Positions 1-64,000 of a stretch of 64,000 bases of DNA are shown one piece after another (position 1 is the first letter of the stretch; every line of letters starts with the position of its first letter). The stretch is from positions 62,001 to 126,000 of the forward strand of contig NZ_JARRAH010000001.1 of the NCBI RefSeq assembly GCF_030553305.1, in the 5' to 3' direction. The position numbers and the translations under genes are program-made. This DNA comes from Halomarina ordinaria (GTDB lineage: Archaea; Halobacteriota; Halobacteria; Halobacteriales; Haloarculaceae). A model generated the notes under the pieces. It had not been told where the DNA came from. It ran no database searches and was given only the letters and a program-made list of their open reading frames with translations.

Positions 1-276
1 CCCATCGCCAGCGACGACGCCTTCTACGCCGAGGACGACGCCTACGTCCGCGACTGGGAGGACGCCGGCCTGCTCGCCGTCGAGATGGAGGCTGCCGCGG
101 TCTTCACGCTCGCCCGACGCAAGGGCCTCCGCGCCGGCGCCATCTGCACCGTCGACGGCAACCTCGTCGAGGGGACCCAGAAGGGCGAGACCGAGGGCGA
201 GGAACTCCCCGAGAAGGCGAAGGACAACGTCGAGCGCGCCATCCGCATCGCGCTGACGGCGGCGACCGAGCTGTAG
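1..276 (+). CDS. Nucleoside phosphorylase (uridine/purine type), C-terminal part
   Basis: Only the last 91 codons are in the window; the start lies to the left. The visible part holds the LLAVEMEAAAVFTLA stretch, the hallmark of the PNP/UDP phosphorylase family: the Glu-Met-Glu segment binds the ribose of the nucleoside. It is followed by a GAICTVDGN segment and a helical tail. Known members cleave nucleosides with phosphate to base plus ribose-1-phosphate in cytoplasmic salvage. Whether uridine or a purine nucleoside is preferred cannot be judged from the tail. It ends in TAG 39 bases before the next gene. Confidence 0.9.
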   Translation, partial: PIASDDAFYAEDDAYVRDWEDAGLLAVEMEAAAVFTLARRKGLRAGAICTVDGNLVEGTQKGETEGEELPEKAKDNVERAIRIALTAATEL

Positions 277-315
277 ACGAAACACCCAATACGGCCGCTC
301 GACCGACGTACTGTC

Positions 316-1794
316 GTGATTCGAGGACGGCTCCGCCGACTGCTCGCCCGACTGCGCCGCGTCGAACGGCGCGAACTCCGCGAGTTCCGCGCGTGGCTCG
401 AAGCCACGCACAACCTCGTCCACCTCTCGGCGCTCGTCCTCGTCCCCCTGTTGCTCGCGCTCGTCACGAAGGCGTCGAACACCTTCGAGGGGTTCTCGTT
501 CCTGTTGTTCCCCCCGCTCGCGGCCGGCGCCTACACGCTGTTCGCGAACCCCAGGGGCAAGTACTCCTCTCCCGTCCGGTTCGTCGTCGGTCTCACCGTC
601 GGCGCGCTCTGTGGCTGGGCGGCGTTCGTCGTCGGGACCTACGTCTACGTCGTCGACCCGATGGACGTCCACGCGGGGAGCGCCGCGCTCGCCGTCTTCC
701 TCACGGGGGCGGTGACGTGGGCGTTCGACGTGGAGGAGCCGGCGGCGTTCTCCAGCGCGCTGCTGGTCCTCGTGGCGGACGTCTCCGGCGGAAGTGGCCT
801 CGCGTTCGACGGTCGCTTCCTCTACGTCGCGAGCATCTTCGCCTCCAGTTCGCTCATCGCGGTGGCGTTCGTCCTCTGGCGGCGCCACCTCTACAGCGCC
901 CGCTCGCGCTACCTCTACCTCTCGACACGCGGTGACGACCACGTGCTCGTCCCGATGCGGGGCGACGCTCCGGACGCGACGGCCGTCCTCGGTGCCCGCC
1001 TCGCCGCGGCCCACGACGCGGGGAAGGTGGTGCTGCTCGACCTCGTGACCGACGCCGACCGCGAGGCGGCGGAGGCGGACGACGAGACGCGGCCGGCGAC
1101 CGACGGCGGGCGCTCGTCCGCGGACGCCGTCGACGCGGCGAGCGAGCGGACGCGTCGGGCGGCCGCGCAGGCGGCGACCGACCTCGAGCAGCGCGCGGCC
1201 CGTATTCGGACGCACGTGGGTGTCCCCTGCGAGGTGATGGTCGCCGAGGCGGGCGGTTCACCGGCGCGGACGGTCCTCGACGCGGCCCACGAGGCGAACT
1301 GCGACCTCGTCGCGACGCCCTACGAGACGGCCCGCGACGGCCTCGCGCCGTTCGTCCGCGACCTCTTTCGCGGCGACGTCGACGTGCTCGTGCACCGTAC
1401 GTGCGACGAGCGGACGCACTGGAAGCGCGTACTCGTCCCGGTCCGGCAGACCGGCGACGTCGCCCACGAGATGGCCGACTTCGCCGCCCGACTGGCCGGC
1501 CCGACCGGACGCGTGGCGGTCTGTCACTGCATCGACGACGAGGGCGACCGACGGGCGGCCGAGGGGATGCTCGCGGACATCGCCGAGACGGTCGACGTCC
1601 CCGTCGAGACGCGCGTGGCGCGCGCCTCCATCGAGGCGTTTCTGGCGGCGAACGCCGCGGGCTACGACCTCGTCATCATTGGGGCGAGTCGCGACCGGAG
1701 CGCGGCCTCCCGCTTCGTCTCCCGTCCGACCTTCGAGCGCGTCCCACACCTCGACTGTGACGTGACCATCCTCGACCGTAACCACCGCCTGTGA
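316..1794 (+). CDS. HPP-family membrane protein fused to two UspA domains
   Basis: A 492-residue protein starting at GTG. Residues about 30-195 form an HPP-type membrane module of four or five hydrophobic helices (FSFLLFPPLAAGAYTLF early, then repeated aliphatic helices). Residues about 205-345 and 365-490 look like two universal stress protein folds: the first opens with DHVLVPMRGD, the second with RVLVPVRQT, and the second ends with VIIGASRDRS followed by DCDVTILD, an ATP-loop-like Usp ending. A charged linker near residues 250-290 sits inside the first Usp domain. The HPP family has been linked to nitrite transport in plants; here a transport or sensing role under stress is inference. Confidence 0.85.
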   Translation: MIRGRLRRLLARLRRVERRELREFRAWLEATHNLVHLSALVLVPLLLALVTKASNTFEGFSFLLFPPLAAGAYTLFANPRGKYSSPVRFVVGLTVGALCGWAAFVVGTYVYVVDPMDVHAGSAALAVFLTGAVTWAFDVEEPAAFSSALLVLVADVSGGSGLAFDGRFLYVASIFASSSLIAVAFVLWRRHLYSARSRYLYLSTRGDDHVLVPMRGDAPDATAVLGARLAAAHDAGKVVLLDLVTDADREAAEADDETRPATDGGRSSADAVDAASERTRRAAAQAATDLEQRAARIRTHVGVPCEVMVAEAGGSPARTVLDAAHEANCDLVATPYETARDGLAPFVRDLFRGDVDVLVHRTCDERTHWKRVLVPVRQTGDVAHEMADFAARLAGPTGRVAVCHCIDDEGDRRAAEGMLADIAETVDVPVETRVARASIEAFLAANAAGYDLVIIGASRDRSAASRFVSRPTFERVPHLDCDVTILDRNHRL

Positions 1795-1807
1795 CCCCGC
1801 GGGCGGC

Positions 1808-1847
1808 CTGCAACAGTCATACTACGCTACATGTACGACTGTTGCAG
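1808..1847. promoter_or_regulatory. Long imperfect inverted repeat between two genes
   Basis: Two 15-base arms (1808-1822 and 1833-1847), CTGCAACAGTC(A/G)TAC and its reverse complement, match at 14 of 15 positions around a 10-base A/T-containing loop. It lies 14 bases after the HPP-UspA stop and 59 bases before the next start. There is no T-run, so it does not look like a simple archaeal terminator. A protein-binding operator or an RNA hairpin at the 3' end of the HPP-UspA transcript both fit. Confidence 0.6.
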
Positions 1848-1906
1848 CGGGAAACAGACGCAAACATCGGCGGGCTTGAAACGTACTCCGCGCGACCCAC
1901 CAGTAG

Positions 1907-2257
1907 ATGACGGCATTCCGGTGGGAGGTGTTGATTCTCCGCGGTCCAGTGATGGGAACGCGAGAGCTTCGACTGATGCACCACTCGGGGCGGGTCGAGG
2001 TGGCGGTCGTCCCGTACGCGAGCGGTTACGACGGACAGGAGGTCGGCTACGCGGTCGAGGTGGTCGAGTCGACGACCTACGACGCCGACGCGACGCGCTG
2101 GGTCGACCACGAGGTGACCGCGACGCCGGGGAGTTCGCCGTCGCTCTCGACGGCGCTGGCGCTGGCCTTCGAGACGGTCCTCGACGTCGACGCGCACGTC
2201 GACCGGGCGCTCGAGGCGACGCCGACCGACCCACCGCCCCGCGAGAGCGACGACTGA
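1907..2257 (+). CDS. Conserved hypothetical haloarchaeal protein
   Basis: A 116-residue acidic protein with no family I recognise. The central part is rich in beta-prone segments (EVAVVPYASGYDG, VGYAVEVVESTTYDAD) and the C-terminal half ends in an alpha-helical segment and a disordered PTDPPPRESDD tail. No membrane segment or signal is visible. A later ATG at 1949 is an alternative start that would remove 14 residues. It is followed 38 bases later by the convergent end of the potassium channel gene, so it is probably monocistronic. Confidence 0.6.
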   Translation: MTAFRWEVLILRGPVMGTRELRLMHHSGRVEVAVVPYASGYDGQEVGYAVEVVESTTYDADATRWVDHEVTATPGSSPSLSTALALAFETVLDVDAHVDRALEATPTDPPPRESDD

Positions 2258-2295
2258 CCGGCGTGGTGCGGCGGTGTTGCGTCCCCGGGGTCAGC

Positions 2296-3510
2296 TCAGC
2301 GTCCCGGGTCGGCTTCGGCTTCGGCCTCGTCGCCGTCGGTCCCGAGGAGTCGCTCGGCGAGTTCCTCCACCCCGCCGCTGCCGAGGGCGCTCCGGACGAG
2401 CAGGTGGCCGCCGAGGACGGCGGGGCTGATGACGGCGTCCGCGCCGGCGCGCTTGAGCTTCTTCGCGTTCTCGCGGTCGGTCGCGGCCGCGACGACGCGG
2501 AGGTCCGGGTTCAGTTCGCGGGCGGTGAGGATAGAGAGCGCGTCGTGCGCGTCGTCGTCCGTCGCCGCGACGAAGGCGCGAGCGCGGTCGATGCCCACCG
2601 TCCGCAGCGGTTCCTCGTCGCTCGGGTCGCCGACGTGGACGAGGCAGTCGCGGTCGGCGAGCGCGTTCGCGCGCTCGGCGCTCTCGACGACGACGACGAA
2701 CTCGGCGTCGGCGGCGAGGAGTTCTTCGAGTATCGGTTCGGTCAGGTCGCCGGCGCCGGCGACCACGAGGTGGTCGTCGATGAGTGAGAGGCGTCTGTCG
2801 GACATGGTTCCGAGGGCGCTCGCGAAGCGAGCTTCGATGAGGGGGGCGAGCAGGGCACCGGCCGCGACGGCGAAACTCGACGTGCCGACGACGACGACGC
2901 TCATCGCGAACAGGCGTGCGGTGGTCGTCTCGGGGGAGACGTCGCCGTAGCCGACGGTGCTCGCGGTCACCAGCGCGAAGTAGAAGGCGTCGACGGGGTT
3001 GGTGACGGTCGCGCCGAACTGGTCGCGCAGCGCCCACGTCCCGACGGTGCCGTAGGTCTGCGAGGCGACGATGGCACCGACGGCCGCCAGTTGCGTCGAG
3101 GTCAGCGACGTCGGACGACTGAACGCCCGCCGGGTGCGCACGAGCACCGCCAGCGCGACCAGCGCGAGGACGACCACCGGAACCGTCACCGGCGACCCCT
3201 GGAGCACGCCGGCGAGGGCGGCGAGGGGGAGCAACACGACCGCCGCCAGCCACGCGAGGTGGCCGCCGCTCCGCAGTCCGTGGGCGGCGAGCAACAACGT
3301 GAATCCGGTGAGCGTCCCGACGAACGCCGCGGTCTGCCGGAGCGGGGTCGGGACGAAGCCGAAGACCGGCACGACGGTGCTCGGCGCGGCCTGCTCGACG
3401 AGCGCGACCACGCCGGTCACGATGGCGACGGCCGCGACGACACCCGTCAGCAGGACCGCGACCCGTGGTCTGCGGACGTCGGCTACTCTCTCTGCTCCCG
3501 CTCGCGCCAT
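2296..3510 (-). CDS. Potassium channel with cytoplasmic RCK (TrkA-N) domain
   Basis: A 404-residue protein. About four hydrophobic helices (residues 15-125) precede a classic two-helix pore: a pore helix near residues 170-184, the selectivity filter TVGYGD at 185-190, and an inner helix to about residue 225. From about residue 246 a Rossmann fold (VVAGAGDLTEPI) begins, the RCK/TrkA-N domain that gates K+ channels by binding a nucleotide or ion. The ATG at 3510 was chosen because a TATA-like TTTAC box lies 27 bases upstream and a longer frame would run into the divergent gene. The neighbouring divergent operon encodes TrkA-C membrane proteins, so both units probably serve K+ homeostasis. Confidence 0.9.
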   Translation of the reverse strand: MARAGAERVADVRRPRVAVLLTGVVAAVAIVTGVVALVEQAAPSTVVPVFGFVPTPLRQTAAFVGTLTGFTLLLAAHGLRSGGHLAWLAAVVLLPLAALAGVLQGSPVTVPVVVLALVALAVLVRTRRAFSRPTSLTSTQLAAVGAIVASQTYGTVGTWALRDQFGATVTNPVDAFYFALVTASTVGYGDVSPETTTARLFAMSVVVVGTSSFAVAAGALLAPLIEARFASALGTMSDRRLSLIDDHLVVAGAGDLTEPILEELLAADAEFVVVVESAERANALADRDCLVHVGDPSDEEPLRTVGIDRARAFVAATDDDAHDALSILTARELNPDLRVVAAATDRENAKKLKRAGADAVISPAVLGGHLLVRSALGSGGVEELAERLLGTDGDEAEAEADPGR

Positions 3511-3535
3511 GGGTCCCCTCTCTCGCCTCGCGGCG

Positions 3536-3563
3536 TAAACGTCCCGTTCGCCACCCATATATG
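3536..3563. promoter_or_regulatory. Divergent promoters for K+ channel and TrkA-C operon
   Basis: Two TATA-like elements lie back to back: TAAAC (read GTTTA on the minus strand, 3536-3540) is centred about 27 bases before the channel ATG at 3510, and CATATATG (3556-3563) about 27 bases before the ATG at 3587. Both distances fit leaderless transcripts, the usual haloarchaeal arrangement. Confidence 0.55.
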
Positions 3564-3586
3564 ACCCCGCTCCCCACGCAGGGGCA

Positions 3587-4837
3587 ATGGCCTCCCTCCC
3601 CGTCGAAGTCCTCGTCGGCATCTACCTGGGTCTGCTGACGGGCGTCATCCCCGCGCTGGTGTCGTGGCTGCTCGGTTTCGTCGTCCGCTACTTCACCGGC
3701 GTCTCCATCCCCGGGTTCGGTGTCGTCGTCCTCGGCCTCGCCATCGCGGGCGTCAACGGCGGTCTGCTCGCGCTCAACGACCCGACGGTGCTCGCCTCCG
3801 GCGCGCGCGTCGCCGTCGCCATCGTCGTCATCATCATGATGTCGCTGTACGCCCACGCCCGCGGCGACACCATGGCCGCCGACTTCCCCCGACACGTCTC
3901 GCTGCGGTCGCTGCGCGAGCGCACCCTCTCGGCCGACGTCGTCGAACTCGTCGGCGGCCGCGACGAGGTGCGCGTCCACGTCGTCGGCGACGTCGGCCAC
4001 ATGGAGGGCTACCCGCCGCTGTCGCCCGCCCTCCGCGCCCGCATCCGCGAGACCGAGTGGCGACTGCCCGGCGACCTCCCGCTCTCGGAACTGGAGGCGC
4101 GCGTCGCCGACCGCCTCCGGACGGAGTTCGACCTCGCGGACGCCGTCGTGCGCATCGACGAACGCGGCGGCGCGCGCGTCGACGCCGCGCCACCACTCTC
4201 GGGCCTTTCGAAGCGCGTCCCGCCGGGCGAGCGCGCCGTCTCGCTCGACGCGCTCGTCCCGACCGGCCTCGCCCGCGGCGACGAGGTGACGCTCCGAGCG
4301 GGCGACGAACGGGTCGCGGGCACCGTGGTGAGCGCGCGCTCGACCACCGGAGGCGCGGAGGGGGCCGACACCCCTTCCACCGCCCCTGCGGACGACGCGA
4401 CCGGCGCCCCCGACACGACCGACGCGGACGACGACGCCCACACCCCCTCGTCGGCGAGCGCGCCGACCGCCACCGGCGGCGAGGGACGGCTGACGGTCGC
4501 CGTCTCGCGCGCCGACGCCCGCACGCTGCTCGGCGACGCCGACCCGACCGTCGTCGTCGAGGCGCGGGGCACCCGCCGCGAGTTCGAACTCCTCGCCGTC
4601 CTCCGGCGCGCCGGTCGGCGCGTCCGTCGCCTCACGGTCGGCGACGGCCCGCTGACCGCCCGCTCGCTCGCCGACCTCGACCTCCGCGCGGAGTACGACG
4701 TCGCGGTGCTCGCGGTCCGCCGCGACGGCGAGTGGCGGTTCGTCCCCGACGGCGAGACGCGCCTGCGAAGCGGCGACGAACTGTTCGCCCTCGGGGCGAG
4801 CGACGCCCTGTCCCGGTTCGCGGAGGTGGCGGGGTGA
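3587..4837 (+). CDS. Membrane protein with C-terminal TrkA-C (RCK_C) domain, copy 1
   Basis: A 416-residue protein. Three hydrophobic helices (about residues 5-90) anchor it. A cytoplasmic middle domain has the MEGYPPLSPALRARI segment, which is paralogous to VEGHDPLPPEL in the next gene. An acidic Thr/Ala/Asp-rich linker follows near residues 245-295. The last 80 residues resemble RCK_C: LTVGDGPLTARSLADLDL, then RSGDELFALG. RCK_C domains bind ligands (in some families c-di-AMP) and regulate K+ transport. No transporter pore is visible here, so a regulatory or accessory role is inferred. Its stop codon overlaps the next ATG by one base. Confidence 0.8.
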   Translation: MASLPVEVLVGIYLGLLTGVIPALVSWLLGFVVRYFTGVSIPGFGVVVLGLAIAGVNGGLLALNDPTVLASGARVAVAIVVIIMMSLYAHARGDTMAADFPRHVSLRSLRERTLSADVVELVGGRDEVRVHVVGDVGHMEGYPPLSPALRARIRETEWRLPGDLPLSELEARVADRLRTEFDLADAVVRIDERGGARVDAAPPLSGLSKRVPPGERAVSLDALVPTGLARGDEVTLRAGDERVAGTVVSARSTTGGAEGADTPSTAPADDATGAPDTTDADDDAHTPSSASAPTATGGEGRLTVAVSRADARTLLGDADPTVVVEARGTRREFELLAVLRRAGRRVRRLTVGDGPLTARSLADLDLRAEYDVAVLAVRRDGEWRFVPDGETRLRSGDELFALGASDALSRFAEVAG

Positions 4838-5994
4838 TGCTCGCGGCCCAGTTCCAGGGCGTCGCACAGTTCGGCGCGAACGTCGCGTTCGGCGTCGGGG
4901 TCGTCGCCGGGGCCGGGGCCATCGCCGCCGGCGTGGGGGCCGGCCACCGCTGGTACGCCCGCCGGCCGGTTCCCGAGGGACTCGCGGTGCTCGCGGGGGT
5001 GAGCGTCGTCGCCCTCGCGCTCAGCACGACGACGGCGCTCGACGTCGTCATCGAACGCGACGCGGCGGTCGACGGGGAGGCGGCGCTCGCGAACGTCACG
5101 CTGTTCGCCCTCGCGGCGGGCGTCTCGCTCGTCTGCGGTCGGCTCGGCGACCGCATCGCGCTCGCCGTCGTCGAGGAGGACCTCACGGAGGTCGGGCGCA
5201 TCGTCCGTTCCGTCGGTCGGAACATCACGGTCACGCTCCCCGAGGAGGTAGCCGACGTCGAGGGGCACGACCCGCTGCCGCCGGAGCTGACGGCCCAGCT
5301 CGCCGGCAAGTCCCTCTCGTTCCCCCGCGGACTGACCGTCGACGAACTCCGCTCGCGGCTCGTCACCCGGCTGAAGGCCGACTACGGCGTCGGGAGCGTC
5401 GACGTCGAACTCACCCCGGAGGGGGACGTCGAGTACCTCGCGCTCGGCAGTCGGGTCGCCGGCCTCGGGCCGACGCTGGCGCCCGGCAGCGCGGGTGTCG
5501 CGGTGCGGGCGGACCCGGCGTTCACGGCCAGCCCCGGCGACGCCGTCCAGGTGTGGACCGACGACCCCCCGTCGCTCGTGACGACGGCCGAACTCCGGGC
5601 GACGGCCGGCGACGTCGTCACGCTCGCGCTCGACGCCGCGGACGCCGCATCGCTCGACGCGTCGACGCGCTACCGGCTCGTCACGCTCCCGGCGACGGCC
5701 CGCTCGGACCGGGAGTTCGCCGCGCTCCTGCGCGCCGCCGACGAGACGCTCGGCGTCGTCACCGTCGGGCCGGACAGCCCCCTCCGCGACCTCGCGGTCG
5801 GCGACCTGGCGGGGTCGGTCGTCGCCGTCGCGGGCGAGGCGGGGGTGACGGCGGTCCCCCACCGCGACCGGCCGCTCGCCGCCGGCGAGACGGCGTACGT
5901 CGTCGCCCGACCGGACGTGCTGCGCCGCCTCGACGCGGCCGCGAACGGTCAGGGGACGCCGCCGCTGCGCGACCGGGCGACGGCCGACGACTGA
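4837..5994 (+). CDS. Membrane protein with C-terminal TrkA-C (RCK_C) domain, copy 2
   Basis: A 385-residue paralogue of the preceding gene. ATG at 4837 shares its A with the upstream TGA, implying translational coupling; a GTG one codon earlier is possible. Three hydrophobic helices (residues about 12-110) precede a shared middle domain (VEGHDPLPPEL, then GLTVDELRSRLVTRLKADYG) and a C-terminal RCK_C-like domain (VVTVGPDSPLRDLAVGDL). Compared with copy 1 the acidic linker is missing. The two probably form a heteromeric membrane complex acting with the divergent K+ channel; that is inference. Confidence 0.8.
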   Translation: MLAAQFQGVAQFGANVAFGVGVVAGAGAIAAGVGAGHRWYARRPVPEGLAVLAGVSVVALALSTTTALDVVIERDAAVDGEAALANVTLFALAAGVSLVCGRLGDRIALAVVEEDLTEVGRIVRSVGRNITVTLPEEVADVEGHDPLPPELTAQLAGKSLSFPRGLTVDELRSRLVTRLKADYGVGSVDVELTPEGDVEYLALGSRVAGLGPTLAPGSAGVAVRADPAFTASPGDAVQVWTDDPPSLVTTAELRATAGDVVTLALDAADAASLDASTRYRLVTLPATARSDREFAALLRAADETLGVVTVGPDSPLRDLAVGDLAGSVVAVAGEAGVTAVPHRDRPLAAGETAYVVARPDVLRRLDAAANGQGTPPLRDRATADD

Positions 5995-6014
5995 CCGGGG
6001 GCGGCGACGGGTAG

Positions 6015-6020
6015 ACATAT
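6015..6020 (+). promoter_or_regulatory. TATA-like box for samp1
   Basis: ACATAT centred about 28 bases before the ATG at 6046 fits a leaderless archaeal promoter. Confidence 0.45.
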
Positions 6021-6045
6021 CCGTGGCCCGTCGGTATCGACGACC

Positions 6046-6324
6046 ATGCACTGGAAGCTCTTCGCCAACCTCGCCGAGACCGCCGGCGAGCGAGAGGTCC
6101 CGCTCGACCTGGAGGCGGGCGCGACGTTCGGCGACGCGCTCGACGCGCTGCTGGAGCGTCACCCCGAACTGCGCGAGGAGGTCCTCGACGACGACGGCGA
6201 CCTCCGCGGGCACATCAGGGTGCTCAGGAACACGCACAACCCGTTCGTCAGCGACGAGGGGTACGAGACGGTCCTCGCGGAAGACGACGAACTCGCCATG
6301 TTCCCACCTGTCAGCGGCGGGTAA
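6046..6324 (+). CDS. samp1: Ubiquitin-like small archaeal modifier protein SAMP1 (MoaD-like)
   Basis: A 92-residue beta-grasp protein that starts MHWKLFANLAE and ends FPPVSGG. From memory this closely resembles Haloferax volcanii SAMP1, including the GDALDALLERHP helix, the HIRVLRN strand and the ELAMFPPVSGG tail. The C-terminal diglycine is adenylated by the E1-like UbaA; SAMP1 is then either conjugated to lysines of target proteins or thiocarboxylated to supply sulfur for molybdopterin. No E1 or desampylase gene is in the window. Followed eight bases later by the end of a convergent GNAT gene. Confidence 0.93.
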   Translation: MHWKLFANLAETAGEREVPLDLEAGATFGDALDALLERHPELREEVLDDDGDLRGHIRVLRNTHNPFVSDEGYETVLAEDDELAMFPPVSGG

Positions 6325-6331
6325 CCGGTCG

Positions 6332-7240
6332 TCAGCGCCCGGTGAGGTCGGCCGCGAGCACGAAGTCGGGTTCGTCGCTGATGCCCGCCCGGGCGTAGGC
6401 CGCGTCCGAGACCACCCGTGCCGTCTCCGGGACGAGCACGCGCGTCCGGTCGGCGTCGAGGCGGGCCGCGTCCCGTGCGACGCCCGCGAACAGCGACTCG
6501 GCGTGCTCGTAGGCGTCCCACGCGCCGACGCCGTACTCCGCCCACCGCTCGCTCCCCCCCTCGTCGTCCGGTCGCTCGTAGGTTCTCGTCCGGTACGCCA
6601 TCGCGCGCGTCCCCTCGTCCTGCACGACGAACAGGCCGTCCTCGTCGGCGGCCGCCCGGAGGCGCTCGCGGGTGACCTCCGAGAGCGCCCACGACTCGCC
6701 GGTGTCGAGGCCGAGGCCGTGGAGGTGTTCGCGGGCGGGGGAGTCGGTCCAGTAGCTCCACGCCGCGGCGGGGTCGGCGACCACGTCGTGGGCGGGGGTC
6801 GCGTCGGCGTCGGGTGTCGGGTGCGCCCAGCGGAACTCCGTCTCGGGGGCGAACCCGGCCGCGCGCGACTGGCCGAGGCCGGCGACGTTCCACGAGAAGA
6901 CCATGTTCCGACAGACCGTCGCGCCCGCCCCGGCCGCCCAGTCGAACACCGCCCGCGTCAGGGCGAGGCTGACGCCCTCCCCCCGGAACGCGGGGTTGAC
7001 GCGCATCCCCTGGGCCCACGCCTCCGTCGGCGAGAGGAGGACGCCCTGACAGATACCGGCGACGTCGTCCCCCGCGTCGAGGACGAGCGTCCGCTGGCCG
7101 TCGCCGTCGCCCGCCACCCACTCCTCGAAGACGCGGCCGATGTAGTCGCCCGTCCCCCGGTCGGCCCACGTGTCCTCGGTGAACGAGACGACGGCCTCGC
7201 GGTCCCCGGGCCGGGCCGGTCGGACCTCGAAGCCGCTCAC
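6332..7240 (-). CDS. GNAT-family N-acetyltransferase
   Basis: A 302-residue protein. Residues about 4-150 form a GNAT fold: FEVRPARPGDREAVV at the start, then a motif-A-like MRVNPAFRGEGVSLAL with the acetyl-CoA pyrophosphate loop (R-G-E-G). A second, GNAT-like half follows, with ARLDADRTRVLVPE near its end. The GTG start at 7240 was chosen because it overlaps the gatD stop in a GTGA; a longer frame upstream lies inside gatD and is Arg-rich shadow. The acceptor substrate is unknown. Translational coupling to gatD does not by itself imply a role in tRNA modification. Confidence 0.85.
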   Translation of the reverse strand: MSGFEVRPARPGDREAVVSFTEDTWADRGTGDYIGRVFEEWVAGDGDGQRTLVLDAGDDVAGICQGVLLSPTEAWAQGMRVNPAFRGEGVSLALTRAVFDWAAGAGATVCRNMVFSWNVAGLGQSRAAGFAPETEFRWAHPTPDADATPAHDVVADPAAAWSYWTDSPAREHLHGLGLDTGESWALSEVTRERLRAAADEDGLFVVQDEGTRAMAYRTRTYERPDDEGGSERWAEYGVGAWDAYEHAESLFAGVARDAARLDADRTRVLVPETARVVSDAAYARAGISDEPDFVLAADLTGR

Positions 7241-8478
7241 GTCCACGGCGCCGACCGGGCGGTCAGTTCGCCCGCCAGCGGGGTCCGCATCGTCTCCTCG
7301 ACGGCCTCGGCGTTGGCGAGCGCCCACATGAGCTTCACCTTCGCCGTCCCCGGCAGCATGTCCTCGCCCTCGACGACGCCCGCGTCGAGCAGGTCGCGGC
7401 CCGTGTCGTAGACGCGGTCGCAGACCCGCCCCTCCAGACACTGGCTCGTCATCACGACGACGGTACCGTCGTCGACCATCGACTCGAGGCGGTCGATGAG
7501 GTCGGTGTGGACGTGGCCGAGACCCGTCCCCTCGACGACGACGCCCGCTTTCCCCTCGCAGACGTCGAGGAACGCCTCGTCCATGCCGGGGGTGAACTTC
7601 AGCAGTTCCACCTCCTCCTCCAGGTCGTCGTCGAGCGCGAGGTCGGTCGCGCCGCGCGGTTCGTACTCGCGGGCGAACGTCACCGCCTCGCTGTCGTAGT
7701 CGACGACCCCGAGGGGGTCGTTGCCGACCGTCTCGAAGGCGTCCCGGCGGGAGGTGTGGTTCTTGCGGACGCGCGTGCCGCGGTGGAGCGCGCAGCGGTC
7801 GTCGTTCTCGCTCGCGTGCATACAGACCAGCACCTCCGCGCAGTCGGCCTTCGCGGCCTCGACGGCGCAGACGGCGTTCATCACGTTGTCCGAGGAGGGG
7901 CGGTCGGCCGAGCGCTGGCTCCCCGTGAAGACGACGGGCACGGGCGTGTCGAGCATGAACGCGAGCGCGCTCGCCGAGTACTGCATCGTGTCCGTCCCGT
8001 GCATCACGACGACGCCGTCGGCGCCCGCCTCGATCTCCTCGTGGACGGCCCGCGCGAGGTCGCGCCAGACGGCCGGCGTCATGTTCTCCGAGAGGATGTT
8101 CGCGACGACGCGCCCGCGGTAGTTCGCCCGGCCGGCGAGGTCCGGGACGGCCCGGAGGACGTCCTCGGCGGTGAACTGCGCCGTCACCGCGCCGGTCCGG
8201 TAGTCGACCGTCGAGGCGATGGTCCCGCCGGTCGAGATGAGCGCGACGGTCGGGAGGTCGTCGTCGAACGCGACCGCCGAGGTCTCCTGCTCGCCGCCCT
8301 CCCCGACCTCGTAGACGTCGGACTCGAGCACCGTCACGTCGCTCCCGTCGCGGTCGATACCGACGTTGTAGCCGCCGTCGAGCTTGACGACGACCTCCTG
8401 GGTCGTCGTGGAGGGCATGAGGACGCCCTCGTAGACGCTGTCGCCGCGCTCGACGCGCACGCGGTCGCCTGCATTCAT
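7237..8478 (-). CDS. gatD: Glu-tRNA(Gln) amidotransferase subunit D
   Basis: A 413-residue asparaginase-type subunit of the archaeal GatDE enzyme, which converts Glu-tRNA(Gln) into Gln-tRNA(Gln) using ammonia from Asn or Gln. Residues 1-70 form the extra N-terminal beta-barrel found in GatD and not in plain asparaginases. The two catalytic threonine motifs are STGGTIAS (82-89) and HGTDTM (160-165), with the Lys motif in VRKNHTS. Length and domain order match the family. GatE is not in the window. The ATG at 8478 gives the expected N-terminus MNAGDRVRVERGDSVYEG. Confidence 0.96.
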   Translation of the reverse strand: MNAGDRVRVERGDSVYEGVLMPSTTTQEVVVKLDGGYNVGIDRDGSDVTVLESDVYEVGEGGEQETSAVAFDDDLPTVALISTGGTIASTVDYRTGAVTAQFTAEDVLRAVPDLAGRANYRGRVVANILSENMTPAVWRDLARAVHEEIEAGADGVVVMHGTDTMQYSASALAFMLDTPVPVVFTGSQRSADRPSSDNVMNAVCAVEAAKADCAEVLVCMHASENDDRCALHRGTRVRKNHTSRRDAFETVGNDPLGVVDYDSEAVTFAREYEPRGATDLALDDDLEEEVELLKFTPGMDEAFLDVCEGKAGVVVEGTGLGHVHTDLIDRLESMVDDGTVVVMTSQCLEGRVCDRVYDTGRDLLDAGVVEGEDMLPGTAKVKLMWALANAEAVEETMRTPLAGELTARSAPWT

Positions 8479-8546
8479 ACCTCTGCCTTCTCCGAGGCGG
8501 ACCTTAATCCCACGGAACCGTCTCGCCGCCGGACCGGGAAAAGGCA

Positions 8547-8551
8547 CATAT
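8547..8551 (+). promoter_or_regulatory. TATA-like box for the next membrane protein
   Basis: CATAT centred about 25 bases before the ATG at 8574, between the divergent gatD and this gene. Confidence 0.4.
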
Positions 8552-8573
8552 CCGGGCGGACGAATCCACAACC

Positions 8574-9044
8574 ATGTCCCGGACCGACGACCTGCTCCGC
8601 GAACTCGAAGAGGACGCGGAGTCCTCCCCCTCGGCGACGTCCTCCACATCCGAGGCCGGCCCGAGCCGCAGAGAGCGCCTCGGCGGCCGCCTGAAACGCG
8701 TGTTCTCCCTCCGGTACTTCGTCGTGGCGCTCGCGCTGGCGCTCGGCGGCCTGTTCCTCGTCGGGACGTTCCTCCCGTTCGTCCCCGCGGTGGGCCTCCT
8801 CGGCGTCTTCCTCGCCACCTTCGGCCTCGGCCTCGTCTCCGCGCGCCGCCACTACACCGAGGTGGCCGTCGCGGGCGCCGTCGCGGCCACGGCGAGCGTC
8901 CTCGCCGACTTCTTCGTCTTCGCCGTCATCGGTGACTCGGGCGCCACGCTCGCGGCCGCCGGTGCCGGCGCGGGCGCCCTCGTCGCCGTCCTCGGCCACT
9001 ACTTCGGCCGCGACCTCCGGGCCGGCCTGACGGAGGACCTCTGA
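8574..9044 (+). CDS. Hypothetical four-helix membrane protein
   Basis: A 156-residue protein with a cytoplasmic acidic/Ser-rich N-terminus (residues 1-40) followed by four hydrophobic helices: about 47-65, 70-90, 95-118 and 122-142. There is a short basic loop SARRHY between helices 2 and 3, and a charged tail. I recognise no named family. Divergent from gatD, with its own TATA-like box. Conserved haloarchaeal membrane proteins of this size are common; no function is assignable. Confidence 0.7.
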   Translation: MSRTDDLLRELEEDAESSPSATSSTSEAGPSRRERLGGRLKRVFSLRYFVVALALALGGLFLVGTFLPFVPAVGLLGVFLATFGLGLVSARRHYTEVAVAGAVAATASVLADFFVFAVIGDSGATLAAAGAGAGALVAVLGHYFGRDLRAGLTEDL

Positions 9045-9164
9045 GCGGGGATTGACGCGCGCTCTATACCGGGAGCGGTCTCGTCTACCGGTGTCTCCTC
9101 GTCGACGGCATCTACGACCGCTAGCGCGGGCGAGAGACGTCTGCCTGCCTCTGCCAGCGCGACG

Positions 9165-9170
9165 ACTATC
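9165..9170 (+). promoter_or_regulatory. TATA-like box for rhodanese gene
   Basis: ACTATC centred about 27 bases before the ATG at 9195; it supports that start over the in-frame GTG at 9183. Confidence 0.4.
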
Positions 9171-9194
9171 GGGGCGCCGCGTGTGGGTTCGACG

Positions 9195-10061
9195 ATGGTA
9201 GACGACTCGTACGCCACCGACGCACTGGTCTCGCCGGAGTGGGTCCACGACCACCTCGATGACTTCGGCCGGGACGACCCGGCCCTCCGACTCGTCGAGG
9301 CCGACCGCGACTACGAGGACGCCTACGCCGAGGCCCACCTCCCGAACGCCATCGGCTTCGACTGGGACCGCGACCTGCAGGACGCCGTCGAGCGCGACGT
9401 GCTCAAGAAAGGCGAGTTCGAACAGGTGATGGGCGACCACGGCATCACGCCCGACTCGACCGTGGTGCTGTACGGCGACGAGTCCAACCAGTGGGCGGCC
9501 TACACCTACTGGCAGTTCAGGTACTACGGCCACGACGACGTCCGCCTGCTCGACGGCGGACGGGCCTACTGGCTCGACAACGACCTCCCGACGACGACCG
9601 AGGAACCCACCTTCTCTCCCCGAACGTACGAGGCCGCCGGCCCCTACGACGGTCTCCGGGCGTTCCAGCACGAGGTGCGCGAGTCGCTCGACCGCGACGT
9701 GCCGATGGTCGACGTCCGCTCGCCCGAGGAGTTCCGCGGGGAGATCGTCGCCCCCGAGGGCAGCGCGGAGACCGCCCGACGCGCCGGCCACATCCCCGGC
9801 GCGACGAACGTCACGTGGAGCGAGAACCTGGACGAGGACGAGCGCTTCAAGACCGCGGACGAGTTGCGCGACCTCTACGAGTCGCGGGGTATCACGGACG
9901 ACCGGGGTATCGTCACCTACTGTCGCATCGGCGAGCGCTCCTCGCTGACCTGGTTCGCGCTGCACGAACTGCTCGGCTACGACGACGTGCGCAACTACGA
10001 CGGCTCCTGGACGGAGTGGGGCAACACCATCCGCGCGCCCATCGCCGTCGACGAGCGCTAG
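9195..10061 (+). CDS. Two-domain sulfurtransferase (thiosulfate sulfurtransferase, rhodanese)
   Basis: A 288-residue tandem rhodanese. The N-terminal inactive repeat (residues 10-130) has HLPNAIGFDWDRDLQ and LYGDESNQWAAY, with no catalytic Cys. The C-terminal repeat has VDVRSPEEFRGE and the active-site loop CRIGERSS with Cys243, which carries the persulfide. Such enzymes move sulfane sulfur from thiosulfate to cyanide or thiol acceptors. The ATG at 9195 was chosen over GTG 9183 because of the TATA spacing. The TAG stop overlaps the stop of the convergent regulator gene in a shared CTAG. Confidence 0.92.
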   Translation: MVDDSYATDALVSPEWVHDHLDDFGRDDPALRLVEADRDYEDAYAEAHLPNAIGFDWDRDLQDAVERDVLKKGEFEQVMGDHGITPDSTVVLYGDESNQWAAYTYWQFRYYGHDDVRLLDGGRAYWLDNDLPTTTEEPTFSPRTYEAAGPYDGLRAFQHEVRESLDRDVPMVDVRSPEEFRGEIVAPEGSAETARRAGHIPGATNVTWSENLDEDERFKTADELRDLYESRGITDDRGIVTYCRIGERSSLTWFALHELLGYDDVRNYDGSWTEWGNTIRAPIAVDER

Positions 10062-10741
10062 GAGTCGACCAGCAGCCAGCGGTCCCCGTCCCGTTCGACG
10101 ACGCCGTGGTCCGCGAGTCGGACGAGCGCCTCCTCGACCAGTTCCGGGTCGGCGTCGGCGCGTCGAGCGACCGTCTCGACGCGTTCGGCGCCCCTGGCGA
10201 GCGCGGAGAGCACCTCCGCGTAGAAGCGCGCGTCCGTGCCGCTCGGCGCGCCGAGGGAGGGGTTACCCCTCACCCCGTCGGAGATGCCGTCCATCACCTC
10301 CGTCAGCCGCCCCTGGACCCAGCGCTGGGCCATCGAGAGTTCGCTGGCGAGGCGTTCGAGGCGTTCGAGTTCGGCGGCGAGTTCCCCCAGTTCGGCCGCG
10401 CTGTCGGGGTTCGACACGTCGATGGTGAGGTACCGACAGCGGGTCATGTCGAGGCCGCGACTCGCCGGATAGGCGCTCTTGGCGCCGAAGCCGTACGGCG
10501 AGACGTTCACCTCCAGACGGAGGTTCCGCGCGATGGAGAAGTACTTGCGCCGCTGGTCGTCGACGCGCGACTCCACCAGGCCCGCCTCCTCGAGTTTGCG
10601 GAGGTGGTCGATGACCGCCTTCGGACTGACGCCGAGGTACTCGCTTATCTCGGTGACGTAACAGGGTTTGCGGGCGAGCAGGCGGAGGATGCGCCGACGG
10701 TTCTCGTTCCCGAGCAGGTCGAGCAACGCGGCGGAGTCCAT
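10058..10741 (-). CDS. ArsR-like winged-helix transcriptional regulator
   Basis: A 227-residue protein. Residues 1-75 form a winged helix: ALLDLLGNENRRRILRLLA, then the recognition helix in SPKAVIDHLRKLEEAGL and a wing with DDQRRKYFSI. The middle contains a sensor-like segment and a Leu-rich helical stretch (AAELGELAAELERLERLAS). The last 50 residues resemble a second helical or winged-helix module ending ERDGDRWLLV. The ligand is unknown. Its promoter region has a TATA-like GTTTTG about 27 bases upstream of the start. Confidence 0.85.
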   Translation of the reverse strand: MDSAALLDLLGNENRRRILRLLARKPCYVTEISEYLGVSPKAVIDHLRKLEEAGLVESRVDDQRRKYFSIARNLRLEVNVSPYGFGAKSAYPASRGLDMTRCRYLTIDVSNPDSAAELGELAAELERLERLASELSMAQRWVQGRLTEVMDGISDGVRGNPSLGAPSGTDARFYAEVLSALARGAERVETVARRADADPELVEEALVRLADHGVVERDGDRWLLVDS

Positions 10742-10809
10742 TACCTCACGTTAGTCACCGAGTGGCAAAACGGTGACGTTCCTGGGGAGATTCGACCGGC
10801 TCGAGTCGT

Positions 10810-12108
10810 TCAGCGGCCGGCACGTGCCGGGGAGCCGTTCCCTTGACCCCCACCCCCGCCGCTCCCGGCCCGCTCGCTCGCACCGCTCCGGTCCCCGTCG
10901 GTGTCGCCGTTCCCCCTCGCGTCGGCACCCCCTCCCCGCTCGTCCTCGGCACTGCCCCCACCGCCGTTCCCACTCGCGGCACGCTCGTTCCCGGTCCCGT
11001 CGTCGTTCCCGTTCGCCTTCCCGTCGGCCGCGTCGTCCTCCCCGTCCGGCGCGTTCCCGTCGCTTCCGCCGTTCTCCCCGCCACGTGCCTCCCGGCTCCG
11101 GTCGTCCCCGGCGTCGGCGGGCGGCCCGGACGCCCCCTCGCGGGCGCCGTCGCCCCGGTCGCGCTCGGGGGCCCCGTTTTCGTTCCGCGCGTCGTCACCC
11201 GGCGACCCGTTCTCGGCGGCCTCGTCGCCCCGGTCGCCGTTCCCGTTCGCTCGTTCGCTGGAACCGCGGTCCCGGTCGCCGGGCGCGCCGGGGGTATCGT
11301 TCCGCCCCTCGGCTCCGCCACGGCTCGCTCGCTCGTAGGGTTCGCTCGGTCCCCGCTCCGCGCTCGCGTCGGGCGTCCCGGCCGCCCCCGCGCTCCCGGC
11401 TCTCGGCGGCGGCCCGCCGGCTCCCGTCGCGTCGTCGCGGTCGGCGGCGTTCTCCGACCCCGACCCGGAGGACCGTTCCGTCTCGTCGTCCGGGTCGGAG
11501 CGCTCGGCGTCGCCGGGCGTCGTCTCCTGCGCGGGCGGCCTGTGGTCGGGGCGAACGCCGGCCGGGGGACGCCCTCGACGTTCGCCGAGCGACCGCGCCC
11601 GGGCGTCGAGTTCCGCGAGACCGGGAGCGTCGACGGCGACCCGTTCGGAGGCGCGCTCGGCGTCGTCGATGTCCGCCGAGAGCGATTCCATCTGCGCCTC
11701 GACGATGGCCGCCTGGAGCTGCATCCCGACCGCGGCGCGGGTGGTGTCCTCCCCGTCGGTCCGGTTGAGGGCCGCCAGTCGCTCCTCCAGGTGCGCCTGG
11801 CGCCGGTCGAGCAGTTCACGTCGCTCCTCCTCGCTCTCGGCGCCCGCGAACGCGGCGTTCCACATCCCGCGGTCGACCCGGTGATGGGTCTCGACGGCGC
11901 TGACCTGCATGAACGTCGAGACTTCCTCCCCGAGGCTCCCGTTGTCGGCCGTCGACAGATTCGTCGACTCGTCGTCGGTCGCCGACTGGTTCGCCGACCC
12001 ATCGTCGACTGTCGGGGTCCCCGCCGTCGCCCCCACTCCGCCGACGACGGCCGCGAGCAGCACGAGCGCTCCCACACCGAGTGCGAACACCGTCCCCGTC
12101 CTGTCCAT
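10810..12108 (-). CDS. Secreted protein with long disordered polyampholyte tail
   Basis: A 432-residue protein. The ATG at 12108 gives a clean signal peptide (MDRTGTVFALGVGALVLLAA..., cleavage likely after TAGT). A helical domain follows (about residues 65-175, including EEERRELLDRRQAHLEERLAAL). From about residue 185 to the end the sequence is low complexity: Gly, Asp, Asn, Glu, Arg, Ser and Ala in mixed-charge runs with no hydrophobic residues, ending GGGGGQGNGSPARAGR. High Arg in a haloarchaeal secreted protein is unusual. No family recognised. The repetitive composition also opens long false frames on the other strand. Confidence 0.7.
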   Translation of the reverse strand: MDRTGTVFALGVGALVLLAAVVGGVGATAGTPTVDDGSANQSATDDESTNLSTADNGSLGEEVSTFMQVSAVETHHRVDRGMWNAAFAGAESEEERRELLDRRQAHLEERLAALNRTDGEDTTRAAVGMQLQAAIVEAQMESLSADIDDAERASERVAVDAPGLAELDARARSLGERRGRPPAGVRPDHRPPAQETTPGDAERSDPDDETERSSGSGSENAADRDDATGAGGPPPRAGSAGAAGTPDASAERGPSEPYERASRGGAEGRNDTPGAPGDRDRGSSERANGNGDRGDEAAENGSPGDDARNENGAPERDRGDGAREGASGPPADAGDDRSREARGGENGGSDGNAPDGEDDAADGKANGNDDGTGNERAASGNGGGGSAEDERGGGADARGNGDTDGDRSGASERAGSGGGGGQGNGSPARAGR

Positions 12109-12161
12109 CACGAGCGAGTAACCGGCGGACCGGTAAAAGGGGCGCACTCCGTTCGGACCGT

Positions 12162-12857
12162 TCACGACCGGTCACCGACGGATGAAACGACCATTTCATC
12201 CGGCCGCAGTCTGTCGAAAGCGCGCGACGCGAGCCACACGCTGACGAGTGTCGTGAGGACGGTCAGCACGGGGAGGGCGAGCCCCGGCTCGTAGCGCAGC
12301 GGCGGGTAGAGCAGACAGCGCTCGCCGACGGTGCCGAGCGCGCACGAACCGGTGAGTGGCGCGAACGCGTAGTCGACCAGGTCGTTGAGCAGCGAGAGTC
12401 CGAGGGCGAACGCGAGCGCCCCCCGCGTGGTGCGCCCGAAGTGCGGGAGGAGGTACGCCTGGAGGACGAACGCGAGGTGGGTGACGACGATGCCGAAGTA
12501 CGCCCACACCTCCGGGAAGTAGAGCGAGACGCGGAGGTTGAGCGCGACGGCGGTCCAGAGGCCGTACTTCACCAGCCAGACGAACGTGAGGGTGTGGAGG
12601 TACGCGAGCGGACGGTTGACGGGCGCGTCGTCCAGCCGTCGCCCGAGGTTCGGGAGGAGCGTGGCGAAGACGAGCGCGGCGAGGAACGTCGCGGCCGGCG
12701 AGTCGGCGTACAGCGGCCAGACGAACGTGTTCACGCCGGGCATCGTCTCGACGTAGTAGCGCACCCCGACGAGCACCGCGGCGACGTTCGCGACGAGGAG
12801 CCAGACGAGGCTGGGCGCGTTCTCCAGGTAGTAGCGCGCCCACCGCTCCGGTATCAT
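12162..12857 (-). CDS. DUF1405-family membrane protein
   Basis: A 231-residue protein with six or seven hydrophobic helices. Recognisable features are YLENAPSLVWLLVANVAAV, RYYVETMPGVNTFVWPLYADSP, YLHTLTFVWLVKYGLWTA and FPEVWAYFGIVVTHLAFVLQ, matching what I remember of the DUF1405 family found in Bacilli and archaea. Function of the family is unknown. It sits 53 bases before the secreted disordered protein on the same strand, so the two may share a transcript. Confidence 0.8.
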   Translation of the reverse strand: MIPERWARYYLENAPSLVWLLVANVAAVLVGVRYYVETMPGVNTFVWPLYADSPAATFLAALVFATLLPNLGRRLDDAPVNRPLAYLHTLTFVWLVKYGLWTAVALNLRVSLYFPEVWAYFGIVVTHLAFVLQAYLLPHFGRTTRGALAFALGLSLLNDLVDYAFAPLTGSCALGTVGERCLLYPPLRYEPGLALPVLTVLTTLVSVWLASRAFDRLRPDEMVVSSVGDRS

Positions 12858-12909
12858 ATCCAGAGGGGGAGGCGGGCGGCCAAAGGCGTGTCGTCTGATT
12901 GCACGTCCG

Positions 12910-12935
12910 CATAAGGGTTCGCGGGAAAGCTTATG
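12910..12935. promoter_or_regulatory. Divergent promoter region with CATAAG/CTTATG dyad
   Basis: CATAAG (12910-12915) and its exact reverse complement CTTATG (12930-12935) lie between the DUF1405 gene and the divergent gene at 12966. They can act as TATA-like elements for the two directions; the right one is about 33 bases before the ATG at 12966. Confidence 0.35.
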
Positions 12936-12965
12936 TGTGACAATAGCTAACGCACAGTTGCATCG

Positions 12966-13310
12966 ATGTTCGAACAGTTCTCAGGCGGATACTATCTCGG
13001 GCGGATGTACGTCGAGCCGTACGACGGCGACCGCCCGGCGATGCAGCGCGAACAGCACGAGTGGGTCAACCGGCGCTACTACGCGTCCGGCGAGGGCGTA
13101 GAGCGCCTCGACACCCCCCTCGTGATGAAACTCGGCTCCCGGCACCTCGCGGTCCACGGCGAGGCGGGCCTCCCGGAGGGGACGCTCGCGCTCCCGATAG
13201 ACTGGGTCGAGGGCGAGGAACGGGACATCCCCGACCTCCGGGAGGTGCTGCTGGCGAAGGCCGACCGCGCCGTCCAGTTACTTCGCATGGGGACGCCCGT
13301 CGGTATTTAG
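12966..13310 (+). CDS. Small conserved haloarchaeal protein (DUF5802-like)
   Basis: A 114-residue soluble protein starting FEQFSGGYYLGRMYVEPYDGD. It matches my memory of the haloarchaeal DUF5802 family, which keeps the MQREQHEWVN, TPLVMKLGSRHLAVHG and LREVLLAKADRAVQLL segments. No catalytic motif is visible and no function is known to me. Its TAG stop forms part of the TATA-like box of the next gene, which starts 24 bases later, so each may be transcribed separately even though they are packed together. Confidence 0.75.
   Translation: MFEQFSGGYYLGRMYVEPYDGDRPAMQREQHEWVNRRYYASGEGVERLDTPLVMKLGSRHLAVHGEAGLPEGTLALPIDWVEGEERDIPDLREVLLAKADRAVQLLRMGTPVGI
13304..13310 (+). promoter_or_regulatory. 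TATA-like box overlapping the upstream stop codon
   Basis: TATTTAG centred about 28 bases before the ATG at 13335; its last three bases are the stop codon of the preceding gene. Confidence 0.45.
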
Positions 13311-13334
13311 TCCCCCGCTCCCGTCGGTCGGCCC

Positions 13335-14213
13335 ATGCTCGACCGGTTGCTCGGTCGCGCGGCCCTCCGCGACCGAATCGACGACCTGGAGGAGGAGCGC
13401 CACCACCTCGAACGACGGCTCGACGCCGAGCGCGAGCGCCGTCGCGAGGCCGCCACCGCCCGTCAGGAGGCCGAAGAGCGCGTCAACCGCCTCGAGGACC
13501 GCCTCGCTGGACTGGAGGGTGAACTCGAAGCCGCCGACGCACCGGACCTGGCCTTCCGGCGCCGCGAGCGACTGGGTCGTCGCCGGACCGAGGCCGTCCT
13601 CTCGCGCCTCGAGAGCGTCGAGACGGGGGCGGAGGGAGGGCTCTCCGCCGCGGTCCACGAGGGCGTCCCCGACCCCCTGGCCGACCTGCTCGGCGAACGC
13701 GCGGCGCTCGTCTCGCGGGCCGCCCCCTGTCTCGTCTACGCCGACGACGCCGGCCTCGTGAGCGTCGCGCTCTCGCCGCCGCTGCTCCCCGACGCGTTCT
13801 GCACGTGGGACGACCGCTTCCGCGTCGAGCGCGAGTGGTTCCTCCCGGTGGGCCGGTACGCCCTCGCGCTCGTCCGGGCGGACACCTTCGCGCTCGGCGT
13901 CTACGAGGGCGACGAGCGCGTCGACTACCGGGGCTTCGAGAGCGACGTGAAGGAACAGCACTCGAAGGGCGGGTTCTCGCAGGGGCGCTTCGAGCGCATC
14001 CGCGACGGCCAGATAGCCGACCACCTGAACCGGTGCGAGGACGCCCTCGACGGCGTCTCGGACCCGCTGTACGTCGTCGGCGAGCGGACCGTCCTCGACC
14101 GGTTCGAGGAGCGGGCGGCGGTCACGCGGGCGGTCGACGCCACGGGCGACCCCGAGGACGCGCTCGACGACGCCCGACGGGCGTTCTGGCGGACGCACCT
14201 GATGGCCGTCTGA
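13335..14213 (+). CDS. Vms1/ANKZF1-like peptidyl-tRNA hydrolase (aRF1 paralogue)
   Basis: A 292-residue protein. Residues 1-75 are a charged coiled coil (DDLEEERHHLERRLDAERER). Residues about 130-290 resemble the Vms1/eRF1-like fold: YALALVRADTFALGVYEGD, then a catalytic-loop-like KGGFSQGRFERIR with Gln216, then DPLYVVGERTVLDRF. In Vms1 the equivalent Gln positions water to release nascent chains stuck on split ribosomes. An archaeal role in ribosome rescue is inferred from the family. An alternative is a plain aRF1 paralogue with an unknown target. Confidence 0.8.
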   Translation: MLDRLLGRAALRDRIDDLEEERHHLERRLDAERERRREAATARQEAEERVNRLEDRLAGLEGELEAADAPDLAFRRRERLGRRRTEAVLSRLESVETGAEGGLSAAVHEGVPDPLADLLGERAALVSRAAPCLVYADDAGLVSVALSPPLLPDAFCTWDDRFRVEREWFLPVGRYALALVRADTFALGVYEGDERVDYRGFESDVKEQHSKGGFSQGRFERIRDGQIADHLNRCEDALDGVSDPLYVVGERTVLDRFEERAAVTRAVDATGDPEDALDDARRAFWRTHLMAV

Positions 14214-14238
14214 CGGCTCCCGTCGCGTCGCGTGGGGC

Positions 14239-14265
14239 TTAATGTCCCCCACGGAGAGGTGGGGG
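14239..14265 (+). promoter_or_regulatory. TATA-like box and hairpin directly before dgcN-like gene
   Basis: TTAAT (14239-14243) lies about 26 bases before ATG 14267. Between it and the start is a perfect 7-base inverted repeat, CCCCCAC (14246-14252) and GTGGGGG (14259-14265), loop GGAGAG. The dyad could bind a repressor over the transcription start, or the GGAGAGG inside it could act as a ribosome binding site if the message has a leader. Confidence 0.5.
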
Positions 14266-14266
14266 T

Positions 14267-15286
14267 ATGCGACTCGCGGTACTTGCACACGGAAAGTTCC
14301 CCGACGGCGCCAAGACGGCCGTCGGCCTGCTTCGCTACAGCGACCACGACGTCGTGGCCGTCCTCGACCGCGACCTCGCCGCCGACGGCGAGCGCCGCGT
14401 CTCGGAGTTCCTCCCGGACGTCCAGGACGCACCGGTCGTCGCCGGCATCGACGACGTGCCCGACATCGACGCGTTCGTCGTCGGCATCGCCCCCATCGGC
14501 GGCGGGTTCGACGAGACCTGGCGCGACGACGTGGCCGGCGCGCTCGAACGCGGCTGTGACGTCTGGGCCGGCCTCCACTACTTCCTGAGCGAGGACGAGG
14601 GCTTCGCGGCGCTCGCCGAGGAACACGACTGCGAACTGTGGGACGTCCGGGACCCGCCCGAGGACCTCACCGTCGCGGAGGGGGTCGCGGGCGACCTGGA
14701 CGCGACGGTCGTCACCACCGTCGGCACCGACTGCTCGGTCGGGAAGATGACGGCCACGCTCGAACTGCTGGAGGCGGCCCGCGACGCCGGGCTGAACGCC
14801 GGCTTCGTCCCGACGGGCCAGACGGGCATCATGATAGAGGGGTGGGGCATCCCCATCGACCGGACGATAAGCGACTTCACGGCCGGCGCGGTCGAGCGCA
14901 TGCTCGTCGAGCGCGCCGAGGAGTACGACTACCTCTTCGTCGAGGGGCAGGGCTCCATCGTCCACCCGGCGTACTCCGCCGTCACCTGCGGCATCCTCCA
15001 CGGGTCGATGCCCGACCACCTCGTGCTCTGTCACGAGGCTGGTCGCGAGGTCGTCCACGGCTACGAGGCGTTCGACCTCCTCCCGGCCGACGAGGCGGCG
15101 GCGCTCTACGAGTCGCTCGCGGCGCCCGTCCACCCCGCGAGCGTCGTCGGGGGAGCGGTCAACACCTCGCACCTCGACGACGGGGCGGCGCGCGCGGCGC
15201 TCTCCGACTTCGGCGACGCCATCGACGCGCCCGCGGTCGACCCCGTCCGGTTCGACGCGAGCGACCTGGTGGAGGCGATACGGTGA
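14267..15286 (+). CDS. dgcN: DUF1611-family P-loop protein, DgcN-like
   Basis: A 339-residue two-domain protein. The N-terminal half is a Rossmann-like fold (LAVLAHGK at the start). The C-terminal half has a P-loop, GTDCSVGKM (153-161), followed by GFVPTGQTGIMIEGWG and EGQGSIVHP. This is the DUF1611 family. Bacterial DgcN is described as an N-acyltransferase acting on D-glutamate, paired with the enolase-family racemase DgcA; the next gene here belongs to that superfamily and overlaps it by four bases (GTGA). The substrate in haloarchaea is not established, so the symbol is by analogy. Confidence 0.85.
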   Translation: MRLAVLAHGKFPDGAKTAVGLLRYSDHDVVAVLDRDLAADGERRVSEFLPDVQDAPVVAGIDDVPDIDAFVVGIAPIGGGFDETWRDDVAGALERGCDVWAGLHYFLSEDEGFAALAEEHDCELWDVRDPPEDLTVAEGVAGDLDATVVTTVGTDCSVGKMTATLELLEAARDAGLNAGFVPTGQTGIMIEGWGIPIDRTISDFTAGAVERMLVERAEEYDYLFVEGQGSIVHPAYSAVTCGILHGSMPDHLVLCHEAGREVVHGYEAFDLLPADEAAALYESLAAPVHPASVVGGAVNTSHLDDGAARAALSDFGDAIDAPAVDPVRFDASDLVEAIR

Positions 15287-16314
15287 CCCTGACGACGGCG
15301 TTCGAGCGCGTCTCCCTGCCGCTCGCCCACCCCTTCGGCATCTCCCGCGGCGTCCAGACCGAGGCCGAGAACGTCGTCGTCCGCGTGAGCGACGGCGAGC
15401 ACACCGGCGTCGGCGCGGCCGCCCCCGCCACCTACTACGGCGAGACGGCCGCCACCGTCGAGGCCGTCCTCCCCGACCTGCTCGAAGCGGTCGAGGCGGT
15501 GGGTGACCCGCACAACCTCGACGGCATCGACGCCCGCCTCGACTCGCTCGTCGGCGACAACCCCGCCGCGAAGGCCGGCGTCCGCATCGCCTGCTGCGAC
15601 CTCGCGGCCAAACGCCTCGACGTCCCCCTCTACCGCCTGTTCGGCCTCGACCCGACCGAGACGGTCACCTCCTCGTACACCATCGGCATCGACGAGACGG
15701 ACGTGATGCGCGAGAAGACGGCGGAGGCCGTCGACGCCGGCTACACCGTCCTCAAGACGAAACTCGGCACCGACCGCGACGAGGAGATTCTGGAGGCGGT
15801 CCGCGGGGCCGCCCCCGACGTCCGTCTCCGGGTGGACGCGAACGCCGCCTGGACGCCGAGGGAGGCGGTCGAGATGAGCGACGTCCTCGCCGCCCACGAC
15901 GTCGAGTTCCTCGAACAACCGGTCCCCCCCGGGACGCCCGGCGGCCTGCGCTACGTCCACGAGCGCTCGGCGGTGCCCGTCGCCGCCGACGAGTCCTGCG
16001 TCACGCTCGCGGACGTCCCCCGCGTCGCCGACGCCTGCGACATCGCCAACCTCAAGCTGATGAAGTGCGGCGGCCCGCGTCAGGCCGTCGAGATGGTCCA
16101 CGCGGCGCGCGCGCACGGGCTGGAGGTCATGCTCGGCTGCATGGTCGAGACGAACGCCGCCATCGCCGCGGCGTGCCACCTCGCGCCGCTGCTCGACTAC
16201 GCCGACCTCGACGGCTCGCTCCTGCTCGCCGAGGACCCCTACGACGGCGTCCCGATGCCCGGCGGCGTCGTCGACCTCTCGGGTGTGGAGGCTCCGGGCA
16301 CGGGCGCGGCCTGA
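15283..16314 (+). CDS. dgcA: Enolase-superfamily dipeptide epimerase / DgcA-like racemase
   Basis: A 343-residue muconate-cycloisomerase-type enzyme. The N-terminal cap holds FGISRGVQTEAENVVV. In the barrel the catalytic Lys motif is TVLKTKLG, metal ligands are Asp in RVDANAAW, Glu in EFLEQPV and Asp in ADESC, and the second Lys is in NLKLMKCGG. These are the L-Ala-D/L-Glu epimerase signatures. Paired with a DUF1611 protein, it fits the DgcN-DgcA pair that handles N-acetyl-D-glutamate. GTG start at 15283 overlaps the upstream TGA. Peptide epimerase activity is the alternative. Confidence 0.88.
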   Translation: MTLTTAFERVSLPLAHPFGISRGVQTEAENVVVRVSDGEHTGVGAAAPATYYGETAATVEAVLPDLLEAVEAVGDPHNLDGIDARLDSLVGDNPAAKAGVRIACCDLAAKRLDVPLYRLFGLDPTETVTSSYTIGIDETDVMREKTAEAVDAGYTVLKTKLGTDRDEEILEAVRGAAPDVRLRVDANAAWTPREAVEMSDVLAAHDVEFLEQPVPPGTPGGLRYVHERSAVPVAADESCVTLADVPRVADACDIANLKLMKCGGPRQAVEMVHAARAHGLEVMLGCMVETNAAIAAACHLAPLLDYADLDGSLLLAEDPYDGVPMPGGVVDLSGVEAPGTGAA

Positions 16315-16355
16315 CGGGGCACCTTTCAAGTCCTCCCCCCACGCGGTGAGGGACG

Positions 16356-17372
16356 ATGTCAGTCGACATGGACCTCGTCCTCCCGGTGGGCGACTACGAC
16401 GACCTCTCGGTGCTGGTCGAGCAGGTGCGCCGCGCCGAGGAACTGGGCTACGCGCGCGTCTCGGTGCCCGAGGTGACGGGGCGGGACGCCGTCTCGCTGC
16501 TCGCGCACTTCGCGGCGCACACCGACCGCATCGGCCTCTCGAACGACGTGTTCTCGCCGTACTCGCGGACGCCGGCCCTGCTCGCACAGACCGCGACCAC
16601 CCTGCAGGAACTCTCCGACGGGCGCTACCGGATGGGCCTGGGGACGAGTTCCCCGCCGGTCGTCGAGCGCTGGCACGGCCGGTCGTTCGACCGACCGCTG
16701 CGAACCCTCCGGGAGTGTATCGACGTGATTCGACAGGTGGAGTCGGGCGAGCGCGTCGACTACGACGGCGAGGTGTTCAACGTCGGCGGCCTCCGCCTCA
16801 CCTGCGAGGCCCACCCCGCGCCCGTCGACGTGGCCGCCCTCGGTCCCAAGGCGGTCGAACTGGCGGGGCGCTTCGCCGACGGCTGGGTCCCCCAGCTGTT
16901 CACCCCCGACGGCCTCCGCGAGCGGCTCGCGGACTTCCGGCGCGGTGCCGACCTCGGCGGGCGCGACCCCGACGACCTCCGGACCGCGCTCACCCTCCGG
17001 TGCTGTGCCCTGGAGGACGGCGAGCGCGCCCGCGAGGCGGCCCGCGGGCAGGTCGCGTTCATGATAGCGACCTACGGGCCGTACTACCGCGAGTCGGTCG
17101 CCCGACAGGGCCACGAGGACGTCACCGACGAGATTCACCGGCTCTGGGAGGCGGGCGAGCGCGAGGCGGCCGTCGAGGCGCTCCCCGACGGCCTGCTCTC
17201 CGACCTGGCGGCCGCCGGTACCCCCGAGGCGGTCCGCGAGACGGTCGAACGATTCGCGGCGGTCGACGGCCTCGACGCCGTCCGGGTCGGCTCGTTCGGC
17301 CGCCTCGACCACGACGCCCGTCTCGCCACGATGGAGGCGCTCGCCCCGGCGACGGTCGAGTTCGGTGAGTGA
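16356..17372 (+). CDS. LLM-class F420-dependent oxidoreductase
   Basis: A 338-residue luciferase-like monooxygenase-superfamily barrel. Starting MSVDMDLVLPVGDYDDL, it shows RRAEELGYARVSVPEVTGRD, RIGLSNDVFSPYSRTP, YRMGLGTSSPPVVERWHG and PVDVAALGPKAVELAGRFADGW, typical of coenzyme F420-dependent members such as methylene-H4MPT reductase and the haloarchaeal TIGR04024 group. Haloarchaea make F420 and use this class in place of some folate enzymes. Substrate unknown. It starts 41 bases after the racemase gene and may belong to the same transcript. Confidence 0.85.
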   Translation: MSVDMDLVLPVGDYDDLSVLVEQVRRAEELGYARVSVPEVTGRDAVSLLAHFAAHTDRIGLSNDVFSPYSRTPALLAQTATTLQELSDGRYRMGLGTSSPPVVERWHGRSFDRPLRTLRECIDVIRQVESGERVDYDGEVFNVGGLRLTCEAHPAPVDVAALGPKAVELAGRFADGWVPQLFTPDGLRERLADFRRGADLGGRDPDDLRTALTLRCCALEDGERAREAARGQVAFMIATYGPYYRESVARQGHEDVTDEIHRLWEAGEREAAVEALPDGLLSDLAAAGTPEAVRETVERFAAVDGLDAVRVGSFGRLDHDARLATMEALAPATVEFGE

Positions 17373-17423
17373 TTCGAAAGCGTGAAAATAGGTCCCCTAG
17401 AGACCCCTGTCGAAATGGATGTG

Positions 17424-17435
17424 TTAATGTGGCAC
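17424..17435 (+). promoter_or_regulatory. TTAA-TGTGGCAC element upstream of the small HTH-type protein
   Basis: TTAATGTGGCAC lies 47 bases before the start at 17482. A near-copy, TTAACATGTGGCAC, lies upstream of coxB on the minus strand (41074-41089). A T-run follows at about 17448-17452, which may also terminate the upstream transcript. Confidence 0.25.
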
Positions 17436-17481
17436 CCGGAGAAACGTTTTTCAGTAGGTATTCCAATCAATCGGACGACAC

Positions 17482-17979
17482 ATGACCGACTCCGCCCACT
17501 CCGAAACCGTCGAACTGTACGTCCGGTCGCTCACTGCTAGCGAGCGACAGGTCCGCCTCGACGAGACGCTCGACCGCCTCGCACGCCTCGAAGCGGCGGG
17601 CGAACTCGACGACGTCACCGTCCACGTCTGGGGCGAGGGGGTCTGTCTCTCCGGTCCCGCGGCCGAGACGCCCGTCGGTCGGGACATCCGGGGGACGGTC
17701 GACGAGTTCCGCGAGTGGGCGGCGTCGTCGGACGTCGACCTCGTCGGGTTCGAGCGCCGAGAGGCGCGCTCGATGCTCACCGACGAGTGCCACGAGAACC
17801 TCCGACTCCCGGCGTTGGCGCTCGCCCACCGGACCGACGGCGACCTCGCGTTCGTCGCGCCGTGTGCCGACGGCGACGGCTGTCGCTCCGTCGGCGACCA
17901 CCTCGACAGCCTGGAGGGTGCCGGAGAGGACCCGGAGCACTCGTCGACGACGGCGAAGGTCTCGATTCGCGCCGACTGA
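17482..17979 (+). CDS. Conserved haloarchaeal protein of the HTH-domain-annotated family
   Basis: A 165-residue soluble acidic protein. Features are ETVELYVRSLTASERQVRLDETLDRLARLEAAGELDD at the start (a helical region), VTVHVWGEGV, then a middle DEFREWAASSDVDLVGFERREARSM segment and a C-terminal LPALALAHRTDGDLAFVAPCADG. I remember this layout from a haloarchaeal family with many paralogues, often annotated as HTH domain-containing, though no helix-turn-helix is obvious. Cys pairs in APCADGDGC might bind metal. Function unknown. Confidence 0.7.
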   Translation: MTDSAHSETVELYVRSLTASERQVRLDETLDRLARLEAAGELDDVTVHVWGEGVCLSGPAAETPVGRDIRGTVDEFREWAASSDVDLVGFERREARSMLTDECHENLRLPALALAHRTDGDLAFVAPCADGDGCRSVGDHLDSLEGAGEDPEHSSTTAKVSIRAD

Positions 17980-18051
17980 CGGGCGCCGCGCGGTCCCTCG
18001 CGTCCCCCTCCTCGACCCCGTAGCGAACGGCGTCCCACGGTCTCAACACAC

Positions 18052-18055
18052 TTAT
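18052..18055 (+). promoter_or_regulatory. TATA-like box for thrS
   Basis: TTAT within ACACACTTATCC is centred 26-27 bases before ATG 18080 and supports that start. Confidence 0.45.
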
Positions 18056-18079
18056 CCCGCGTCCTCGGTTTCCTCGGGT

Positions 18080-20020
18080 ATGGGCGAAATCACGGTCACG
18101 TTGCCGGACGGCTCCGACCTCTCCGTCGAGGCGGGGGCCACCGTCGAGGACGTCGCGTTCGCCATCGGTCCCGGCCTCGGGCGGGACACGGTCGCGGGCG
18201 TCCTCGACGGCGACCTCGTCGACAAGGCCGCCCCCGTCTACGAGGGCGCGCGCGTCGAGATCGTCACCGACGGGAGCGAGGAGTACCTCACCGTGCTCCG
18301 ACACTCCGCGGCGCACGTCTTCGCGCAGGCACTCCAGCGTCTCCACCCCGAGGCGAAACTCACCATCGGTCCCCCGACCGACGAGGGCTTCTACTACGAC
18401 GTGACGGACGTCGACCTCGACCAGGACGACCTCGAGGCCATCGAGGCCGAGATGCGCGACATCGTCGCGGCCGACTACGACATCGAGCGCGTTGAGCGCA
18501 CGCGCGAGGAGGCCTTCGAGCTATACGAGGACAACCCGTTCAAGCGCGACATCCTGGAGACCGAGGCGGCGGACGACGACGTCGTCACCTTCTACGTCCA
18601 GGACGACTGGCAGGACCTCTGTCGGGGCCCACACGTGGAGAGTACGGGCGAGATCGGCGCCGTCAAACTGCTCGACATCTCCGCCGCCTACTGGCGCGGC
18701 GAGGAGGCGAACGAGACGCTCACGCGCGTCTACGGCACCGCCTTCGAGAGCGAGGCCGACCTCGACACGTTCCTCGAACGGCGCGAGGCGGCCGCGGAGC
18801 GCGACCACCGGCGGCTCGGCCGGGAACTCGACCTCTTCTCCATCCCCGAGCACTCCCCGGGGTGCGCGCACTACCACCCCAACGGGATGCGCATCCGCCG
18901 CGAGTTGGAGGACTACATCCGCGAGACGAACGATGACCTCGGCTACGAGGAGGTGTGGACGCCGGAACTGAACAAGGCCGACCTCTGGAAGCCGACGGGT
19001 CACTACGACAACTTCACCGCGCAGGGGGAGATGTTCAACTGGGAGCAGGACGACACCGAGTACGGCCTGAAGCCCATGAACTGCGCGAACCACGCCTACA
19101 TCTACGGGCGGGAGAAGCGCTCGTACCGCGACCTGCCGGTCCGCTTCTCCGAGTTCGGTACCGTCTACCGCAACGAGCAGTCGGGCGAACTCTCGGGGCT
19201 CCTGCGCGTGCGGGGCATGACCCAGGACGACGGCCACGCCTTCATCCGGAAGGACCAGATCCAGGGCGAGATCGTCGACGTCCTCCGGGCCATCGACGAG
19301 ATCTACGGGCACTTCGACTTCGAGGCGGAGTACGTCCTCGAGACGAAGGGCGACAACGCCGTCGGGAGCGACGACATCTGGGCGGAGGCGACCGGCGCGC
19401 TGGAGGACGCCCTCGAGGCCGAGGGCCTCGACTACGAGGTCGACGACGGCGAGGCGGCCTTCTACGGCCCGAAGGTCGGCGTCAACGCGGTCGACGCCAT
19501 CGGTCGCACGTGGACCATCGGGACGGTCCAGCTCGACTTCAACATCCCCGAGCGCCTCGACCTCACCTACATCGGCGAGGACAACGAGGAACACCGCCCG
19601 GTGATGGTCCACCGCGCGTTGCTGGGCACGTTCGAGCGCTTCATGGGCGTGATGATAGAGCACTTCAACGGCCGGTTCCCGCTGTGGCTCGCCCCCGAGC
19701 AGGTCCGCGTCCTCCCCGTCACCGACGACGACGTCCCCTACGCCGAGGAGGTCGCGGGCGAACTCGAACGCGCGGGCGTCAGGGTCGGCGTCGAGGACCG
19801 CTCGTGGACCGTCGGGCGCAAGATACAGGACGCCCACGAGCGCCGCGTCCCCTACATGCTCATCGTCGGGAGCAACGAGGCGGACTCCGACACCGTGTCG
19901 GTCCGCGACCGGCAGGAACGCGAGCGACAGGACGTCTCCCTCGACGCGTTCGTCGACCACGTCGTCGCCGAACGCGACGAGAAGCGCGTCGAACCGGACT
20001 TCCTCGGGACGGAGCAGTAG
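18080..20020 (+). CDS. thrS: Threonyl-tRNA synthetase
   Basis: A 646-residue class II aminoacyl-tRNA synthetase of bacterial-type layout: N-terminal TGS domain (residues 1-60), the N2 editing/SAD domain (HSAAHVFAQALQRL..., with a DLCRGPHV motif), the catalytic core with MNCANHAYIYG and the motif 2 loop GLLRVRGMTQDDGHAF, motif 3 PVMVHRALLGTFERFMG, and an anticodon-binding domain (LAPEQVRVLPVTD onward). It charges tRNA-Thr in the cytoplasm. The stop is one base from the convergent membrane protein gene. Confidence 0.97.
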   Translation: MGEITVTLPDGSDLSVEAGATVEDVAFAIGPGLGRDTVAGVLDGDLVDKAAPVYEGARVEIVTDGSEEYLTVLRHSAAHVFAQALQRLHPEAKLTIGPPTDEGFYYDVTDVDLDQDDLEAIEAEMRDIVAADYDIERVERTREEAFELYEDNPFKRDILETEAADDDVVTFYVQDDWQDLCRGPHVESTGEIGAVKLLDISAAYWRGEEANETLTRVYGTAFESEADLDTFLERREAAAERDHRRLGRELDLFSIPEHSPGCAHYHPNGMRIRRELEDYIRETNDDLGYEEVWTPELNKADLWKPTGHYDNFTAQGEMFNWEQDDTEYGLKPMNCANHAYIYGREKRSYRDLPVRFSEFGTVYRNEQSGELSGLLRVRGMTQDDGHAFIRKDQIQGEIVDVLRAIDEIYGHFDFEAEYVLETKGDNAVGSDDIWAEATGALEDALEAEGLDYEVDDGEAAFYGPKVGVNAVDAIGRTWTIGTVQLDFNIPERLDLTYIGEDNEEHRPVMVHRALLGTFERFMGVMIEHFNGRFPLWLAPEQVRVLPVTDDDVPYAEEVAGELERAGVRVGVEDRSWTVGRKIQDAHERRVPYMLIVGSNEADSDTVSVRDRQERERQDVSLDAFVDHVVAERDEKRVEPDFLGTEQ

Positions 20021-20021
20021 C

Positions 20022-21077
20022 TCACTCCCAGTCGATGTTCTCCGAGCGCTCCGTCTCCCGGAGGATGAACGGCCCGATGGCGAGCGTCCGCTTCGCCACC
20101 GTCCCGATGCGGAAGATGTAGGAGAGAAAGAGGGCGAACGGGACGAGCGTCACCGCGCAGGCCGCGTTGACGACCCACGCGAGGTTGTCGACGCCGAGGG
20201 TCACGCCGGTGAACGTGTTCGCGTCGACGTAGAGCAACATCCCGAAGGCGACGGTGATGGCCGGTATCGAGGCGGCGAGTAACACCCGCATGAGGTTGAC
20301 GAGTTCCCACTGGAAGTAGAGCGTCTTGAAGTGCTCGCGGGCCGGCCCGAAGAACTCCAGCAGGTCGATGAGGTCGTCGAGCGTCTCGTCGGCCTCCTCG
20401 GAGAGGCGCCCGCCGTGCGCCTGCCGGAGGCGCCGCGCCTCGTGTATCTTCCAGGAGTAGTTGAAGTCGAGCGCGGCGAACAACACGTCGAACGTCCCGA
20501 ACTGGGAGTCCTCCAGCCGTCCGCCGACCGTCTGTGCGTGGTCGCTCAGGCTCTCGACGTACTGACCGGTGTGGGTGCGCAGCGACTCGTCGTCGGCGGT
20601 GCTCGTCTCGTCGACCACCTCCGACAGTTCGTTGCCGCGGCTCTGGATGCCGTCGAGGATGGCCTGGAGGAACTGTGCCGGGTCCGGCGGGCTCACCTCG
20701 GTCCCGAGGTGCGAGCGGACGTCCTCGCGGAAGTCGATGGCGCCCTGCATCCGCTCGCGCTGGTCGCCGAGCGCCCCGAGTTCCTGTGAGAGCACCAGCT
20801 GCGAGATGGTGACGACGAGGGTGACGCCGGTGATGATGGCGCCGACCATCGGCGAGAACAGCCACCAGGTGGCGTTGTGCTGGGTGACGATGACGCGCAA
20901 CGGGCTGAGACCGAGGACGCTGAACACCGTCAGCGCGACGAACACCGCCGTGACGACCAGCGCCGCGACCACCTCCCGGCGGGCGTCCATCAGGACCCAT
21001 ATCTTGAACGGGTTCGCCTGCAGCCGACCGCGCATCGTGTCGCTCGGCACGTCGCCGTTCTCCCCGTCGTCGCTCAT
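20022..21077 (-). CDS. Conserved haloarchaeal membrane protein, four helices
   Basis: A 351-residue protein. Two N-terminal helices (about residues 37-90, VVAALVVTAVFVALTVFSVLG and WWLFSPMVGAIITGVTLVVTIS), a long soluble middle region of about 160 residues that is helical (LDDLIDLLEFFGPAREHFKTLYFQWE), and two C-terminal helices before a charged tail (RIGTVAKRTLAIGPFILRETE). This 2+2 topology with a large cytoplasmic insert is reminiscent of DUF2254-like or bestrophin-like channels, but I cannot place it. Next gene on the strand is a lipoprotein. Confidence 0.75.
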   Translation of the reverse strand: MSDDGENGDVPSDTMRGRLQANPFKIWVLMDARREVVAALVVTAVFVALTVFSVLGLSPLRVIVTQHNATWWLFSPMVGAIITGVTLVVTISQLVLSQELGALGDQRERMQGAIDFREDVRSHLGTEVSPPDPAQFLQAILDGIQSRGNELSEVVDETSTADDESLRTHTGQYVESLSDHAQTVGGRLEDSQFGTFDVLFAALDFNYSWKIHEARRLRQAHGGRLSEEADETLDDLIDLLEFFGPAREHFKTLYFQWELVNLMRVLLAASIPAITVAFGMLLYVDANTFTGVTLGVDNLAWVVNAACAVTLVPFALFLSYIFRIGTVAKRTLAIGPFILRETERSENIDWE

Positions 21078-21108
21078 CGTCCACCTCTCGCCGCATCACG
21101 GTGGCGGG

Positions 21109-21513
21109 TCACGGGAACGTGTTCCCGCCGACGCGCAGGGGGAGCGAGTCGACCAGCGCGTCGTCGCTGTCGAACGCGGAGACGGTCACGCGCGTCCCGA
21201 CCGGGACGCTCATCGTGGCGCTCGTCGCGCCCCCCGAGACGGTCCCGGTCCAGTACGCCGACCCGCTCGGCGTGACCACCGTCAACGACCGGACCTGCAG
21301 GTCAGTGGTTGCGGCGTCGGTGAGCGACGCCCCGACCCACGCGCGGTTGCTCCCCCAGGAGATGGAATCGGAGAGCGAGAACGACTCGAACACGTCGGAC
21401 CCCTCGACCCCGTCGGCGGTGACCGACAGGTCCGTGGTGACGCACCCGGCCAGCGCAGTCGAGGTACCCACCGCTCCGGCGGCGAGCGACCGTATCGCTC
21501 GCCTGCGCGTCAT
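21109..21513 (-). CDS. Small Tat-type lipoprotein
   Basis: A 134-residue protein. The ATG at 21513 gives MTRRRAIRSLAAGAVGTST with a twin-arginine-like start and a lipobox LAGC, the typical haloarchaeal Tat lipoprotein signal; an ATG ten codons upstream (21543) is possible. The mature part is beta-rich with many Ser/Thr (FSLSDSISWGSNRAWVGASL, then LTVVTPSGSAYWTG) and resembles a small extracellular beta-sandwich. It would be anchored to the outer face of the membrane. It lies 31 bases upstream of the four-helix membrane protein gene on the same strand. Confidence 0.75.
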   Translation of the reverse strand: MTRRRAIRSLAAGAVGTSTALAGCVTTDLSVTADGVEGSDVFESFSLSDSISWGSNRAWVGASLTDAATTDLQVRSLTVVTPSGSAYWTGTVSGGATSATMSVPVGTRVTVSAFDSDDALVDSLPLRVGGNTFP

Positions 21514-21677
21514 CCGTTCGTCTGAACGACCAGTATCGACCATACGCGAGCTACTCGGGGGCCCGACTAAACCGTACCCGGTTCGGGAGCACCGCTCGTC
21601 GTTCGTTCGGGGGCCGCGAGAACTCGTCGCCGCGCCGCCACGTCGACCGCGGGCGGGGACCGAGAGGCGCGCGTCCG

Positions 21678-22532
21678 TCAGTTCGACGAGTCGTCAGACC
21701 GCTCCGACTCGGCGTCCGCCTCGGTCTCGGTCTCCAGTTCGGACGCCGTGTCGGCCTCGACGTCGGCTTCGAGGTCGTCGAGCGTCTCCTCGACGTCCGC
21801 GTCGCTCGCGGCCTCGTCCCCCCCGTTGCCCGAGGGGCGGCCCATCTCCGCGCGCAGGGTGTCGAGTTCGGACTCGACCTCGCTGTCGGAGCTGAGCTGG
21901 TCGAGTTCGCGGTCGATGGAGTCCTTGTCCGAGAGGACGTCGTCGAACGCGCCGGAGTCCTGGAGTTCGTCCATCGCGGCCGACCGTGCCTCCATCTCCT
22001 CGGTGCGTTCCTCGGCGCGCTCGATGGAGCGCCCGAGGTCGGCCATCTCGTCGCCCGCGCCGGTCATCGCCTCCGAGACGCGCGTGTTGGCCTCGGCGGC
22101 CTCGTATCGGGCCTTCATCGACTCCTTCTTGGTGCGGAACTCCTCGATGCGGCTCTCCAGCGTGTCTTTCTTCTCGACCAGCGAGTCCTGCGTGTCCTGC
22201 AGGTTCGCTATCTGACCCTCCAGCTCCTCGATCTGGTTCATTTTCTGCTTCTTCTTCTCGAGGGCCTTGCGCGCCAGGTCGTCGCGGTCCTGCCGGACGG
22301 CCTCGCGGGCCTGTTCGTTGTGCTTGTCGACGTTCTCCTCCAGTCGACGTTTCTGTATCTCCAGTCGTTTCTTCTGGGTCGTGAGGTCCGCGATACCGCG
22401 TTTCACGTCCTGTAGCTCGTCGCGGAGCTGCTCGTAGGAGTAGTCGAGCGTCTCCGTCGGGTCCTCCGCTCGGTTCAGGAGGGCGTTTATCTTCGAGCGA
22501 ATGACGTACGAGGTCCGTGAGAGGATGCCCAT
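21678..22532 (-). CDS. pspA: PspA/IM30 family membrane-stress protein
   Basis: A 284-residue coiled-coil protein beginning MGILSRTSYVIRSKINALLNRAEDP, the membrane-binding first helix of PspA/Vipp1 family members, followed by long heptad-rich helices (QKKRLEIQKRRLEENVDKHN, ALEKKKQKMNQIEELEG). ESCRT-III-like assembly on damaged membranes is known for the family. The C-terminal 60 residues are a very acidic disordered tail (Asp/Glu/Ser/Thr), longer than in bacterial PspA, which I take as a haloarchaeal adaptation. Shares a TATA-like box with the divergent hydrolase gene. Confidence 0.92.
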   Translation of the reverse strand: MGILSRTSYVIRSKINALLNRAEDPTETLDYSYEQLRDELQDVKRGIADLTTQKKRLEIQKRRLEENVDKHNEQAREAVRQDRDDLARKALEKKKQKMNQIEELEGQIANLQDTQDSLVEKKDTLESRIEEFRTKKESMKARYEAAEANTRVSEAMTGAGDEMADLGRSIERAEERTEEMEARSAAMDELQDSGAFDDVLSDKDSIDRELDQLSSDSEVESELDTLRAEMGRPSGNGGDEAASDADVEETLDDLEADVEADTASELETETEADAESERSDDSSN

Positions 22533-22555
22533 GGCCTCGTTTTGTCACCCCTGCG

Positions 22556-22563
22556 TATTAAAA
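22556..22563. promoter_or_regulatory. Single TATA-like box shared by two divergent genes
   Basis: TATTAAAA reads TTTTAATA on the other strand. Its centre is about 27 bases from the ATG of the hydrolase (22586, plus) and about 27 bases from the ATG of pspA (22532, minus). Only 53 bases separate the two starts, so the same element probably serves both. Confidence 0.55.
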
Positions 22564-22585
22564 TGCCTACCGCCGAGGGAGGGGT

Positions 22586-23179
22586 ATGAGCGACCCCGTC
22601 GTCGTGGGCGGCGCGCGCGACGTGCGCGCCAGCCTCGATACCCCCGACACCGATACCGACGCCTGCGTCGTCGCCTGCCCGCCCCACCCCCGGATGGGTG
22701 GCCACCGCGGTGACCGCCGTCTGACCGCCGTCTCGGACGCGCTCTCGCCCGACATCGCCTGCCTGCGCTTCGACTACGGCGCGTGGGACGAGGGGCGCGG
22801 CGAGCGGACCGACGCCGTCCGCGCCGTCGAGTGGGCGCGCGAGCGCTTCGCGTCCGTCGCGCTGTTCGGCTACAGTTTCGGCGGGGCGGTCGCCCTGCTC
22901 GCGGCCGTCGAGACGGACGTGGCGGCGGTGAGCGCGCTCGCCCCTGCTGCCCGTCTCGACGGGAGCCTCGACGCCGCGGCCGCGCTCGCCGCCATCGCCT
23001 GCCCGGTGCAGGTCGTCTACGGCGAGCGCGACACGACCGCCGAGTGGGAACCGGTCGTCGAGCGCGCGCGCGAACACGACTGCGAGGTGGTCGCGATGGG
23101 TGCCGACCACCACTTCGTCGGGCAGGGCGAGAAGGCGGCGGCGCACGTCGCCGGGTTCCTCCGCGACCACCTCGGCTGA
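22586..23179 (+). CDS. Small alpha/beta hydrolase
   Basis: A 197-residue alpha/beta hydrolase-fold protein. The oxyanion region lies in VVACPPHPRMGG; the nucleophile elbow is GYSFGG (Ser); the acid is Asp in VYGERDTTAEW; the final His is in MGADHHFVGQGEKAA. This arrangement matches the dienelactone hydrolase-like/KANL3-like small hydrolases. Substrate unknown; cytoplasmic, as there is no signal. Divergent from pspA and followed 90 bases later by pyrG. Confidence 0.85.
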   Translation: MSDPVVVGGARDVRASLDTPDTDTDACVVACPPHPRMGGHRGDRRLTAVSDALSPDIACLRFDYGAWDEGRGERTDAVRAVEWARERFASVALFGYSFGGAVALLAAVETDVAAVSALAPAARLDGSLDAAAALAAIACPVQVVYGERDTTAEWEPVVERAREHDCEVVAMGADHHFVGQGEKAAAHVAGFLRDHLG

Positions 23180-23269
23180 GAGGTTTCGCCGTCGCGTTCT
23201 GGCGTGTGACTCCCTGACGGGACGGCGCAGTCCCGAAACCGTTTTGCCCGCGACCTTCACACCCTCAGT

Positions 23270-24910
23270 ATGCCGACAGCGCCCACGGACTACGACCCCT
23301 CGCTGGGCAAGAAGTTCATTTTCGTCACCGGCGGTGTGATGTCCGGCCTCGGGAAGGGCATCACGGCCGCGAGCACCGGTCGCCTGCTGGCGAACGCCGG
23401 CTTCGACGTCACCGCGGTGAAGATCGACCCCTACCTCAACGTCGACGCGGGGACGATGAACCCGTTCCAGCACGGCGAGGTCTACGTACTGAAGGACGGC
23501 GCGGAGGTCGACCTCGACCTCGGGAACTACGAACGCTTCCTCGACATCGACATGACGGCCGACCACAACGTCACGACGGGGAAGGTCTACCAGCACGTCA
23601 TCGAGAAGGAGCGCGCGGGCGACTACCTGGGCAAGACGGTCCAGATAATCCCGCACGTCACCGACGACATCAAGCGACGCATCCGGGAGGCCGCCGAGGG
23701 CCACGACGTCTGCATCGTCGAGGTCGGCGGCACCGTCGGCGACATCGAGGGGATGCCGTTCCTCGAGTCGCTGCGCCAGTTCGTCCACGAGCAGGAGGAG
23801 GACGACTTCCTGTTGATGCACGTCACGCTCGTCCCCTACTCGAAGAACGGCGAGCAGAAGACCAAGCCCACGCAGCACAGCGTGAAGGAACTGCGCTCCA
23901 TCGGCCTCCAGCCGGACGTCCTCGTCGGGCGCTGCGAGACGGACCTCGAGGCCGACGTCAAGCGAAAAATCGCGCTCTTCTGTGACGTCCCCACCGACGC
24001 GGTGTTCTCCAACCCCGACGTCGAGGACATCTACCACGTCCCGCTCACCGTCGAGGAGGAGGGCCTCGACGAGTACGTCCTGAAGCGTCTCGGCCTGACC
24101 GACCGCGCCCTCCCGCGCGACGAGCGCGCGACCGGGTGGCGCGACCTGGTGACGCGCGAGCGGACCGGCGAACTCGACGTCGCCCTCGTCGGGAAGTACG
24201 CCCTGGAGGACGCCTACCTCTCGGTCCACGAGGCGCTGAAGCACGCCGGCCTCGAACACGGCGTCGACGTGAACGTCAGCTGGGTCGACGCCGAGGAGAT
24301 GGACGCCGACCACCGCGCGCGCCTCGAAGGGGCCGACGCCATCGTCGTCCCCGGCGGCTTCGGCGTGCGCGGTACCGAGGGGAAGGTCGACGCCGTCCGC
24401 TACGCCCGCGAGGAGGGCGTCCCCTTCCTCGGGCTCTGTCTCGGCTTCCAGCTCGCCGTCGTCGAGTTCGCGCGGAACGTCGCGGACTTGGAGAGCGCAC
24501 ACTCGACCGAGCTCTACGAGAACACCCCCAACCCCGTCATCGACCTCCTGCCCGAACAGTACGAGGTCGAGGACATGGGCGGGACGATGCGTCTCGGCGC
24601 CTACGAGACGGACGTGACGCCGGGGACGCTCGCGGCCGACCTCTACGGCGGCGAGTGCGTCGAACGCCACCGCCACCGCTACGAGGTGAACCCCGAGTAC
24701 ATCGAGACGCTCGAGGACGCAGGACTGGTCTTCTCGGGACGGGTCAACAACCGCATGGAGATACTCGAACTCCCCGAGCACCCCTACTTCATCGGAACGC
24801 AGTTCCACCCCGAGTTCCGCTCGCGCCCCGGCCGGGCGAGCCCTCCGTTCATGGGGCTGCTCGACGTGGCGCTCGACAGAGTGCGCGGCGACCGGGAGGT
24901 GAGCGCCTGA
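23270..24910 (+). CDS. pyrG: CTP synthase
   Basis: A 546-residue enzyme that aminates UTP to CTP using Gln. The synthetase domain starts [18 protein letters not shown] (P-loop) and includes the UTP/Mg region [13 protein letters not shown]. The C-terminal class I glutamine amidotransferase domain has GLCLGFQ with nucleophile Cys390, and the His/Glu pair in [16 protein letters not shown]. Length is typical. Its TGA overlaps the first base of the guaAb ATG, so pyrimidine and purine nucleotide amination genes are translationally coupled. Confidence 0.98.
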
Positions 24911-25827
24911 TGGTGGACGTCGAACCGTTCGTCGACGACGCCGTCGCGGAGATACGCGAGCAGGTCGGCGACGAGCACGCCATCATCGCGCTCTCGGGCG
25001 GGGTCGACTCCTCGGTGGCCGCCGCGCTGGCCTACGAGGCCATCGGCGACCAGCTCACCCCCGTCTACGTCGACACCGGCCTGATGCGCAAGGGCGAGAC
25101 CGACCAGGTGAGGGAGACGTTCGACTACATGGAGAGCCTCCGTATCGTGGAGGCCCAGGAGCGCTTCTTCGACCGCCTCGAAGGGGTCCTCGACCCCGAG
25201 GAGAAGCGCCACGTCATCGGCGAGCAGTTCATCCGCGAGTTCGAGCGCGAGGCGACGGGCACCGACGCCCGCTACCTCGTCCAGGGGACCATCTACCCCG
25301 ACCGCATCGAGAGCGAGGGGGGCATCAAGTCCCACCACAACGTCGGCGGCCTGCCGGACGTGGTGGACTTCGACGGCATCGTCGAACCCGTCCGCGACCT
25401 CTACAAGGACGAGGTGCGCGAGGTGGCCCGCGCGCTCGGCCTCGAGGAGGTCGTGAGCGAGCGCATGCCCTTCCCCGGTCCGGGCCTCGCGGTCCGGGTC
25501 GTCGGCGAGGTGACGCCGGAGAAGGCCGACGTGGCCCGCGAGGCGTGTCACATCGTCGAGGAGGAACTGGAGGCGTACGACCCGTGGCAGGCGTTCGCCG
25601 CCGTCGTCGGCAAGGGGACGGGGGTGAAAGGCGACAACCGCGTCCACGGCCACATCGTCGCGGTCCGGTCGGTCGAGTCGCGCGACGGGATGACCGCCCG
25701 CGCCCAGGAACTCGACTGGGAGACGCTCCAGCGCATCCAGTCGCGCATCACGGGGACGGTCCCGTCGGTCGCGCGCGTCGTCTACGACGTCACGCACAAG
25801 CCCCCCGCGACCATCGAGTACGAGTGA
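24910..25827 (+). CDS. guaAb: GMP synthase, PP-ATPase subunit B
   Basis: A 305-residue ATP pyrophosphatase subunit of archaeal two-subunit GMP synthase, which converts XMP to GMP with ammonia delivered by subunit A. The PP-loop SGGVDSS is at 29-35. Other landmarks are [47 protein letters not shown] and the C-terminal [11 protein letters not shown], which is the family signature. The glutaminase subunit guaAa is not in the window. ATG 24910 overlaps the pyrG stop by one base. Confidence 0.97.
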
Positions 25828-25829
25828 CC

Positions 25830-26147
25830 ATGCAGGCAGTCATCGTCGGTTCGGACCCCGAGGAGTTGTCGGCGGCACTCGAAGCGCACGGCGCACAGAC
25901 CACCCGCGCGGCCGGCACCGCGACCCGCGACGCCCTCCGCGACGCGGGCATCGAGGAGGCCGACCTCCTCGTCGTCACGGACGTCGGCCTCGCGACGGCC
26001 ATCCCGCTCGCGCGCGAACTGAACCCGGACGTCCGCGTCGTCGTCTACGCCCACGAGACCGTCCCGGAGTTCGCCCGGGCCAGCGCGGGCCTCATCGTCG
26101 ACCCCGACCTGATGGACGCCGACACCGTCGCCGACGAACTCGTCTGA
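25830..26147 (+). CDS. Small Rossmann-like protein downstream of guaAb
   Basis: A 105-residue protein starting two bases after the guaAb stop, so almost certainly co-transcribed. MQAVIVGSDPEELSAALEAHG, then LLVVTDVGLATAIPLARELNPDVRVVVYA, has the strand-helix pattern of a truncated TrkA-N/Rossmann fold but lacks a Gly-rich dinucleotide loop. Most likely a conserved haloarchaeal protein kept in this nucleotide operon; it might bind a nucleotide and tune pyrG/guaA, but that is inference. Confidence 0.75.
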   Translation: MQAVIVGSDPEELSAALEAHGAQTTRAAGTATRDALRDAGIEEADLLVVTDVGLATAIPLARELNPDVRVVVYAHETVPEFARASAGLIVDPDLMDADTVADELV

Positions 26148-26260
26148 GTCCCCGTCCCGGCCTCTCTCGGTACTCGTCGCGTCGACCGTCGAGCGGTGAC
26201 CGCCGTTCGGTGCGTATCGCGCGCTCGGATTTCTATGACCTCTACGTAGTCTACGCGCTC

Positions 26261-26584
26261 TTAGATGGCGTGACGGGCGTCCTCGACGCTCCCCTGCTCG
26301 TTGTAGGCGGCCATGAGGTCGCGCGCGAGCGCCATCGCGTCGTCGCGGCCCTCGACCTCGGTCGCGGCCTCGACGCGTTCGGGACTGAGCGACGTGCCCT
26401 CGAGGAGCGCGACGCGCCAGCGGTCCTCGTCGCCGTGGGGACCGTTCGCCCCGGCGGGGACGACCTGAACGCACACCTCGTCGTCGGCCTCGTAGAGGAT
26501 GGGCGGTCGGGGGTCGTAGCGCTCGGCGGCGTTCTGGTCGACGGTACTCTCGTGCCAGCCCTCGGGCAGGTCGTCCTGACTCAT
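26261..26584 (-). CDS. Conserved hypothetical haloarchaeal protein
   Basis: A 107-residue acidic protein starting MSQDDLPEGWHESTVDQNAAERYDPRPP. The core has strand-rich EVCVQVVPAGANG and a C-terminal helix ALARDLMAAYNEQGS. No catalytic motif, signal or membrane segment is visible and I recognise no named family. It ends in TAA. The MBL-fold gene starts about 760 bases upstream on the same strand with its stop 47 bases away, so a shared transcript is possible. Confidence 0.65.
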   Translation of the reverse strand: MSQDDLPEGWHESTVDQNAAERYDPRPPILYEADDEVCVQVVPAGANGPHGDEDRWRVALLEGTSLSPERVEAATEVEGRDDAMALARDLMAAYNEQGSVEDARHAI

Positions 26585-26630
26585 GGCCGCGGGTTCACGC
26601 GCCAGTCGCCTAACCGTGTGGGTGGCGGAA

Positions 26631-27347
26631 CTACTCGATGCGCTCGCCGAGTTCGGCGAGGCGGACGCTCCCGTTTCGCATGAAGGGGACGCCGTGGCCC
26701 ATCCCCAGTATCTCGACGGCGGGCATCCGGTCGGCGAGGTCGTGGATGCTCTCGGTGACTGCCTCCGTGTCGTCGCTGATGGCCCACGGCGACGGCGAGA
26801 GGTCGCCGTCGGACTCGACGACGAGGTCGCCGACGAACGCCGCCGAGAGGTGGTCGCTCACGTAGGCGACGTGGCCGGCGGTGTGGCCGGGCGTCTCGTA
26901 GACGACGAAACTCCCCACCTCCTCGCCGTCGGCGACCGTCTCGACGTCGACCCGCGGCGTCCTCGCGAACGGCGCGAGGACGCGCTGGAGCGCCCCCTTC
27001 GGCGAGTCGACGGCGGGCGCGGAGGTCCCCGTCAGGTAGTCGACGTCCGGCGCGCCCATGTACACCGTCGCGTCCCGGAGGTCGAGGCGGCCGATGCCGC
27101 CGACGTGGTCGATGTCGTAGTGGGTGAGCAGGACGCGCTCGACGTCCTCGATACGGTGGCCGGTCGCCTCCACCTCGCGGGCGAGGCGGGTGGCGTCCAG
27201 CGGCGACCCGACGTCGACGAGCGTCAGGACGCGCTCCGCGTCCTCGGTGTCGGCGTCTTCGTCGGTCTCGGGTTCGTCCGCGACGAGGTACGCGTTCACG
27301 CCCCGGAGTTCGATGACCCAGCAGTGCTCGGAGAGTCGTGCGGGCAT
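26631..27347 (-). CDS. MBL-fold metallo-hydrolase
   Basis: A 238-residue metallo-beta-lactamase-fold hydrolase. The metal-binding motif THYDIDHVGG (residues 75-84, HxHxDH-type with Tyr at one position) is followed by ETPGHTAGHVAYV (third His), FVGDLVVE (bridging Asp) and a final His in GMGHGVPF. Glyoxalase II-like members with this order hydrolyse thioesters or lactones. An acidic insert at residues 26-38 is unusual. Substrate unknown; cytoplasmic. Confidence 0.88.
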   Translation of the reverse strand: MPARLSEHCWVIELRGVNAYLVADEPETDEDADTEDAERVLTLVDVGSPLDATRLAREVEATGHRIEDVERVLLTHYDIDHVGGIGRLDLRDATVYMGAPDVDYLTGTSAPAVDSPKGALQRVLAPFARTPRVDVETVADGEEVGSFVVYETPGHTAGHVAYVSDHLSAAFVGDLVVESDGDLSPSPWAISDDTEAVTESIHDLADRMPAVEILGMGHGVPFMRNGSVRLAELGERIE

Positions 27348-27394
27348 ACAACCCCTGTCGACGGCCCGCCTGATAAGCTATCGTGACCGTTCGC

Positions 27395-28213
27395 TCACCG
27401 CGAGAGCCGCGCCCTGAGAAAGCCCGTCAGCGTGCGCACCTTCGAGGGCTGGCGGATGCGCTCCATCTCCTCGTCGGTGAGTTCGAAGTCGAACACCTCG
27501 AGGTTCGCCGCGAGGTGGTCGCGGCTGGTGGCCTTCGGGATGGTGCAGACGCCGTCCTGCTGGACGAGCCACCGGAGCGCCACCTGCGCCGGGCTCTTCC
27601 CGTAGCGCTCGCCGACCGCCTCGAGGACGGGGTCGGAGAGGACGCCGCCGTGACCCAGTGGACTGTAAGCGGTCACCAGCACGTCGTGGATGGCACAGTA
27701 GTCGAGCAGTTCCCGCTGGTCCCAGTAGGGGTGGTACTGCACCTGGTCGGTGAGGATGGGGACGTCCGACAGGTCGCGCGCGCGGTCGAGGCGCTCGATG
27801 CCGAAGTTGCTCACGCCGACGTGGCGCACCTTCCCGGCCTCGACGAGGTCGTTCATCGCGGTGATGGTCGCCTCCAGCGGGGTCCGGGGGTTCGGCCAGT
27901 GGACGAGCAACAGGTCGAGGTAGTCCGTCCCGAGTTTCGCGAGGCTCTCGTCGGTCGAGCGCAGCACGTCGTCGTACTCGCGGTTGCCGCCCGAGAGCTT
28001 CGTCGCGAGGAACAGGTCCTCGCGCTCGACGTCCGCGTCGCGCAACGCGGCTCCGACCCGCCGTTCGTTGCCGTACGCCTGTGCGGTGTCGACGTGGCGG
28101 TAGCCGAGGTCGAGCGCGGTGCGGACGGTCTCCCGGCACTCCTCGCCGGTGAGCCGCCACGTCCCGAGGCCGACCGCCGGCACGTCGACCCCCTGCACGG
28201 TGGCGTATTCCAT
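27395..28213 (-). CDS. Aldo/keto reductase
   Basis: A 272-residue AKR barrel enzyme reducing aldehydes or ketones with NADPH. The catalytic tetrad is visible: Asp42 and Tyr47 in DTAQAYGNE, Lys72 in ATKLSG and His105 in LLLVHWPNP. The cofactor-binding C-terminal segment is CTIPKATSRDHLAANL. ATG 28213 gives MEYATVQGVDVPAVGLGTWRL, the normal N-terminus of the family. Similar to 2,5-diketo-gluconate reductase-type members. Divergent from the signal-bearing gene at 28321. Confidence 0.93.
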   Translation of the reverse strand: MEYATVQGVDVPAVGLGTWRLTGEECRETVRTALDLGYRHVDTAQAYGNERRVGAALRDADVEREDLFLATKLSGGNREYDDVLRSTDESLAKLGTDYLDLLLVHWPNPRTPLEATITAMNDLVEAGKVRHVGVSNFGIERLDRARDLSDVPILTDQVQYHPYWDQRELLDYCAIHDVLVTAYSPLGHGGVLSDPVLEAVGERYGKSPAQVALRWLVQQDGVCTIPKATSRDHLAANLEVFDFELTDEEMERIRQPSKVRTLTGFLRARLSR

Positions 28214-28290
28214 GTCGGGGACGTGGGCCCCCCGGGGTGAATACCTTCCGACAGCGACGCATCGACCGCCCGAACCGTCGCCACAGAAAG

Positions 28291-28296
28291 TACTTA
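28291..28296 (+). promoter_or_regulatory. TATA-like box for the gene at 28321
   Basis: TACTTA centred about 27 bases before ATG 28321; supports that start over upstream in-frame alternatives. Confidence 0.45.
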
Positions 28297-28320
28297 CCAA
28301 CGTGTCCGAACCGACCGTGT

Positions 28321-28842
28321 ATGGAGACCCCTACTCGACGAACGATGCTCCTCGCCGGCGGGAGCGCGACGGTAGCGCTGGCCGGCCTCCCCAGTGCGAC
28401 GGCCCGGCCCCCGAAACGAACGCTCGCAGTCGACGACCCCACCGACGTCCCGACCGACCGCGACGCGAGCGTGGCGCTCGTCTCCGAACGCCTCGAACAG
28501 TGGGTCGACGCGGCCATCGTCGACGGCCGCGCCGTCGTCGACGCGCCCACCGGACTGAGCGTCGAGCGCGCCGACACCGTGCGCTACGCCGGCGGCTACT
28601 ACGACCTGACGACCGAGGAGCACGAGGGCCGCGTCACGCTCCGCGCCCGCGCCTGCGACCCGACGGCCGACGCCGTCGTCCACACCCTCGCCGTCCCCCC
28701 GCTGGCCGCGACCGAGCGCGCCCTCCTCGAACACGCCGTCGCGTCGTCGTCCCCCGAACCCCTCCCTCCCGCGGTCGTCGCGCTCGTCTCCGAGTACGAC
28801 TTCCTCGCGTTCGAGGACGCGTACTACGCCCTGCGAAACTAA
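28321..28842 (+). CDS. Putative Tat-exported hypothetical protein
   Basis: A 173-residue protein with an N-terminal export-like signal METPTRRTMLLAGGSATVAL ending near ATARP; the RR pair and hydrophobic stretch resemble a Tat signal. The mature part is about 145 residues, with LVSERLEQWVDAAIVDGRAVV and strand-rich RADTVRYAGGYYDLTTEEH. I recognise no family. Followed 25 bases later by a cupin gene, whose TATA-like box overlaps this gene's stop. Confidence 0.65.
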   Translation: METPTRRTMLLAGGSATVALAGLPSATARPPKRTLAVDDPTDVPTDRDASVALVSERLEQWVDAAIVDGRAVVDAPTGLSVERADTVRYAGGYYDLTTEEHEGRVTLRARACDPTADAVVHTLAVPPLAATERALLEHAVASSSPEPLPPAVVALVSEYDFLAFEDAYYALRN

Positions 28843-28867
28843 GGCGACGCGCGCCCGAGTGGGCACC

Positions 28868-29185
28868 ATGACACTCGACCGCTACGACGTCCCGACGCCC
28901 GCGGACGGCGAGGTGGAGTCGGGCGAACTGGTCGTCACCGACGACGTGCTGGTGAAGTTCTTCGCGCTCGGCCCCGGCGCCGAGGTACCGCCACACGAGC
29001 ACGACGACGCGACGAACGTCTTCCACGTCGTGGAGGGGACCGTCACCGTGATTCGCGGCGACGAGGAGGCGTCCGTCGAGGCCCCGGGGGTCGTCCTCAA
29101 CGAACGCGGCGTCGTCCACGGCGCGCGCAACGACACCGACGACCCGGCCGTCCTCACCGCGAGCCTCTGTCCGCTCCCCTCCTGA
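28868..29185 (+). CDS. Cupin-domain protein
   Basis: A 105-residue single cupin. Motif 1 appears as PPHEHDDATNVFHVVEGT (two His plus Glu-equivalent positions) and motif 2 as APGVVLNERGVVHGARN with a metal-binding His. Such small cupins bind a divalent metal and act as isomerases, dioxygenases or ligand sensors. ATG 28868 is preferred to GTG 28859 because the TATA-like ACTAAG at 28838-28843 lies 27 bases upstream. Substrate unknown. Confidence 0.88.
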   Translation: MTLDRYDVPTPADGEVESGELVVTDDVLVKFFALGPGAEVPPHEHDDATNVFHVVEGTVTVIRGDEEASVEAPGVVLNERGVVHGARNDTDDPAVLTASLCPLPS

Positions 29186-29313
29186 ACCGCGCTCCCCCCG
29201 TCTCGACGCCTGCGTCGCGCCGAGGCTGACCGACCACCGACCTCGACGGCCGCTCGCGGCGACGACACTCACGCTCGTCCCCGCCCTCGTCCTCACCGTC
29301 GCGGAGCCCCTCC

Positions 29314-30150
29314 TCAGACGCGGAGAGCCGTCCGCGCGTCCTGCATCGCACGCCGGACCGACCGTGGACGGAACCCGACGTGCTCGGCGAAGCGCTCGGA
29401 GCGAAGCGACGTGTCGCGGTGGAGCACCGGGTCGTCGGGCATCGTCGTCGGCCGTACCCGCCGGTACGGGAGGCCGAGGGCGGCCATCGCGGCGCGGTGG
29501 AAGGCGAAGACGCTCGTCCGGGGGGTCGGGACGTGCACCACGCCGTCGACCTCCTCGGAGACGACCGTCGCGACCGTGCGGGCGGCGTCGGAGACGGCCA
29601 CGGGACTCTTGAACATGTCCGCGTAGTACTCGACGGTCTCGCCGGCGCGCAGGCGCTCGCGGGTGTGCGCGAGGCGGTCGTCGAGCGTCCCCCGGGAGGA
29701 CCCGAAGAGGTAGTCGAACCGGAGGATGCAGCCGTCGAGGGCGTCGGCGACGCGTCGCTCGAAGGCGGCGAGGCGCCGCCCGTAACGGGACTTCGGGTTC
29801 GGGGGGTCGGACTCGACGTACCCGCCCGTCTCGCCGTCGAACACGCCGACGCTGGAGGCGTAGACGAACCGTGTGCCCGTGCAGGCGCGCAGGAGGCGGG
29901 AGAGCGCCGCGTCGAAGCGCTCGCGGTCGTGGGACGTCCGCTCGACGTGCGCGGCGAAGACGACCGTCTCGCACCCCTCGAGCGGCAGGACGGTCGGGTC
30001 GTCCTCGAAGAAGTCGTAACCGACGCTCGCGCCGGGACGGCGGTTCCGGTGGTAGGTGCCGACGGTCGAGACGCCGCGCTCGCGGAGCGCGTCCACCACG
30101 CTCCGGCCGAGGTAGCCCGACGCGCCGACGACCAGCACCGGGGCGCTCAC
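29314..30150 (-). CDS. NAD-dependent epimerase/dehydratase-like protein
   Basis: A 278-residue extended-SDR (RmlD/atypical) Rossmann protein. GASGYLG near the start binds the dinucleotide; VYASSVGVFDGETGGYVESDPPNPKSRYGR holds the usual Ser and a YxxxR in place of YxxxK (Tyr of SRYGRRLAAFE), so catalysis may be weak or altered. Then ILRFDYLFGS and a C-terminal substrate lobe. GTG 30150 overlaps the upstream gene's TGA by GTGA. Known relatives reduce dTDP-sugars or act as NAD(P) sensors; function here is unknown. Confidence 0.85.
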   Translation of the reverse strand: MSAPVLVVGASGYLGRSVVDALRERGVSTVGTYHRNRRPGASVGYDFFEDDPTVLPLEGCETVVFAAHVERTSHDRERFDAALSRLLRACTGTRFVYASSVGVFDGETGGYVESDPPNPKSRYGRRLAAFERRVADALDGCILRFDYLFGSSRGTLDDRLAHTRERLRAGETVEYYADMFKSPVAVSDAARTVATVVSEEVDGVVHVPTPRTSVFAFHRAAMAALGLPYRRVRPTTMPDDPVLHRDTSLRSERFAEHVGFRPRSVRRAMQDARTALRV

Positions 30151-30797
30151 GTCCGCTTCGCGAGCCCCGCGAGGTGGGGCGCCTCCGGGGCGATTATCTC
30201 GCGCGTCCCCAGTCGGGTGGCGTTCTCGCTGCCGGGCAGGCAGAACACCGGGACGCCCCCGACCGGGTTGTCGTCGGTCGGGTTGTGCGTGACGACGCCC
30301 GCCACCGCGCGCGTCCCGACGACGCGCGTCCCGACCTCCTCGCGCGAGAGCTGTCGGAACAGTTCGCCGAACCCGGGCAGTTCCTTGTCGAAGAGGACCG
30401 CGCACGCCTCGACGGTGACGTCGTCGGGCGTGATGCCCGTGCCGCCCGTCGTGACGACGATGTCCGCTCTGCCACTGACGGCCGCCTCGACGGCCTCGCG
30501 GACCGCCTCGAAGTCGTCGGGGACCACCTCGCGGTCGACCACCTCGTGGCCGGCCGCGACCAGCAGTTCCTCGATGGCGTCGCCCGCCGGGTCGTCCTCC
30601 GAGGTACGCGTCGAGGAGACCGTCACGACCGCCGCGGCGACGGTGTCGAGGTCGTGGTGGTGGTGGTCGTGCGTCCCCGCCTCGCCGTGGTCGTGGTGGT
30701 GGTCGTGGCCGTCGTGGCCGTCGTGGTCGTGGCCGTCTCCCGCGTGTGCGTCGTCTCCGTCGCGTCCGTCGCCGTCGGTCGAGTGGTGGTTCGCCAT
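30147..30797 (-). CDS. moaB: MoaB/MogA molybdopterin-binding protein with His-rich N-terminus
   Basis: A 216-residue protein. From residue about 55 it is a canonical MoaB/MogA fold: VTVSSTRTSEDDPAGD, then VVTTGGTGITPDDVTVEA and LPGFGELFRQLS, ending with a PGSENATRLG loop. This family adenylates molybdopterin during molybdenum cofactor synthesis. The first about 50 residues are mostly His, Asp and Gly (GDGHDHDGHDGHD, HHHDHG) and look like a metal-binding extension not present in bacterial MoaB. ATG 30797 was chosen; an upstream frame overlaps the divergent alcohol dehydrogenase. A TATA-like TTAA lies about 27 bases upstream. Confidence 0.92.
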   Translation of the reverse strand: MANHHSTDGDGRDGDDAHAGDGHDHDGHDGHDHHHDHGEAGTHDHHHHDLDTVAAAVVTVSSTRTSEDDPAGDAIEELLVAAGHEVVDREVVPDDFEAVREAVEAAVSGRADIVVTTGGTGITPDDVTVEACAVLFDKELPGFGELFRQLSREEVGTRVVGTRAVAGVVTHNPTDDNPVGGVPVFCLPGSENATRLGTREIIAPEAPHLAGLAKRT

Positions 30798-30894
30798 GGT
30801 CCCCGGTTCGACGGGAGCCCCCTTAACGGTCGGGCGCGGGCGTGTCACACCGTGGCATCGGCAGCGTTTTGTCCGGCCCGTCCGACCCCTCGAT

Positions 30895-31941
30895 ATGCAC
30901 GCCGTCCAGTTCACGGAACACGGTGACGTGGACGTCCTCAGCTACGACGCCTTCGACGACCCGACCGTCGGCGACGACGAGGTGCTCGTCGACGTGAAGG
31001 CGGGCGCGCTCAACCACCTCGACGTCTGGACCCGCCGCGGCCTCCCGGGCGTCGACCTCGAGATGCCCCACATCCCCGGCAGCGACGCCGCCGGCGTCGT
31101 GAGCGAGGTGGGCGAGGACGTCACCCGGTTCAGCGAGGGCGACCACGTCGCCGTCACCGCCGGGCGCTACTGCGGGACGTGCGAGTTCTGCCGCGACGGT
31201 CAGGAGTCGCTCTGCGTGAACTACCACCTCATCGGCGAGCACGTCCGCGGCGTCCACGCCGAGCAGGCCGCCGTCCCGGAGGAGAACCTCGTGACGGTGC
31301 CCGACCACGTCGAGTGGCACACCGCCGCGGCCGCCTCGCTGGTCTTCCAGACCGCGTGGCGGATGCTCGTCACGCAGGCCGACGTCGGCCCCGGCGAGTC
31401 GGTGCTCGTCCTCGGCGCGAGCGGCGGCGTCGGCCACGCGGCCGTCCAGATAGCCGATTACGCCGGCGCGGAGGTGTACGCCACCGCGAGCACCGAGGCG
31501 AAACTCGACCACGCCCGCGAGTGCGGCGCCGACCACGTCGTCAACTACGAGGAGGTCGACTTCGCGAGCGAGATTCGCGACCGCACGGACGGTCGGGGCG
31601 TCGACGTGGTCGTCGACCACGTCGGCCCGGCGACCTGGGAGTCCTCCCAGAAGGCGCTCGCGAAGGGCGGGCGCATCGTCACCTGCGGCGCGACCACCGG
31701 TGCGATGGCCGAGACGAACCTCAACCGCGTCTTCTGGAACCAGCAGCAGATACTCGGCTCGACGATGGCGACGCCCGGCGAGATAGACGACGTCCTTCCC
31801 CTCGTCTGGGACGGCACCTTCGAGGTCCACGTCCGCGACGTCCTGCCGATGAGCGAGGTACAGCGCGCCCACGCGATGCTCGAGGACCGCGAGGGCTTCG
31901 GCAAGGTCGTCGTCGTCCCCGACAGCGAGCACGATGCCTGA
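30895..31941 (+). CDS. Zinc-type alcohol dehydrogenase / quinone oxidoreductase family protein
   Basis: A 348-residue MDR-superfamily oxidoreductase. The structural zinc loop CGTCEFCRDGQESLC is present, yet the catalytic zinc Cys position near residue 40 reads Asn-His-Leu-Asp (GALNHLDVWTRRG), as in quinone oxidoreductase and crotonyl-CoA reductase relatives. The dinucleotide-binding GASGGVGHAAVQIA motif sits near residue 170. It probably uses NADPH to reduce an enoyl or quinone-like substrate; substrate unknown. The stop overlaps the next gene by eight bases. Confidence 0.9.
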   Translation: MHAVQFTEHGDVDVLSYDAFDDPTVGDDEVLVDVKAGALNHLDVWTRRGLPGVDLEMPHIPGSDAAGVVSEVGEDVTRFSEGDHVAVTAGRYCGTCEFCRDGQESLCVNYHLIGEHVRGVHAEQAAVPEENLVTVPDHVEWHTAAAASLVFQTAWRMLVTQADVGPGESVLVLGASGGVGHAAVQIADYAGAEVYATASTEAKLDHARECGADHVVNYEEVDFASEIRDRTDGRGVDVVVDHVGPATWESSQKALAKGGRIVTCGATTGAMAETNLNRVFWNQQQILGSTMATPGEIDDVLPLVWDGTFEVHVRDVLPMSEVQRAHAMLEDREGFGKVVVVPDSEHDA

Positions 31942-32293
31942 GCGCGAGGGGTACGTCCACGACCCCGACCGCTTCCGCGAGGAGGGCGACGGCCCCGACG
32001 AGGGCGAGCGACCCGCTCGGGCCCGCACCACGCGCGCGTACGTCCGCGACGTCGACGGCGTTCCCGGCCCCGACGAGTCGGAGTTCGACTGGCGGGGCTG
32101 GGTGCTCGTCGGCATGATATTCGTCGCGTTCATCGTCGCCCCGGCGATAGTGCTCTACCTCCCCTACTCGGAGCCGCTCATCTCCTCGCTCGGCCTCTCC
32201 TTTCGGGACGCCTACCTCACCGTCCCGCTGATTCCGGCGCTCGCCCTCGGCGCGCTTGCGGTGTGGGCCGCCGTCAGCGGCCTCCGCCGGTAG
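31934..32293 (+). CDS. Two-helix membrane protein (cox-cluster-type family)
   Basis: A 119-residue protein overlapping the preceding gene by eight bases. An acidic N-terminus (YVHDPDRFREEGDGPDEGER, then TRAYVRDVDGVPGPDESEFDW) is followed by two hydrophobic helices (about residues 54-76 and 95-116). The motif resembles what I remember as a haloarchaeal cox cluster protein, though here the terminal oxidase genes are several kilobases away. Likely an accessory or uncharacterised membrane protein. Confidence 0.7.
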   Translation: MPEREGYVHDPDRFREEGDGPDEGERPARARTTRAYVRDVDGVPGPDESEFDWRGWVLVGMIFVAFIVAPAIVLYLPYSEPLISSLGLSFRDAYLTVPLIPALALGALAVWAAVSGLRR

Positions 32294-32348
32294 ACCTTTC
32301 TCTGGCAAGCACAACGGGTGTGTCTCGCAGACGAGTGCCTTCCCCCGC

Positions 32349-32804
32349 ATGTCTTCGCTCGAAGCGGAACGCGAGATGACCCGTGCGGAAGTCGCGGCGT
32401 ACCTCCGGGAGTTCGCCGACAGACTCGACGGGAGTGCGACCGGGACGGGTGAGTCGTCCTCGGGTACCGAGGCGAACACGTCCGGGAGGTCCTCCGTCAC
32501 CGGCACCGAGGACGAGGCGCGCACGCCCGAGAGCCAGCGCGGGACCGACGGGAACGCCGCCAGTACGACGAGTACCACGAACGCCGCCGACAGTCAGGAG
32601 TCGGGGACGGGGGCCGGCAGCGAGAAGGTGACGCTCGTCGTGGGCAACGAGAGCGCCACCGTCAACCCGCCGGAGGCGATGGACTTCGCCGTCGAGGTGT
32701 CGGGCAACGACCCCGTCTTCGGTGCCGGCCGCCAGGGCGTCGAGTTCGGCCTCTACTGGCGCGCCGACGAGGTCGAGGAGGACGACGAACTCTCCATCCA
32801 GTGA
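32349..32804 (+). CDS. Amphi-Trp domain protein
   Basis: A 151-residue protein. The N-terminal MTRAEVAAYLREFADRLDG and C-terminal VEFGLYWRADEVEEDDELS segments frame a Ser/Thr/Asp/Glu-rich linker (residues 30-95). The Trp-containing ending and the helical start match the amphi-Trp family as I remember it in haloarchaea; function unknown. A second member, without the long linker, is at 43973-44275. Ends one base before the convergent ThDP enzyme. Confidence 0.8.
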   Translation: MSSLEAEREMTRAEVAAYLREFADRLDGSATGTGESSSGTEANTSGRSSVTGTEDEARTPESQRGTDGNAASTTSTTNAADSQESGTGAGSEKVTLVVGNESATVNPPEAMDFAVEVSGNDPVFGAGRQGVEFGLYWRADEVEEDDELSIQ

Positions 32805-32805
32805 G

Positions 32806-34401
32806 TTAGCGGTCGTCGACGCGCGCGAGGGGTACCTCGACCAGCGAGAGGTCGTCGCTCGCCACCGCCGCCGCGAACGTCTCCCGGAAGTCGTCCCAGG
32901 AGTCGACGCGGTGGCCGGAGACGCCGAAGCTCTCGGCGAACGCCGGGAAGTCGGGGTTGCCGAGGGCGGTCCCGACCGCGCCGCCGCGGTGGGCCGACTG
33001 CTTCTCCCGGATGAGGCCGTAGTCGTCGTCGTTGAACAGCAGGACCGTGAACGAACAGCCGAGGCGACCGGCCGTCTCCAGTTCCGCGGCGTTCATGAGG
33101 AACCCCCCGTCGCCGGTGGCGGCGACGACGTTCCCGTCCGTGACGAGGTCGGCCGCCACCGCGCCGGGGACGGCGATGCCCATGCTCGCCAGCCCGTTCG
33201 AGACGATGCAGGTGTTCGGCTCGTAGGTCGGGTAGTGACGCGCGATGGCCATCTTGTGGCTCCCCACGTCGGAAATGAGGACGTCCTCGTCGGCCAGCAC
33301 GTCGCGGACGATGGGGAGCGCCCGCCGGACGCTCAAGGGTTCGTCCTCGGTGGGCGCGCGCGTCACGTCCGTCGCGAGCGCCTGTCTGAGGTCGGCGTAC
33401 CAGTCGTCGCCGGTCGGGTCGAGGTCGGCCGCGCAGAGCGCCTCCAGACCGGCGGCGATGTCGCAGACCACCTCCACCTCCGGGACGTAGTGTTCGTACA
33501 CCTCGGCGGGTTCGAAGTCGAGGTGGACGATCCGTTTCTCGCCGTCGGGGTTCCAGTTCTCCGGGTCGTGCTCGGCGATGTCGTAGCCGACGGCGAGGAC
33601 GGTGTCCGCCCGGTCGATGACGCGCTCGGCCTGCGATTCCGTCCCCGAGTCGAGCGTCAGCAGGGAGTGCTCGTCGGCGTCCGACACCGCCCCCTTGCCC
33701 ATGTAGGTGGCGACCGTCGGGGCGTTCAGCCCCTCGACGAACGCCCTGAGCTGTTCGGCGGCGCGCGTCCGGACGGCGCCGTTGCCCGCGAGCACGAGCG
33801 GTCGGTCGGCCCCCGCGAGGACCTCGACGGCCCGCTCGACGGCGCCGGGGTCGGGCGCGGCCCGGCGGACCCGTCGCTCGCGGGGGCGGATGGGTTCGTC
33901 GGCACTGTCGGCGGCCGCGATGTCCTCGGGGAGTTCGAGGTGCGTCGCGCCGGGTTTCTCCAGTTCGGCGAGTTTGAACGCCTTCCGGACCGACTCGTGG
34001 ACGATGGCGGGGTCGTCGAGGCGCGTGTTCCACTTCGTGATGGGGGCGAACGTGTTCACGACGTCGAGCAACTGGTGGCTCTCCTGGTGGAGGCGCTCTC
34101 TGCTCCCCTGCCCGGTGATGGCGACGACGGGCGACTTGTCGAGGTGGGCGTCCGCGACGCCCGTCATGAGGTTCGTCGCGCCGGGGCCGAGGGTCGAGAG
34201 GCAGACCCCCGCGTCGCCGGTCAACCGCCCGTGGACGTCGGCCATGAACGCCGCGCCCTGCTCGTGACGGACGGGGACGAACTCGATGGGCGAGTCGGCG
34301 AGCGAGAACAGGATGTCCTCCAGTTCCTCGCCGGGGAGCCCGAAGACGTGTTCGACGCCCTCGGCTTCGAGGCAGGCGACCAGGAGGTCTGATGTCTTCA
34401 T
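32806..34401 (-). CDS. ThDP-dependent acetolactate synthase-like enzyme
   Basis: A 531-residue ThDP enzyme of the acetohydroxyacid synthase family. PYR domain: catalytic Glu47 in RHEQGAAFMADVHGR and GPGATNLMTGVADA. Middle domain and then the C-terminal PP domain with ATGDGGFLMNAAELETAG and NDDDYG (GDG...ND motif binding Mg-ThDP). No small regulatory ilvN/ilvH gene adjoins it, so it could be a catabolic acetolactate synthase or another decarboxylase such as an oxalyl-CoA or benzoylformate-type enzyme; I prefer acetolactate synthase. Confidence 0.85.
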   Translation of the reverse strand: MKTSDLLVACLEAEGVEHVFGLPGEELEDILFSLADSPIEFVPVRHEQGAAFMADVHGRLTGDAGVCLSTLGPGATNLMTGVADAHLDKSPVVAITGQGSRERLHQESHQLLDVVNTFAPITKWNTRLDDPAIVHESVRKAFKLAELEKPGATHLELPEDIAAADSADEPIRPRERRVRRAAPDPGAVERAVEVLAGADRPLVLAGNGAVRTRAAEQLRAFVEGLNAPTVATYMGKGAVSDADEHSLLTLDSGTESQAERVIDRADTVLAVGYDIAEHDPENWNPDGEKRIVHLDFEPAEVYEHYVPEVEVVCDIAAGLEALCAADLDPTGDDWYADLRQALATDVTRAPTEDEPLSVRRALPIVRDVLADEDVLISDVGSHKMAIARHYPTYEPNTCIVSNGLASMGIAVPGAVAADLVTDGNVVAATGDGGFLMNAAELETAGRLGCSFTVLLFNDDDYGLIREKQSAHRGGAVGTALGNPDFPAFAESFGVSGHRVDSWDDFRETFAAAVASDDLSLVEVPLARVDDR

Positions 34402-34507
34402 AGCCCGACCGACGCGCGCGGCCTACATCAATCGGGTGCCCCGCGAACCGGTCGACCGCCGTGAACGACGATTTAAGCCGACTGATAGTGTTATGACTAG
34501 ACATACC

Positions 34508-34948
34508 ATGACACTCACGAACCTCGCGAGCGGTCTCCTGACGGGGGCCGCGCTGGCGTGCGTCGTCGCCGTGCTCCTCGGGTTGCGCGAGGGACGGCGG
34601 TACTCGCCGTCGTCGCCCGAGCGCGGCGACCGGTTGAGCCGGGGGGCGGCCGCGCTCGTCGCCGCGAGCCGTCGTCCGGCGGTGTGGACGGCGCTGTTCT
34701 TGCTCCTGTCGCTCGCCGTCGGGGCCGGGGTCGTCCTCGCGCTCGCGGGCGGACCGATGAGTCCGCTGGCCGGCGCGCTGGCGGTTGCGAGCGCCGTCCT
34801 CGCGCTCTGTGCGTTCCTCGTCGTCGGCGTCTACCGGACGGTCCGGTTTCGCGGGCGCACGAGCGCCGAGGCGTTCGCCGTGAGCGCGTGGGCGGTCGGG
34901 GCGCTGTTCGTCCTCGCCGTCTCCGGCCTCCTCCTCCTCGGGGGGTGA
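34508..34948 (+). CDS. Small membrane protein upstream of the oxidase locus
   Basis: A 146-residue protein with three or four hydrophobic helices: about residues 5-25, 57-76, 81-105 and 122-142. Start ATG 34508 is chosen; ATG 34493 five codons upstream is equally in frame and a TATA-like TTTAAG (34472-34477) lies between ideal positions for each. No family recognised. Being first of four plus-strand genes that converge on the cox genes, it may be an assembly or subunit-like factor. Confidence 0.7.
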   Translation: MTLTNLASGLLTGAALACVVAVLLGLREGRRYSPSSPERGDRLSRGAAALVAASRRPAVWTALFLLLSLAVGAGVVLALAGGPMSPLAGALAVASAVLALCAFLVVGVYRTVRFRGRTSAEAFAVSAWAVGALFVLAVSGLLLLGG

Positions 34949-34988
34949 GGCGGGTGGGCGAACACGCCGTGCTCGCGGGTGGTCGCCC

Positions 34989-35702
34989 GTGAGCGTCGCC
35001 ACCGCCCGGCGGCTGCTCGGGCGCACGCCGGACGGGTGGTGGCTCGCCGCCGCCGTCCTCGTCGCCGAGGCGCTGCTCGTGGTCGGGTACTTCGGCGCGA
35101 CCGGCGCCCGACCCACGGACCCCCGGTACGTCGTCTACCCGTTCGTCTGGATAAACCTCGGCGTCTGGGCGCTGGTCCGGACGAGGCCGTCCCCGACCAC
35201 CCGTCCCCGCCGACTCGCGGCGGCACTCCTCGCCGGCGGCTACTTCCTCCTGCTCGCCTGGCTCTCCGGCCTCGTCGACCCGCCGACCCTGCTGGGGGCC
35301 GCGACCGCCCACGCTCACGCCCACGGCGCCGACCACTCCCACGCCCACCTGACGGGCTGGCAGTTCACCCCCTCCGCGCCGGGGTGGGGCCCGCGCGTCG
35401 CCTACGTCGGCCACACCGGCCACGTCTACTTCGTCCCGTACCTCGCGGTCGGCTACCTCGGCCTCGCGTACCTCGTCTACGCGCGCCTCCTGGAGGCGAG
35501 CGCGGCGGCCCTCCCGGGCGTCGTCGGCGTCGTCTCCTGTCTCGGCTGTAGCTTCCCCGTGCTCGCCTCCCTCTCGGCGGGAGGGTCGACGGCCGCCCTG
35601 GCGGCCGCCGCCCTCTCGTTCGACGTCTCGACGGCCGCCTACGTGCTCGCGGTCGCCCTGCTCGCCGGGGCGGGCGCGCTGGCCGGGGGGTGGGAGACGT
35701 GA
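34989..35702 (+). CDS. Six-helix membrane protein with His-rich loop, oxidase-locus associated
   Basis: A 237-residue protein starting at GTG 34989. It has about six hydrophobic helices and a His-rich loop near residue 100 (HAHAHGADHSHAHLTGW) that could bind copper or another metal. A segment ATVSCLGCSFP-like (VVSCLGCSFPVLASLS) has two Cys in a C-x2-C arrangement in the fifth helix, reminiscent of copper- or thiol-handling proteins. No named family is certain. The overlap GTGA with the next gene suggests co-translation. An oxidase-assembly role is inference. Confidence 0.7.
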   Translation: MSVATARRLLGRTPDGWWLAAAVLVAEALLVVGYFGATGARPTDPRYVVYPFVWINLGVWALVRTRPSPTTRPRRLAAALLAGGYFLLLAWLSGLVDPPTLLGAATAHAHAHGADHSHAHLTGWQFTPSAPGWGPRVAYVGHTGHVYFVPYLAVGYLGLAYLVYARLLEASAAALPGVVGVVSCLGCSFPVLASLSAGGSTAALAAAALSFDVSTAAYVLAVALLAGAGALAGGWET

Positions 35703-37174
35703 CGCCCGGCCGACTGCGTCGAGCGCTCCTCGCGCTGCTCTGCGGGCACGTCGTCATCGCGAGCGGGGCGTTCGTCGGGAGCGTCCACGCGCACGCCGGG
35801 TCGCTCGGCGGCGCGGCGCCCGTCACCGTCCCGTCGTGGCTCCTCGCGGTCACCGGCGGCGGGGCCGTCGTCGCCTCCTTCCTGTTCACGAGCGTCGTCA
35901 CCGACCGCGCCCTCGTCCGGGCGCCCTACGAGCGCGGCCCGACCGTCTCGCTCGACCGCGCACGGACGGTCGGCCGTCGCCTCCTCTCGCTCGTCGGCGT
36001 CCTCGCCCTCCTCGCCGTCGTCGTCGTCGGCTTCGTCGGTCCGGTCGCGGCCGTCGCCAACCTCGGGGTCCTCCTCGTCTGGGTCGGCTGGTGGGCGGGT
36101 TACTCCACGACCGTCTACCTCGTGGGGAACACGTGGCCGGCGCTCGACCCCTGGCGGACCATCGCCCGCCACCTCCCCTCGCTCGGGTACCCCTACCCGG
36201 CGCGTCTCGGCGCGTGGCCGAGCGTCGTCGCCCTCCTCGCGCTGGTGTGGCTGGAGGTGGTGAGCCCGCTGGCCGACGCCCCCCGCCTGCTCGCGTCGGT
36301 CGTCCTCTGCTACACCCTCGTCACGCTCGCCGGCGCGAGCGTCGTCGGCCGCGACGTGTGGTTCGACCGGGTCGACCCCGTCTCCCGCGTCTTCCGCTAC
36401 TACGGTGCACTCGCCCCCGTCCAGCGCGTCGACGGGCGACTCGCCCTCCGGGTTCCGGGGGCGGCGCTGACCGTCTCCGGTCTCTCCGGCTCTCCAACGG
36501 ACCGCCCGCGCACCGCCGAGCGGTCGGTCCGCGCCGACGGCGGGCGTGTGCGCGCGCGTCGACTCGTCGCCGGCCCGGACGACGTGGCGTTCGTCGTCGC
36601 GCTCGTGTGGGTGACCACCTTCGACGGCCTCGTCTCGACGGCGGCGTGGGCCGGCGTGGCGCGCCCGCTCGTCGACGCCGGCCTGCCGCCGCTCGCCGTC
36701 TACCTCGGGGCGCTCGTCGTCGGCTTCCTCCTCGCGCTGGGGGCGTTCCGCCTTGCCGCTCGGCTGGCGCGTCGCTCCGCGGACGCCTTCGTCGCGCCCG
36801 CCGAACTCGACCGGCGGTTCGTCCTCGCGCTCGTCCCCATCGCCGCCGGCTACCACCTCGCGCACTTCCTCGGCTACTTCCTCTCGCTCTCGCCGGCGCT
36901 CGCGGCGACGCTCGCCGACCCCCTCTCGCCGCCGATGGCGCTCGTCGTCCTCGTCCCGCCGGCGTGGTTCGGCGGCCTCCAGGTCGGGTTCGTCGTCCTC
37001 GGCCACCTCGTCGGCGTCTGGGTGGCGCACGTCGTCGCCTTCGAGACGTTCACCGGCCGACTCCAGCCGCTCCGGAGCCAGTACCCCTACGTGGCGCTCA
37101 TGGTGCTCTACACGACGACGAGCATCTGGCTGCTCACCCAGCCGTACGCCCGACCGCCGTTCCTCGGCGGGTGA
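35699..37174 (+). CDS. Large polytopic membrane protein beside the oxidase genes
   Basis: A 491-residue protein; GTG 35699 overlaps the upstream stop in a GTGA (a GTG at 35690 is an alternative). It has about twelve hydrophobic helices. Landmarks are NTWPALDPWRTIARHLPSLG in the first half and FETFTGRLQPLRSQYPYVALM near the C-terminus. No transporter or enzyme motif is obvious. Conserved haloarchaeal oxidase clusters contain such a protein as far as I remember; possible role in heme or copper insertion is not shown by the sequence. Confidence 0.75.
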   Translation: MTPGRLRRALLALLCGHVVIASGAFVGSVHAHAGSLGGAAPVTVPSWLLAVTGGGAVVASFLFTSVVTDRALVRAPYERGPTVSLDRARTVGRRLLSLVGVLALLAVVVVGFVGPVAAVANLGVLLVWVGWWAGYSTTVYLVGNTWPALDPWRTIARHLPSLGYPYPARLGAWPSVVALLALVWLEVVSPLADAPRLLASVVLCYTLVTLAGASVVGRDVWFDRVDPVSRVFRYYGALAPVQRVDGRLALRVPGAALTVSGLSGSPTDRPRTAERSVRADGGRVRARRLVAGPDDVAFVVALVWVTTFDGLVSTAAWAGVARPLVDAGLPPLAVYLGALVVGFLLALGAFRLAARLARRSADAFVAPAELDRRFVLALVPIAAGYHLAHFLGYFLSLSPALAATLADPLSPPMALVVLVPPAWFGGLQVGFVVLGHLVGVWVAHVVAFETFTGRLQPLRSQYPYVALMVLYTTTSIWLLTQPYARPPFLGG

Positions 37175-37180
37175 CCCACC

Positions 37181-37459
37181 ATGCCTTCACCACGTCCACC
37201 GCCGCCGACGCTCGTCCCCGACGACGCCACGCCCGTCGTCTGTCCGTACTGCGAGCGACCCCTGGCCGACGAGCGTCTCCGGGCGCTCCACGTCGCCGAG
37301 CGCCACGGGACGGCCTGTACGGACGAGGAGCGCGCCGCGGCGGCGGACGCGAGCGACGAGGAGGCCGACGACCTCTTCGTCTACCACCTGAAGGTCATCG
37401 CCGCCATCGTCCTCGTCACCTTCGGCATCACCTACACGTACGTGTTCGTCCTGGTCTGA
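37181..37459 (+). CDS. C2H2-type zinc finger protein with a single C-terminal membrane helix
   Basis: A 92-residue protein starting six bases after the previous stop. One classical zinc finger (CPYCERPLADERLRALHVAERH: Cys-x2-Cys, then two His spaced by four residues) lies at residues about 21-43, and one membrane helix (VIAAIVLVTFGITYTYVFVLV) ends the protein. A membrane-tethered finger of this size is unusual. It ends directly at the stop of the minus-strand subunit IV-like gene (TGACTAG with zero spacing). Confidence 0.75.
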   Translation: MPSPRPPPPTLVPDDATPVVCPYCERPLADERLRALHVAERHGTACTDEERAAAADASDEEADDLFVYHLKVIAAIVLVTFGITYTYVFVLV

Positions 37460-37717
37460 CTAGCTGATGGAGTACGCCGCCGCGAGCGTCAGCGCGAGCG
37501 CCGCCAGCAGGCCCGTGAGGACGACGTAGCTCACCGACCGCGGTTCGCTGACGAGGTGCTGGTAGTAGCCCGCGACGAGTAGCGCCTTCGCCGCCGAGAG
37601 CCCGATGATGGCCCCGAAGGCCGTCCAGTAGGCGAGGCCGGCGAACTCGACGAGTACCTGCGCGGTGGCGGCGACGAACAGGACGACGTAGACGAGCGTG
37701 TAGCCTTTCGCGTTCAT
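37460..37717 (-). CDS. Cytochrome c oxidase subunit IV-like membrane protein
   Basis: An 85-residue protein with three hydrophobic helices (MNAKGYTLVYVVLFVAAT, TAFGAIIGLSAAKALLVAGYYQ, VLTGLLAALALTLAA). Its size, helix count and the YYQHL and SYVVLTG segments match the small archaeal/bacterial subunit IV family. Lies two bases after the fused subunit I-III gene on the same strand, consistent with a single oxidase operon in order II, I/III, IV. Confidence 0.85.
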   Translation of the reverse strand: MNAKGYTLVYVVLFVAATAQVLVEFAGLAYWTAFGAIIGLSAAKALLVAGYYQHLVSEPRSVSYVVLTGLLAALALTLAAAYSIS

Positions 37718-37719
37718 GG

Positions 37720-40215
37720 TCACAGGATGTAGAACAGCGGGAACAGGAACAGCCAGACGATGTCGACGAAGTGCCAGTAGAGCCCGAAGTACTCCACCGG
37801 CCGGCCGTCGTCGAGGTACGCCCCGCCGTTCGCCCGCGCGGTCATGTACAGCACGATGAGCAGCCCCACGACGACGTGCGCGGCGTGGAGGCCCGTGGTG
37901 AGGAAGAACGTCGAGGACTCGAGACTCGTCGAGAGCCACACCCCCTCGTGGAACAGTTCGTACCACTCGATGCCCTTGTTGACGAGGAAGCCGACGCCGA
38001 GGACGAACGTCGCGCCCAGGGCGGCGACGACGCCCCGGCGGCTCCCCCGTTCGGCCGCGACGAGCGCCAGCACGACGGCGAACGAACTCGTCAGCAGGAG
38101 GTAGGTGTTCACCAGTCCGGGGAGGGGGTCGTGGGGAACGACCTCCCACGCCCCCCAGCCGAACGCGACGCGGATGAAGACGTACGAGCCGATGAACGCG
38201 CCGAACAGGACGACGTCGCTCGCGAGGAACACCCACATCCCGAGTTTGGTGTTCTCGACGGCCTCGAAGGGCCACGACTCGCCGAACGGGCCCGTCGGGC
38301 CGGCGAAGCGCTCGCGCGCCAGCCCGACGAGGGTGTACGCCGCGAGGGCGGTGCCGGCGAGCGCGACGGCGAGGTAGAGCGGGCCGCCGTCCCGGAGCCC
38401 GGAGAGCCCCAGGAAGAGGAGGAAGGCGGCGACGCCGATGCCGAACGGCCAGACGCTCGCGTGGCTCTCGGCGTGTCCCTCCCCGTACCCGCCACCGTCG
38501 CCCCGCGTCGTCGCCCCCCCACTCCCGTCCGTCGCGGCGCCGAGCGCCGGGCGGTCGAGGAACCGCAGCGCACCGGTGCTGTAACTCGGGACGCCGGGGT
38601 AGTTCTCGAGCGGCGGCGGCGACGGTACCGCCCACTCCGCGGTGGTGCCGTAGGTCCACGGGCAGGCGTCGGCGTCCTCGCCGCTCGCGAGGCTGACGTA
38701 GAGGTTGTAGAACATGACGAGGAACGACGCGCCCAGCACGAACGCCCCCACGGTCGCGAGCTGGTGCCACTGGGTGAACACCGCCGGGTAGTCGAACGCC
38801 CGCCGGGGCGTCTCCCAGGCGAGGAACATCGGGAAGTAGAGCAGGTTGAACCCGACGAAGTACAGCCCGAAGTGGACCTTTCCGAGGAACTCGTCGTACA
38901 TCCGCCCCGTTATCTTCGGGAACCAGTAGTAGAGGCCGCCGACGAGCCCCGTCACCCCGCCGACCATCACGTAGTGGAAGTGCGCGACGACCCAGTACGT
39001 CCCCCGGAACTCGTAGTCGAGGACCACCGCCCCGAGGAAGACGCCGGTGATGCCCCCGAGGATGAACAGCACGAGCGCGCCGAAGGCGAACAGGAAGGGC
39101 GTCGTGAAGCGGATGCGCCCCTTCAGCATCGTGTAGATGAGCGCGAACACCATCAGGTCGAACGGGAGCGAGATGCCGATGGTCGTCGCCATGAACAGCG
39201 TCTTCACCTGGAGGTTGATGCTCGTGAGGAACATGTGGTGCATCCAGACGGCGAACGACTGCAGCGCCACGAGCACCATCGCGGCGATGAACCACTTGCG
39301 CCCGACGATGCGCCGTCCGGTGAACGTCTGGAATATCTCGGCCATCGCGCCGAGCGCCGGGAAGAAGACGATGTACACCTCGGGGTGGCCGAAGAACCAG
39401 AACAGGTGCGCCCACAGGAGCGACCCGGCGGCGTCGGTGGCGGCGAAGTAGGTCGTTCCGAGCAGGCGGTCCGACGAGAGGATGAGCAGCGCCGCGAGCA
39501 ACGCCGCGAACGCGAACAGCATCATCCACACCGTCAGCAGGATGGTCCACGTGAACAGCGGCATCCGACGCAGGGTCAACCCCTCCGCGCGCATCCGGTG
39601 GATGGTCGTGATGAAGTTCACCGACCCCACGGTCACCGACGTGACGAACAGGACGAGCGCCAGTATCGCCGTCGTCGCCCCCACCTCCGGCATGAACGTG
39701 GGGACGTTGAGCGGCGCGTACATCGTCCACCCGCCGGAGAACGTCCCGCCCTGGAAGAAGGAGACGGCGAACAGCAACCCCGAGGCGAGGTAGAGCCAGT
39801 ACGACAGCGCGTTCAGCCGCGGGAACGCGAGGTCCTTCGCGCCGATCTGCAGCGGGACGACGTAGTTGGCGAACCCGAAGGCGAACGGCGAGAGGAACCA
39901 GAACACCATCAGCAGGCCGTGGGCCGTGACGGTCTGGTTGTACGCCGCCCCCGAGAGGAGCGTTCCGCCCGACTCGAGCAACTGCAGGCGGATGAGCAGG
40001 GCGAGGACGCCGCCGAAGACGAGGAAGAACAGCGACGTCACGAGGTAGAGGACGCCGACGTCCTTGTGGTTCGTCGTGACGAACCAGCGCCGTATCGACG
40101 ACTGCGGCGGCAGGTCGTGGCCGTGCTCGTGGGACGCCTCGCCCTCGGCGACGGGGCGGCCGCCCTCGTGGACGTGCCCGCCGTCGGTCCGGTTCCCGTC
40201 GCGCCGGCGACTCAC
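37720..40215 (-). CDS. Cytochrome c oxidase subunit I fused to subunit III
   Basis: An 831-residue fusion. Residues about 40-560 are a heme-copper oxidase subunit [52 protein letters not shown] with the His-Tyr (H-P-E-V-Y) crosslink pair of A-type oxidases, and HMFLTS and VVAHFHYVM with the remaining heme and copper His ligands. Residues about 600-831 are subunit III with [18 protein letters not shown] and [17 protein letters not shown]. Subunit I-III fusions are known for archaeal oxidases. The enzyme reduces oxygen at the membrane and pumps protons. GTG start overlaps coxB. Confidence 0.96.
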
Positions 40216-41054
40216 GCGCGCTCACCTCCGGCCGCGACGACCGACGCCCCCGCGTTCGTCGCGTTCTCACTCGTCGCGTTCTCACTCGTTTCGTTCCCGC
40301 CCGTCGCGTTTCGGTCCCCTTCGGTCCCGGCGTACCACTCCTCGTACTCGCCGCGCTCCATCACGACGACGGTCGCCTTCATCTCGGAGTGGCCGGCCCC
40401 GCACAGTTCGTAGCAGTGGGCCTCGTACTCGCCGGGGCGGTCGGCGACGAACCACGTCTCGGTGGTCTGGCCGGGGATGGCGTCCGCCTTCGCGCGCAAC
40501 GCGGGGACGCCGAAGTTGTGGAACACGTCCGCCGAGGTGACGGCCAGTCGGACCTGCGTGTCCTCCGGGACGCGCAGTTCACCGGTCGTCGTGTGACCGT
40601 TCGGGTAGACGAATTCCCAGATGAACTGCCGGCCGACGACCTCTATCTCGACGACCTCGCCGTCTGCGTCCCCCGCGGCGGCGGCCGCGGTCCCGGGGCG
40701 CTCGATGAACAGCAGGGTCCCGTACGTCCAGAGGACGAGCGAGACGACGATGACGGCGCTGATGGCGAACGAGAGGAAGAGCTTTCGTCCCTTGCCGCCG
40801 CCGCTCGGCAACTCGCCGAGGCGCGGGCGTTCGGCGTCCCCGTCGTCGGCCCGGTCGGCACCGTCGCGGTAGCGGTAGGCGTTGTACAGCATGTAGCCGA
40901 CGACGACGACCCCGACGAGCGTCCCGAGGAGCAGGAACACCCAGTAGATCTCCGAGAAGACGCTCGTCCGCGTTCCCCTCGGTACGAGTCCGTCTAGCTG
41001 GACGAACACCCCCGCGTTCGGTCGGTACATCCCATCCCCTCGGTTCGTCTTCAT
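40212..41054 (-). CDS. coxB: Cytochrome c oxidase subunit II
   Basis: A 280-residue protein. Two membrane helices (about residues 35-60 and 95-115) precede an extracellular cupredoxin with the CuA site motif [16 protein letters not shown], so it receives electrons from a soluble carrier such as halocyanin. The last 35 residues are Asn/Thr/Glu-rich with several N-glycosylation sequons (NAT, NET, NAT, NAT). ATG 41054 is used; GTG 41063 or ATG 41030 are alternatives. Its TGA overlaps the next GTG start in a GTGA. Confidence 0.94.
40258..40287. repeat. Perfect 15-base tandem repeat, two copies, in the coxB tail
   Basis: GTCGCGTTCTCACTC occurs at 40258-40272 and again at 40273-40287, followed by a degenerate copy. 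On the coding strand it encodes the repeated SENAT unit with N-glycosylation sequons. Confidence 0.8.
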
Positions 41055-41073
41055 CGCTGGCACTCTTCAACTT

Positions 41074-41093
41074 TGTGCCACATGTTAACGTGT
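41074..41093 (-). promoter_or_regulatory. coxB promoter with near-palindrome around GTTAAC
   Basis: ACATGTTAACGTGT (41080-41093) is a near-perfect palindrome (12 of 14 positions) over GTTAAC, placed about 30 bases upstream of the coxB start, where a TATA box would sit. Read from the minus strand the flanking element is TTAACATGTGGCAC. Confidence 0.5.
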
Positions 41094-41119
41094 ATCAGAA
41101 AATCCGCCGCACGGACACA

Positions 41120-41138
41120 TGTGGTAATTGTTATCACA
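41120..41138 (+). promoter_or_regulatory. Operator-like dyad over the promoter of the DUF6789-like gene
   Basis: TGTGGTAA (41120-41127), a 3-base spacer TTG, then TTATCACA (41131-41138): inverted repeat with one mismatch, centred about 32 bases before ATG 41161 and overlapping its likely TATA element. Confidence 0.5.
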
Positions 41139-41160
41139 GTACTGGGTGCTATCTAGCGCT

Positions 41161-41673
41161 ATGGCAGACACGTCCCAGGAGTTCGACGACCCCACGCTGG
41201 CGGAACAGGTCGCGGAGTACGACCGCCTGTTCGGCATCGTCGCCGACGGCGTCATCGGGGCGGCGGGCGGCCTCGCCGGGACGGCGCTCATGACGGGCGT
41301 CCTCTTCCTCGCCGCGTCGGTGGGCGCGTTCTCGTTCGCCTCGTTCGCATCGCTCACCGAACCCGTCGGCCTCTCCGACGTCTCCTCGCCGGTCACGGTG
41401 GGGTACCTCATCTTCCTCGCCAACGGGATGGTGCCGTGGCCGCTGCTGTTCGCGGCGCTGATGGAGTACCTCCCCGGCGAGCGGCCCCCGGTGAGCGGCC
41501 TGTTCTTCGGGGGCGCGCTGTGGACGGGCTTCGTGATGGGCTTCTACAGCGGCTTCACGGGACTGACGCTCGTCCTGTACCTCGGGTTCACCCTCGCGGC
41601 GCACCTCGTCTACGGGTTCGCCCTCGGCCTCGTCTTCGAGTACCTCTCGACGCGCCCGGACTCGCTGGTCTGA
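41161..41673 (+). CDS. DUF6789-like four-helix membrane protein
   Basis: A 170-residue protein with an acidic start (MADTSQEFDDPTLAEQVAEYD) and about four hydrophobic helices: IGAAGGLAGTALMTGVLFLAASVG, VTVGYLIFLANGMVPWPLLFAAL, SGLFFGGALWTGFVMGFYSG and the final LVLYLGFTLAAHLVYGFALG. Gly-rich helices with conserved Trp/Pro match what I remember of the DUF6789 family, often adjacent to terminal oxidases in haloarchaea. Divergent from coxB with dyads between. It ends flush against the aldehyde dehydrogenase stop (TGACTAG). Confidence 0.7.
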   Translation: MADTSQEFDDPTLAEQVAEYDRLFGIVADGVIGAAGGLAGTALMTGVLFLAASVGAFSFASFASLTEPVGLSDVSSPVTVGYLIFLANGMVPWPLLFAALMEYLPGERPPVSGLFFGGALWTGFVMGFYSGFTGLTLVLYLGFTLAAHLVYGFALGLVFEYLSTRPDSLV

Positions 41674-43056
41674 CTAGACGTCCTGGTCGGCGGCGGACTG
41701 CACCCACACCGTCTTCTCGTTGACGAACGCCTTGATGCCGAACTCGCCGAGTTCGCGCCCGTAGCCCGAGTCCTTCACGCCGCCGAAGGGGATGCGCGGG
41801 TCGGACTTGGTGAGTTCGTTGACGAACACACACCCCGACTCGATGCGCCGGGCGACGCGCGCGCCCCGGTCCAGGTCCTCCGTCCAGACGGAGCCACCGA
41901 GACCGTAGGTGGAGTCGTTCGCCAGGTCGACCGCCGTCTCCTCGTCGGGCACCTCGTAGACCGCGGCGGCGGGGCCGAACACCTCCTCACAGCTCATCGT
42001 CGCGTCGCGCGGGACGTCGGTGAGCACCGTCGGCGGGTAGAAGAACCCGTCGCGGTCGAGCGGTTCGCCGCCCGTCCGGAGCTCCGCCCCGTCCGACAGC
42101 GTGTCCTCGACCTGCTCGTGGAGGTCGGCCATGAGGTCCTCGCGGGCCTGCGGACCGATGTCGGTTTCCTCCTCCATCGGGTCGCCGACCGTCAGCGCCT
42201 CCATCTCCGAGACGAAGGCGTCGAGGAACTCGTCGTACACCTCCTCGACGGCGATGAACCGCTTGGCGGCGATGCAGGACTGCCCCGAGTTGAGCGTCCG
42301 GGCCCGGGCACCCACTGCCGCGGCCGCCTCGACGTCCGCGTCCTCGAGGACGACGAACGGGTCGCTTCCGCCCAGTTCTAGCACCGAGGGTTTCAGCTGT
42401 TCGCCCGCCGTCGCCCCCACCGCTCGCCCCGCCCCCTCGCTCCCGGTGAGGGTGACCGCCCGCACCCGGTCGTCCTCGACGACCTGCTCGACGAGGTCCG
42501 AGCCGACGATGAGGCTCTGGAAGGCCCCCTCGGGGTAGCCCGCCTCGCGGAACACCTCCTCGATGGCCTGCGCGCAGCCGGGGACGTTCGAAGCGTGTTT
42601 CAGCAATCCCGTGTTGCCCGCCGTCAGCGTCGGCGCGGCGAAGCGAAACACCTGCCAGAAGGGGTAGTTCCACGGCATCACCGCCAGTACAGGTCCGAGC
42701 GGTTCGTAGGAGACGAACGCGTCGGCGTGCGGTTCCGTCCCGATGTGCTCGTCGGCGAGGTACTCGCCCGCCTTCTCGGCGTAGTGGTCACAGGCCCACG
42801 CGCACTTCTCCACCTCCGATAGCGCCCCCGAGATGGGCTTGCCCATCTCGCGGGTCATCAGCTCCGCGTACTCCTGTTTGTTCTCCCGGAGGACGTCGCC
42901 GGCCCGCGCGAGGAGCTTCTGACGCTCCTCCATGCGTCGGCCGCTCCACTCCGGATACACCTCGCTCGCCCGCTCGACCGCTCGCTCGACGTCCGCTTCG
43001 TCCTCCGTCTCGACCGGGTCGAGTTGCTCGCCAGTGGCCGGGTTGATACGGTCCAT
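41674..43056 (-). CDS. NAD(P)-dependent aldehyde dehydrogenase (succinate-semialdehyde type)
   Basis: A 460-residue aldehyde dehydrogenase. Catalytic residues are Asn130 (PWNYPFW), Glu227 (LELGGSDP) and nucleophile Cys261 (NSGQSCIAAKRF). Cofactor motif TLTGSEGAGRAVG contains a Gly-x-x-x-x-Gly-type binding segment. Length and motifs fit the GabD/SSADH subfamily that oxidises succinate semialdehyde to succinate, but other small aldehydes are possible. ATG 43056 gives MDRINPATGEQLD, a normal start. No GABA transaminase adjoins it. Confidence 0.92.
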   Translation of the reverse strand: MDRINPATGEQLDPVETEDEADVERAVERASEVYPEWSGRRMEERQKLLARAGDVLRENKQEYAELMTREMGKPISGALSEVEKCAWACDHYAEKAGEYLADEHIGTEPHADAFVSYEPLGPVLAVMPWNYPFWQVFRFAAPTLTAGNTGLLKHASNVPGCAQAIEEVFREAGYPEGAFQSLIVGSDLVEQVVEDDRVRAVTLTGSEGAGRAVGATAGEQLKPSVLELGGSDPFVVLEDADVEAAAAVGARARTLNSGQSCIAAKRFIAVEEVYDEFLDAFVSEMEALTVGDPMEEETDIGPQAREDLMADLHEQVEDTLSDGAELRTGGEPLDRDGFFYPPTVLTDVPRDATMSCEEVFGPAAAVYEVPDEETAVDLANDSTYGLGGSVWTEDLDRGARVARRIESGCVFVNELTKSDPRIPFGGVKDSGYGRELGEFGIKAFVNEKTVWVQSAADQDV

Positions 43057-43406
43057 ACGCGTCGCACTCGCGGGGCGGTCATAGTGCTTGGTGCTGGATT
43101 CCCGACCGGTCCCCCGGCGGCGATAAACCGGTAGTCGCGATAGCGATTCCGAGCGCGCCGTCCCAGAGGTTCGACGTTCGGGATGCCACAACTCACGTGC
43201 TCCGGGGAGGGTACTCCATTCGAACCAGTCCGCCGGTCTCGTCGCTGTCGGTCGTTCTGACACCGCCGGTCGATGGTCGGCCGACACGGGGGGCTCACCG
43301 GAGGGGCACCGTTCTCCGATACTGGAGACCCCAAACCGTGGAGTCCATCCCTGTAGGTGTCGATGTCCCGAAGATACTTGTGTTCAGTTACATTATCGAG
43401 AACGAG
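43057..43406. other. 350-base intergenic region without a supported gene
   Basis: Lies between divergent aldehyde dehydrogenase and SHOCT-protein genes. A TATA-like CATTAT (43391-43396) lies near the right end. No convincing ORF, repeat or RNA gene is visible; frames that run through it into the SHOCT gene lack family-like sequence before the ATG at 43407. Confidence 0.5.
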
Positions 43407-43808
43407 ATGGACATCTCGCACACAGACCGTCTTGCCTCCTCGCTCCATCGAGCGATGCTCGGTGGGCTCTTGGCCGTGTTCGGACTCGTCGCGTTCGGAA
43501 CGTTGTTTCGCTCGCTGAGTTCGGGCAGTTACCTCATCGGCGTCGTGAGTCTTGTTGTCCTCGTCGGCTGTGGGTTCTGGGTATTCTCCCTCTTTGAGAC
43601 TGGTATGAACGAAGGGAATTCGCCACCGCGAGGTATTGGTGGTACCACGCGTGAGGATGACCACCCGCTTGCGGAACTCCGAGAGCGATACGCACGTGGT
43701 GAACTGTCGGACGACGAGTTCGAACAGAAAACCGAGGCTCTCTTGGAAACCGAATCGGATTCCCCCTCCGAGCGTGTGTCGATGGAGGACACTCGGCTGA
43801 GAGAGTGA
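43407..43808 (+). CDS. SHOCT-domain membrane protein
   Basis: A 133-residue protein. Two hydrophobic helices (about residues 17-33 and 40-62) are followed by a linker and a C-terminal SHOCT motif HPLAELRERYARGELSDDEF (start of the typical 30-residue module, ending EQKTEALL). SHOCT modules are short oligomerisation helices in membrane proteins. Base composition is less GC-rich than neighbours. An in-frame extension to 43197 is not supported. Function unknown. Confidence 0.8.
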   Translation: MDISHTDRLASSLHRAMLGGLLAVFGLVAFGTLFRSLSSGSYLIGVVSLVVLVGCGFWVFSLFETGMNEGNSPPRGIGGTTREDDHPLAELRERYARGELSDDEFEQKTEALLETESDSPSERVSMEDTRLRE

Positions 43809-43972
43809 GTCATCGGAATTCCGTTATCACACTCGCGAGCACGTCTCCCTCGTAGAAACGCCCGAACGCGGGGTCTGGTGCGCACGCTTCGGCAACGGGT
43901 CGCGGGGTACCGTACCCGAAACGCAGTTTTCGTGGCCCTCGACCGCGGTTTCGACGGTCCAACCGCGAGCGC

Positions 43973-44275
43973 CTACTCGCCGACGACGTCCGGCGCCTCG
44001 TCGTCCGCGTGGCCGGGTATCTCGACTTCGATCTCCAGTTCCGGTTCGCCCATGCCGTCGAAGTCGATCTCGAGTTCGACGGGTTCGCCGAACGCGAAGG
44101 GGAGCTCCCACTCCTCGTCGACGATGGTGAGTTCGTCGCCGTCGCGCAGTTGCTCGCCGAGTTTGACGAGGAACTCGCCGGCCTCGCTCGCGCTCAGTCG
44201 GTACTCCTGCTCGAAGTTGCGTCCCGAACGGATGACCGACCGCTCGTCGCCCGACGCCGTGGTCTCTTCGGACAT
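43973..44275 (-). CDS. Amphi-Trp domain protein, short form
   Basis: A 100-residue protein: helical N-terminus RSGRNFEQEYRLSASEAGEFL, then GDELTIVDEEWELPFAFGEPV with the Trp and a very acidic C-terminal strand region (ELEIDFDGMGEPELEIEVEI). This matches the amphi-Trp family. It is the second member in the window, without the Ser/Thr linker of the 32349-32804 gene. ATG 44275 is used; seven upstream codons are optional. Function unknown. Confidence 0.78.
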   Translation of the reverse strand: MSEETTASGDERSVIRSGRNFEQEYRLSASEAGEFLVKLGEQLRDGDELTIVDEEWELPFAFGEPVELEIDFDGMGEPELEIEVEIPGHADDEAPDVVGE

Positions 44276-44331
44276 GATGCTCGATACCCGTCCCACGGAC
44301 GAAAACCCGTCGACTGTGACACGTCTTCGTC

Positions 44332-45030
44332 CTACCAGTCGATGACCTCGCGGTCGCGCCAGAACCGCCCGCTCTCGCTCCCGGGCTTGAAGCGGGCCAG
44401 CCAGACGACGGTGTCGGCGCCCTCCTCGACGGACCGGGGGGCGTCCGACCCGCCGAGGTCCGTCCGGACCCAGCCCGGACAGACCGCGTTCGCGAGGAGA
44501 CCGTCGCTGCCGTACTCGCCGTGGAGGTACGTCGTGAGGCCGTTCAGGCCGGCCTTCGAGACTCGGTAGGGGCCGTACCCGCCGCTCATCCCCTCGCCGA
44601 GCGCGCCCATCCCCGAGGAGACGTTGACGACCCGGCCCCCCTTCCGGTCGAGCAGAATCGGGAGGGCGTGTTTCGTCACGAGCACCGGTCCGCGGAGGTT
44701 CGTGTCGAGCGTGGCGTCGATGCTGTCGGTGCCGACGCGGTGCAGCGGCGCCTCCGGTCCCTCGACGCCCGCGTTGTTCACGAGGACGTCGAGACGCCCC
44801 TCGGTGCGCTGGATGCGTTCGACGGCGTCCTCGACCGTCGTCTCGTTGGTGACGTCGAGACGGACCGGAATCGTGTCGGGGACGTCGACGTCCCGCGTGT
44901 TGCGCGCCCCGGCGTACACCGTCGCGCCGCGGTCGGCGAGCGCCGCCGCGACCGCTCGCCCGATTCCCCGCGTCGCTCCCGTCACGAGCGCGACCTGTCC
45001 CTCGAGCCGGTCGTACACCTCGGTGGCCAT
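44332..45030 (-). CDS. Short-chain dehydrogenase/reductase
   Basis: A 232-residue classical SDR. NAD(P)-binding VTGATRGIGRAVA, NNAGVEGPEAP, catalytic Ser in VNVSSGMGALGEG and the YxxxK in GPYRVSKAGLNGL, then CPGWVRTDLGG. An arginine after the glycine motif suggests NADPH preference (inference). Substrate unknown. Resembles haloarchaeal carbonyl-reductase-type SDRs such as those acting on short hydroxyacyl or ketone substrates. Confidence 0.9.
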   Translation of the reverse strand: MATEVYDRLEGQVALVTGATRGIGRAVAAALADRGATVYAGARNTRDVDVPDTIPVRLDVTNETTVEDAVERIQRTEGRLDVLVNNAGVEGPEAPLHRVGTDSIDATLDTNLRGPVLVTKHALPILLDRKGGRVVNVSSGMGALGEGMSGGYGPYRVSKAGLNGLTTYLHGEYGSDGLLANAVCPGWVRTDLGGSDAPRSVEEGADTVVWLARFKPGSESGRFWRDREVIDW

Positions 45031-45087
45031 GGGTTCTCTACGACCCCCAACGGTTTGAGCGTATCTCAGAATCCGCGGTCGCCAGGG

Positions 45088-45666
45088 TTACCCGAGGTCG
45101 CGGCGCATCGCTATCTCGAACCAGGGACAGAGGCGGAGCTGTCGGTAGAGCCGCGGGTGTTCGTAGAGGTGCTCGTAGTCGACCCACAGCAGACCGCCGA
45201 CCTCCTCGGGGTCCGGGTCCATCGAGACGTCGTCGAGCGTGAGCTTCAGCACCGCACAGACCTCGTGTTCGAGGCCCTCGTTGAGGTAGTAGCGCTTGTA
45301 CTCGAACTTGTCCGTCACCCGCAGGTCGTCGTACTGGTCGGGCGTGATGCCGAGTTCCTCCTCCAGTCGCTGGCGGGTGGCGTCCTCCTGGCTCTGGTCC
45401 TGCTCGGGGTGGGAGGCGACCGTCCCGTCCCAGTGGGTGTCCCACAGGCGCTTGTCGGCGGCGCGCTGGGCGAGGAGGATGCGTCCCTCGGCGTCGAAGA
45501 CGAGGGCGGTGAACGCCCGGTGTCGGACGCCGTCGCCGGTGTGCGCCTCGAGGCGATTGACGAGACCCTGTTCGTTGTCGTCGGCGTCGACCGCGATGAC
45601 GTCCTGTCGCGCGTTCGCGTGCTCCGACGCCGGCGTGCCGCCGGCGTCCGCGTCGTCTGCGCTCAT
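45088..45666 (-). CDS. idi: Isopentenyl-diphosphate delta-isomerase type 1
   Basis: A 192-residue Nudix-fold enzyme that interconverts IPP and DMAPP for archaeal lipid synthesis. Nudix landmarks are HRAFTALVFDAEGRILLAQRA, DTHWDGTVASHPEQDQS, and the Nudix helix ATRQRLEEELGI. ATG 45666 gives MSADDADAGGTPASEHAN, an acidic leader before the fold. Type 1 (Nudix) Idi enzymes are standard in haloarchaea. Neighbours are the SDR and a YegS-type kinase on the same strand. Confidence 0.94.
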   Translation of the reverse strand: MSADDADAGGTPASEHANARQDVIAVDADDNEQGLVNRLEAHTGDGVRHRAFTALVFDAEGRILLAQRAADKRLWDTHWDGTVASHPEQDQSQEDATRQRLEEELGITPDQYDDLRVTDKFEYKRYYLNEGLEHEVCAVLKLTLDDVSMDPDPEEVGGLLWVDYEHLYEHPRLYRQLRLCPWFEIAMRRDLG

Positions 45667-45716
45667 ATCCCCCCCTCGGAGAGCCGTCTTAAGGACCCTT
45701 CGGGTTCCGGCGCGTG

Positions 45717-46655
45717 TCACTCCGGCGCGGGGTCGTACGCCTCACCGACGGGGAGGCGGAGGACGCCCGCGCGACACTCGACGTGGAGGTCGGCGGCGGT
45801 GGCGAGTTCGCCGTCGAGGCTGAACGTCACCGGGTCGGCCTCGCGGACGGTCACGTCGAGCGCGGTCGCCTGGAGACGTGTGATGTTCTCGGTCTCGCGG
45901 CCGAACAGCCGGTGGACGGCGGCCTCGCCGGCGAGGTCCACCGTCTGGTAGTCCTCGACGACGGTCACGTCGAGGTGACCGTCCTCCATGTTCGCCTGGG
46001 TGCCGCCCTCCGCCGGGAACCGTCGGCCGTTCCCCACGAGGACGCAGGCGGCGTCGCCGCGCCAGTGCTCGCCGCCGCCGACCGGCGTGATGTCGAGCGT
46101 GAGGCCGTCGAAGGCCGTCATCTCCTGGAGCGCGTTGAAGACGTACGCGAGGACGCCGAAGCGGTCTTTCTGCTCGGAGGACGTGCTCGCGCTCGCGTTC
46201 GCCGTGAGCCCGCCGACACAGGAGTTGAGGAAGGGTACGGGGTCGCCCCCGTCGACGCGCACGAGGCCGAGGTCGACGGTGCGCCACTCGCCCGTCTCGA
46301 CGAGGTCGAACGCGTGGTCGAGGCCCTCGACGCCGACGTTCCCGGCGAAGTTGTTGCCCGTTCCACCGGGGACGACGGCGAAGGCGGTGTCGGGGAGCGC
46401 GTCCGCGTTCCACAGGCCTCGGACGGCCTCGTTGAGCGTCCCGTCCCCCCCGCAGGCGGCGACGAGGTCGGCACCCTCCTCGGCGGCCGTCCGCGCCAGT
46501 TCGATGGCGTCGCCGGAGCGCTCGGTCTCGCGGACGTCGAACCCGTGAGCGTCGGCCAGTTCGCGGACGTGGTCCGTGTGGCTCCCGTCGCCGCTGACCG
46601 GGTTGAGCACGAGGGTACGCTGGTCGGTCGCAGGGGGGCCGTCGTCGTGGCGCAT
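45717..46655 (-). CDS. YegS/diacylglycerol kinase-family lipid kinase, copy 1
   Basis: A 312-residue member of the diacylglycerol/sphingosine-type kinase catalytic family. ATP/phosphate motifs are LVLNPVSGDGSHTDHVREL, CGGDGTLNEAVRGLWN (GGDGT) and VPGGTGNNFAGNVGV. The C-terminal half is the lipid-binding beta sandwich with FSLDGEL. Likely phosphorylates archaeal lipid precursors such as archaeol-type glycerols or undecaprenol-like alcohols; substrate not known. ATG 46655 is chosen over an upstream frame that overlaps the next gene. A paralogue is at 47445-48401. Confidence 0.9.
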   Translation of the reverse strand: MRHDDGPPATDQRTLVLNPVSGDGSHTDHVRELADAHGFDVRETERSGDAIELARTAAEEGADLVAACGGDGTLNEAVRGLWNADALPDTAFAVVPGGTGNNFAGNVGVEGLDHAFDLVETGEWRTVDLGLVRVDGGDPVPFLNSCVGGLTANASASTSSEQKDRFGVLAYVFNALQEMTAFDGLTLDITPVGGGEHWRGDAACVLVGNGRRFPAEGGTQANMEDGHLDVTVVEDYQTVDLAGEAAVHRLFGRETENITRLQATALDVTVREADPVTFSLDGELATAADLHVECRAGVLRLPVGEAYDPAPE

Positions 46656-46707
46656 GGCGACGCGTTCTCGGCGGAACGACAAAGTCCTACCCGCTCGTAG
46701 GTCCGTC

Positions 46708-47424
46708 GTGTTCGCGCTCGATTTGCACACGCACACTCGCTTCTTCCACGGGTTCACCGCCCGAGCGACGCCCTTCGACCCCGTCGGGTCGCGCCTGCTC
46801 GACTACTGCGCGCGCTGGCGAGGGCTCGACGGCGTCGCCTTCACCAACCACGACTACTACGAACCGCTCCCGACCGGCGACACGGTCTCCATCCCGGGCA
46901 TCGAGGTGACGACGACGCGAGGACACGTCCTCGTCGTCGGCCCCGACCCGCCGCGCTTCTCCCGGCCGGAACGCCTCTCTCCGGAAGCGGTCGTCGAGAT
47001 GGCCCACGACCGCGACTGCGCGGCCATCATCGCCCACCCCTACCGGAACAGCACGGTCCGGGACGTCGACGCCCCCTTCGACGCCATCGAGGTCAACGGG
47101 AAGCACCCGCGCACGGAGTCCTGGGTGCGACGGCTCGCGGACGAACACGGCCTCCCGCTGGTCGGCGGGAGCGACGCCCACTACCCGGTCGAGGTGGGTC
47201 GCGCCTACACGCGCGTGGACGCACACGAACTCACGCCGAGGGCCATCGTCACGGCCATCCGCGAGGGACGAGTCGAACCGCGCGTCGGCAACCGACTCCC
47301 GGACCGCCTCATCCGCGGGTTCTACCACCGAATCCACCAGCAGAAACGCCACCTCCAGCGCCCCGACTGGGCCGACGAGGGGGCGACGCCGGGCGTCGGG
47401 CGCCCGCCGGGCGAGGACGACTGA
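46708..47424 (+). CDS. PHP-domain phosphoesterase
   Basis: A 238-residue PHP-fold metal-dependent phosphoesterase. Metal-binding motifs are DLHTHTRF (motif I), FTNHDYYE (II), AHPYRN (III) and VGGSDAHYP (IV), the canonical order. GTG 46708 is used. No PolC or HisB context; stand-alone PHP enzymes of this length cleave nucleoside or sugar phosphates or act on lipids. It is flanked on both sides by YegS-type lipid kinases oriented against it, a striking arrangement. Confidence 0.9.
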   Translation: MFALDLHTHTRFFHGFTARATPFDPVGSRLLDYCARWRGLDGVAFTNHDYYEPLPTGDTVSIPGIEVTTTRGHVLVVGPDPPRFSRPERLSPEAVVEMAHDRDCAAIIAHPYRNSTVRDVDAPFDAIEVNGKHPRTESWVRRLADEHGLPLVGGSDAHYPVEVGRAYTRVDAHELTPRAIVTAIREGRVEPRVGNRLPDRLIRGFYHRIHQQKRHLQRPDWADEGATPGVGRPPGEDD

Positions 47425-47444
47425 CCACTCCTCTCGCGTACGCG

Positions 47445-48401
47445 CTATCGCGGCGTCGGCACGTAGCCCGGACCGACGCGGACGCGGAGCGCCCGGGGGA
47501 CCGTCTCGGCGTCGAGGCGGTTCGCGCTCACCATCTCCCCGTCGAGGCTGAACCGCACCGGCCCCTCCTCCGAGCGCACGCTCACGGCCGCGAGCGAGCG
47601 CAGTTCGATGTTGGCCGTCCCCTCCCGGAACAGTCGCCGGAGCAGTTCATCGCCGGCGAGTTCGAGCGCCGGCGCGGCGCTCACCAGCGCGACCTCGAAC
47701 AGGCCGTCCTCGACGTTCGCCTGCGTCAGTCGGAGTCGTCCCCCGCGGGGGAGACCGCGGGCGTTTCCGACGAAGACGCAGAGCGCGTCGCCGCGCCAGG
47801 CGTCGCCGTTCGGCCCCTCGACTCGCAGGGGGAGCGACTCGTAGGTCGGCGCCGCGCCGAGCGCCGTCGCGACGTAGGCGAACGGCCCGTAGCGCCGCTT
47901 CAGCGCCGCCGACGTCCGCTCGCTCGCGTCGGCGGTCAGCCCCGCGACGCAGGAGTTGAGGAACGGGCGCTCGTCGGTGACGTCGGCGTCGGTGACGTGG
48001 ACGCGGCCGAGGTCGATTCGCCGCTCCTCGCCCGAGCGGACGACCTCGAAGGCGTGGGTGACGTTCCTGACACCGACGTTGGCCGCGAAGTTGTTGCCCG
48101 TCCCGCAGGGGACGACGCCGAGGACCACCTCGTCGAGAGCGTCGGCGGCGGCGATGCCCCGGACGACGCTGCTCACCGTGCCGTCGCCGCCGCCGGCGAC
48201 GACGAGCGTCGCGCCGGCCTCGGCGGCCGCCCGGGCGGTCTCGACGACGGCGTCGCCGTCCGCCTCGCGGACGACGAACCCCCGTTCTACGCCCAGCGCG
48301 CGGGCCGTGCCGGCGGCCGCGACGCCGCTCGCCCGGTTGAGGACGAGGACGCGACTGCCCTCCCCGACCCGACGGTCGGCCGTCCCCCGCGTCGGTGCCA
48401 T
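47445..48401 (-). CDS. YegS/diacylglycerol kinase-family lipid kinase, copy 2
   Basis: A 318-residue paralogue of the kinase at 45717-46655. Same motif order: LVLNRASGVAAAG, GGGDGTVSSVVRG, then VPCGTGNNFAANVG (Cys replaces the first Gly of the usual P-G-G-T-G), and C-terminal FSLDGEMVS. The catalytic fold looks intact. Its stop is 21 bases after the convergent PHP gene ends. Copy 2 differs in the N-terminal region and loop sequences, so a different lipid substrate is plausible. Confidence 0.88.
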   Translation of the reverse strand: MAPTRGTADRRVGEGSRVLVLNRASGVAAAGTARALGVERGFVVREADGDAVVETARAAAEAGATLVVAGGGDGTVSSVVRGIAAADALDEVVLGVVPCGTGNNFAANVGVRNVTHAFEVVRSGEERRIDLGRVHVTDADVTDERPFLNSCVAGLTADASERTSAALKRRYGPFAYVATALGAAPTYESLPLRVEGPNGDAWRGDALCVFVGNARGLPRGGRLRLTQANVEDGLFEVALVSAAPALELAGDELLRRLFREGTANIELRSLAAVSVRSEEGPVRFSLDGEMVSANRLDAETVPRALRVRVGPGYVPTPR

Positions 48402-48455
48402 CTCGGGGGCGCGTTCGTCACCGGCGGGGATAACGGTGTCCCGGGGCGGGTCGAC

Positions 48456-48869
48456 TCACCCGAGTTTCTCGTCGAGGATGAGTCGCGTCTTCGTGCTGAC
48501 GACCTCGCCCTGCTCGCGCGCCCGGGTGATGAGGTCGTTGATGCCGCGGGTGTCGGCCGCGTCGACGATGAGCACCAGGTCCTCCTCGCCCGAGACCTGC
48601 CAGACGAAGTCGACGTCCTGCCACTCGGCCATCCGTCGGCTCACCTCGCTCGTGTCGACGCTCACGTCGACGCCGACCTCGATCATCGCCTTGACGTTCC
48701 CCGTCCGCGTGGCGACGGTGAAGCGCTCGATGACCCCGTCGCTGACGAGGCGGTCGACCCGGTTGCGGACCGTCCCCTCGCTCGTACCGACCTCCGCCGC
48801 GATCTCCGTGTACGGCGTCCGGGCGTCTCGCCGGAGGATGTCGAGGATGCGCCGGTCGAGGTTGTCCAT
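48456..48869 (-). CDS. Lrp/AsnC family transcriptional regulator
   Basis: A 137-residue Lrp-type regulator. N-terminal HTH: MDNLDRRILDILRRDARTPY, with the recognition helix in TEGTVRNRVDRLVSDGVIE-like (SEGTVRNRVDRLVSDGVIE), followed by a RAM effector-binding domain (VDFVWQVSGEEDLVLIVDA). Such proteins bind palindromic sites and respond to amino acids. It is divergent from carA with a perfect 15-base palindrome (48906-48920) in the 104-base gap, so it probably controls carA and itself, as an arginine/pyrimidine or glutamine-responsive regulator; inference. Confidence 0.92.
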   Translation of the reverse strand: MDNLDRRILDILRRDARTPYTEIAAEVGTSEGTVRNRVDRLVSDGVIERFTVATRTGNVKAMIEVGVDVSVDTSEVSRRMAEWQDVDFVWQVSGEEDLVLIVDAADTRGINDLITRAREQGEVVSTKTRLILDEKLG

Positions 48870-48905
48870 GGAGGGTCGTCGGTACACGCCCCTCGCACTT
48901 GGCGA

Positions 48906-48920
48906 TTACGAATTTCGTAA
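48906..48920. promoter_or_regulatory. Lrp-type palindromic operator between lrp and carA
   Basis: TTACGAATTTCGTAA is a perfect inverted repeat: two 7-base arms, TTACGAA and TTCGTAA, around a single T. It lies 37-51 bases upstream of the Lrp start. The right arm TTCGTAA recurs at 48965-48971, just before the carA ATG, about 51 bases (near five helix turns) away. The TATA-like TTATAC for carA (48941-48946) lies between the two sites. Confidence 0.65.
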
Positions 48921-48973
48921 CTTGGCTTCGAACACAACGGTTATACGGGGTTAGTCCTATGATGTTCGTAACG

Positions 48974-50041
48974 ATGGACGCCTACGTTGCACTCGAGGGC
49001 GGGCGCGTTGTCGAAGCGCGTGCTCGTGCCCCGGGTCGGACACGTGGAGAACTGGTGTTCACGACCGCCTATACGGGCTACGAAGAGAGCCTCACGGACC
49101 CCTCCTACGAGGAGCAGGTCCTCACCTTCTCGTACCCCCTCGTCGGCAACTACGGCGTCCGAGACGAACGCCTCGAGTCCGAGCGCGTCCACCCGCGCGC
49201 CGTCGTCGCCCGCGAACTCACCGACGACGTCGCCGAGTGGCTCGCGAGCGAGGACGTCCCCGCCGTCGACCACCTCGACACCCGCGACCTCGTCACCAGC
49301 ATCCGCGAGGAGGGCGCGATGAAGTGCGGCATCGCCGCCGGCGAGGACGTCACCCCCGAGGACGCGCTCGCGGAACTCGCCGAGTGCAAGGGGATGAGCG
49401 AGCACGTCGACATCGGCAAACAGGTGTCCGTGGACGCGCCGACCGTCTACAACGCGGACGGGGCGGGGGCGGACGTGGCGCTGGTCGACTGCGGCGCGAA
49501 GGGCTCCATCGTGGAGTCGCTCGTCGAGCGCGACGCGACCGTCCACCGCCTCCCCTACGACGCGACGCCCGCCGACATCGAGGCGGTCGACCCCGACCTG
49601 CTGTTCATCTCGAACGGTCCCGGCGACCCGAAGAACTTCCAGGCGGCCCAGTCGCTCGTCACCGAGTTCGCGGGCGAGATACCGCTCGCTGGCATCTGCC
49701 TCGGCCAGCAGGTCATCGCCGACGCCCTCGGCGGCGAGACGGAGAAGATGGCCTTCGGCCACCGCGGCGTCAACCAGCCGGTCCGCGACCTGCGCTCCGG
49801 ACAGGTCGTCATGACGACGCAGAACCACGGCTACACCGTCGCCGACCCCGGCCCGCTCTCGGTGACGCAGGTGAACGTCAACGACGACACGCCCGAGGGA
49901 CTCGAGAGCGAGGACCTCGGCGTCATCACCCGCCAGTACCACCCCGAGGCCAACCCCGGCCCGCACGACACGCTCGGCTTCTTCGACGACGTGCTGGCGA
50001 TGACCGACGTCGGCGCGCGCGCGCCCGTCGTCGCCGACTGA
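48974..50041 (+). CDS. carA: Carbamoyl-phosphate synthase small subunit
   Basis: A 355-residue glutaminase subunit that supplies ammonia for carbamoyl phosphate, feeding arginine and pyrimidine synthesis. The N-terminal CPSase small-chain domain begins MDAYVALEGGRVVEARA with FTTAYTGYEESLTDPSY; the class I amidotransferase domain has GICLGQQ with Cys242 and the His/Glu pair in RQYHPEANPGPHDT. Length matches the family. The start at ATG 48974 is preferred; ATGs 13 and 16 bases upstream are in frame or nearby. The large subunit carB is not in the window. Confidence 0.96.
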   Translation: MDAYVALEGGRVVEARARAPGRTRGELVFTTAYTGYEESLTDPSYEEQVLTFSYPLVGNYGVRDERLESERVHPRAVVARELTDDVAEWLASEDVPAVDHLDTRDLVTSIREEGAMKCGIAAGEDVTPEDALAELAECKGMSEHVDIGKQVSVDAPTVYNADGAGADVALVDCGAKGSIVESLVERDATVHRLPYDATPADIEAVDPDLLFISNGPGDPKNFQAAQSLVTEFAGEIPLAGICLGQQVIADALGGETEKMAFGHRGVNQPVRDLRSGQVVMTTQNHGYTVADPGPLSVTQVNVNDDTPEGLESEDLGVITRQYHPEANPGPHDTLGFFDDVLAMTDVGARAPVVAD

Positions 50042-50045
50042 CGCC

Positions 50046-51359
50046 TCAGTCCCCACTCACCGTTTCTCTGACGACCGTCCCCGCGAGCAGGTCGCCCACC
50101 CGCTGTCGCTCGCTCGTGACGCCCGCGACCAGCGCGCCGAGGGCGTAGCAGACGAGGAAGTCGACCGGCCGGAGGGCGTTCCTGACGAGGACCCGCCAGA
50201 GCGCCGGCGGCGTCCCGTCGGCGTCGCTCACGGCGATTCCGAGGAGGACCTTCCCGGGCGTCTGCCCGCGATACCACTCGAACAGCGGGAAGTACCCCAG
50301 CCCGCCCAGCAGGAGGCCGGCCTCGACGCCGACTCCCGTCGCTCCCTCGACGGGGAGCGCGGCCCCGACGACGCCGAGGCCGACGCCCGCGACGAACGCG
50401 ACCACCGGCAGTCCGACGAGGTCGAGGACGCTCGCCGCCGCCCGCCGGCGGAGCGAGGCGGGGAGGCCGGGTGGGTCGTCCGCGGGGTGGGTCGTCACGC
50501 CGCCGCGACCGAGGACGTCTCCGAGTCGTCCCAGCCGGTTCGCGCGCGCCGGTGGCTCGGGGTCGCGCCGTACGGTTCCCGAGCGAAGCCACCGCGAGCG
50601 GTGGACCCAGCGGACGTCGAGTTCCGACGCGGGACCGACCGCGAGGCGAAGCATCCCCGGGAGGTGCGCCCGGCCGGTCAGGAGTACCGACGACTCGTAG
50701 CCCGCCGCCGCCGAGAGCGCCTCGACGCGCCCGAGCATATGGCGGTTCCGCGCGCCGAGCGTGCGCACCGTGAGCACCTCGAAGGCGAGGACCGTCGCCA
50801 GGAGGAACCAGACCGGTGTCGGGAGCGGAACCAGCGTGGCCAGCGCGACCCCGCCGGCGAGCGCGGCCGTGCCGACGACGGCGGCGAGCGGCCGCGAGCG
50901 CCGCGCGACGAACGCGACGAGCGCCGTGGCGAGGAGCAGCGCGACCGTCACGCTCGCCGCGCTCACCGGGGTCAGCGCTCCCGTCGCGAGGACGAGGAGC
51001 CAGTTCGCCGCGCTCGCCGCGAGGCCGGCGTCCGCGCCGTACGCGAGCAGGCTCCGGTCGACGTGGTGGACCGGGACTGAACGGTCGAGGTCGGTCGCGA
51101 TCGCGAACTCGGTCGGCCCGTAGGTCCGCGCGAACAGCAGGTAGAGCGGGACCACGACGAGCGAGACGAGCAGGTAGCCGAGCGTGGCGGCCGGCGCGCG
51201 GACCAGCGCGCGGGCGAACGTCCGCGGGGCGAGTCGCTCCGGGAACTCGACGAACAGCGCGTCGGCGTCCGTCCGGTCGAGCGCCGACGTCACCTCCGCC
51301 GCGACCTTCGACCGCCGGTCGAGGTGGACGACCCCGAAGAGGTGGAGGGCGTGTTCCAT
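50046..51359 (-). CDS. TraB-like domain protein fused to an RDD membrane domain
   Basis: A 437-residue fusion. The N-terminus is TraB/PrgY-like: ALHLFGVVHLDRRSKVA (G-x-x-H-x-x-x-x-S pattern) and ADALFVEFPERLAPR, with a later LTGRAHLPGMLRL that resembles the second conserved His block. Between and after these lie about six membrane helices. The last about 130 residues are an RDD domain: SVLDLVGLPVVAFVAGVGL, FEWYRGQTPGKVLLGI and RQRVGDLLAGTVV. TraB proteins relate to proteases/pheromone shutdown; the combination with RDD is one I do not know. Function not assigned. Confidence 0.8.
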   Translation of the reverse strand: MEHALHLFGVVHLDRRSKVAAEVTSALDRTDADALFVEFPERLAPRTFARALVRAPAATLGYLLVSLVVVPLYLLFARTYGPTEFAIATDLDRSVPVHHVDRSLLAYGADAGLAASAANWLLVLATGALTPVSAASVTVALLLATALVAFVARRSRPLAAVVGTAALAGGVALATLVPLPTPVWFLLATVLAFEVLTVRTLGARNRHMLGRVEALSAAAGYESSVLLTGRAHLPGMLRLAVGPASELDVRWVHRSRWLRSGTVRRDPEPPARANRLGRLGDVLGRGGVTTHPADDPPGLPASLRRRAAASVLDLVGLPVVAFVAGVGLGVVGAALPVEGATGVGVEAGLLLGGLGYFPLFEWYRGQTPGKVLLGIAVSDADGTPPALWRVLVRNALRPVDFLVCYALGALVAGVTSERQRVGDLLAGTVVRETVSGD

Positions 51360-51483
51360 CGACGGACGGTCGTCCGGACGTGACGTACCACTGTCGGTAC
51401 TGGTGACCGCTCGTCGGTGACCCGACGTGGCGGACGGCGGCCGCGACCGTACCCGGGACCGGTCGTACCCGTCGGTCGACGGG

Positions 51484-52200
51484 CTAGCGGTTCGCGACGG
51501 GGTCCGGCGTCTCCCACGGCACCTCGACGACGCCCGTCACGTCGCCGCGTCGACCGGCCCGGCTCACGACCTCGAAGGTGCGGTTCTCGCTCTCGGGGGT
51601 GAACAGCGCGGCGAGGGCGAGGCGGGCGACGTCGGCCCGGGGAACCGTCCCCGAGACGGTGTCTCCGCCCTCCCCCACCAGCACGTCGCCCGTCGCCGGG
51701 GCGTCGGTCAACCCGCCGGGGCGGAGGACGGTGTAGGTGAGTCCCGAGCGCCGGAGGTGGGCCTCCGCCCGTTCCTTCGCGCTGACGATGCCGAAGAGGT
51801 CGAGGAACGCCCGGAAGGGTCTCGGCATCCCCTCGCGGGAGTCGCCGACGCCGATGGCGGAGACGAGGACGAAGCGCTCGACGCCCTCGTCGGTCGCCGC
51901 GTCGACGAGGTTGATGACGCCCTTGCCGTCGACGAGCGGGCCCCGGAGCGCACCGAGGCCGAGGGTCGTCCCGACGGCGCAGACGACGGTGTCGACCCCC
52001 CTGACGGCCGCCCGCGCGTCCGCGAAGTCGAGGAGGTCGCCGACGACCACCTCCGACGCACCCTGGAGTTCCAGCGTCTCCACCTCCTCTGGCGAGCGCG
52101 TGTGTGCTCGCACCTCGACGCCCGCGTCGAGCAGCGCGTCGACGACGTCGCGTCCGGTCCGCCCGCTCGCGCCCGCCACCAGTACGGTCTCGTCGCTCAT
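51484..52200 (-). CDS. NAD(P)-binding atypical SDR (NmrA/YwnB-like)
   Basis: A 238-residue Rossmann protein beginning MSDETVLVAGASGRTGRDVV (GxxGxxG). Then ASEVVVGDLLDFADARAAV, DTVVCAVGTT, VSAIGVGDSRE and TVLRPGGLTD, typical of the atypical SDR group that lacks YxxxK and often binds NADP(H) as a sensor or reduces small substrates. No signal or membrane segment. Function unknown. It ends 124 bases from the next gene upstream on its strand. Confidence 0.88.
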   Translation of the reverse strand: MSDETVLVAGASGRTGRDVVDALLDAGVEVRAHTRSPEEVETLELQGASEVVVGDLLDFADARAAVRGVDTVVCAVGTTLGLGALRGPLVDGKGVINLVDAATDEGVERFVLVSAIGVGDSREGMPRPFRAFLDLFGIVSAKERAEAHLRRSGLTYTVLRPGGLTDAPATGDVLVGEGGDTVSGTVPRADVARLALAALFTPESENRTFEVVSRAGRRGDVTGVVEVPWETPDPVANR

Positions 52201-52240
52201 GAGTGGTCGAACGGTGGGGAGGGGTTTCGACCTTTCGCGC

Positions 52241-52789
52241 CTAGGCGTCGCGCAGGTCGTCGACCGCCCGCAGGCGGAGCGCGGCGGCGGCCGCCTCGTC
52301 GGCCAGTTTGACGACGCTCGCGGCGAGCGTGGCGGGGTCGACCGTCGTCCGCGAGGTGTGCGAGAGCACGATGTGAGCCATCTCGACCGGGAGGCCGGCG
52401 CGGTCGACCACGGCGACGCCGTAGTGCGGGTGACCGAGTAGGCGCTCTATCTCCGTGTCGGCCATCCCGTCGAACTCGTAGAGTTTCGAGACGTCGTGGA
52501 CGAGCGCGCCGGCGAGCACCGTGTCGAGCGAGAGGTCGTACCCGCGCTCGACGAGCGCCTCCGCGAGCGCGAGCGCCCCCGCCGTCACGTCCCTGACGTG
52601 GTCGACGAGGGTGGCGTCGGGCAGGTCGAGTCGGCGCTGGACCGGCGGGAACCACGGGACGGCCCCGAGGTCCTCGACACCCGTGTCGGCCATCGCCCGC
52701 GTCCAGGCCTCACGGACGCCCTCCCGGAGGTGCTCGTCTTCGATGGCGGCCAGCTCGGGGAACGCGCGGTCGACGGTGTCGTGGTCCAT
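52241..52789 (-). CDS. HD-domain phosphohydrolase-like protein
   Basis: A 182-residue protein. The metal site of an HD domain is visible as LVDHVRDVTAGALALAEALV (His), LAGALVHDVSKLYEF (His-Asp pair) and AHIVLSHTSR (further His), in the right order. Such proteins hydrolyse nucleotides or phosphate esters. ATG 52789 gives MDHDTVDRAFPELAAIEDEH; a longer frame upstream would run through the Tat-exported gene and is a shadow. Substrate unknown. Confidence 0.85.
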   Translation of the reverse strand: MDHDTVDRAFPELAAIEDEHLREGVREAWTRAMADTGVEDLGAVPWFPPVQRRLDLPDATLVDHVRDVTAGALALAEALVERGYDLSLDTVLAGALVHDVSKLYEFDGMADTEIERLLGHPHYGVAVVDRAGLPVEMAHIVLSHTSRTTVDPATLAASVVKLADEAAAAALRLRAVDDLRDA

Positions 52790-52922
52790 GCGCCCCCCTC
52801 TCGCCGGACGGGCGTAGCTACTTCGGCACTCGGACGCACCTCGTCGCCCGTAGCACTGTTTCACCAGTATCGACAGATGAGACAACACACTTACCTGCCG
52901 GAGAAAAACCTCCGACCGCAAC

Positions 52923-54098
52923 ATGCCAACGCAACTCACGCGACGCGGGTTCCTCGCGGCGACGGGCGGGTCGCTCGCGGCGTACGGTGCGGTCGGACAG
53001 GCGACTGGAACGCCGTCCGACCGCGTCCGGTTCGCGGCGTTCAACATCGAGAACCTGACCACCGACCAGGTCCAGGAACCGGGAGACGAACAGGCGGCGG
53101 CCGCCGCCCGGGTCGTCCAGGAGGCGCGTCCGGACGTCCTCGCGCTCAACGAGGTCGTCAACAACGTACAGAAGGGTGAACGGACCGACCGGACGAACGC
53201 GCGAGCGTTCGTCGAGGAGTACCTGACCGACCCGCAGGCGCCGGGCCTCTCGGGCATCGACTACGAGTACGTCTACGTGCCGGAGAGCAACACCGGCGTC
53301 CACAGCGGCTACGACCTCGACAACAACGGCGAGACGGTCGACGACCCCGGCAGCCAGGCCTACGGCGACGACGCCTTCGGCTTCGGACTGTTCCCGGGCC
53401 AGTACGCCCTCGCGCTGGTCAGTCGCTACCCCATCGAGGAGTCGGCGGTGCGTTCGTTCCGGGAGTTCCGCTGGACCGACATGCCCGACAACTTCGCCGT
53501 CCGCGACGACGACGAGTCCGACTTCTACCTGAACGACGAGGAGGCCGAGGTGTTCCGCCTCTCCTCGAAGACGCACGTCGACGTCCCTGTCGACGTCGGC
53601 GGGCGGACGGTCCACTCGCTGCTCGCCCACCCGACACCGCCGGGGTTCGACGGCCCGGAGAACTTCAACGGGAGGCGCTGTCACGACGAGGTCCGCCTGT
53701 TCGCCGACTACGTCGCCGGTGCGGAGTACCTCTACGACGACGACGGCGTGCAGGGCGGTCTCGCGGACGACGCCTCGTACGTCCTCATGGGCGACATGAA
53801 CGCCTCGCCCGGACAGAAGGAGACGTACGACGCCGCGACGAAGTTCCTCCTCGACAACGACGACTTCGAGGCGCGCCGGCTCCCGACGAGTCCCGGCGGT
53901 GCGCGGCGGGGGAACCCGCAGGCGACGTTCGACTCGGTCGACCAGATCGACTACGTGCTCCCCTCGCCCGACCTCGGCCTCCGGGGGTCGAAGGTCGTCT
54001 GGCCGGCGACCGACTGCGCGAAGCGAGGGCTCGGCGCGGCCGTCGCGACGGCTTCCGACCACCGACTCGTCTGGGCGGACGTCGACACCGGACGCTGA
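52923..54098 (+). CDS. Tat-exported endonuclease/exonuclease/phosphatase
   Basis: A 391-residue secreted enzyme. The N-terminus MPTQLTRRGFLAATGGSLAA is a clear twin-arginine signal (RRGFL). The mature domain has the EEP-fold active site: FNIENL with Asn (about 41-46), LNEVV with Glu77, MGDMNAS with Asp/Asn, and SDHRLVW with the His. It contains long acidic inserts typical of haloarchaeal exoenzymes (DDEGVQGG-like loops). Substrate may be extracellular DNA or phosphate esters; not determinable. The upstream HD gene is divergent. Confidence 0.92.
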   Translation: MPTQLTRRGFLAATGGSLAAYGAVGQATGTPSDRVRFAAFNIENLTTDQVQEPGDEQAAAAARVVQEARPDVLALNEVVNNVQKGERTDRTNARAFVEEYLTDPQAPGLSGIDYEYVYVPESNTGVHSGYDLDNNGETVDDPGSQAYGDDAFGFGLFPGQYALALVSRYPIEESAVRSFREFRWTDMPDNFAVRDDDESDFYLNDEEAEVFRLSSKTHVDVPVDVGGRTVHSLLAHPTPPGFDGPENFNGRRCHDEVRLFADYVAGAEYLYDDDGVQGGLADDASYVLMGDMNASPGQKETYDAATKFLLDNDDFEARRLPTSPGGARRGNPQATFDSVDQIDYVLPSPDLGLRGSKVVWPATDCAKRGLGAAVATASDHRLVWADVDTGR

Positions 54099-54827
54099 CC
54101 GGGTAGTGACACACGACCGGGTACGAGGCGCGTGATGCGCCGGAAGCGGCGGGTGCGCGAGTGTGGCATAGACGAACTGGCACGCCCGGCGCTTCCGTCC
54201 CACACCTCTGAGCGCGCCTAGTTGAGCGTATCGGTCTCCCCGCAGTCTTTCCGGGACACCACGTCGGTCCGTCACCGACCAGGCAAAGACTCGTAGAGCG
54301 TGACGAGAGCGAACGAGCCGCGATGCTCGCGGAACGCTCGATGAGTCGCAGACGGCGTATTCGTCGGGGAACGCGCGACCCTCGGCGCCACACCACCCTT
54401 ACCGGATTCTGTATCGCGATAGTTAGTTTACGTTGTGTGGACCGTCCGTTCCGGCACGGCCCGGAGAGTGAAACGGGGATTTGACGTTACGCGACGTTTA
54501 TGTCGTGACATGCCATACCACTGATTGCCCGGTATCTGACCACGGAACCCGGTTCAGCATCGGGCCTTTCACGGTACCCGGATGGCGCTCCTCGGCGATA
54601 CCCCGGTGGTCTCCGGTGGGGGTCCCCGCCCGGTGGCTCCCTTCCTCCCCTTTCAGCCCCCCTGCGCTCTCACGTTTCGCCGAAGCCGGCCGCCGAGCGC
54701 TCCGTCCCACAGGACCCCGGACCGACGCCGTCGGCACCCGCGGGCGGGAGACCGAGAACGACCATGTGGTGAAGTCTCGGCACCCGAGGAACGAACCGAC
54801 GGCGAGGGCGGCGACCGCCGTGACCCG
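54099..54827. other. 729-base gene-poor region
   Basis: No supported gene. Part of it (about 54410-54530) is AT-richer with TTATG/TTTAC-like patches and a CGAC-GTCG microdyad. Frames here, including a 123-codon plus-strand frame starting at 54481, lack family-like composition and are rejected. May be decayed DNA next to the broken gene downstream. Confidence 0.5.
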
Positions 54828-55322
54828 TCAGTGTCGACGCATCGCCGGGTAGTCGACGAGTCCTGCGCGCGCCGCGAGCACCATCCCGACGGGGGAACGT
54901 CGTCAGCAGAGCGACGCCGACCGGCGTGACGAGAACGAGCCAGAGGAGCGCCGGCGCGCGGTAGGAGACGACCAGTCCGGCGCGGAGCGCGTCGGCAGCC
55001 AGCCGTGGGACGACGACCGGCCGCCACGAACGGGCACCCGAGCGCGTTCCGAGCCGAAACACCCGAGAGCCCCCGCCGAGCGACCGGGGGTCGCACGCGG
55101 TCCCGCGACCACGCCGCGAACCGTGAGCGCGCCCCACGCCTCGTGGAGGACCAGCGACGTGACGGCGGGATGCTCTCGCCCTCGACGCGAGACGGTCAAC
55201 TTTCGATCGCGGCCACACGACGCGCGCAGGAGGACGGCGAGCCGGTCGACGAGCGTCACCATCACGAGAAGGTGTATCGAGACGCCCGCGGTGAGCACCT
55301 GTCCGGCGTGCGCCCCGCTCAC
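54828..55322 (-). pseudogene. Frame-broken membrane protein gene downstream of PadR
   Basis: Read on the minus strand, a membrane-protein-like sequence is spread over two frames. Frame 1 from ATG 55322 starts MSGAHAGQVLTAGVSIHLLV and continues LVLHEAWGALTVRGVVAG. The middle, in another frame, reads LAADALRAGLVVSYRAPALL then WLVLVTPVGVALLTTFP. The end returns to frame 1: GMVLAARAGLVDYPAMRRH, stop at 54828. The switches fall near a GGGGG and a CCCCC run. Either two mutations or assembly errors restore one ORF of about 165 residues. PadR lies directly upstream. Family not recognised. Confidence 0.5.
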
Positions 55323-55389
55323 GGTCGCTCTTCGGTCGATGACGTTGGAGGGCCGACACCTGGGAACCGGTCGCGGCTGTCTCCCGGGT

Positions 55390-55677
55390 TCAGAGCTCCT
55401 CCGGGAGGTACGAGTCCTCCCACTGTCGACGCGAGCCGATGGCGTCGCGTCCCTTCTCCGAGAGGGTGTAGTAGTTCGTCCGACGGTCGATCTGGCCTTT
55501 CTCGACGTAGTCGTTGTTGACGAGCGTGTCGAGGTTCGGGTAGAGTCGCCCGTGGGTGACTTCCGTCCCCGTGTCGGTCTCGATTCGGTCCTTGATCTGC
55601 TGTCCAGACGGCCGTCCTTCGCCTGCGATGACGTACAGCAGGTCGCGCTGGAATCCTGTTAGCTCGAAGAGCGTCAT
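55390..55677 (-). CDS. PadR family transcriptional regulator
   Basis: A 95-residue winged-helix protein: FELTGFQRDLLYVIAGEGRPSG, the recognition helix region in HGRLYPNLDTLVNNDYVEKG, and the wing/dimer segment DRRTNYYTLSEKGRD. PadR proteins respond to small hydrophobic compounds and usually repress a neighbour; here the neighbour is the frame-broken membrane gene on the same strand 67 bases downstream. A TATA-like AACAATG (read on the minus strand) lies about 30 bases upstream of the start. Confidence 0.93.
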   Translation of the reverse strand: MTLFELTGFQRDLLYVIAGEGRPSGQQIKDRIETDTGTEVTHGRLYPNLDTLVNNDYVEKGQIDRRTNYYTLSEKGRDAIGSRRQWEDSYLPEEL

Positions 55678-56038
55678 TGCCGGCTGACCGTTCCCCCGGT
55701 AGTGTCATTGTTAGTTGGGGCCCTCTAGCGGCCGTCTCCGGCGTTGTCGTGGCTTATGTCCGCTACTGACATCTATAGGGGCTTCAAAATACAACGTTCG
55801 AACCTGTTAGATACAAGGTAGCTCGATGCGCGCCCGTGCAACGGTCCGAAACGATACCGGCCCCGAACGCCCCCGCGTGTGCCGTTATACGGCTCCATGA
55901 GCCGCGTCTGCAACGGATGCAACTGAGTTACATGGGGAATACGCGAGCGTACGACGGCGTTTACCGGACGGACTGTATCGTTAAGACCGGTAAAATCCCG
56001 TGGCGGACGAGTTTTCAGAGACGAACTCCCTCGACCAG
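55678..56038. other. 361-base AT-richer intergenic region
   Basis: Between divergent-type regulators: PadR (minus) and HalOD1 (minus). Patches such as TTATACGG, CATTGTTAG, AATACAAC and the microdyad CGGCTccatgAGCCG are visible. No ORF with family-like sequence was found. Composition is less GC-rich than flanking genes, fitting a recently inserted or decayed stretch. Confidence 0.4.
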
Positions 56039-56278
56039 TCAATCGGTCGCGGAGACGCCCCGCTCGGTGTAGCTCCCCGCCCGGGTCTCGGTCGTCACGA
56101 TACCGTCCTCGATGTGGACGTCGCACCCGGCGTGCGTGAACCTGACCGTGATACCGGTGGTGGCGAGCGAGTCGAGCGCGTCCGGGTCGACGGTCTCGTA
56201 CAGCGGCGGGAGCGAAGTAGGGTCGACCGCTAGCTCCTTGGCCACCGCCTCGACGACGGACGTAGTGGAGTCGAACAT
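56039..56278 (-). CDS. Stand-alone HalOD1 output-domain protein
   Basis: A 79-residue protein that is almost entirely a HalOD1 domain: VVEAVAKELAVDPTSLPPLYETVDPDALDSLATTG, ITVRFTHAGCDVHIEDG. In haloarchaea this domain normally ends larger sensor or response-regulator proteins and is thought to be an output module; as a single domain it may be a small partner protein. ATG 56278 gives MFDSTTSVVEAV. Lies in an AT-richer stretch. Confidence 0.85.
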   Translation of the reverse strand: MFDSTTSVVEAVAKELAVDPTSLPPLYETVDPDALDSLATTGITVRFTHAGCDVHIEDGIVTTETRAGSYTERGVSATD

Positions 56279-56587
56279 ATTCACGTTCCGGAAATAAGAT
56301 GTAATAAGTTTGTTGTTCGTGACACCGAAACGAACACTCTCGCTGGCGTTCACCGTGCGGTCTCCGACCCCCAGAGGGCACCCCACTCCCCTCTCGACAG
56401 TATTCATAGATAAGAAACTGTATTAAATTCGGTAATGTACCCATACCGTGTCCCCGGACGTCGCCGCCGTGCGGTTTCGTCGACCGGGGGCGGCCGGCCC
56501 CGAACCGAGGCTAACCATGGGATAACAAAGGGGGTTTCCGTTCTCTACTCGGTCGTGTCCGGCGCCGACCGCCGAGACGTGATCCCA
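56279..56587. other. 309-base intergenic region
   Basis: Contains AT-rich promoter-like patches (AAATAAGATGTAATAAG at about 56293-56309; ATAGATAAGAAACTGTATTAA at 56407-56427, here quoted in parts) and the dyad GTTCGT (56316-56321)/ACGAAC (56331-56336). No ORF beyond the short one at 56588. It probably drives the HalOD1 gene leftward and the 44-codon ORF rightward. Confidence 0.45.
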
Positions 56588-56722
56588 ATGAGCACCAACC
56601 GACACGACGCCGACGGCGAGGTCGAGGTCCTGCAGCTCCCGAACGCCCGAATCAAGCTCACGAGCGGCTACAGCGCGTGGGTGGCCTCCGACACGTGGTA
56701 CGACCTCAGCGCGACGCGCTGA
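56588..56722 (+). CDS. Short 44-residue ORF (DUF7331-like)
   Basis: A 44-codon ORF from ATG 56588: MSTNRHDADGEVEVLQLPNA, then a strand-rich middle and an AWVASDTWYDLSATR ending. The Trp-containing AWxxSD ending resembles the haloarchaeal DUF7331-type micro-proteins as I remember them. No clear ribosome binding site or TATA. Ends 23 bases before the stop of the convergent lactate permease gene. Real but unproven. Confidence 0.5.
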   Translation: MSTNRHDADGEVEVLQLPNARIKLTSGYSAWVASDTWYDLSATR

Positions 56723-56744
56723 GTGAAAAAATCGGTGTGCGTCC

Positions 56745-58466
56745 TCAGAACGTTCCGGGGAACAGCACGTAGACGAACAGGAGCGTCAACAGCCCCGTCA
56801 TCACCCCGTAGTACGCGAGCGGAATGAGTTCGTAGCGGATGACGCGTCCCTCCTCGCCGACGAGGCCGACGACCGCGAGCGCGGCGACCACGTTGTGGAC
56901 GGCGATGAGGTTCCCGATGGCCCCGCCGACGGCCTGTGCGCCGACGAGGATGGTCCGGGAGACGCCGAGGTCCTGGGCGACGTTGTACTGGAACGTCCCG
57001 AAGAGGATGTCACTGACCGTGTTCGACCCGGCGAGGAACGCCCCGAACGCGCCCACGAACGGCGCGAAGAACGGGTAGATGCCTCCGGCGGTGTCCGCCG
57101 TCGTCGTCGAGAGCACCTCGAGCATGCTCGGTACGTCCGCGGCGTTGCCCGAGAGGATCATGACCTGCACCGTCGCGACGGCGAACAGCAGGGCGATGAC
57201 CGCGGGCGTGACCTTCTCTATCGTCTCGAACCACGCGTCCTTGATCTGCTGTCCCCCCATCCCGTGGAGCGGAATCGTCACGAGGTGCACGAGCACGAAC
57301 ACCGCGCCGGGGAGGTACAGCAACTCGAGGCTGTTCGTCTCGCCCGTCCCGAGGATGTCCGCCCACTGGAGCACGAGCGTCGAGTTCAGGAACGTCGTGA
57401 GGGGGTCCCACACGCGCGTCAGGACGAGGAGCACGGCCAGCAGCGCGTACGGCGCCCACGCCTTCCAGAGGGACATCGTGTCGGCCTCTCGCGGCGAGTC
57501 GGTGACGAACCCGCCGTCGGCGGCGACGGTCCCCTCGCGGTCGCTGGTCTCGCCGGGTTCGATGTCGCCGACCCAGTGGTCGGGCCACACCGACTGGGGC
57601 GCGAAGTCCCAGTCCTCGTCGGGGTGGAAGAACCCGGCTTTGAGCGCCGAGACGACGATGATCATCCCGCCCATCGCGCCGAGGAGGCCGGGGAACTCGG
57701 GGCCGATGAAGTAGGCGGTCAACCAGTAGGGAACCGCGAACGACGCCCACGCGAAGATGGTCAGCGGGAGGACCTCGAGCGCGGGCTTGATGGAACGCTC
57801 CTCGCCGAAGAAGCGCGTCATCATCGCCACGCCGATGAACGGGAGGAACATCCCGACGACGACGTGGAACGAGGCGGCCCAGACGGCGATGATGCCCACC
57901 CACTCGGGGACGGTCGCCCCCGCGGGGGTGGCGACGCCCGCGCTCTCGAACACGTCGATGAGGCCCACGATGAGCGGCGTTCCGACCGCACCGAACGTGA
58001 TGGCCATGAGGTTCCCCGTGAGCGCGACGACGACCGCCGCGAGCGGCGGGAAGCCGAGTCCGACGAGCAGCGGACCGACGACCGCTGCGGGCGTCCCGAA
58101 CCCGGCGGCACCCTCGATGAACGACCCCATGAGGAACACGAGCAGGACGACCTGCACGCGGCGGTCCTCGCTGATGGAGGTGAACCCCGCGTTGATGGCG
58201 TCGAACGCGCCCGTCTGTTTGAGCGTGTACAACAACAGGATGGCGCCGAAGACGATGTAGATGATCGTCAACGCCGTGATTCCCCCGTAGATGCTCGCCG
58301 CGGCGATCCACCGCGGGGTCATCCCCCACCCGATGAAGGCGAGGACGATAGCCGACAGCCAGGCGACGGGCATCGCCCGGGTCGCGGGCCAGTAGCGGCC
58401 CACCATCAAATACGCGATGATGGCGAGGGGGAACACCGCCATCAGAATCTCGACTGCGCTAGCCAC
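56745..58466 (-). CDS. lldP: L-lactate permease
   Basis: A 573-residue polytopic transporter with about 12-14 helices. Landmarks are [40 protein letters not shown] and [21 protein letters not shown], the conserved LctP/LldP signatures. It moves lactate (or glycolate) with protons or sodium. Cytoplasmic loop near residues 275-320 is acidic and longer than in bacteria. GTG 58466 is the start. A TATA-like TTATAAAT lies about 80 bases upstream. No lactate dehydrogenase gene is in the window. Confidence 0.94.
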
Positions 58467-58885
58467 AGTCGCTCACCTCCCTGCGTTCCGCGTCCAACCG
58501 GTTCTGTCGGACTGGCATGGACCTGGCATAGCGCCTGACCCATTTATAATTAACGTTATATGCGATTATCGGGGAGAAAAAAGCCGGACGACGGCCCGGT
58601 GAGGGGAACCCGCCGTCCGACTCGCGAGCGGACGAGACTCCCCCTCGGTCGAACCGACAACCGCCGGACGTGCGTCGGGTTACCAGCTGCTCGAAACGTC
58701 ACCCTTACGGGTGACAGAGCGGGTCGTAACGTCCCGATACGACGCTACGTACCCTGTCACACGGGTCGCGCCACCTCGGCACACGGGGACCACAACAGTC
58801 GTGTGAATTGGTCGGTACACACGAGAGTACAGGTCGATACCGTCGTGTGTAAAGGCTTATCCTGGTGTCTCACGTCGCCGCGCGC
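58467..58885. other. 419-base divergent regulatory region
   Basis: Between lldP (minus) and an HTH gene (plus). AT-rich patch with TTATAAAT near 58543-58550 (lldP promoter on the minus strand) flanked by a TAACGTTA dyad. A perfect small hairpin GTCACCC (58698-58704), loop TTAC, GGGTGAC (58709-58715). GTGTG...CACAC repeats at 58801-58822. CTTAT (58856-58860) sits about 28 bases before ATG 58886. No gene. Confidence 0.55.
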
Positions 58886-59458
58886 ATGGACGACGCGGCC
58901 GGCGAGCGCGTGCGGAACGAACACGGACAGTACGCCGACCGGATTCCGGCGCGGGCGGCGCTCACCGTCTTCGAGGAGCGCACCGACTTCGCCCGGCCGC
59001 TGACCGCGAGCGACGTGATGGAGGCACTCGACTGTTCGCGGCGGACCGCGCACAACAAACTCAACGACCTCGTCGACCGTGGGTTGCTCGCGACGCGGAA
59101 GGTGGGCGCGCGCGGTCGGGTCTGGTGGATTCCCATCGAACGCCCGGCGGACGACGCCGACTGGGGGTCGCCGGAGGAACTCGTCGCCCGGGAGACGGCC
59201 ATCGAGCGCGTCGACCTGCCGGGGACCGGCGAGACGCTCGCGGCCCGGCGCGACGCGCTGCGGGCGGCCTACGACTACCTGAAGGCCCACCCGAGCGCGA
59301 AGAAGTCGGACTTCCTCGCGGACGTCTTCCCGGCGAATCCAGCGGGGTACGAGACGGCCGAGGGGTGGTGGAACGCCATCCAGCCCGCTCTGAAGGACCT
59401 CCCCGGCGTCGACCCACCCAAGGAGCGCGGGCACATCTGGCACTTCCTCGGCGGGTGA
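58886..59458 (+). CDS. Winged-helix DNA-binding protein with C-terminal domain, haloarchaeal
   Basis: A 190-residue protein. Residues about 20-70 look like a winged helix: AALTVFEERTDFARPLTAS, then DVMEALDCSRRTAHNKLNDL (recognition helix) and VDRGLLATRKVGARGRVW. A second, uncharacterised part follows with YDYLKAHPSAKKSDFLADV and GYETAEGWWNAIQPALKDL. ATG 58886 is preferred to GTG 58865 because the TATA spacing fits. Divergent from lldP, so it may regulate lactate uptake; inference. The family is haloarchaeal and unnamed to me. Confidence 0.85.
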   Translation: MDDAAGERVRNEHGQYADRIPARAALTVFEERTDFARPLTASDVMEALDCSRRTAHNKLNDLVDRGLLATRKVGARGRVWWIPIERPADDADWGSPEELVARETAIERVDLPGTGETLAARRDALRAAYDYLKAHPSAKKSDFLADVFPANPAGYETAEGWWNAIQPALKDLPGVDPPKERGHIWHFLGG

Positions 59459-59596
59459 GACGAGTCAGGTAAGTATAACCTGCCGACCCGCACACGGAGT
59501 ACGTACTCACCGCGACGGCGTGACACTGACCCGCCCGCGAGAACGCCGGCGGCCCGACGCTGTCGCGCGCGATTACGGCGGACGGACTGACGAGCG

Positions 59597-61348
59597 ATGG
59601 AGAGGGAGAACACGCCCCCGGACGACGCGGAGCCCCACGCCGAGGAGTCCGAACTCCACGCCGACGAGGAGGCGGCGGCGGAGTACCGCGGGTCGGTGTA
59701 CATCCCCGTCGCCTACGACAACCTGGAGACCGCTCCCGAGGACGAGACGGCGCCGGAGACGGGCGACGGCGGGCGCTTTCGACTGCTGGACCTCCCGAAG
59801 GTCCCCCGGGTGAGTCACCTCGTCGGGCCGAGCGCCATCATGCTCGGGGCCTCCCTCGGCAGCGGCGAGACGCTGTTCTGGCCGCTGCTCGTCGCCCAGA
59901 ACGGCTGGGCGCTCTACTGGGCGTTCTTCGTCGGCGTGCTGACGCAGTTCGTCGTCAACACGGAGGTCCAGCGCTGGACGCTCGCGACGGGTGAGAGCGT
60001 CTTTCGCGCCTTCGGCCGGGTCGACTCGCGCTGGCCGTGGGTCTTCCTCCTCGCCGGGTTCGTGAGTCTGGGCTGGCCCGGGTGGGCCGCGAGCGCGGCG
60101 AGCATCGGCGCCGCCGGTCTCGGTCTCGGGAGCTACCGGCTCCCCGGTCTCGGCCTCTCGCTGGTCGGCTGGCGGGCGTTCGGCGTCGTCCTGATGGTGT
60201 TCGTCTGGCTCACCTACCAGCTCACGCCGCTGGTGTACAACGTCGTCGAGCGGTTACAGCTGGTGCTCGTCGTGCTGGCACTCGCCGCGGCGCTGGGGGT
60301 GTTCGCCGTCGTCGCGCCGGTGGCCGAACTCGCGAACGTCCCGCGTGGTGCGCTCAGCGTCGGGACGCTCCCGCCCGACCGTGACGTCGCGGTCTTCCTC
60401 GGTGGCCTCGCGTACGCCGGCGCGGGGGGCTACCTCAACCTCTCACAGAGCCTCTGGGTGCGCGAGAAGGGCTACGGGATGGGGCGCTACCAGGGTCGAG
60501 TACAGAACCCGCTCATCGGCGACGACCCCGAACCGGTCCAGCGCGACGGCTTCTTCTTCCGGGGGACCCGCCAGAACTTCCGGCGCTGGCGCGCCTGGTG
60601 GCGTGTCGCCCAGCTCGAACACTTCCTGACGTTCGTCGTCGGCCTCCTGGTCGGTGCGACGGCGCTCATGGCCGTCGCGCGCGCGCTCGCTCCCGGTACG
60701 CGCGCGAGCGCGGTGGACATGTGGCTGCTCGAGGTCGTCCCCGCGCTCGGACCCCTGGGACGGGTGCTCCTCTACGTCGCGCTCTTCCTCGCGCTGTTCA
60801 CCACCGAGTTCGCCATCGTCGAGTCGTTCGTCCGCAACAGCGCGGACATCGTCTACGAAGGGTACGGGCGGGCGGCCGGGTGGAGCCTCTCGCGGGTGTT
60901 CTGGGTGTTGCTGACCGTCTTCACCGGCTGGGGGGTGTTCATCCTCGTCCTGCCCGTCCCCATCGAGGACCCCTTCAGCCTCCTCGTCGTCGGCGGGGCG
61001 ATGTCGGGGATGATGATGTGGCCCTACATCGTCCTCACGCTGCTCGTCAACACCGTCCGTCTCCCGGAACCGGTTCAACCGGGGTGGGCCCGACTCGTCG
61101 TGATGTGGTGGGCGGCCGCCTTCTTCGGCTACTTCACCGTCCTCCTGGTCGACCAGACGCTGTCGACGCTCGGGGTCGACGCGTTCCACACCAGCGCCAC
61201 CGTCGTCGGCAGCGCGCCCGGCGGCTACCTCCTCTGGGTGACGTTCGCGCTCGTCCAGGTGTACGCCGTCGGCAGGACCGCACTCGCCAAACGTCGCGCC
61301 ACCGACACTGTCGAGGGGAGCGAGGCGGCGCGCGGGCCTTTCTCCTGA
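59597..61348 (+). CDS. Nramp-family metal transporter-like protein
   Basis: A 583-residue protein with an acidic cytoplasmic N-terminus (about 75 residues) and about 11-12 helices. The first helix region GPSAIMLGASLGSGETLFWP recalls the Nramp G-x-x-x-x-x-G-D-P-G-N helix, though the diagnostic DPGN is replaced by GSGE. Other parts: YLNLSQSLWVREKGYGMGRY and FTTEFAIVESFVRNSADIVYE. It is annotated by me as an Nramp relative from its topology; the missing DPGN means metal specificity is uncertain. Confidence 0.75.
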   Translation: MERENTPPDDAEPHAEESELHADEEAAAEYRGSVYIPVAYDNLETAPEDETAPETGDGGRFRLLDLPKVPRVSHLVGPSAIMLGASLGSGETLFWPLLVAQNGWALYWAFFVGVLTQFVVNTEVQRWTLATGESVFRAFGRVDSRWPWVFLLAGFVSLGWPGWAASAASIGAAGLGLGSYRLPGLGLSLVGWRAFGVVLMVFVWLTYQLTPLVYNVVERLQLVLVVLALAAALGVFAVVAPVAELANVPRGALSVGTLPPDRDVAVFLGGLAYAGAGGYLNLSQSLWVREKGYGMGRYQGRVQNPLIGDDPEPVQRDGFFFRGTRQNFRRWRAWWRVAQLEHFLTFVVGLLVGATALMAVARALAPGTRASAVDMWLLEVVPALGPLGRVLLYVALFLALFTTEFAIVESFVRNSADIVYEGYGRAAGWSLSRVFWVLLTVFTGWGVFILVLPVPIEDPFSLLVVGGAMSGMMMWPYIVLTLLVNTVRLPEPVQPGWARLVVMWWAAAFFGYFTVLLVDQTLSTLGVDAFHTSATVVGSAPGGYLLWVTFALVQVYAVGRTALAKRRATDTVEGSEAARGPFS

Positions 61349-61764
61349 CCCACCGCCGATTGCCGCTTCCCATACGTTGATGTTAGACTGGTCGACGGTA
61401 TCAGGTGTCCGGTAGGAAGGAGACCACGACAGTGGAGTTTCACACGCCGGGCACTCGATTTCGTGTGCGACCGCTCCGCGTCCCGCGGCACACCCAGACC
61501 GAGACCGCCCGTCTCCGACGACGGTCCGTTCGCCGCAGGAGGGTTCCACCCTGCGGAGCGTTCTCGAACCACCGCGGAGCGACCGCCCACTCACTGTCGT
61601 GACCTTCGCCGACGACTGATTCTCGAAGGCCGCTACACGCCGCCTGACACCGTGTGACGGGTCATCAGGGGACTGCACGTCAGTGGAACAGAACGTACTT
61701 AACTGACCGGCCAGTCAGTACTAGTAACTGACTGGCCAGTCAGCTCGGCTGGCTCCTTTCACCT
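61349..61764. other. 416-base region with TetR operators
   Basis: After the Nramp-type gene. Holds the tandem palindromes at 61703-61743 just before the TetR gene; the rest (61349-61690) has no supported gene. On the minus strand a short Cys-rich stretch (HEIECPACETPL) is readable near 61430-61460 but has no start codon. Confidence 0.5.
61703..61743. promoter_or_regulatory. Two TetR operator palindromes
   Basis: CTGACTGGCCAGTCAG (61728-61743) is a perfect 16-base palindrome. CTGACCGGCCAGTCAG (61703-61718) is the same with one mismatch. Centres are 25 bases apart; a TACTAGTA palindrome lies between them. They end 21 bases before the TetR ATG at 61765, an ideal place for autorepression. Confidence 0.8.
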
Positions 61765-62364
61765 ATGACCGACGAAACGATAGACGAGATAATGAGCGCG
61801 ACCTACTGCGCGCTCTGCAAGCACGGTTACGCGTCCCTGCGGATGCAGGACATCGCGGACGAATCGACCAAGAGCAAGGCGACGCTCCACTACTACTACG
61901 ACAGCAAACACGACCTCCTCTGTTCGTTCCTCGAGTACCTCTACGAGTCGTTCGACGAGGCCATCGAGGAACCGACGGGGGACGACCCCGCCGAGGAGCT
62001 GGTCGCGCTGGTCGAGTTCATGCTGACGCCGCGCGACGAGGACACCCACCAGGAGTTCCAGACCGCCATCCTCGAGATCAAGGCGCAGGGTCCCTACGAC
62101 GAGACGTTCCGGGAACACCTCACGCGCTTCGACCGGCGCATCCACGACCGGTTCGAGGCGGTCGTGGAGGCCGGGGTCGAGCGCGGCGTCTTCCGCTCCG
62201 ACGTCGACCCCGACGCCACCGCCGACTTCTTCGTCACGGTCATCAACGGCGCCCGGAGTCGCTACGTCGCCGTCGAGTACCCCTTCGAGAACACCCGGCG
62301 GTCGCTGCTCGGGTACGTCGAATCGTCGCTGCTCGCGGACGGTGCGGGGGTCGTCGTGGAGTGA
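61765..62364 (+). CDS. TetR/AcrR family repressor
   Basis: A 199-residue TetR regulator. HTH at residues about 10-50: CKHGYASLRMQDIADESTKS, then KATLHYYYDSKHDLLCSFLE. The ligand domain follows (helical, with FQTAILEIKAQGPYDETFRE). It is the first gene of an operon with a MATE pump and has two operator palindromes upstream, so it most likely represses itself and the pump until a toxic compound binds. Its TGA overlaps the GTG of the next gene. Confidence 0.94.
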   Translation: MTDETIDEIMSATYCALCKHGYASLRMQDIADESTKSKATLHYYYDSKHDLLCSFLEYLYESFDEAIEEPTGDDPAEELVALVEFMLTPRDEDTHQEFQTAILEIKAQGPYDETFREHLTRFDRRIHDRFEAVVEAGVERGVFRSDVDPDATADFFVTVINGARSRYVAVEYPFENTRRSLLGYVESSLLADGAGVVVE

Positions 62365-63848
62365 GCATCCGCGACCACCTCCGAGCGATCTTCGACGGGC
62401 GCGAGGAACTCGACCTCACCTCGGGGAGCATCGCGAGACCGTTGCTCTACCTCTCGGTCCCGATCGTCATCACCAACCTGCTCCAGACGGCGTACAACCT
62501 CGCGGACACCTTCTGGCTCGGACAGTACAGCACGAACGCCCTGGCGGCCATCACGTTCGCGTTCCCGATGGTGTTCCTGCTCATCGCGCTCGCGCTCGGC
62601 CTCTCGGTGGCCGGGAGCGTCCTCGTCGCCCAGCACACCGGCGCCGGCGAGGACCGGAAGGCCGAGTACGCCGCCTCCCAGACCATCGGGTTCACCGTCG
62701 TCGTCTCGCTCGTTCTCGGCGGTATCGGCTTCTTCCTCGTCGAGGACTTCCTGCGCGTCCTCGGCGCCGCTCCCGAGGTCGTCCCCCTCGCCACGCGCTA
62801 CATGCAGGTGTACTGTTACGGCCTGCTCTCGGTGTTCGGCTTCGCCGTCTTCATCTCGCTGATGCGCGGCTACGGCGACACCGTGACGCCGATGCTCGTC
62901 ATGTTCGGGTCGGTCGTCCTCAACATCGCGCTCGACCCGATTCTCATCTTCGGGTTCGAGAACAACCCCCTGTTCGGCTACCTCGGTCTCAGAGGCCTGG
63001 AGTCGACGCTGTTCGCCCTCACCGGCTACGCCGGGTCGGGTATCGCCGGGGCCTCCATCGCGACGGTGTTCTCGCGGTCGCTCGCGTTCCTCGTCGGCCT
63101 CGCCATCCTCTTTCAGGGGACCCGGGGGGTGCGGATTCGCGTCCGCGACCTGGTCCCCGAACGCCGGTACGCCCGCCGCCTCGTCGACATCGGCCTGCCC
63201 GCTTCCATCGAGGGGACCGGCCGCGCGCTGTCGGTGAACCTCCTGCTGTTCATCATCGCGGCGTTCCCCACCACCGTCGTCGCCGCCTACGGCATCGGGA
63301 CCCGCGTGTTCTCGGTCATCTTCCTCCCGGCCATCGCGTTCTCGCAGGGCGTCGAGACGATGACCGGACAGAACATCGGGGCGAAGGAACCCGACCGCGC
63401 CGCGCGCGCGAACGACTACGGAGCGAAGGTGATGCTCGTGACGCTCACGGCGCTCGGCGTCCTCATCTTCCTCGGTGCCGGCCCCATCTCGGCGGTGTTC
63501 ACCGACGACCCGGCCGTCGTGGACGCGAGCGCCGAGTTCCTGCGCGTGGTCGCCCCCACCTTCGGCTTCATCGGTGTCATGCGCTCGTACAGCGGCGGGT
63601 TCCGTGGCGCCGGCAAGACGCTCATCGCTGCCGGCGTCTCCATAGCGATGCTCGCCGGCATCCGCCTCCCCCTCGCGTGGGTGGCGACCGGGTGGCTCGG
63701 CGAGTTCGGCCTGTGGGTCGCGTTCGCCGTCTCGAACGTCGCCGGCGGCCTCCTCGCCTATCTCTGGTTCCGGCGCGGGACGTGGCGCGACGTGGACCTC
63801 ACCTCGCGCAGTCCCGGTCCCCGCGCCGACCCGGCCGGCGACGACTGA
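62361..63848 (+). CDS. MATE-family multidrug efflux transporter
   Basis: A 495-residue MATE transporter with 12 hydrophobic helices in two halves. Landmarks are YLSVPIVITNLLQTAYNLAD, TFWLGQYSTNALAAITFAFP and in the second half VDIGLPASIEGTGRALS and GIGTRVFSVIFLPAIAFSQG, with GQNIGAKEPDRA. It exports organic cations or drugs in exchange for Na+ or protons. GTG 62361 overlaps the TetR stop (GTGA). It ends six bases before the convergent partial gene. Confidence 0.94.
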   Translation: MSIRDHLRAIFDGREELDLTSGSIARPLLYLSVPIVITNLLQTAYNLADTFWLGQYSTNALAAITFAFPMVFLLIALALGLSVAGSVLVAQHTGAGEDRKAEYAASQTIGFTVVVSLVLGGIGFFLVEDFLRVLGAAPEVVPLATRYMQVYCYGLLSVFGFAVFISLMRGYGDTVTPMLVMFGSVVLNIALDPILIFGFENNPLFGYLGLRGLESTLFALTGYAGSGIAGASIATVFSRSLAFLVGLAILFQGTRGVRIRVRDLVPERRYARRLVDIGLPASIEGTGRALSVNLLLFIIAAFPTTVVAAYGIGTRVFSVIFLPAIAFSQGVETMTGQNIGAKEPDRAARANDYGAKVMLVTLTALGVLIFLGAGPISAVFTDDPAVVDASAEFLRVVAPTFGFIGVMRSYSGGFRGAGKTLIAAGVSIAMLAGIRLPLAWVATGWLGEFGLWVAFAVSNVAGGLLAYLWFRRGTWRDVDLTSRSPGPRADPAGDD

Positions 63849-63854
63849 CCCGGG

Positions 63855-64000
63855 TCAGGCCGTCGCGTTGTCGTCGTCGGTCCCGTTCTCGTCGTCGGTC
63901 CCGTTGAGCAGGTCCGCGGTCTCGTTGACGAGTTCCGCCACGACACCGCCGTCGGTCTCGTTCTCCCCGCCGTCGCTTCCGTTCTCGGTCTCGTTCGTGG
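63855..64000 (-). CDS. C-terminal tail of an acidic, sequon-rich protein (partial)
   Basis: Only the last 47 codons and a stop are inside the window, read right to left. The tail is TNETENGSDGGENETDGGVV, then ELVNETADLLNGTDDENGTD and a DDNATA end. Repeated Asn-x-Thr sequons (NET, NET, NET, NGT, NGT, NAT) suggest an exported glycoprotein. The 15-base unit GTCGTCGGTCCCGTT occurs twice in tandem-like spacing. The protein identity is unknown. Confidence 0.7.
   Translation of the reverse strand, partial: TNETENGSDGGENETDGGVVAELVNETADLLNGTDDENGTDDDNATA

Follow-up and report, generated by a model that had tools for sequence, protein, structure and literature searches.

A frame-disrupted locus beside a PadR-family gene of Halomarina ordinaria: most probably a degenerate pseudogene of an extra fused TatC

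On the minus strand of the window, by which we mean the whole 64,000-nucleotide stretch that was analysed (positions 62001-126000 of contig C1 in the 3.61-Mb genome of Halomarina ordinaria), a putative membrane gene was found to be split over two reading frames. Frame 0 (frame A) runs from a GTG at 55322 to a TGA at 54905-54903 and is open for 139 codons, frame 2 (frame B) encodes PVVVPRLAADALRAGLVVSYRAPALLWLVLVTPVGVALLTTFP, and frame 0 then resumes with GLVDYPAMRRH before the TGA at 54830-54828; read from A to B and back to A, these pieces give a coherent part of a membrane protein ending in GLVDYPAMRRH. The initial annotation regarded the locus as possibly a recent pseudogene or the outcome of two assembly errors, with a PadR gene upstream as expected for a regulated efflux or membrane gene. 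The locus thereby raises the questions of which gene it once was, whether it is truly broken, and whether it has anything to do with PadR.

Identity of the split reading frames

In a tblastn search, the frame-2 piece was matched to domain 2 in a pair of TatC proteins encoded by other genera of the family, with E values of 4.6e-7 and 3.3e-6. By blastx, the frame-0 piece LVLHEAWGALTVRGVVAG was aligned to LLLYYAWPALKERGVVTG, and GLVDYPAMRRH*RVTAVAAL was aligned to GLVPFRVMRGRWREVVVAVL. A profile built from 36 TatC rows likewise matched in two frames and in collinear order; the tblastn, blastx, and profile matches were all collinear across the two frames, with the same switches as in the translation. 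Furthermore, frame-aware protein-to-DNA alignment scored 215 when the reference was the intact fused TatC of Halomarina sp. BCD28 (G001:C5; span 55154-54686), and 172 when it was the resident TatCt of H. ordinaria (span 55166-54662). For comparison with the former score, 150 dinucleotide shuffles averaged 35.8 (sd 4.1) and never exceeded 49, and the highest value among 70 other 901-base stretches of the window was 73.

In a genome-wide Pfam search, a TatC match including one TGA was obtained at 54765-54893 of the window (C1:116765-116893), too weak to reach the cut-off (E 0.039), and this was the sole TatC match in the genome besides the intact tatCo/tatCt pair. The two overlapping open reading frames as they stand gave no Pfam match, and no Rfam family was matched within 54000-56600. 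A search for relatives with the 139-residue open reading frame returned mostly chance matches, among which only two loci (L038 and L052) led to TatC, via the other frame. Just upstream of the relic, the first TatC domain scored in frame-aware alignment as its shuffles did, and no other significant TatC match was detected in the six frames of the window by a profile covering TatC from roughly residue 110 on and a single-sequence search covering the whole protein. An efflux gene was also considered as the identity of the locus and was ruled out, as the relic is part of TatC, a component of protein export.

In the nomenclature of Haloferax, the fused TatC is called TatCt and the normal one TatCo. 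According to a review (PMC13186574), two additional helices and a cytoplasmic loop connect the two fused TatC domains of the large TatC of haloarchaea, which is encoded beside a normal TatC; the name TatCt is used in PMC7305310. The intact tatCo/tatCt pair of H. ordinaria fits the description in PMC13186574, and the relic falls short of it. Compared with the fused double TatC (TatCt; TatC2 in Halobacterium salinarum; PF00902), the relic corresponds collinearly to the C-terminal portion of domain 2, between the YYAWPAL-like region and the terminal LGGR, but lacks the first domain and the linker, is interrupted by one TGA as well as about four to five frame changes in place of a single open reading frame, and does not lie beside tatCo. 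With such disabling lesions and an intact copy elsewhere in the genome, the locus is very probably a degenerate, 5'-truncated pseudogene of an extra haloarchaeal fused TatC, and its features are collected in Table 1.

Table 1. Features of the tatC relic and the adjoining DNA (positions in the window)
Feature	Position	Strand	Basis
Probable tatC pseudogene of the TatCt type, covering the C-terminal portion of TatC domain 2 and interrupted by about 4-5 frame changes and an in-frame TGA	54662..55166	minus	Frame-aware alignment, shuffles, profile matches, Pfam
In-frame TGA in a column that is tryptophan in 34/34 intact relatives	54828..54830	minus	Conservation count and frame-aware alignments
First frame-change zone, near CCCCC 55090-55086 and GGGGG 55074-55070	55053..55093	minus	Sequence, codon-position GC, alignments
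Second frame-change zone, at CCCCC 54895-54891	54887..54895	minus	Sequence, codon-position GC, alignments
Two more frame changes past the TGA, near 54789-54777 and 54721	54721..54789	minus	Frame-aware alignments
Coding-like 5' stretch from GTG, in frame with the first TatC piece	55167..55322	minus	GC3-GC2 up to +0.53
Intact PadR-family regulator, 95 aa, directly upstream of the relic	55390..55677	minus	PF03551, E 3.1e-12

Frame changes and decay of the relic

The frame switches themselves proved to be real, as translation, homology matches, and codon-position GC agreed on them. A 90-base scan of GC3 minus GC2, which is independent of homology, favoured frame 0 at 55370-55071, frame 2 at about 55100-54861, frame 0 again at 54920-54711 (the final 90 bases being tied), and lastly frame 2 at 54770-54681, an order identical to that of the switches seen in the translation. 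Their proposed proximity to GGGGG and CCCCC was borne out in part. The second switch, at about 54893, falls inside one of the three runs of five bases listed in Table 1; the link of the first switch to a homopolymer is not certain, because its placement spans the whole of its zone and it may consist of two shifts (the second near 55020 in some alignments); and the two later frame changes have no homopolymer of at least five bases at their sites. Similarly, the coherent piece ending in GLVDYPAMRRH is present, but is not the end of the homology, which continues beyond the TGA through these two later changes to about 54686-54659.

The number of lesions was assessed in 25 alignments, combining five frame-shift penalties (8, 12, 16, 20, and 30) with five TatC references. 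At least four frame changes were retained in all 15 alignments at penalties of 8, 12, and 16, in four of the five at 20, and in one of the five at 30, the harshest setting, at which the other four keep two shifts plus the stop; a count of five frame changes is thus dependent on the scoring. The TGA at 54830 was present in 25 of 25 alignments.

Decay was also evident from the residues that are most constrained in TatC. Forty-two columns were conserved, that is, the same in at least 90% of 34 intact TatC rows; for this count and for the tree, 34 of the 36 rows were used, L089 and L093 being dropped as second readings of the extra copies of G001:C5 and G007:C10. The relic keeps 26 of these 42 columns and has lost 16, some of the missing residues lying inside the open pieces; its alignment was guided by a single reference, a procedure that if anything works in its favour. 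Among the intact rows, 33 of 34 keep at least 39 columns, whereas 35 are retained in the divergent second copy of G007.

These observations bear directly on whether the true gene is intact and the switches are merely miscalled homopolymers. Runs of five bases do lie at or near two of the switch zones, in favour of sequencing or assembly error. Two frame changes, however, lie away from any run of at least five, the TGA replaces an invariant tryptophan, and the neighbouring genes are open; since only 26 of the 42 conserved columns are kept and the first TatC domain is missing, sequencing error alone is insufficient, and we regard an intact gene behind the present sequence as most improbable. The same C and G runs could be read as sites of programmed frameshifting that link the pieces into one protein. 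With at least four changes plus a TGA at the conserved tryptophan, fused TatC relatives that are read here from open frames, and conserved residues lost within the open pieces too, the probability of such recoding is practically nil. The locus is instead an old, ordinary dead gene; the suggestion of a pseudogene was thereby upheld, and those of a recent one or of two assembly errors found no support.

The PadR neighbourhood and the 5' stretch

The relic lies between an intact gene of the endonuclease/exonuclease family and the intact PadR gene, and the PadR, HalOD1, nuclease, and permease genes around it are all open frames. Orthologues of PadR are 94% and 91% identical in the two closest relatives, G004 and G005, respectively, where they are surrounded by the same nuclease, HalOD1-type, and permease genes. 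Beside these orthologues no TatC relic was found (frame-aware scores of 35-46, within the shuffle range), so that the linkage of PadR to the relic is, among the genomes seen, particular to H. ordinaria. The position of PadR just upstream was therefore described correctly, but its role as the regulator of an efflux gene found no support, the relic being part of TatC. A search for an intact orthologue beside PadR, proposed at the outset, had a comparable outcome: one 61-residue piece of the relic is matched in 136 of 146 family genomes (its own included), and none of the homologues was found beside this PadR. PadR would owe its place next to the relic to chance or to a local rearrangement, rather than being its regulator.

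Other differences were observed on the far side of the relic. In G004 and G005, a transporter that we take from its sequence to be MFS-like is placed between the nuclease and PadR genes; at 54103-54660 of the window this gene is absent, with no detectable relic. The transporter scored 31-32 against 54091-54700, which appears to be background when set beside the TatC shuffle scores. Two non-coding segments, 54127-54243 and 54453-54565, are about 70% identical to intergenic DNA of G004 beyond the MFS-like gene (L057) and partially match G005 (L058), and matched no Rfam family. The adjacent gene at 52923-54098 encodes an endonuclease/exonuclease/phosphatase-family protein, whose N-terminal RRGFLAATGG, read by eye, presumably resembles a Tat signal.

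The upper limit of the locus had originally been set at 55322. Positions 55322-55167 show a gene-like codon signature and code for a hydrophobic segment, but their similarity to TatC was not above chance: in frame-aware alignment with the N-terminal 575-610 residues from each of three TatCt proteins, 22 to 27 of 60 shuffles reached the observed score. Among 392 genomes of the order, 22 gave a match at E up to 0.05 (its own included), the best non-self value being 5.4e-4; in genome_contigs, none of 592 pattern matches was confirmed, and the plasmid collection contained no homologue. This stretch may represent a rapidly evolving portion of the relic itself, or what is left of a different gene.

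The openness of frame A over 139 codons, the codon-position GC of intact genes in its 5' third, and a start that follows PadR by 67 bases on the shared strand are the features expected if the open reading frame from GTG 55322 to 54903 were the living second gene of a PadR operon, composed of a new membrane segment and a TatC fragment partly out of frame. The lack of a homologue of the 5' piece in the above searches beyond that E value, the weakening of the coding signal in the TatC part, and the missing TatC relic beside PadR in G004 and G005 all speak against such a gene, and we consider it very unlikely. There is likewise only a slim chance that translation of the frame-A open reading frame persists behind PadR and yields a new small membrane protein built on a fragment of dead tatC; in that event, a pseudogene would have given rise to a young gene sharing an operon with a regulator.

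Origin and meaning of the extra TatC copy

The resident pair, intact tatCo (C1:2114626-2115261) and tatCt (C1:2115791-2117806), lies on the same contig, about 2.0 Mb from the relic. The resident tatCt is of the same family as the relic, but is less like it than several other TatCt proteins are. In the genus, an extra intact fused TatC beside the usual pair was found in two of the seven other genomes (G001 and G007). The copy in G007 (L118, 8199-10157) is a divergent second fused TatC with an open frame of 653 residues. That of G001, Halomarina sp. BCD28, is annotated as twin-arginine translocase subunit TatC (WP_254538885.1) on a plasmid of 94.5 kb (NZ_CP100452.1; 94,505 bases), and lies just upstream of genes for RdfA (rod-determining factor) and an archaea-specific SMC-related protein (L131, 6125-8377).

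This plasmid gene gave the best DNA match to the relic in the genus (66% over 320 bases, E 5.6e-15), followed in the plasmid collection by a plasmid of Natronococcus sp. AD-5; it differs from the relic in being intact and plasmid-borne, and none of the genes in the 8 kb inspected upstream of it is annotated as PadR. The relic is thus likely an extra, probably acquired, copy. Because the best frame-aware score was that of L091, a protein from another genus of the family (223), with the plasmid copy second (215) and well above the resident TatCt (172), a plasmid origin is only suggested by the sequence comparison. In the tree, the relic branch had a length of 3.4 changes per column, and the relic was not placed.

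Taken together, a plausible course is that the genome gained an extra TatCt copy by duplication or, with greater likelihood, from a plasmid; as the function would already have been supplied by the resident tatCo/tatCt, selection would not have preserved the copy, which may have decayed through indels, a stop, and substitutions. The relic matters little in itself. Within the genus, extra fused TatC genes are gained and lost, two other species having an intact extra copy and this one a relic, and a broken reading frame in raw archaeal DNA can be traced to its gene even when Pfam on the open frames gives nothing.
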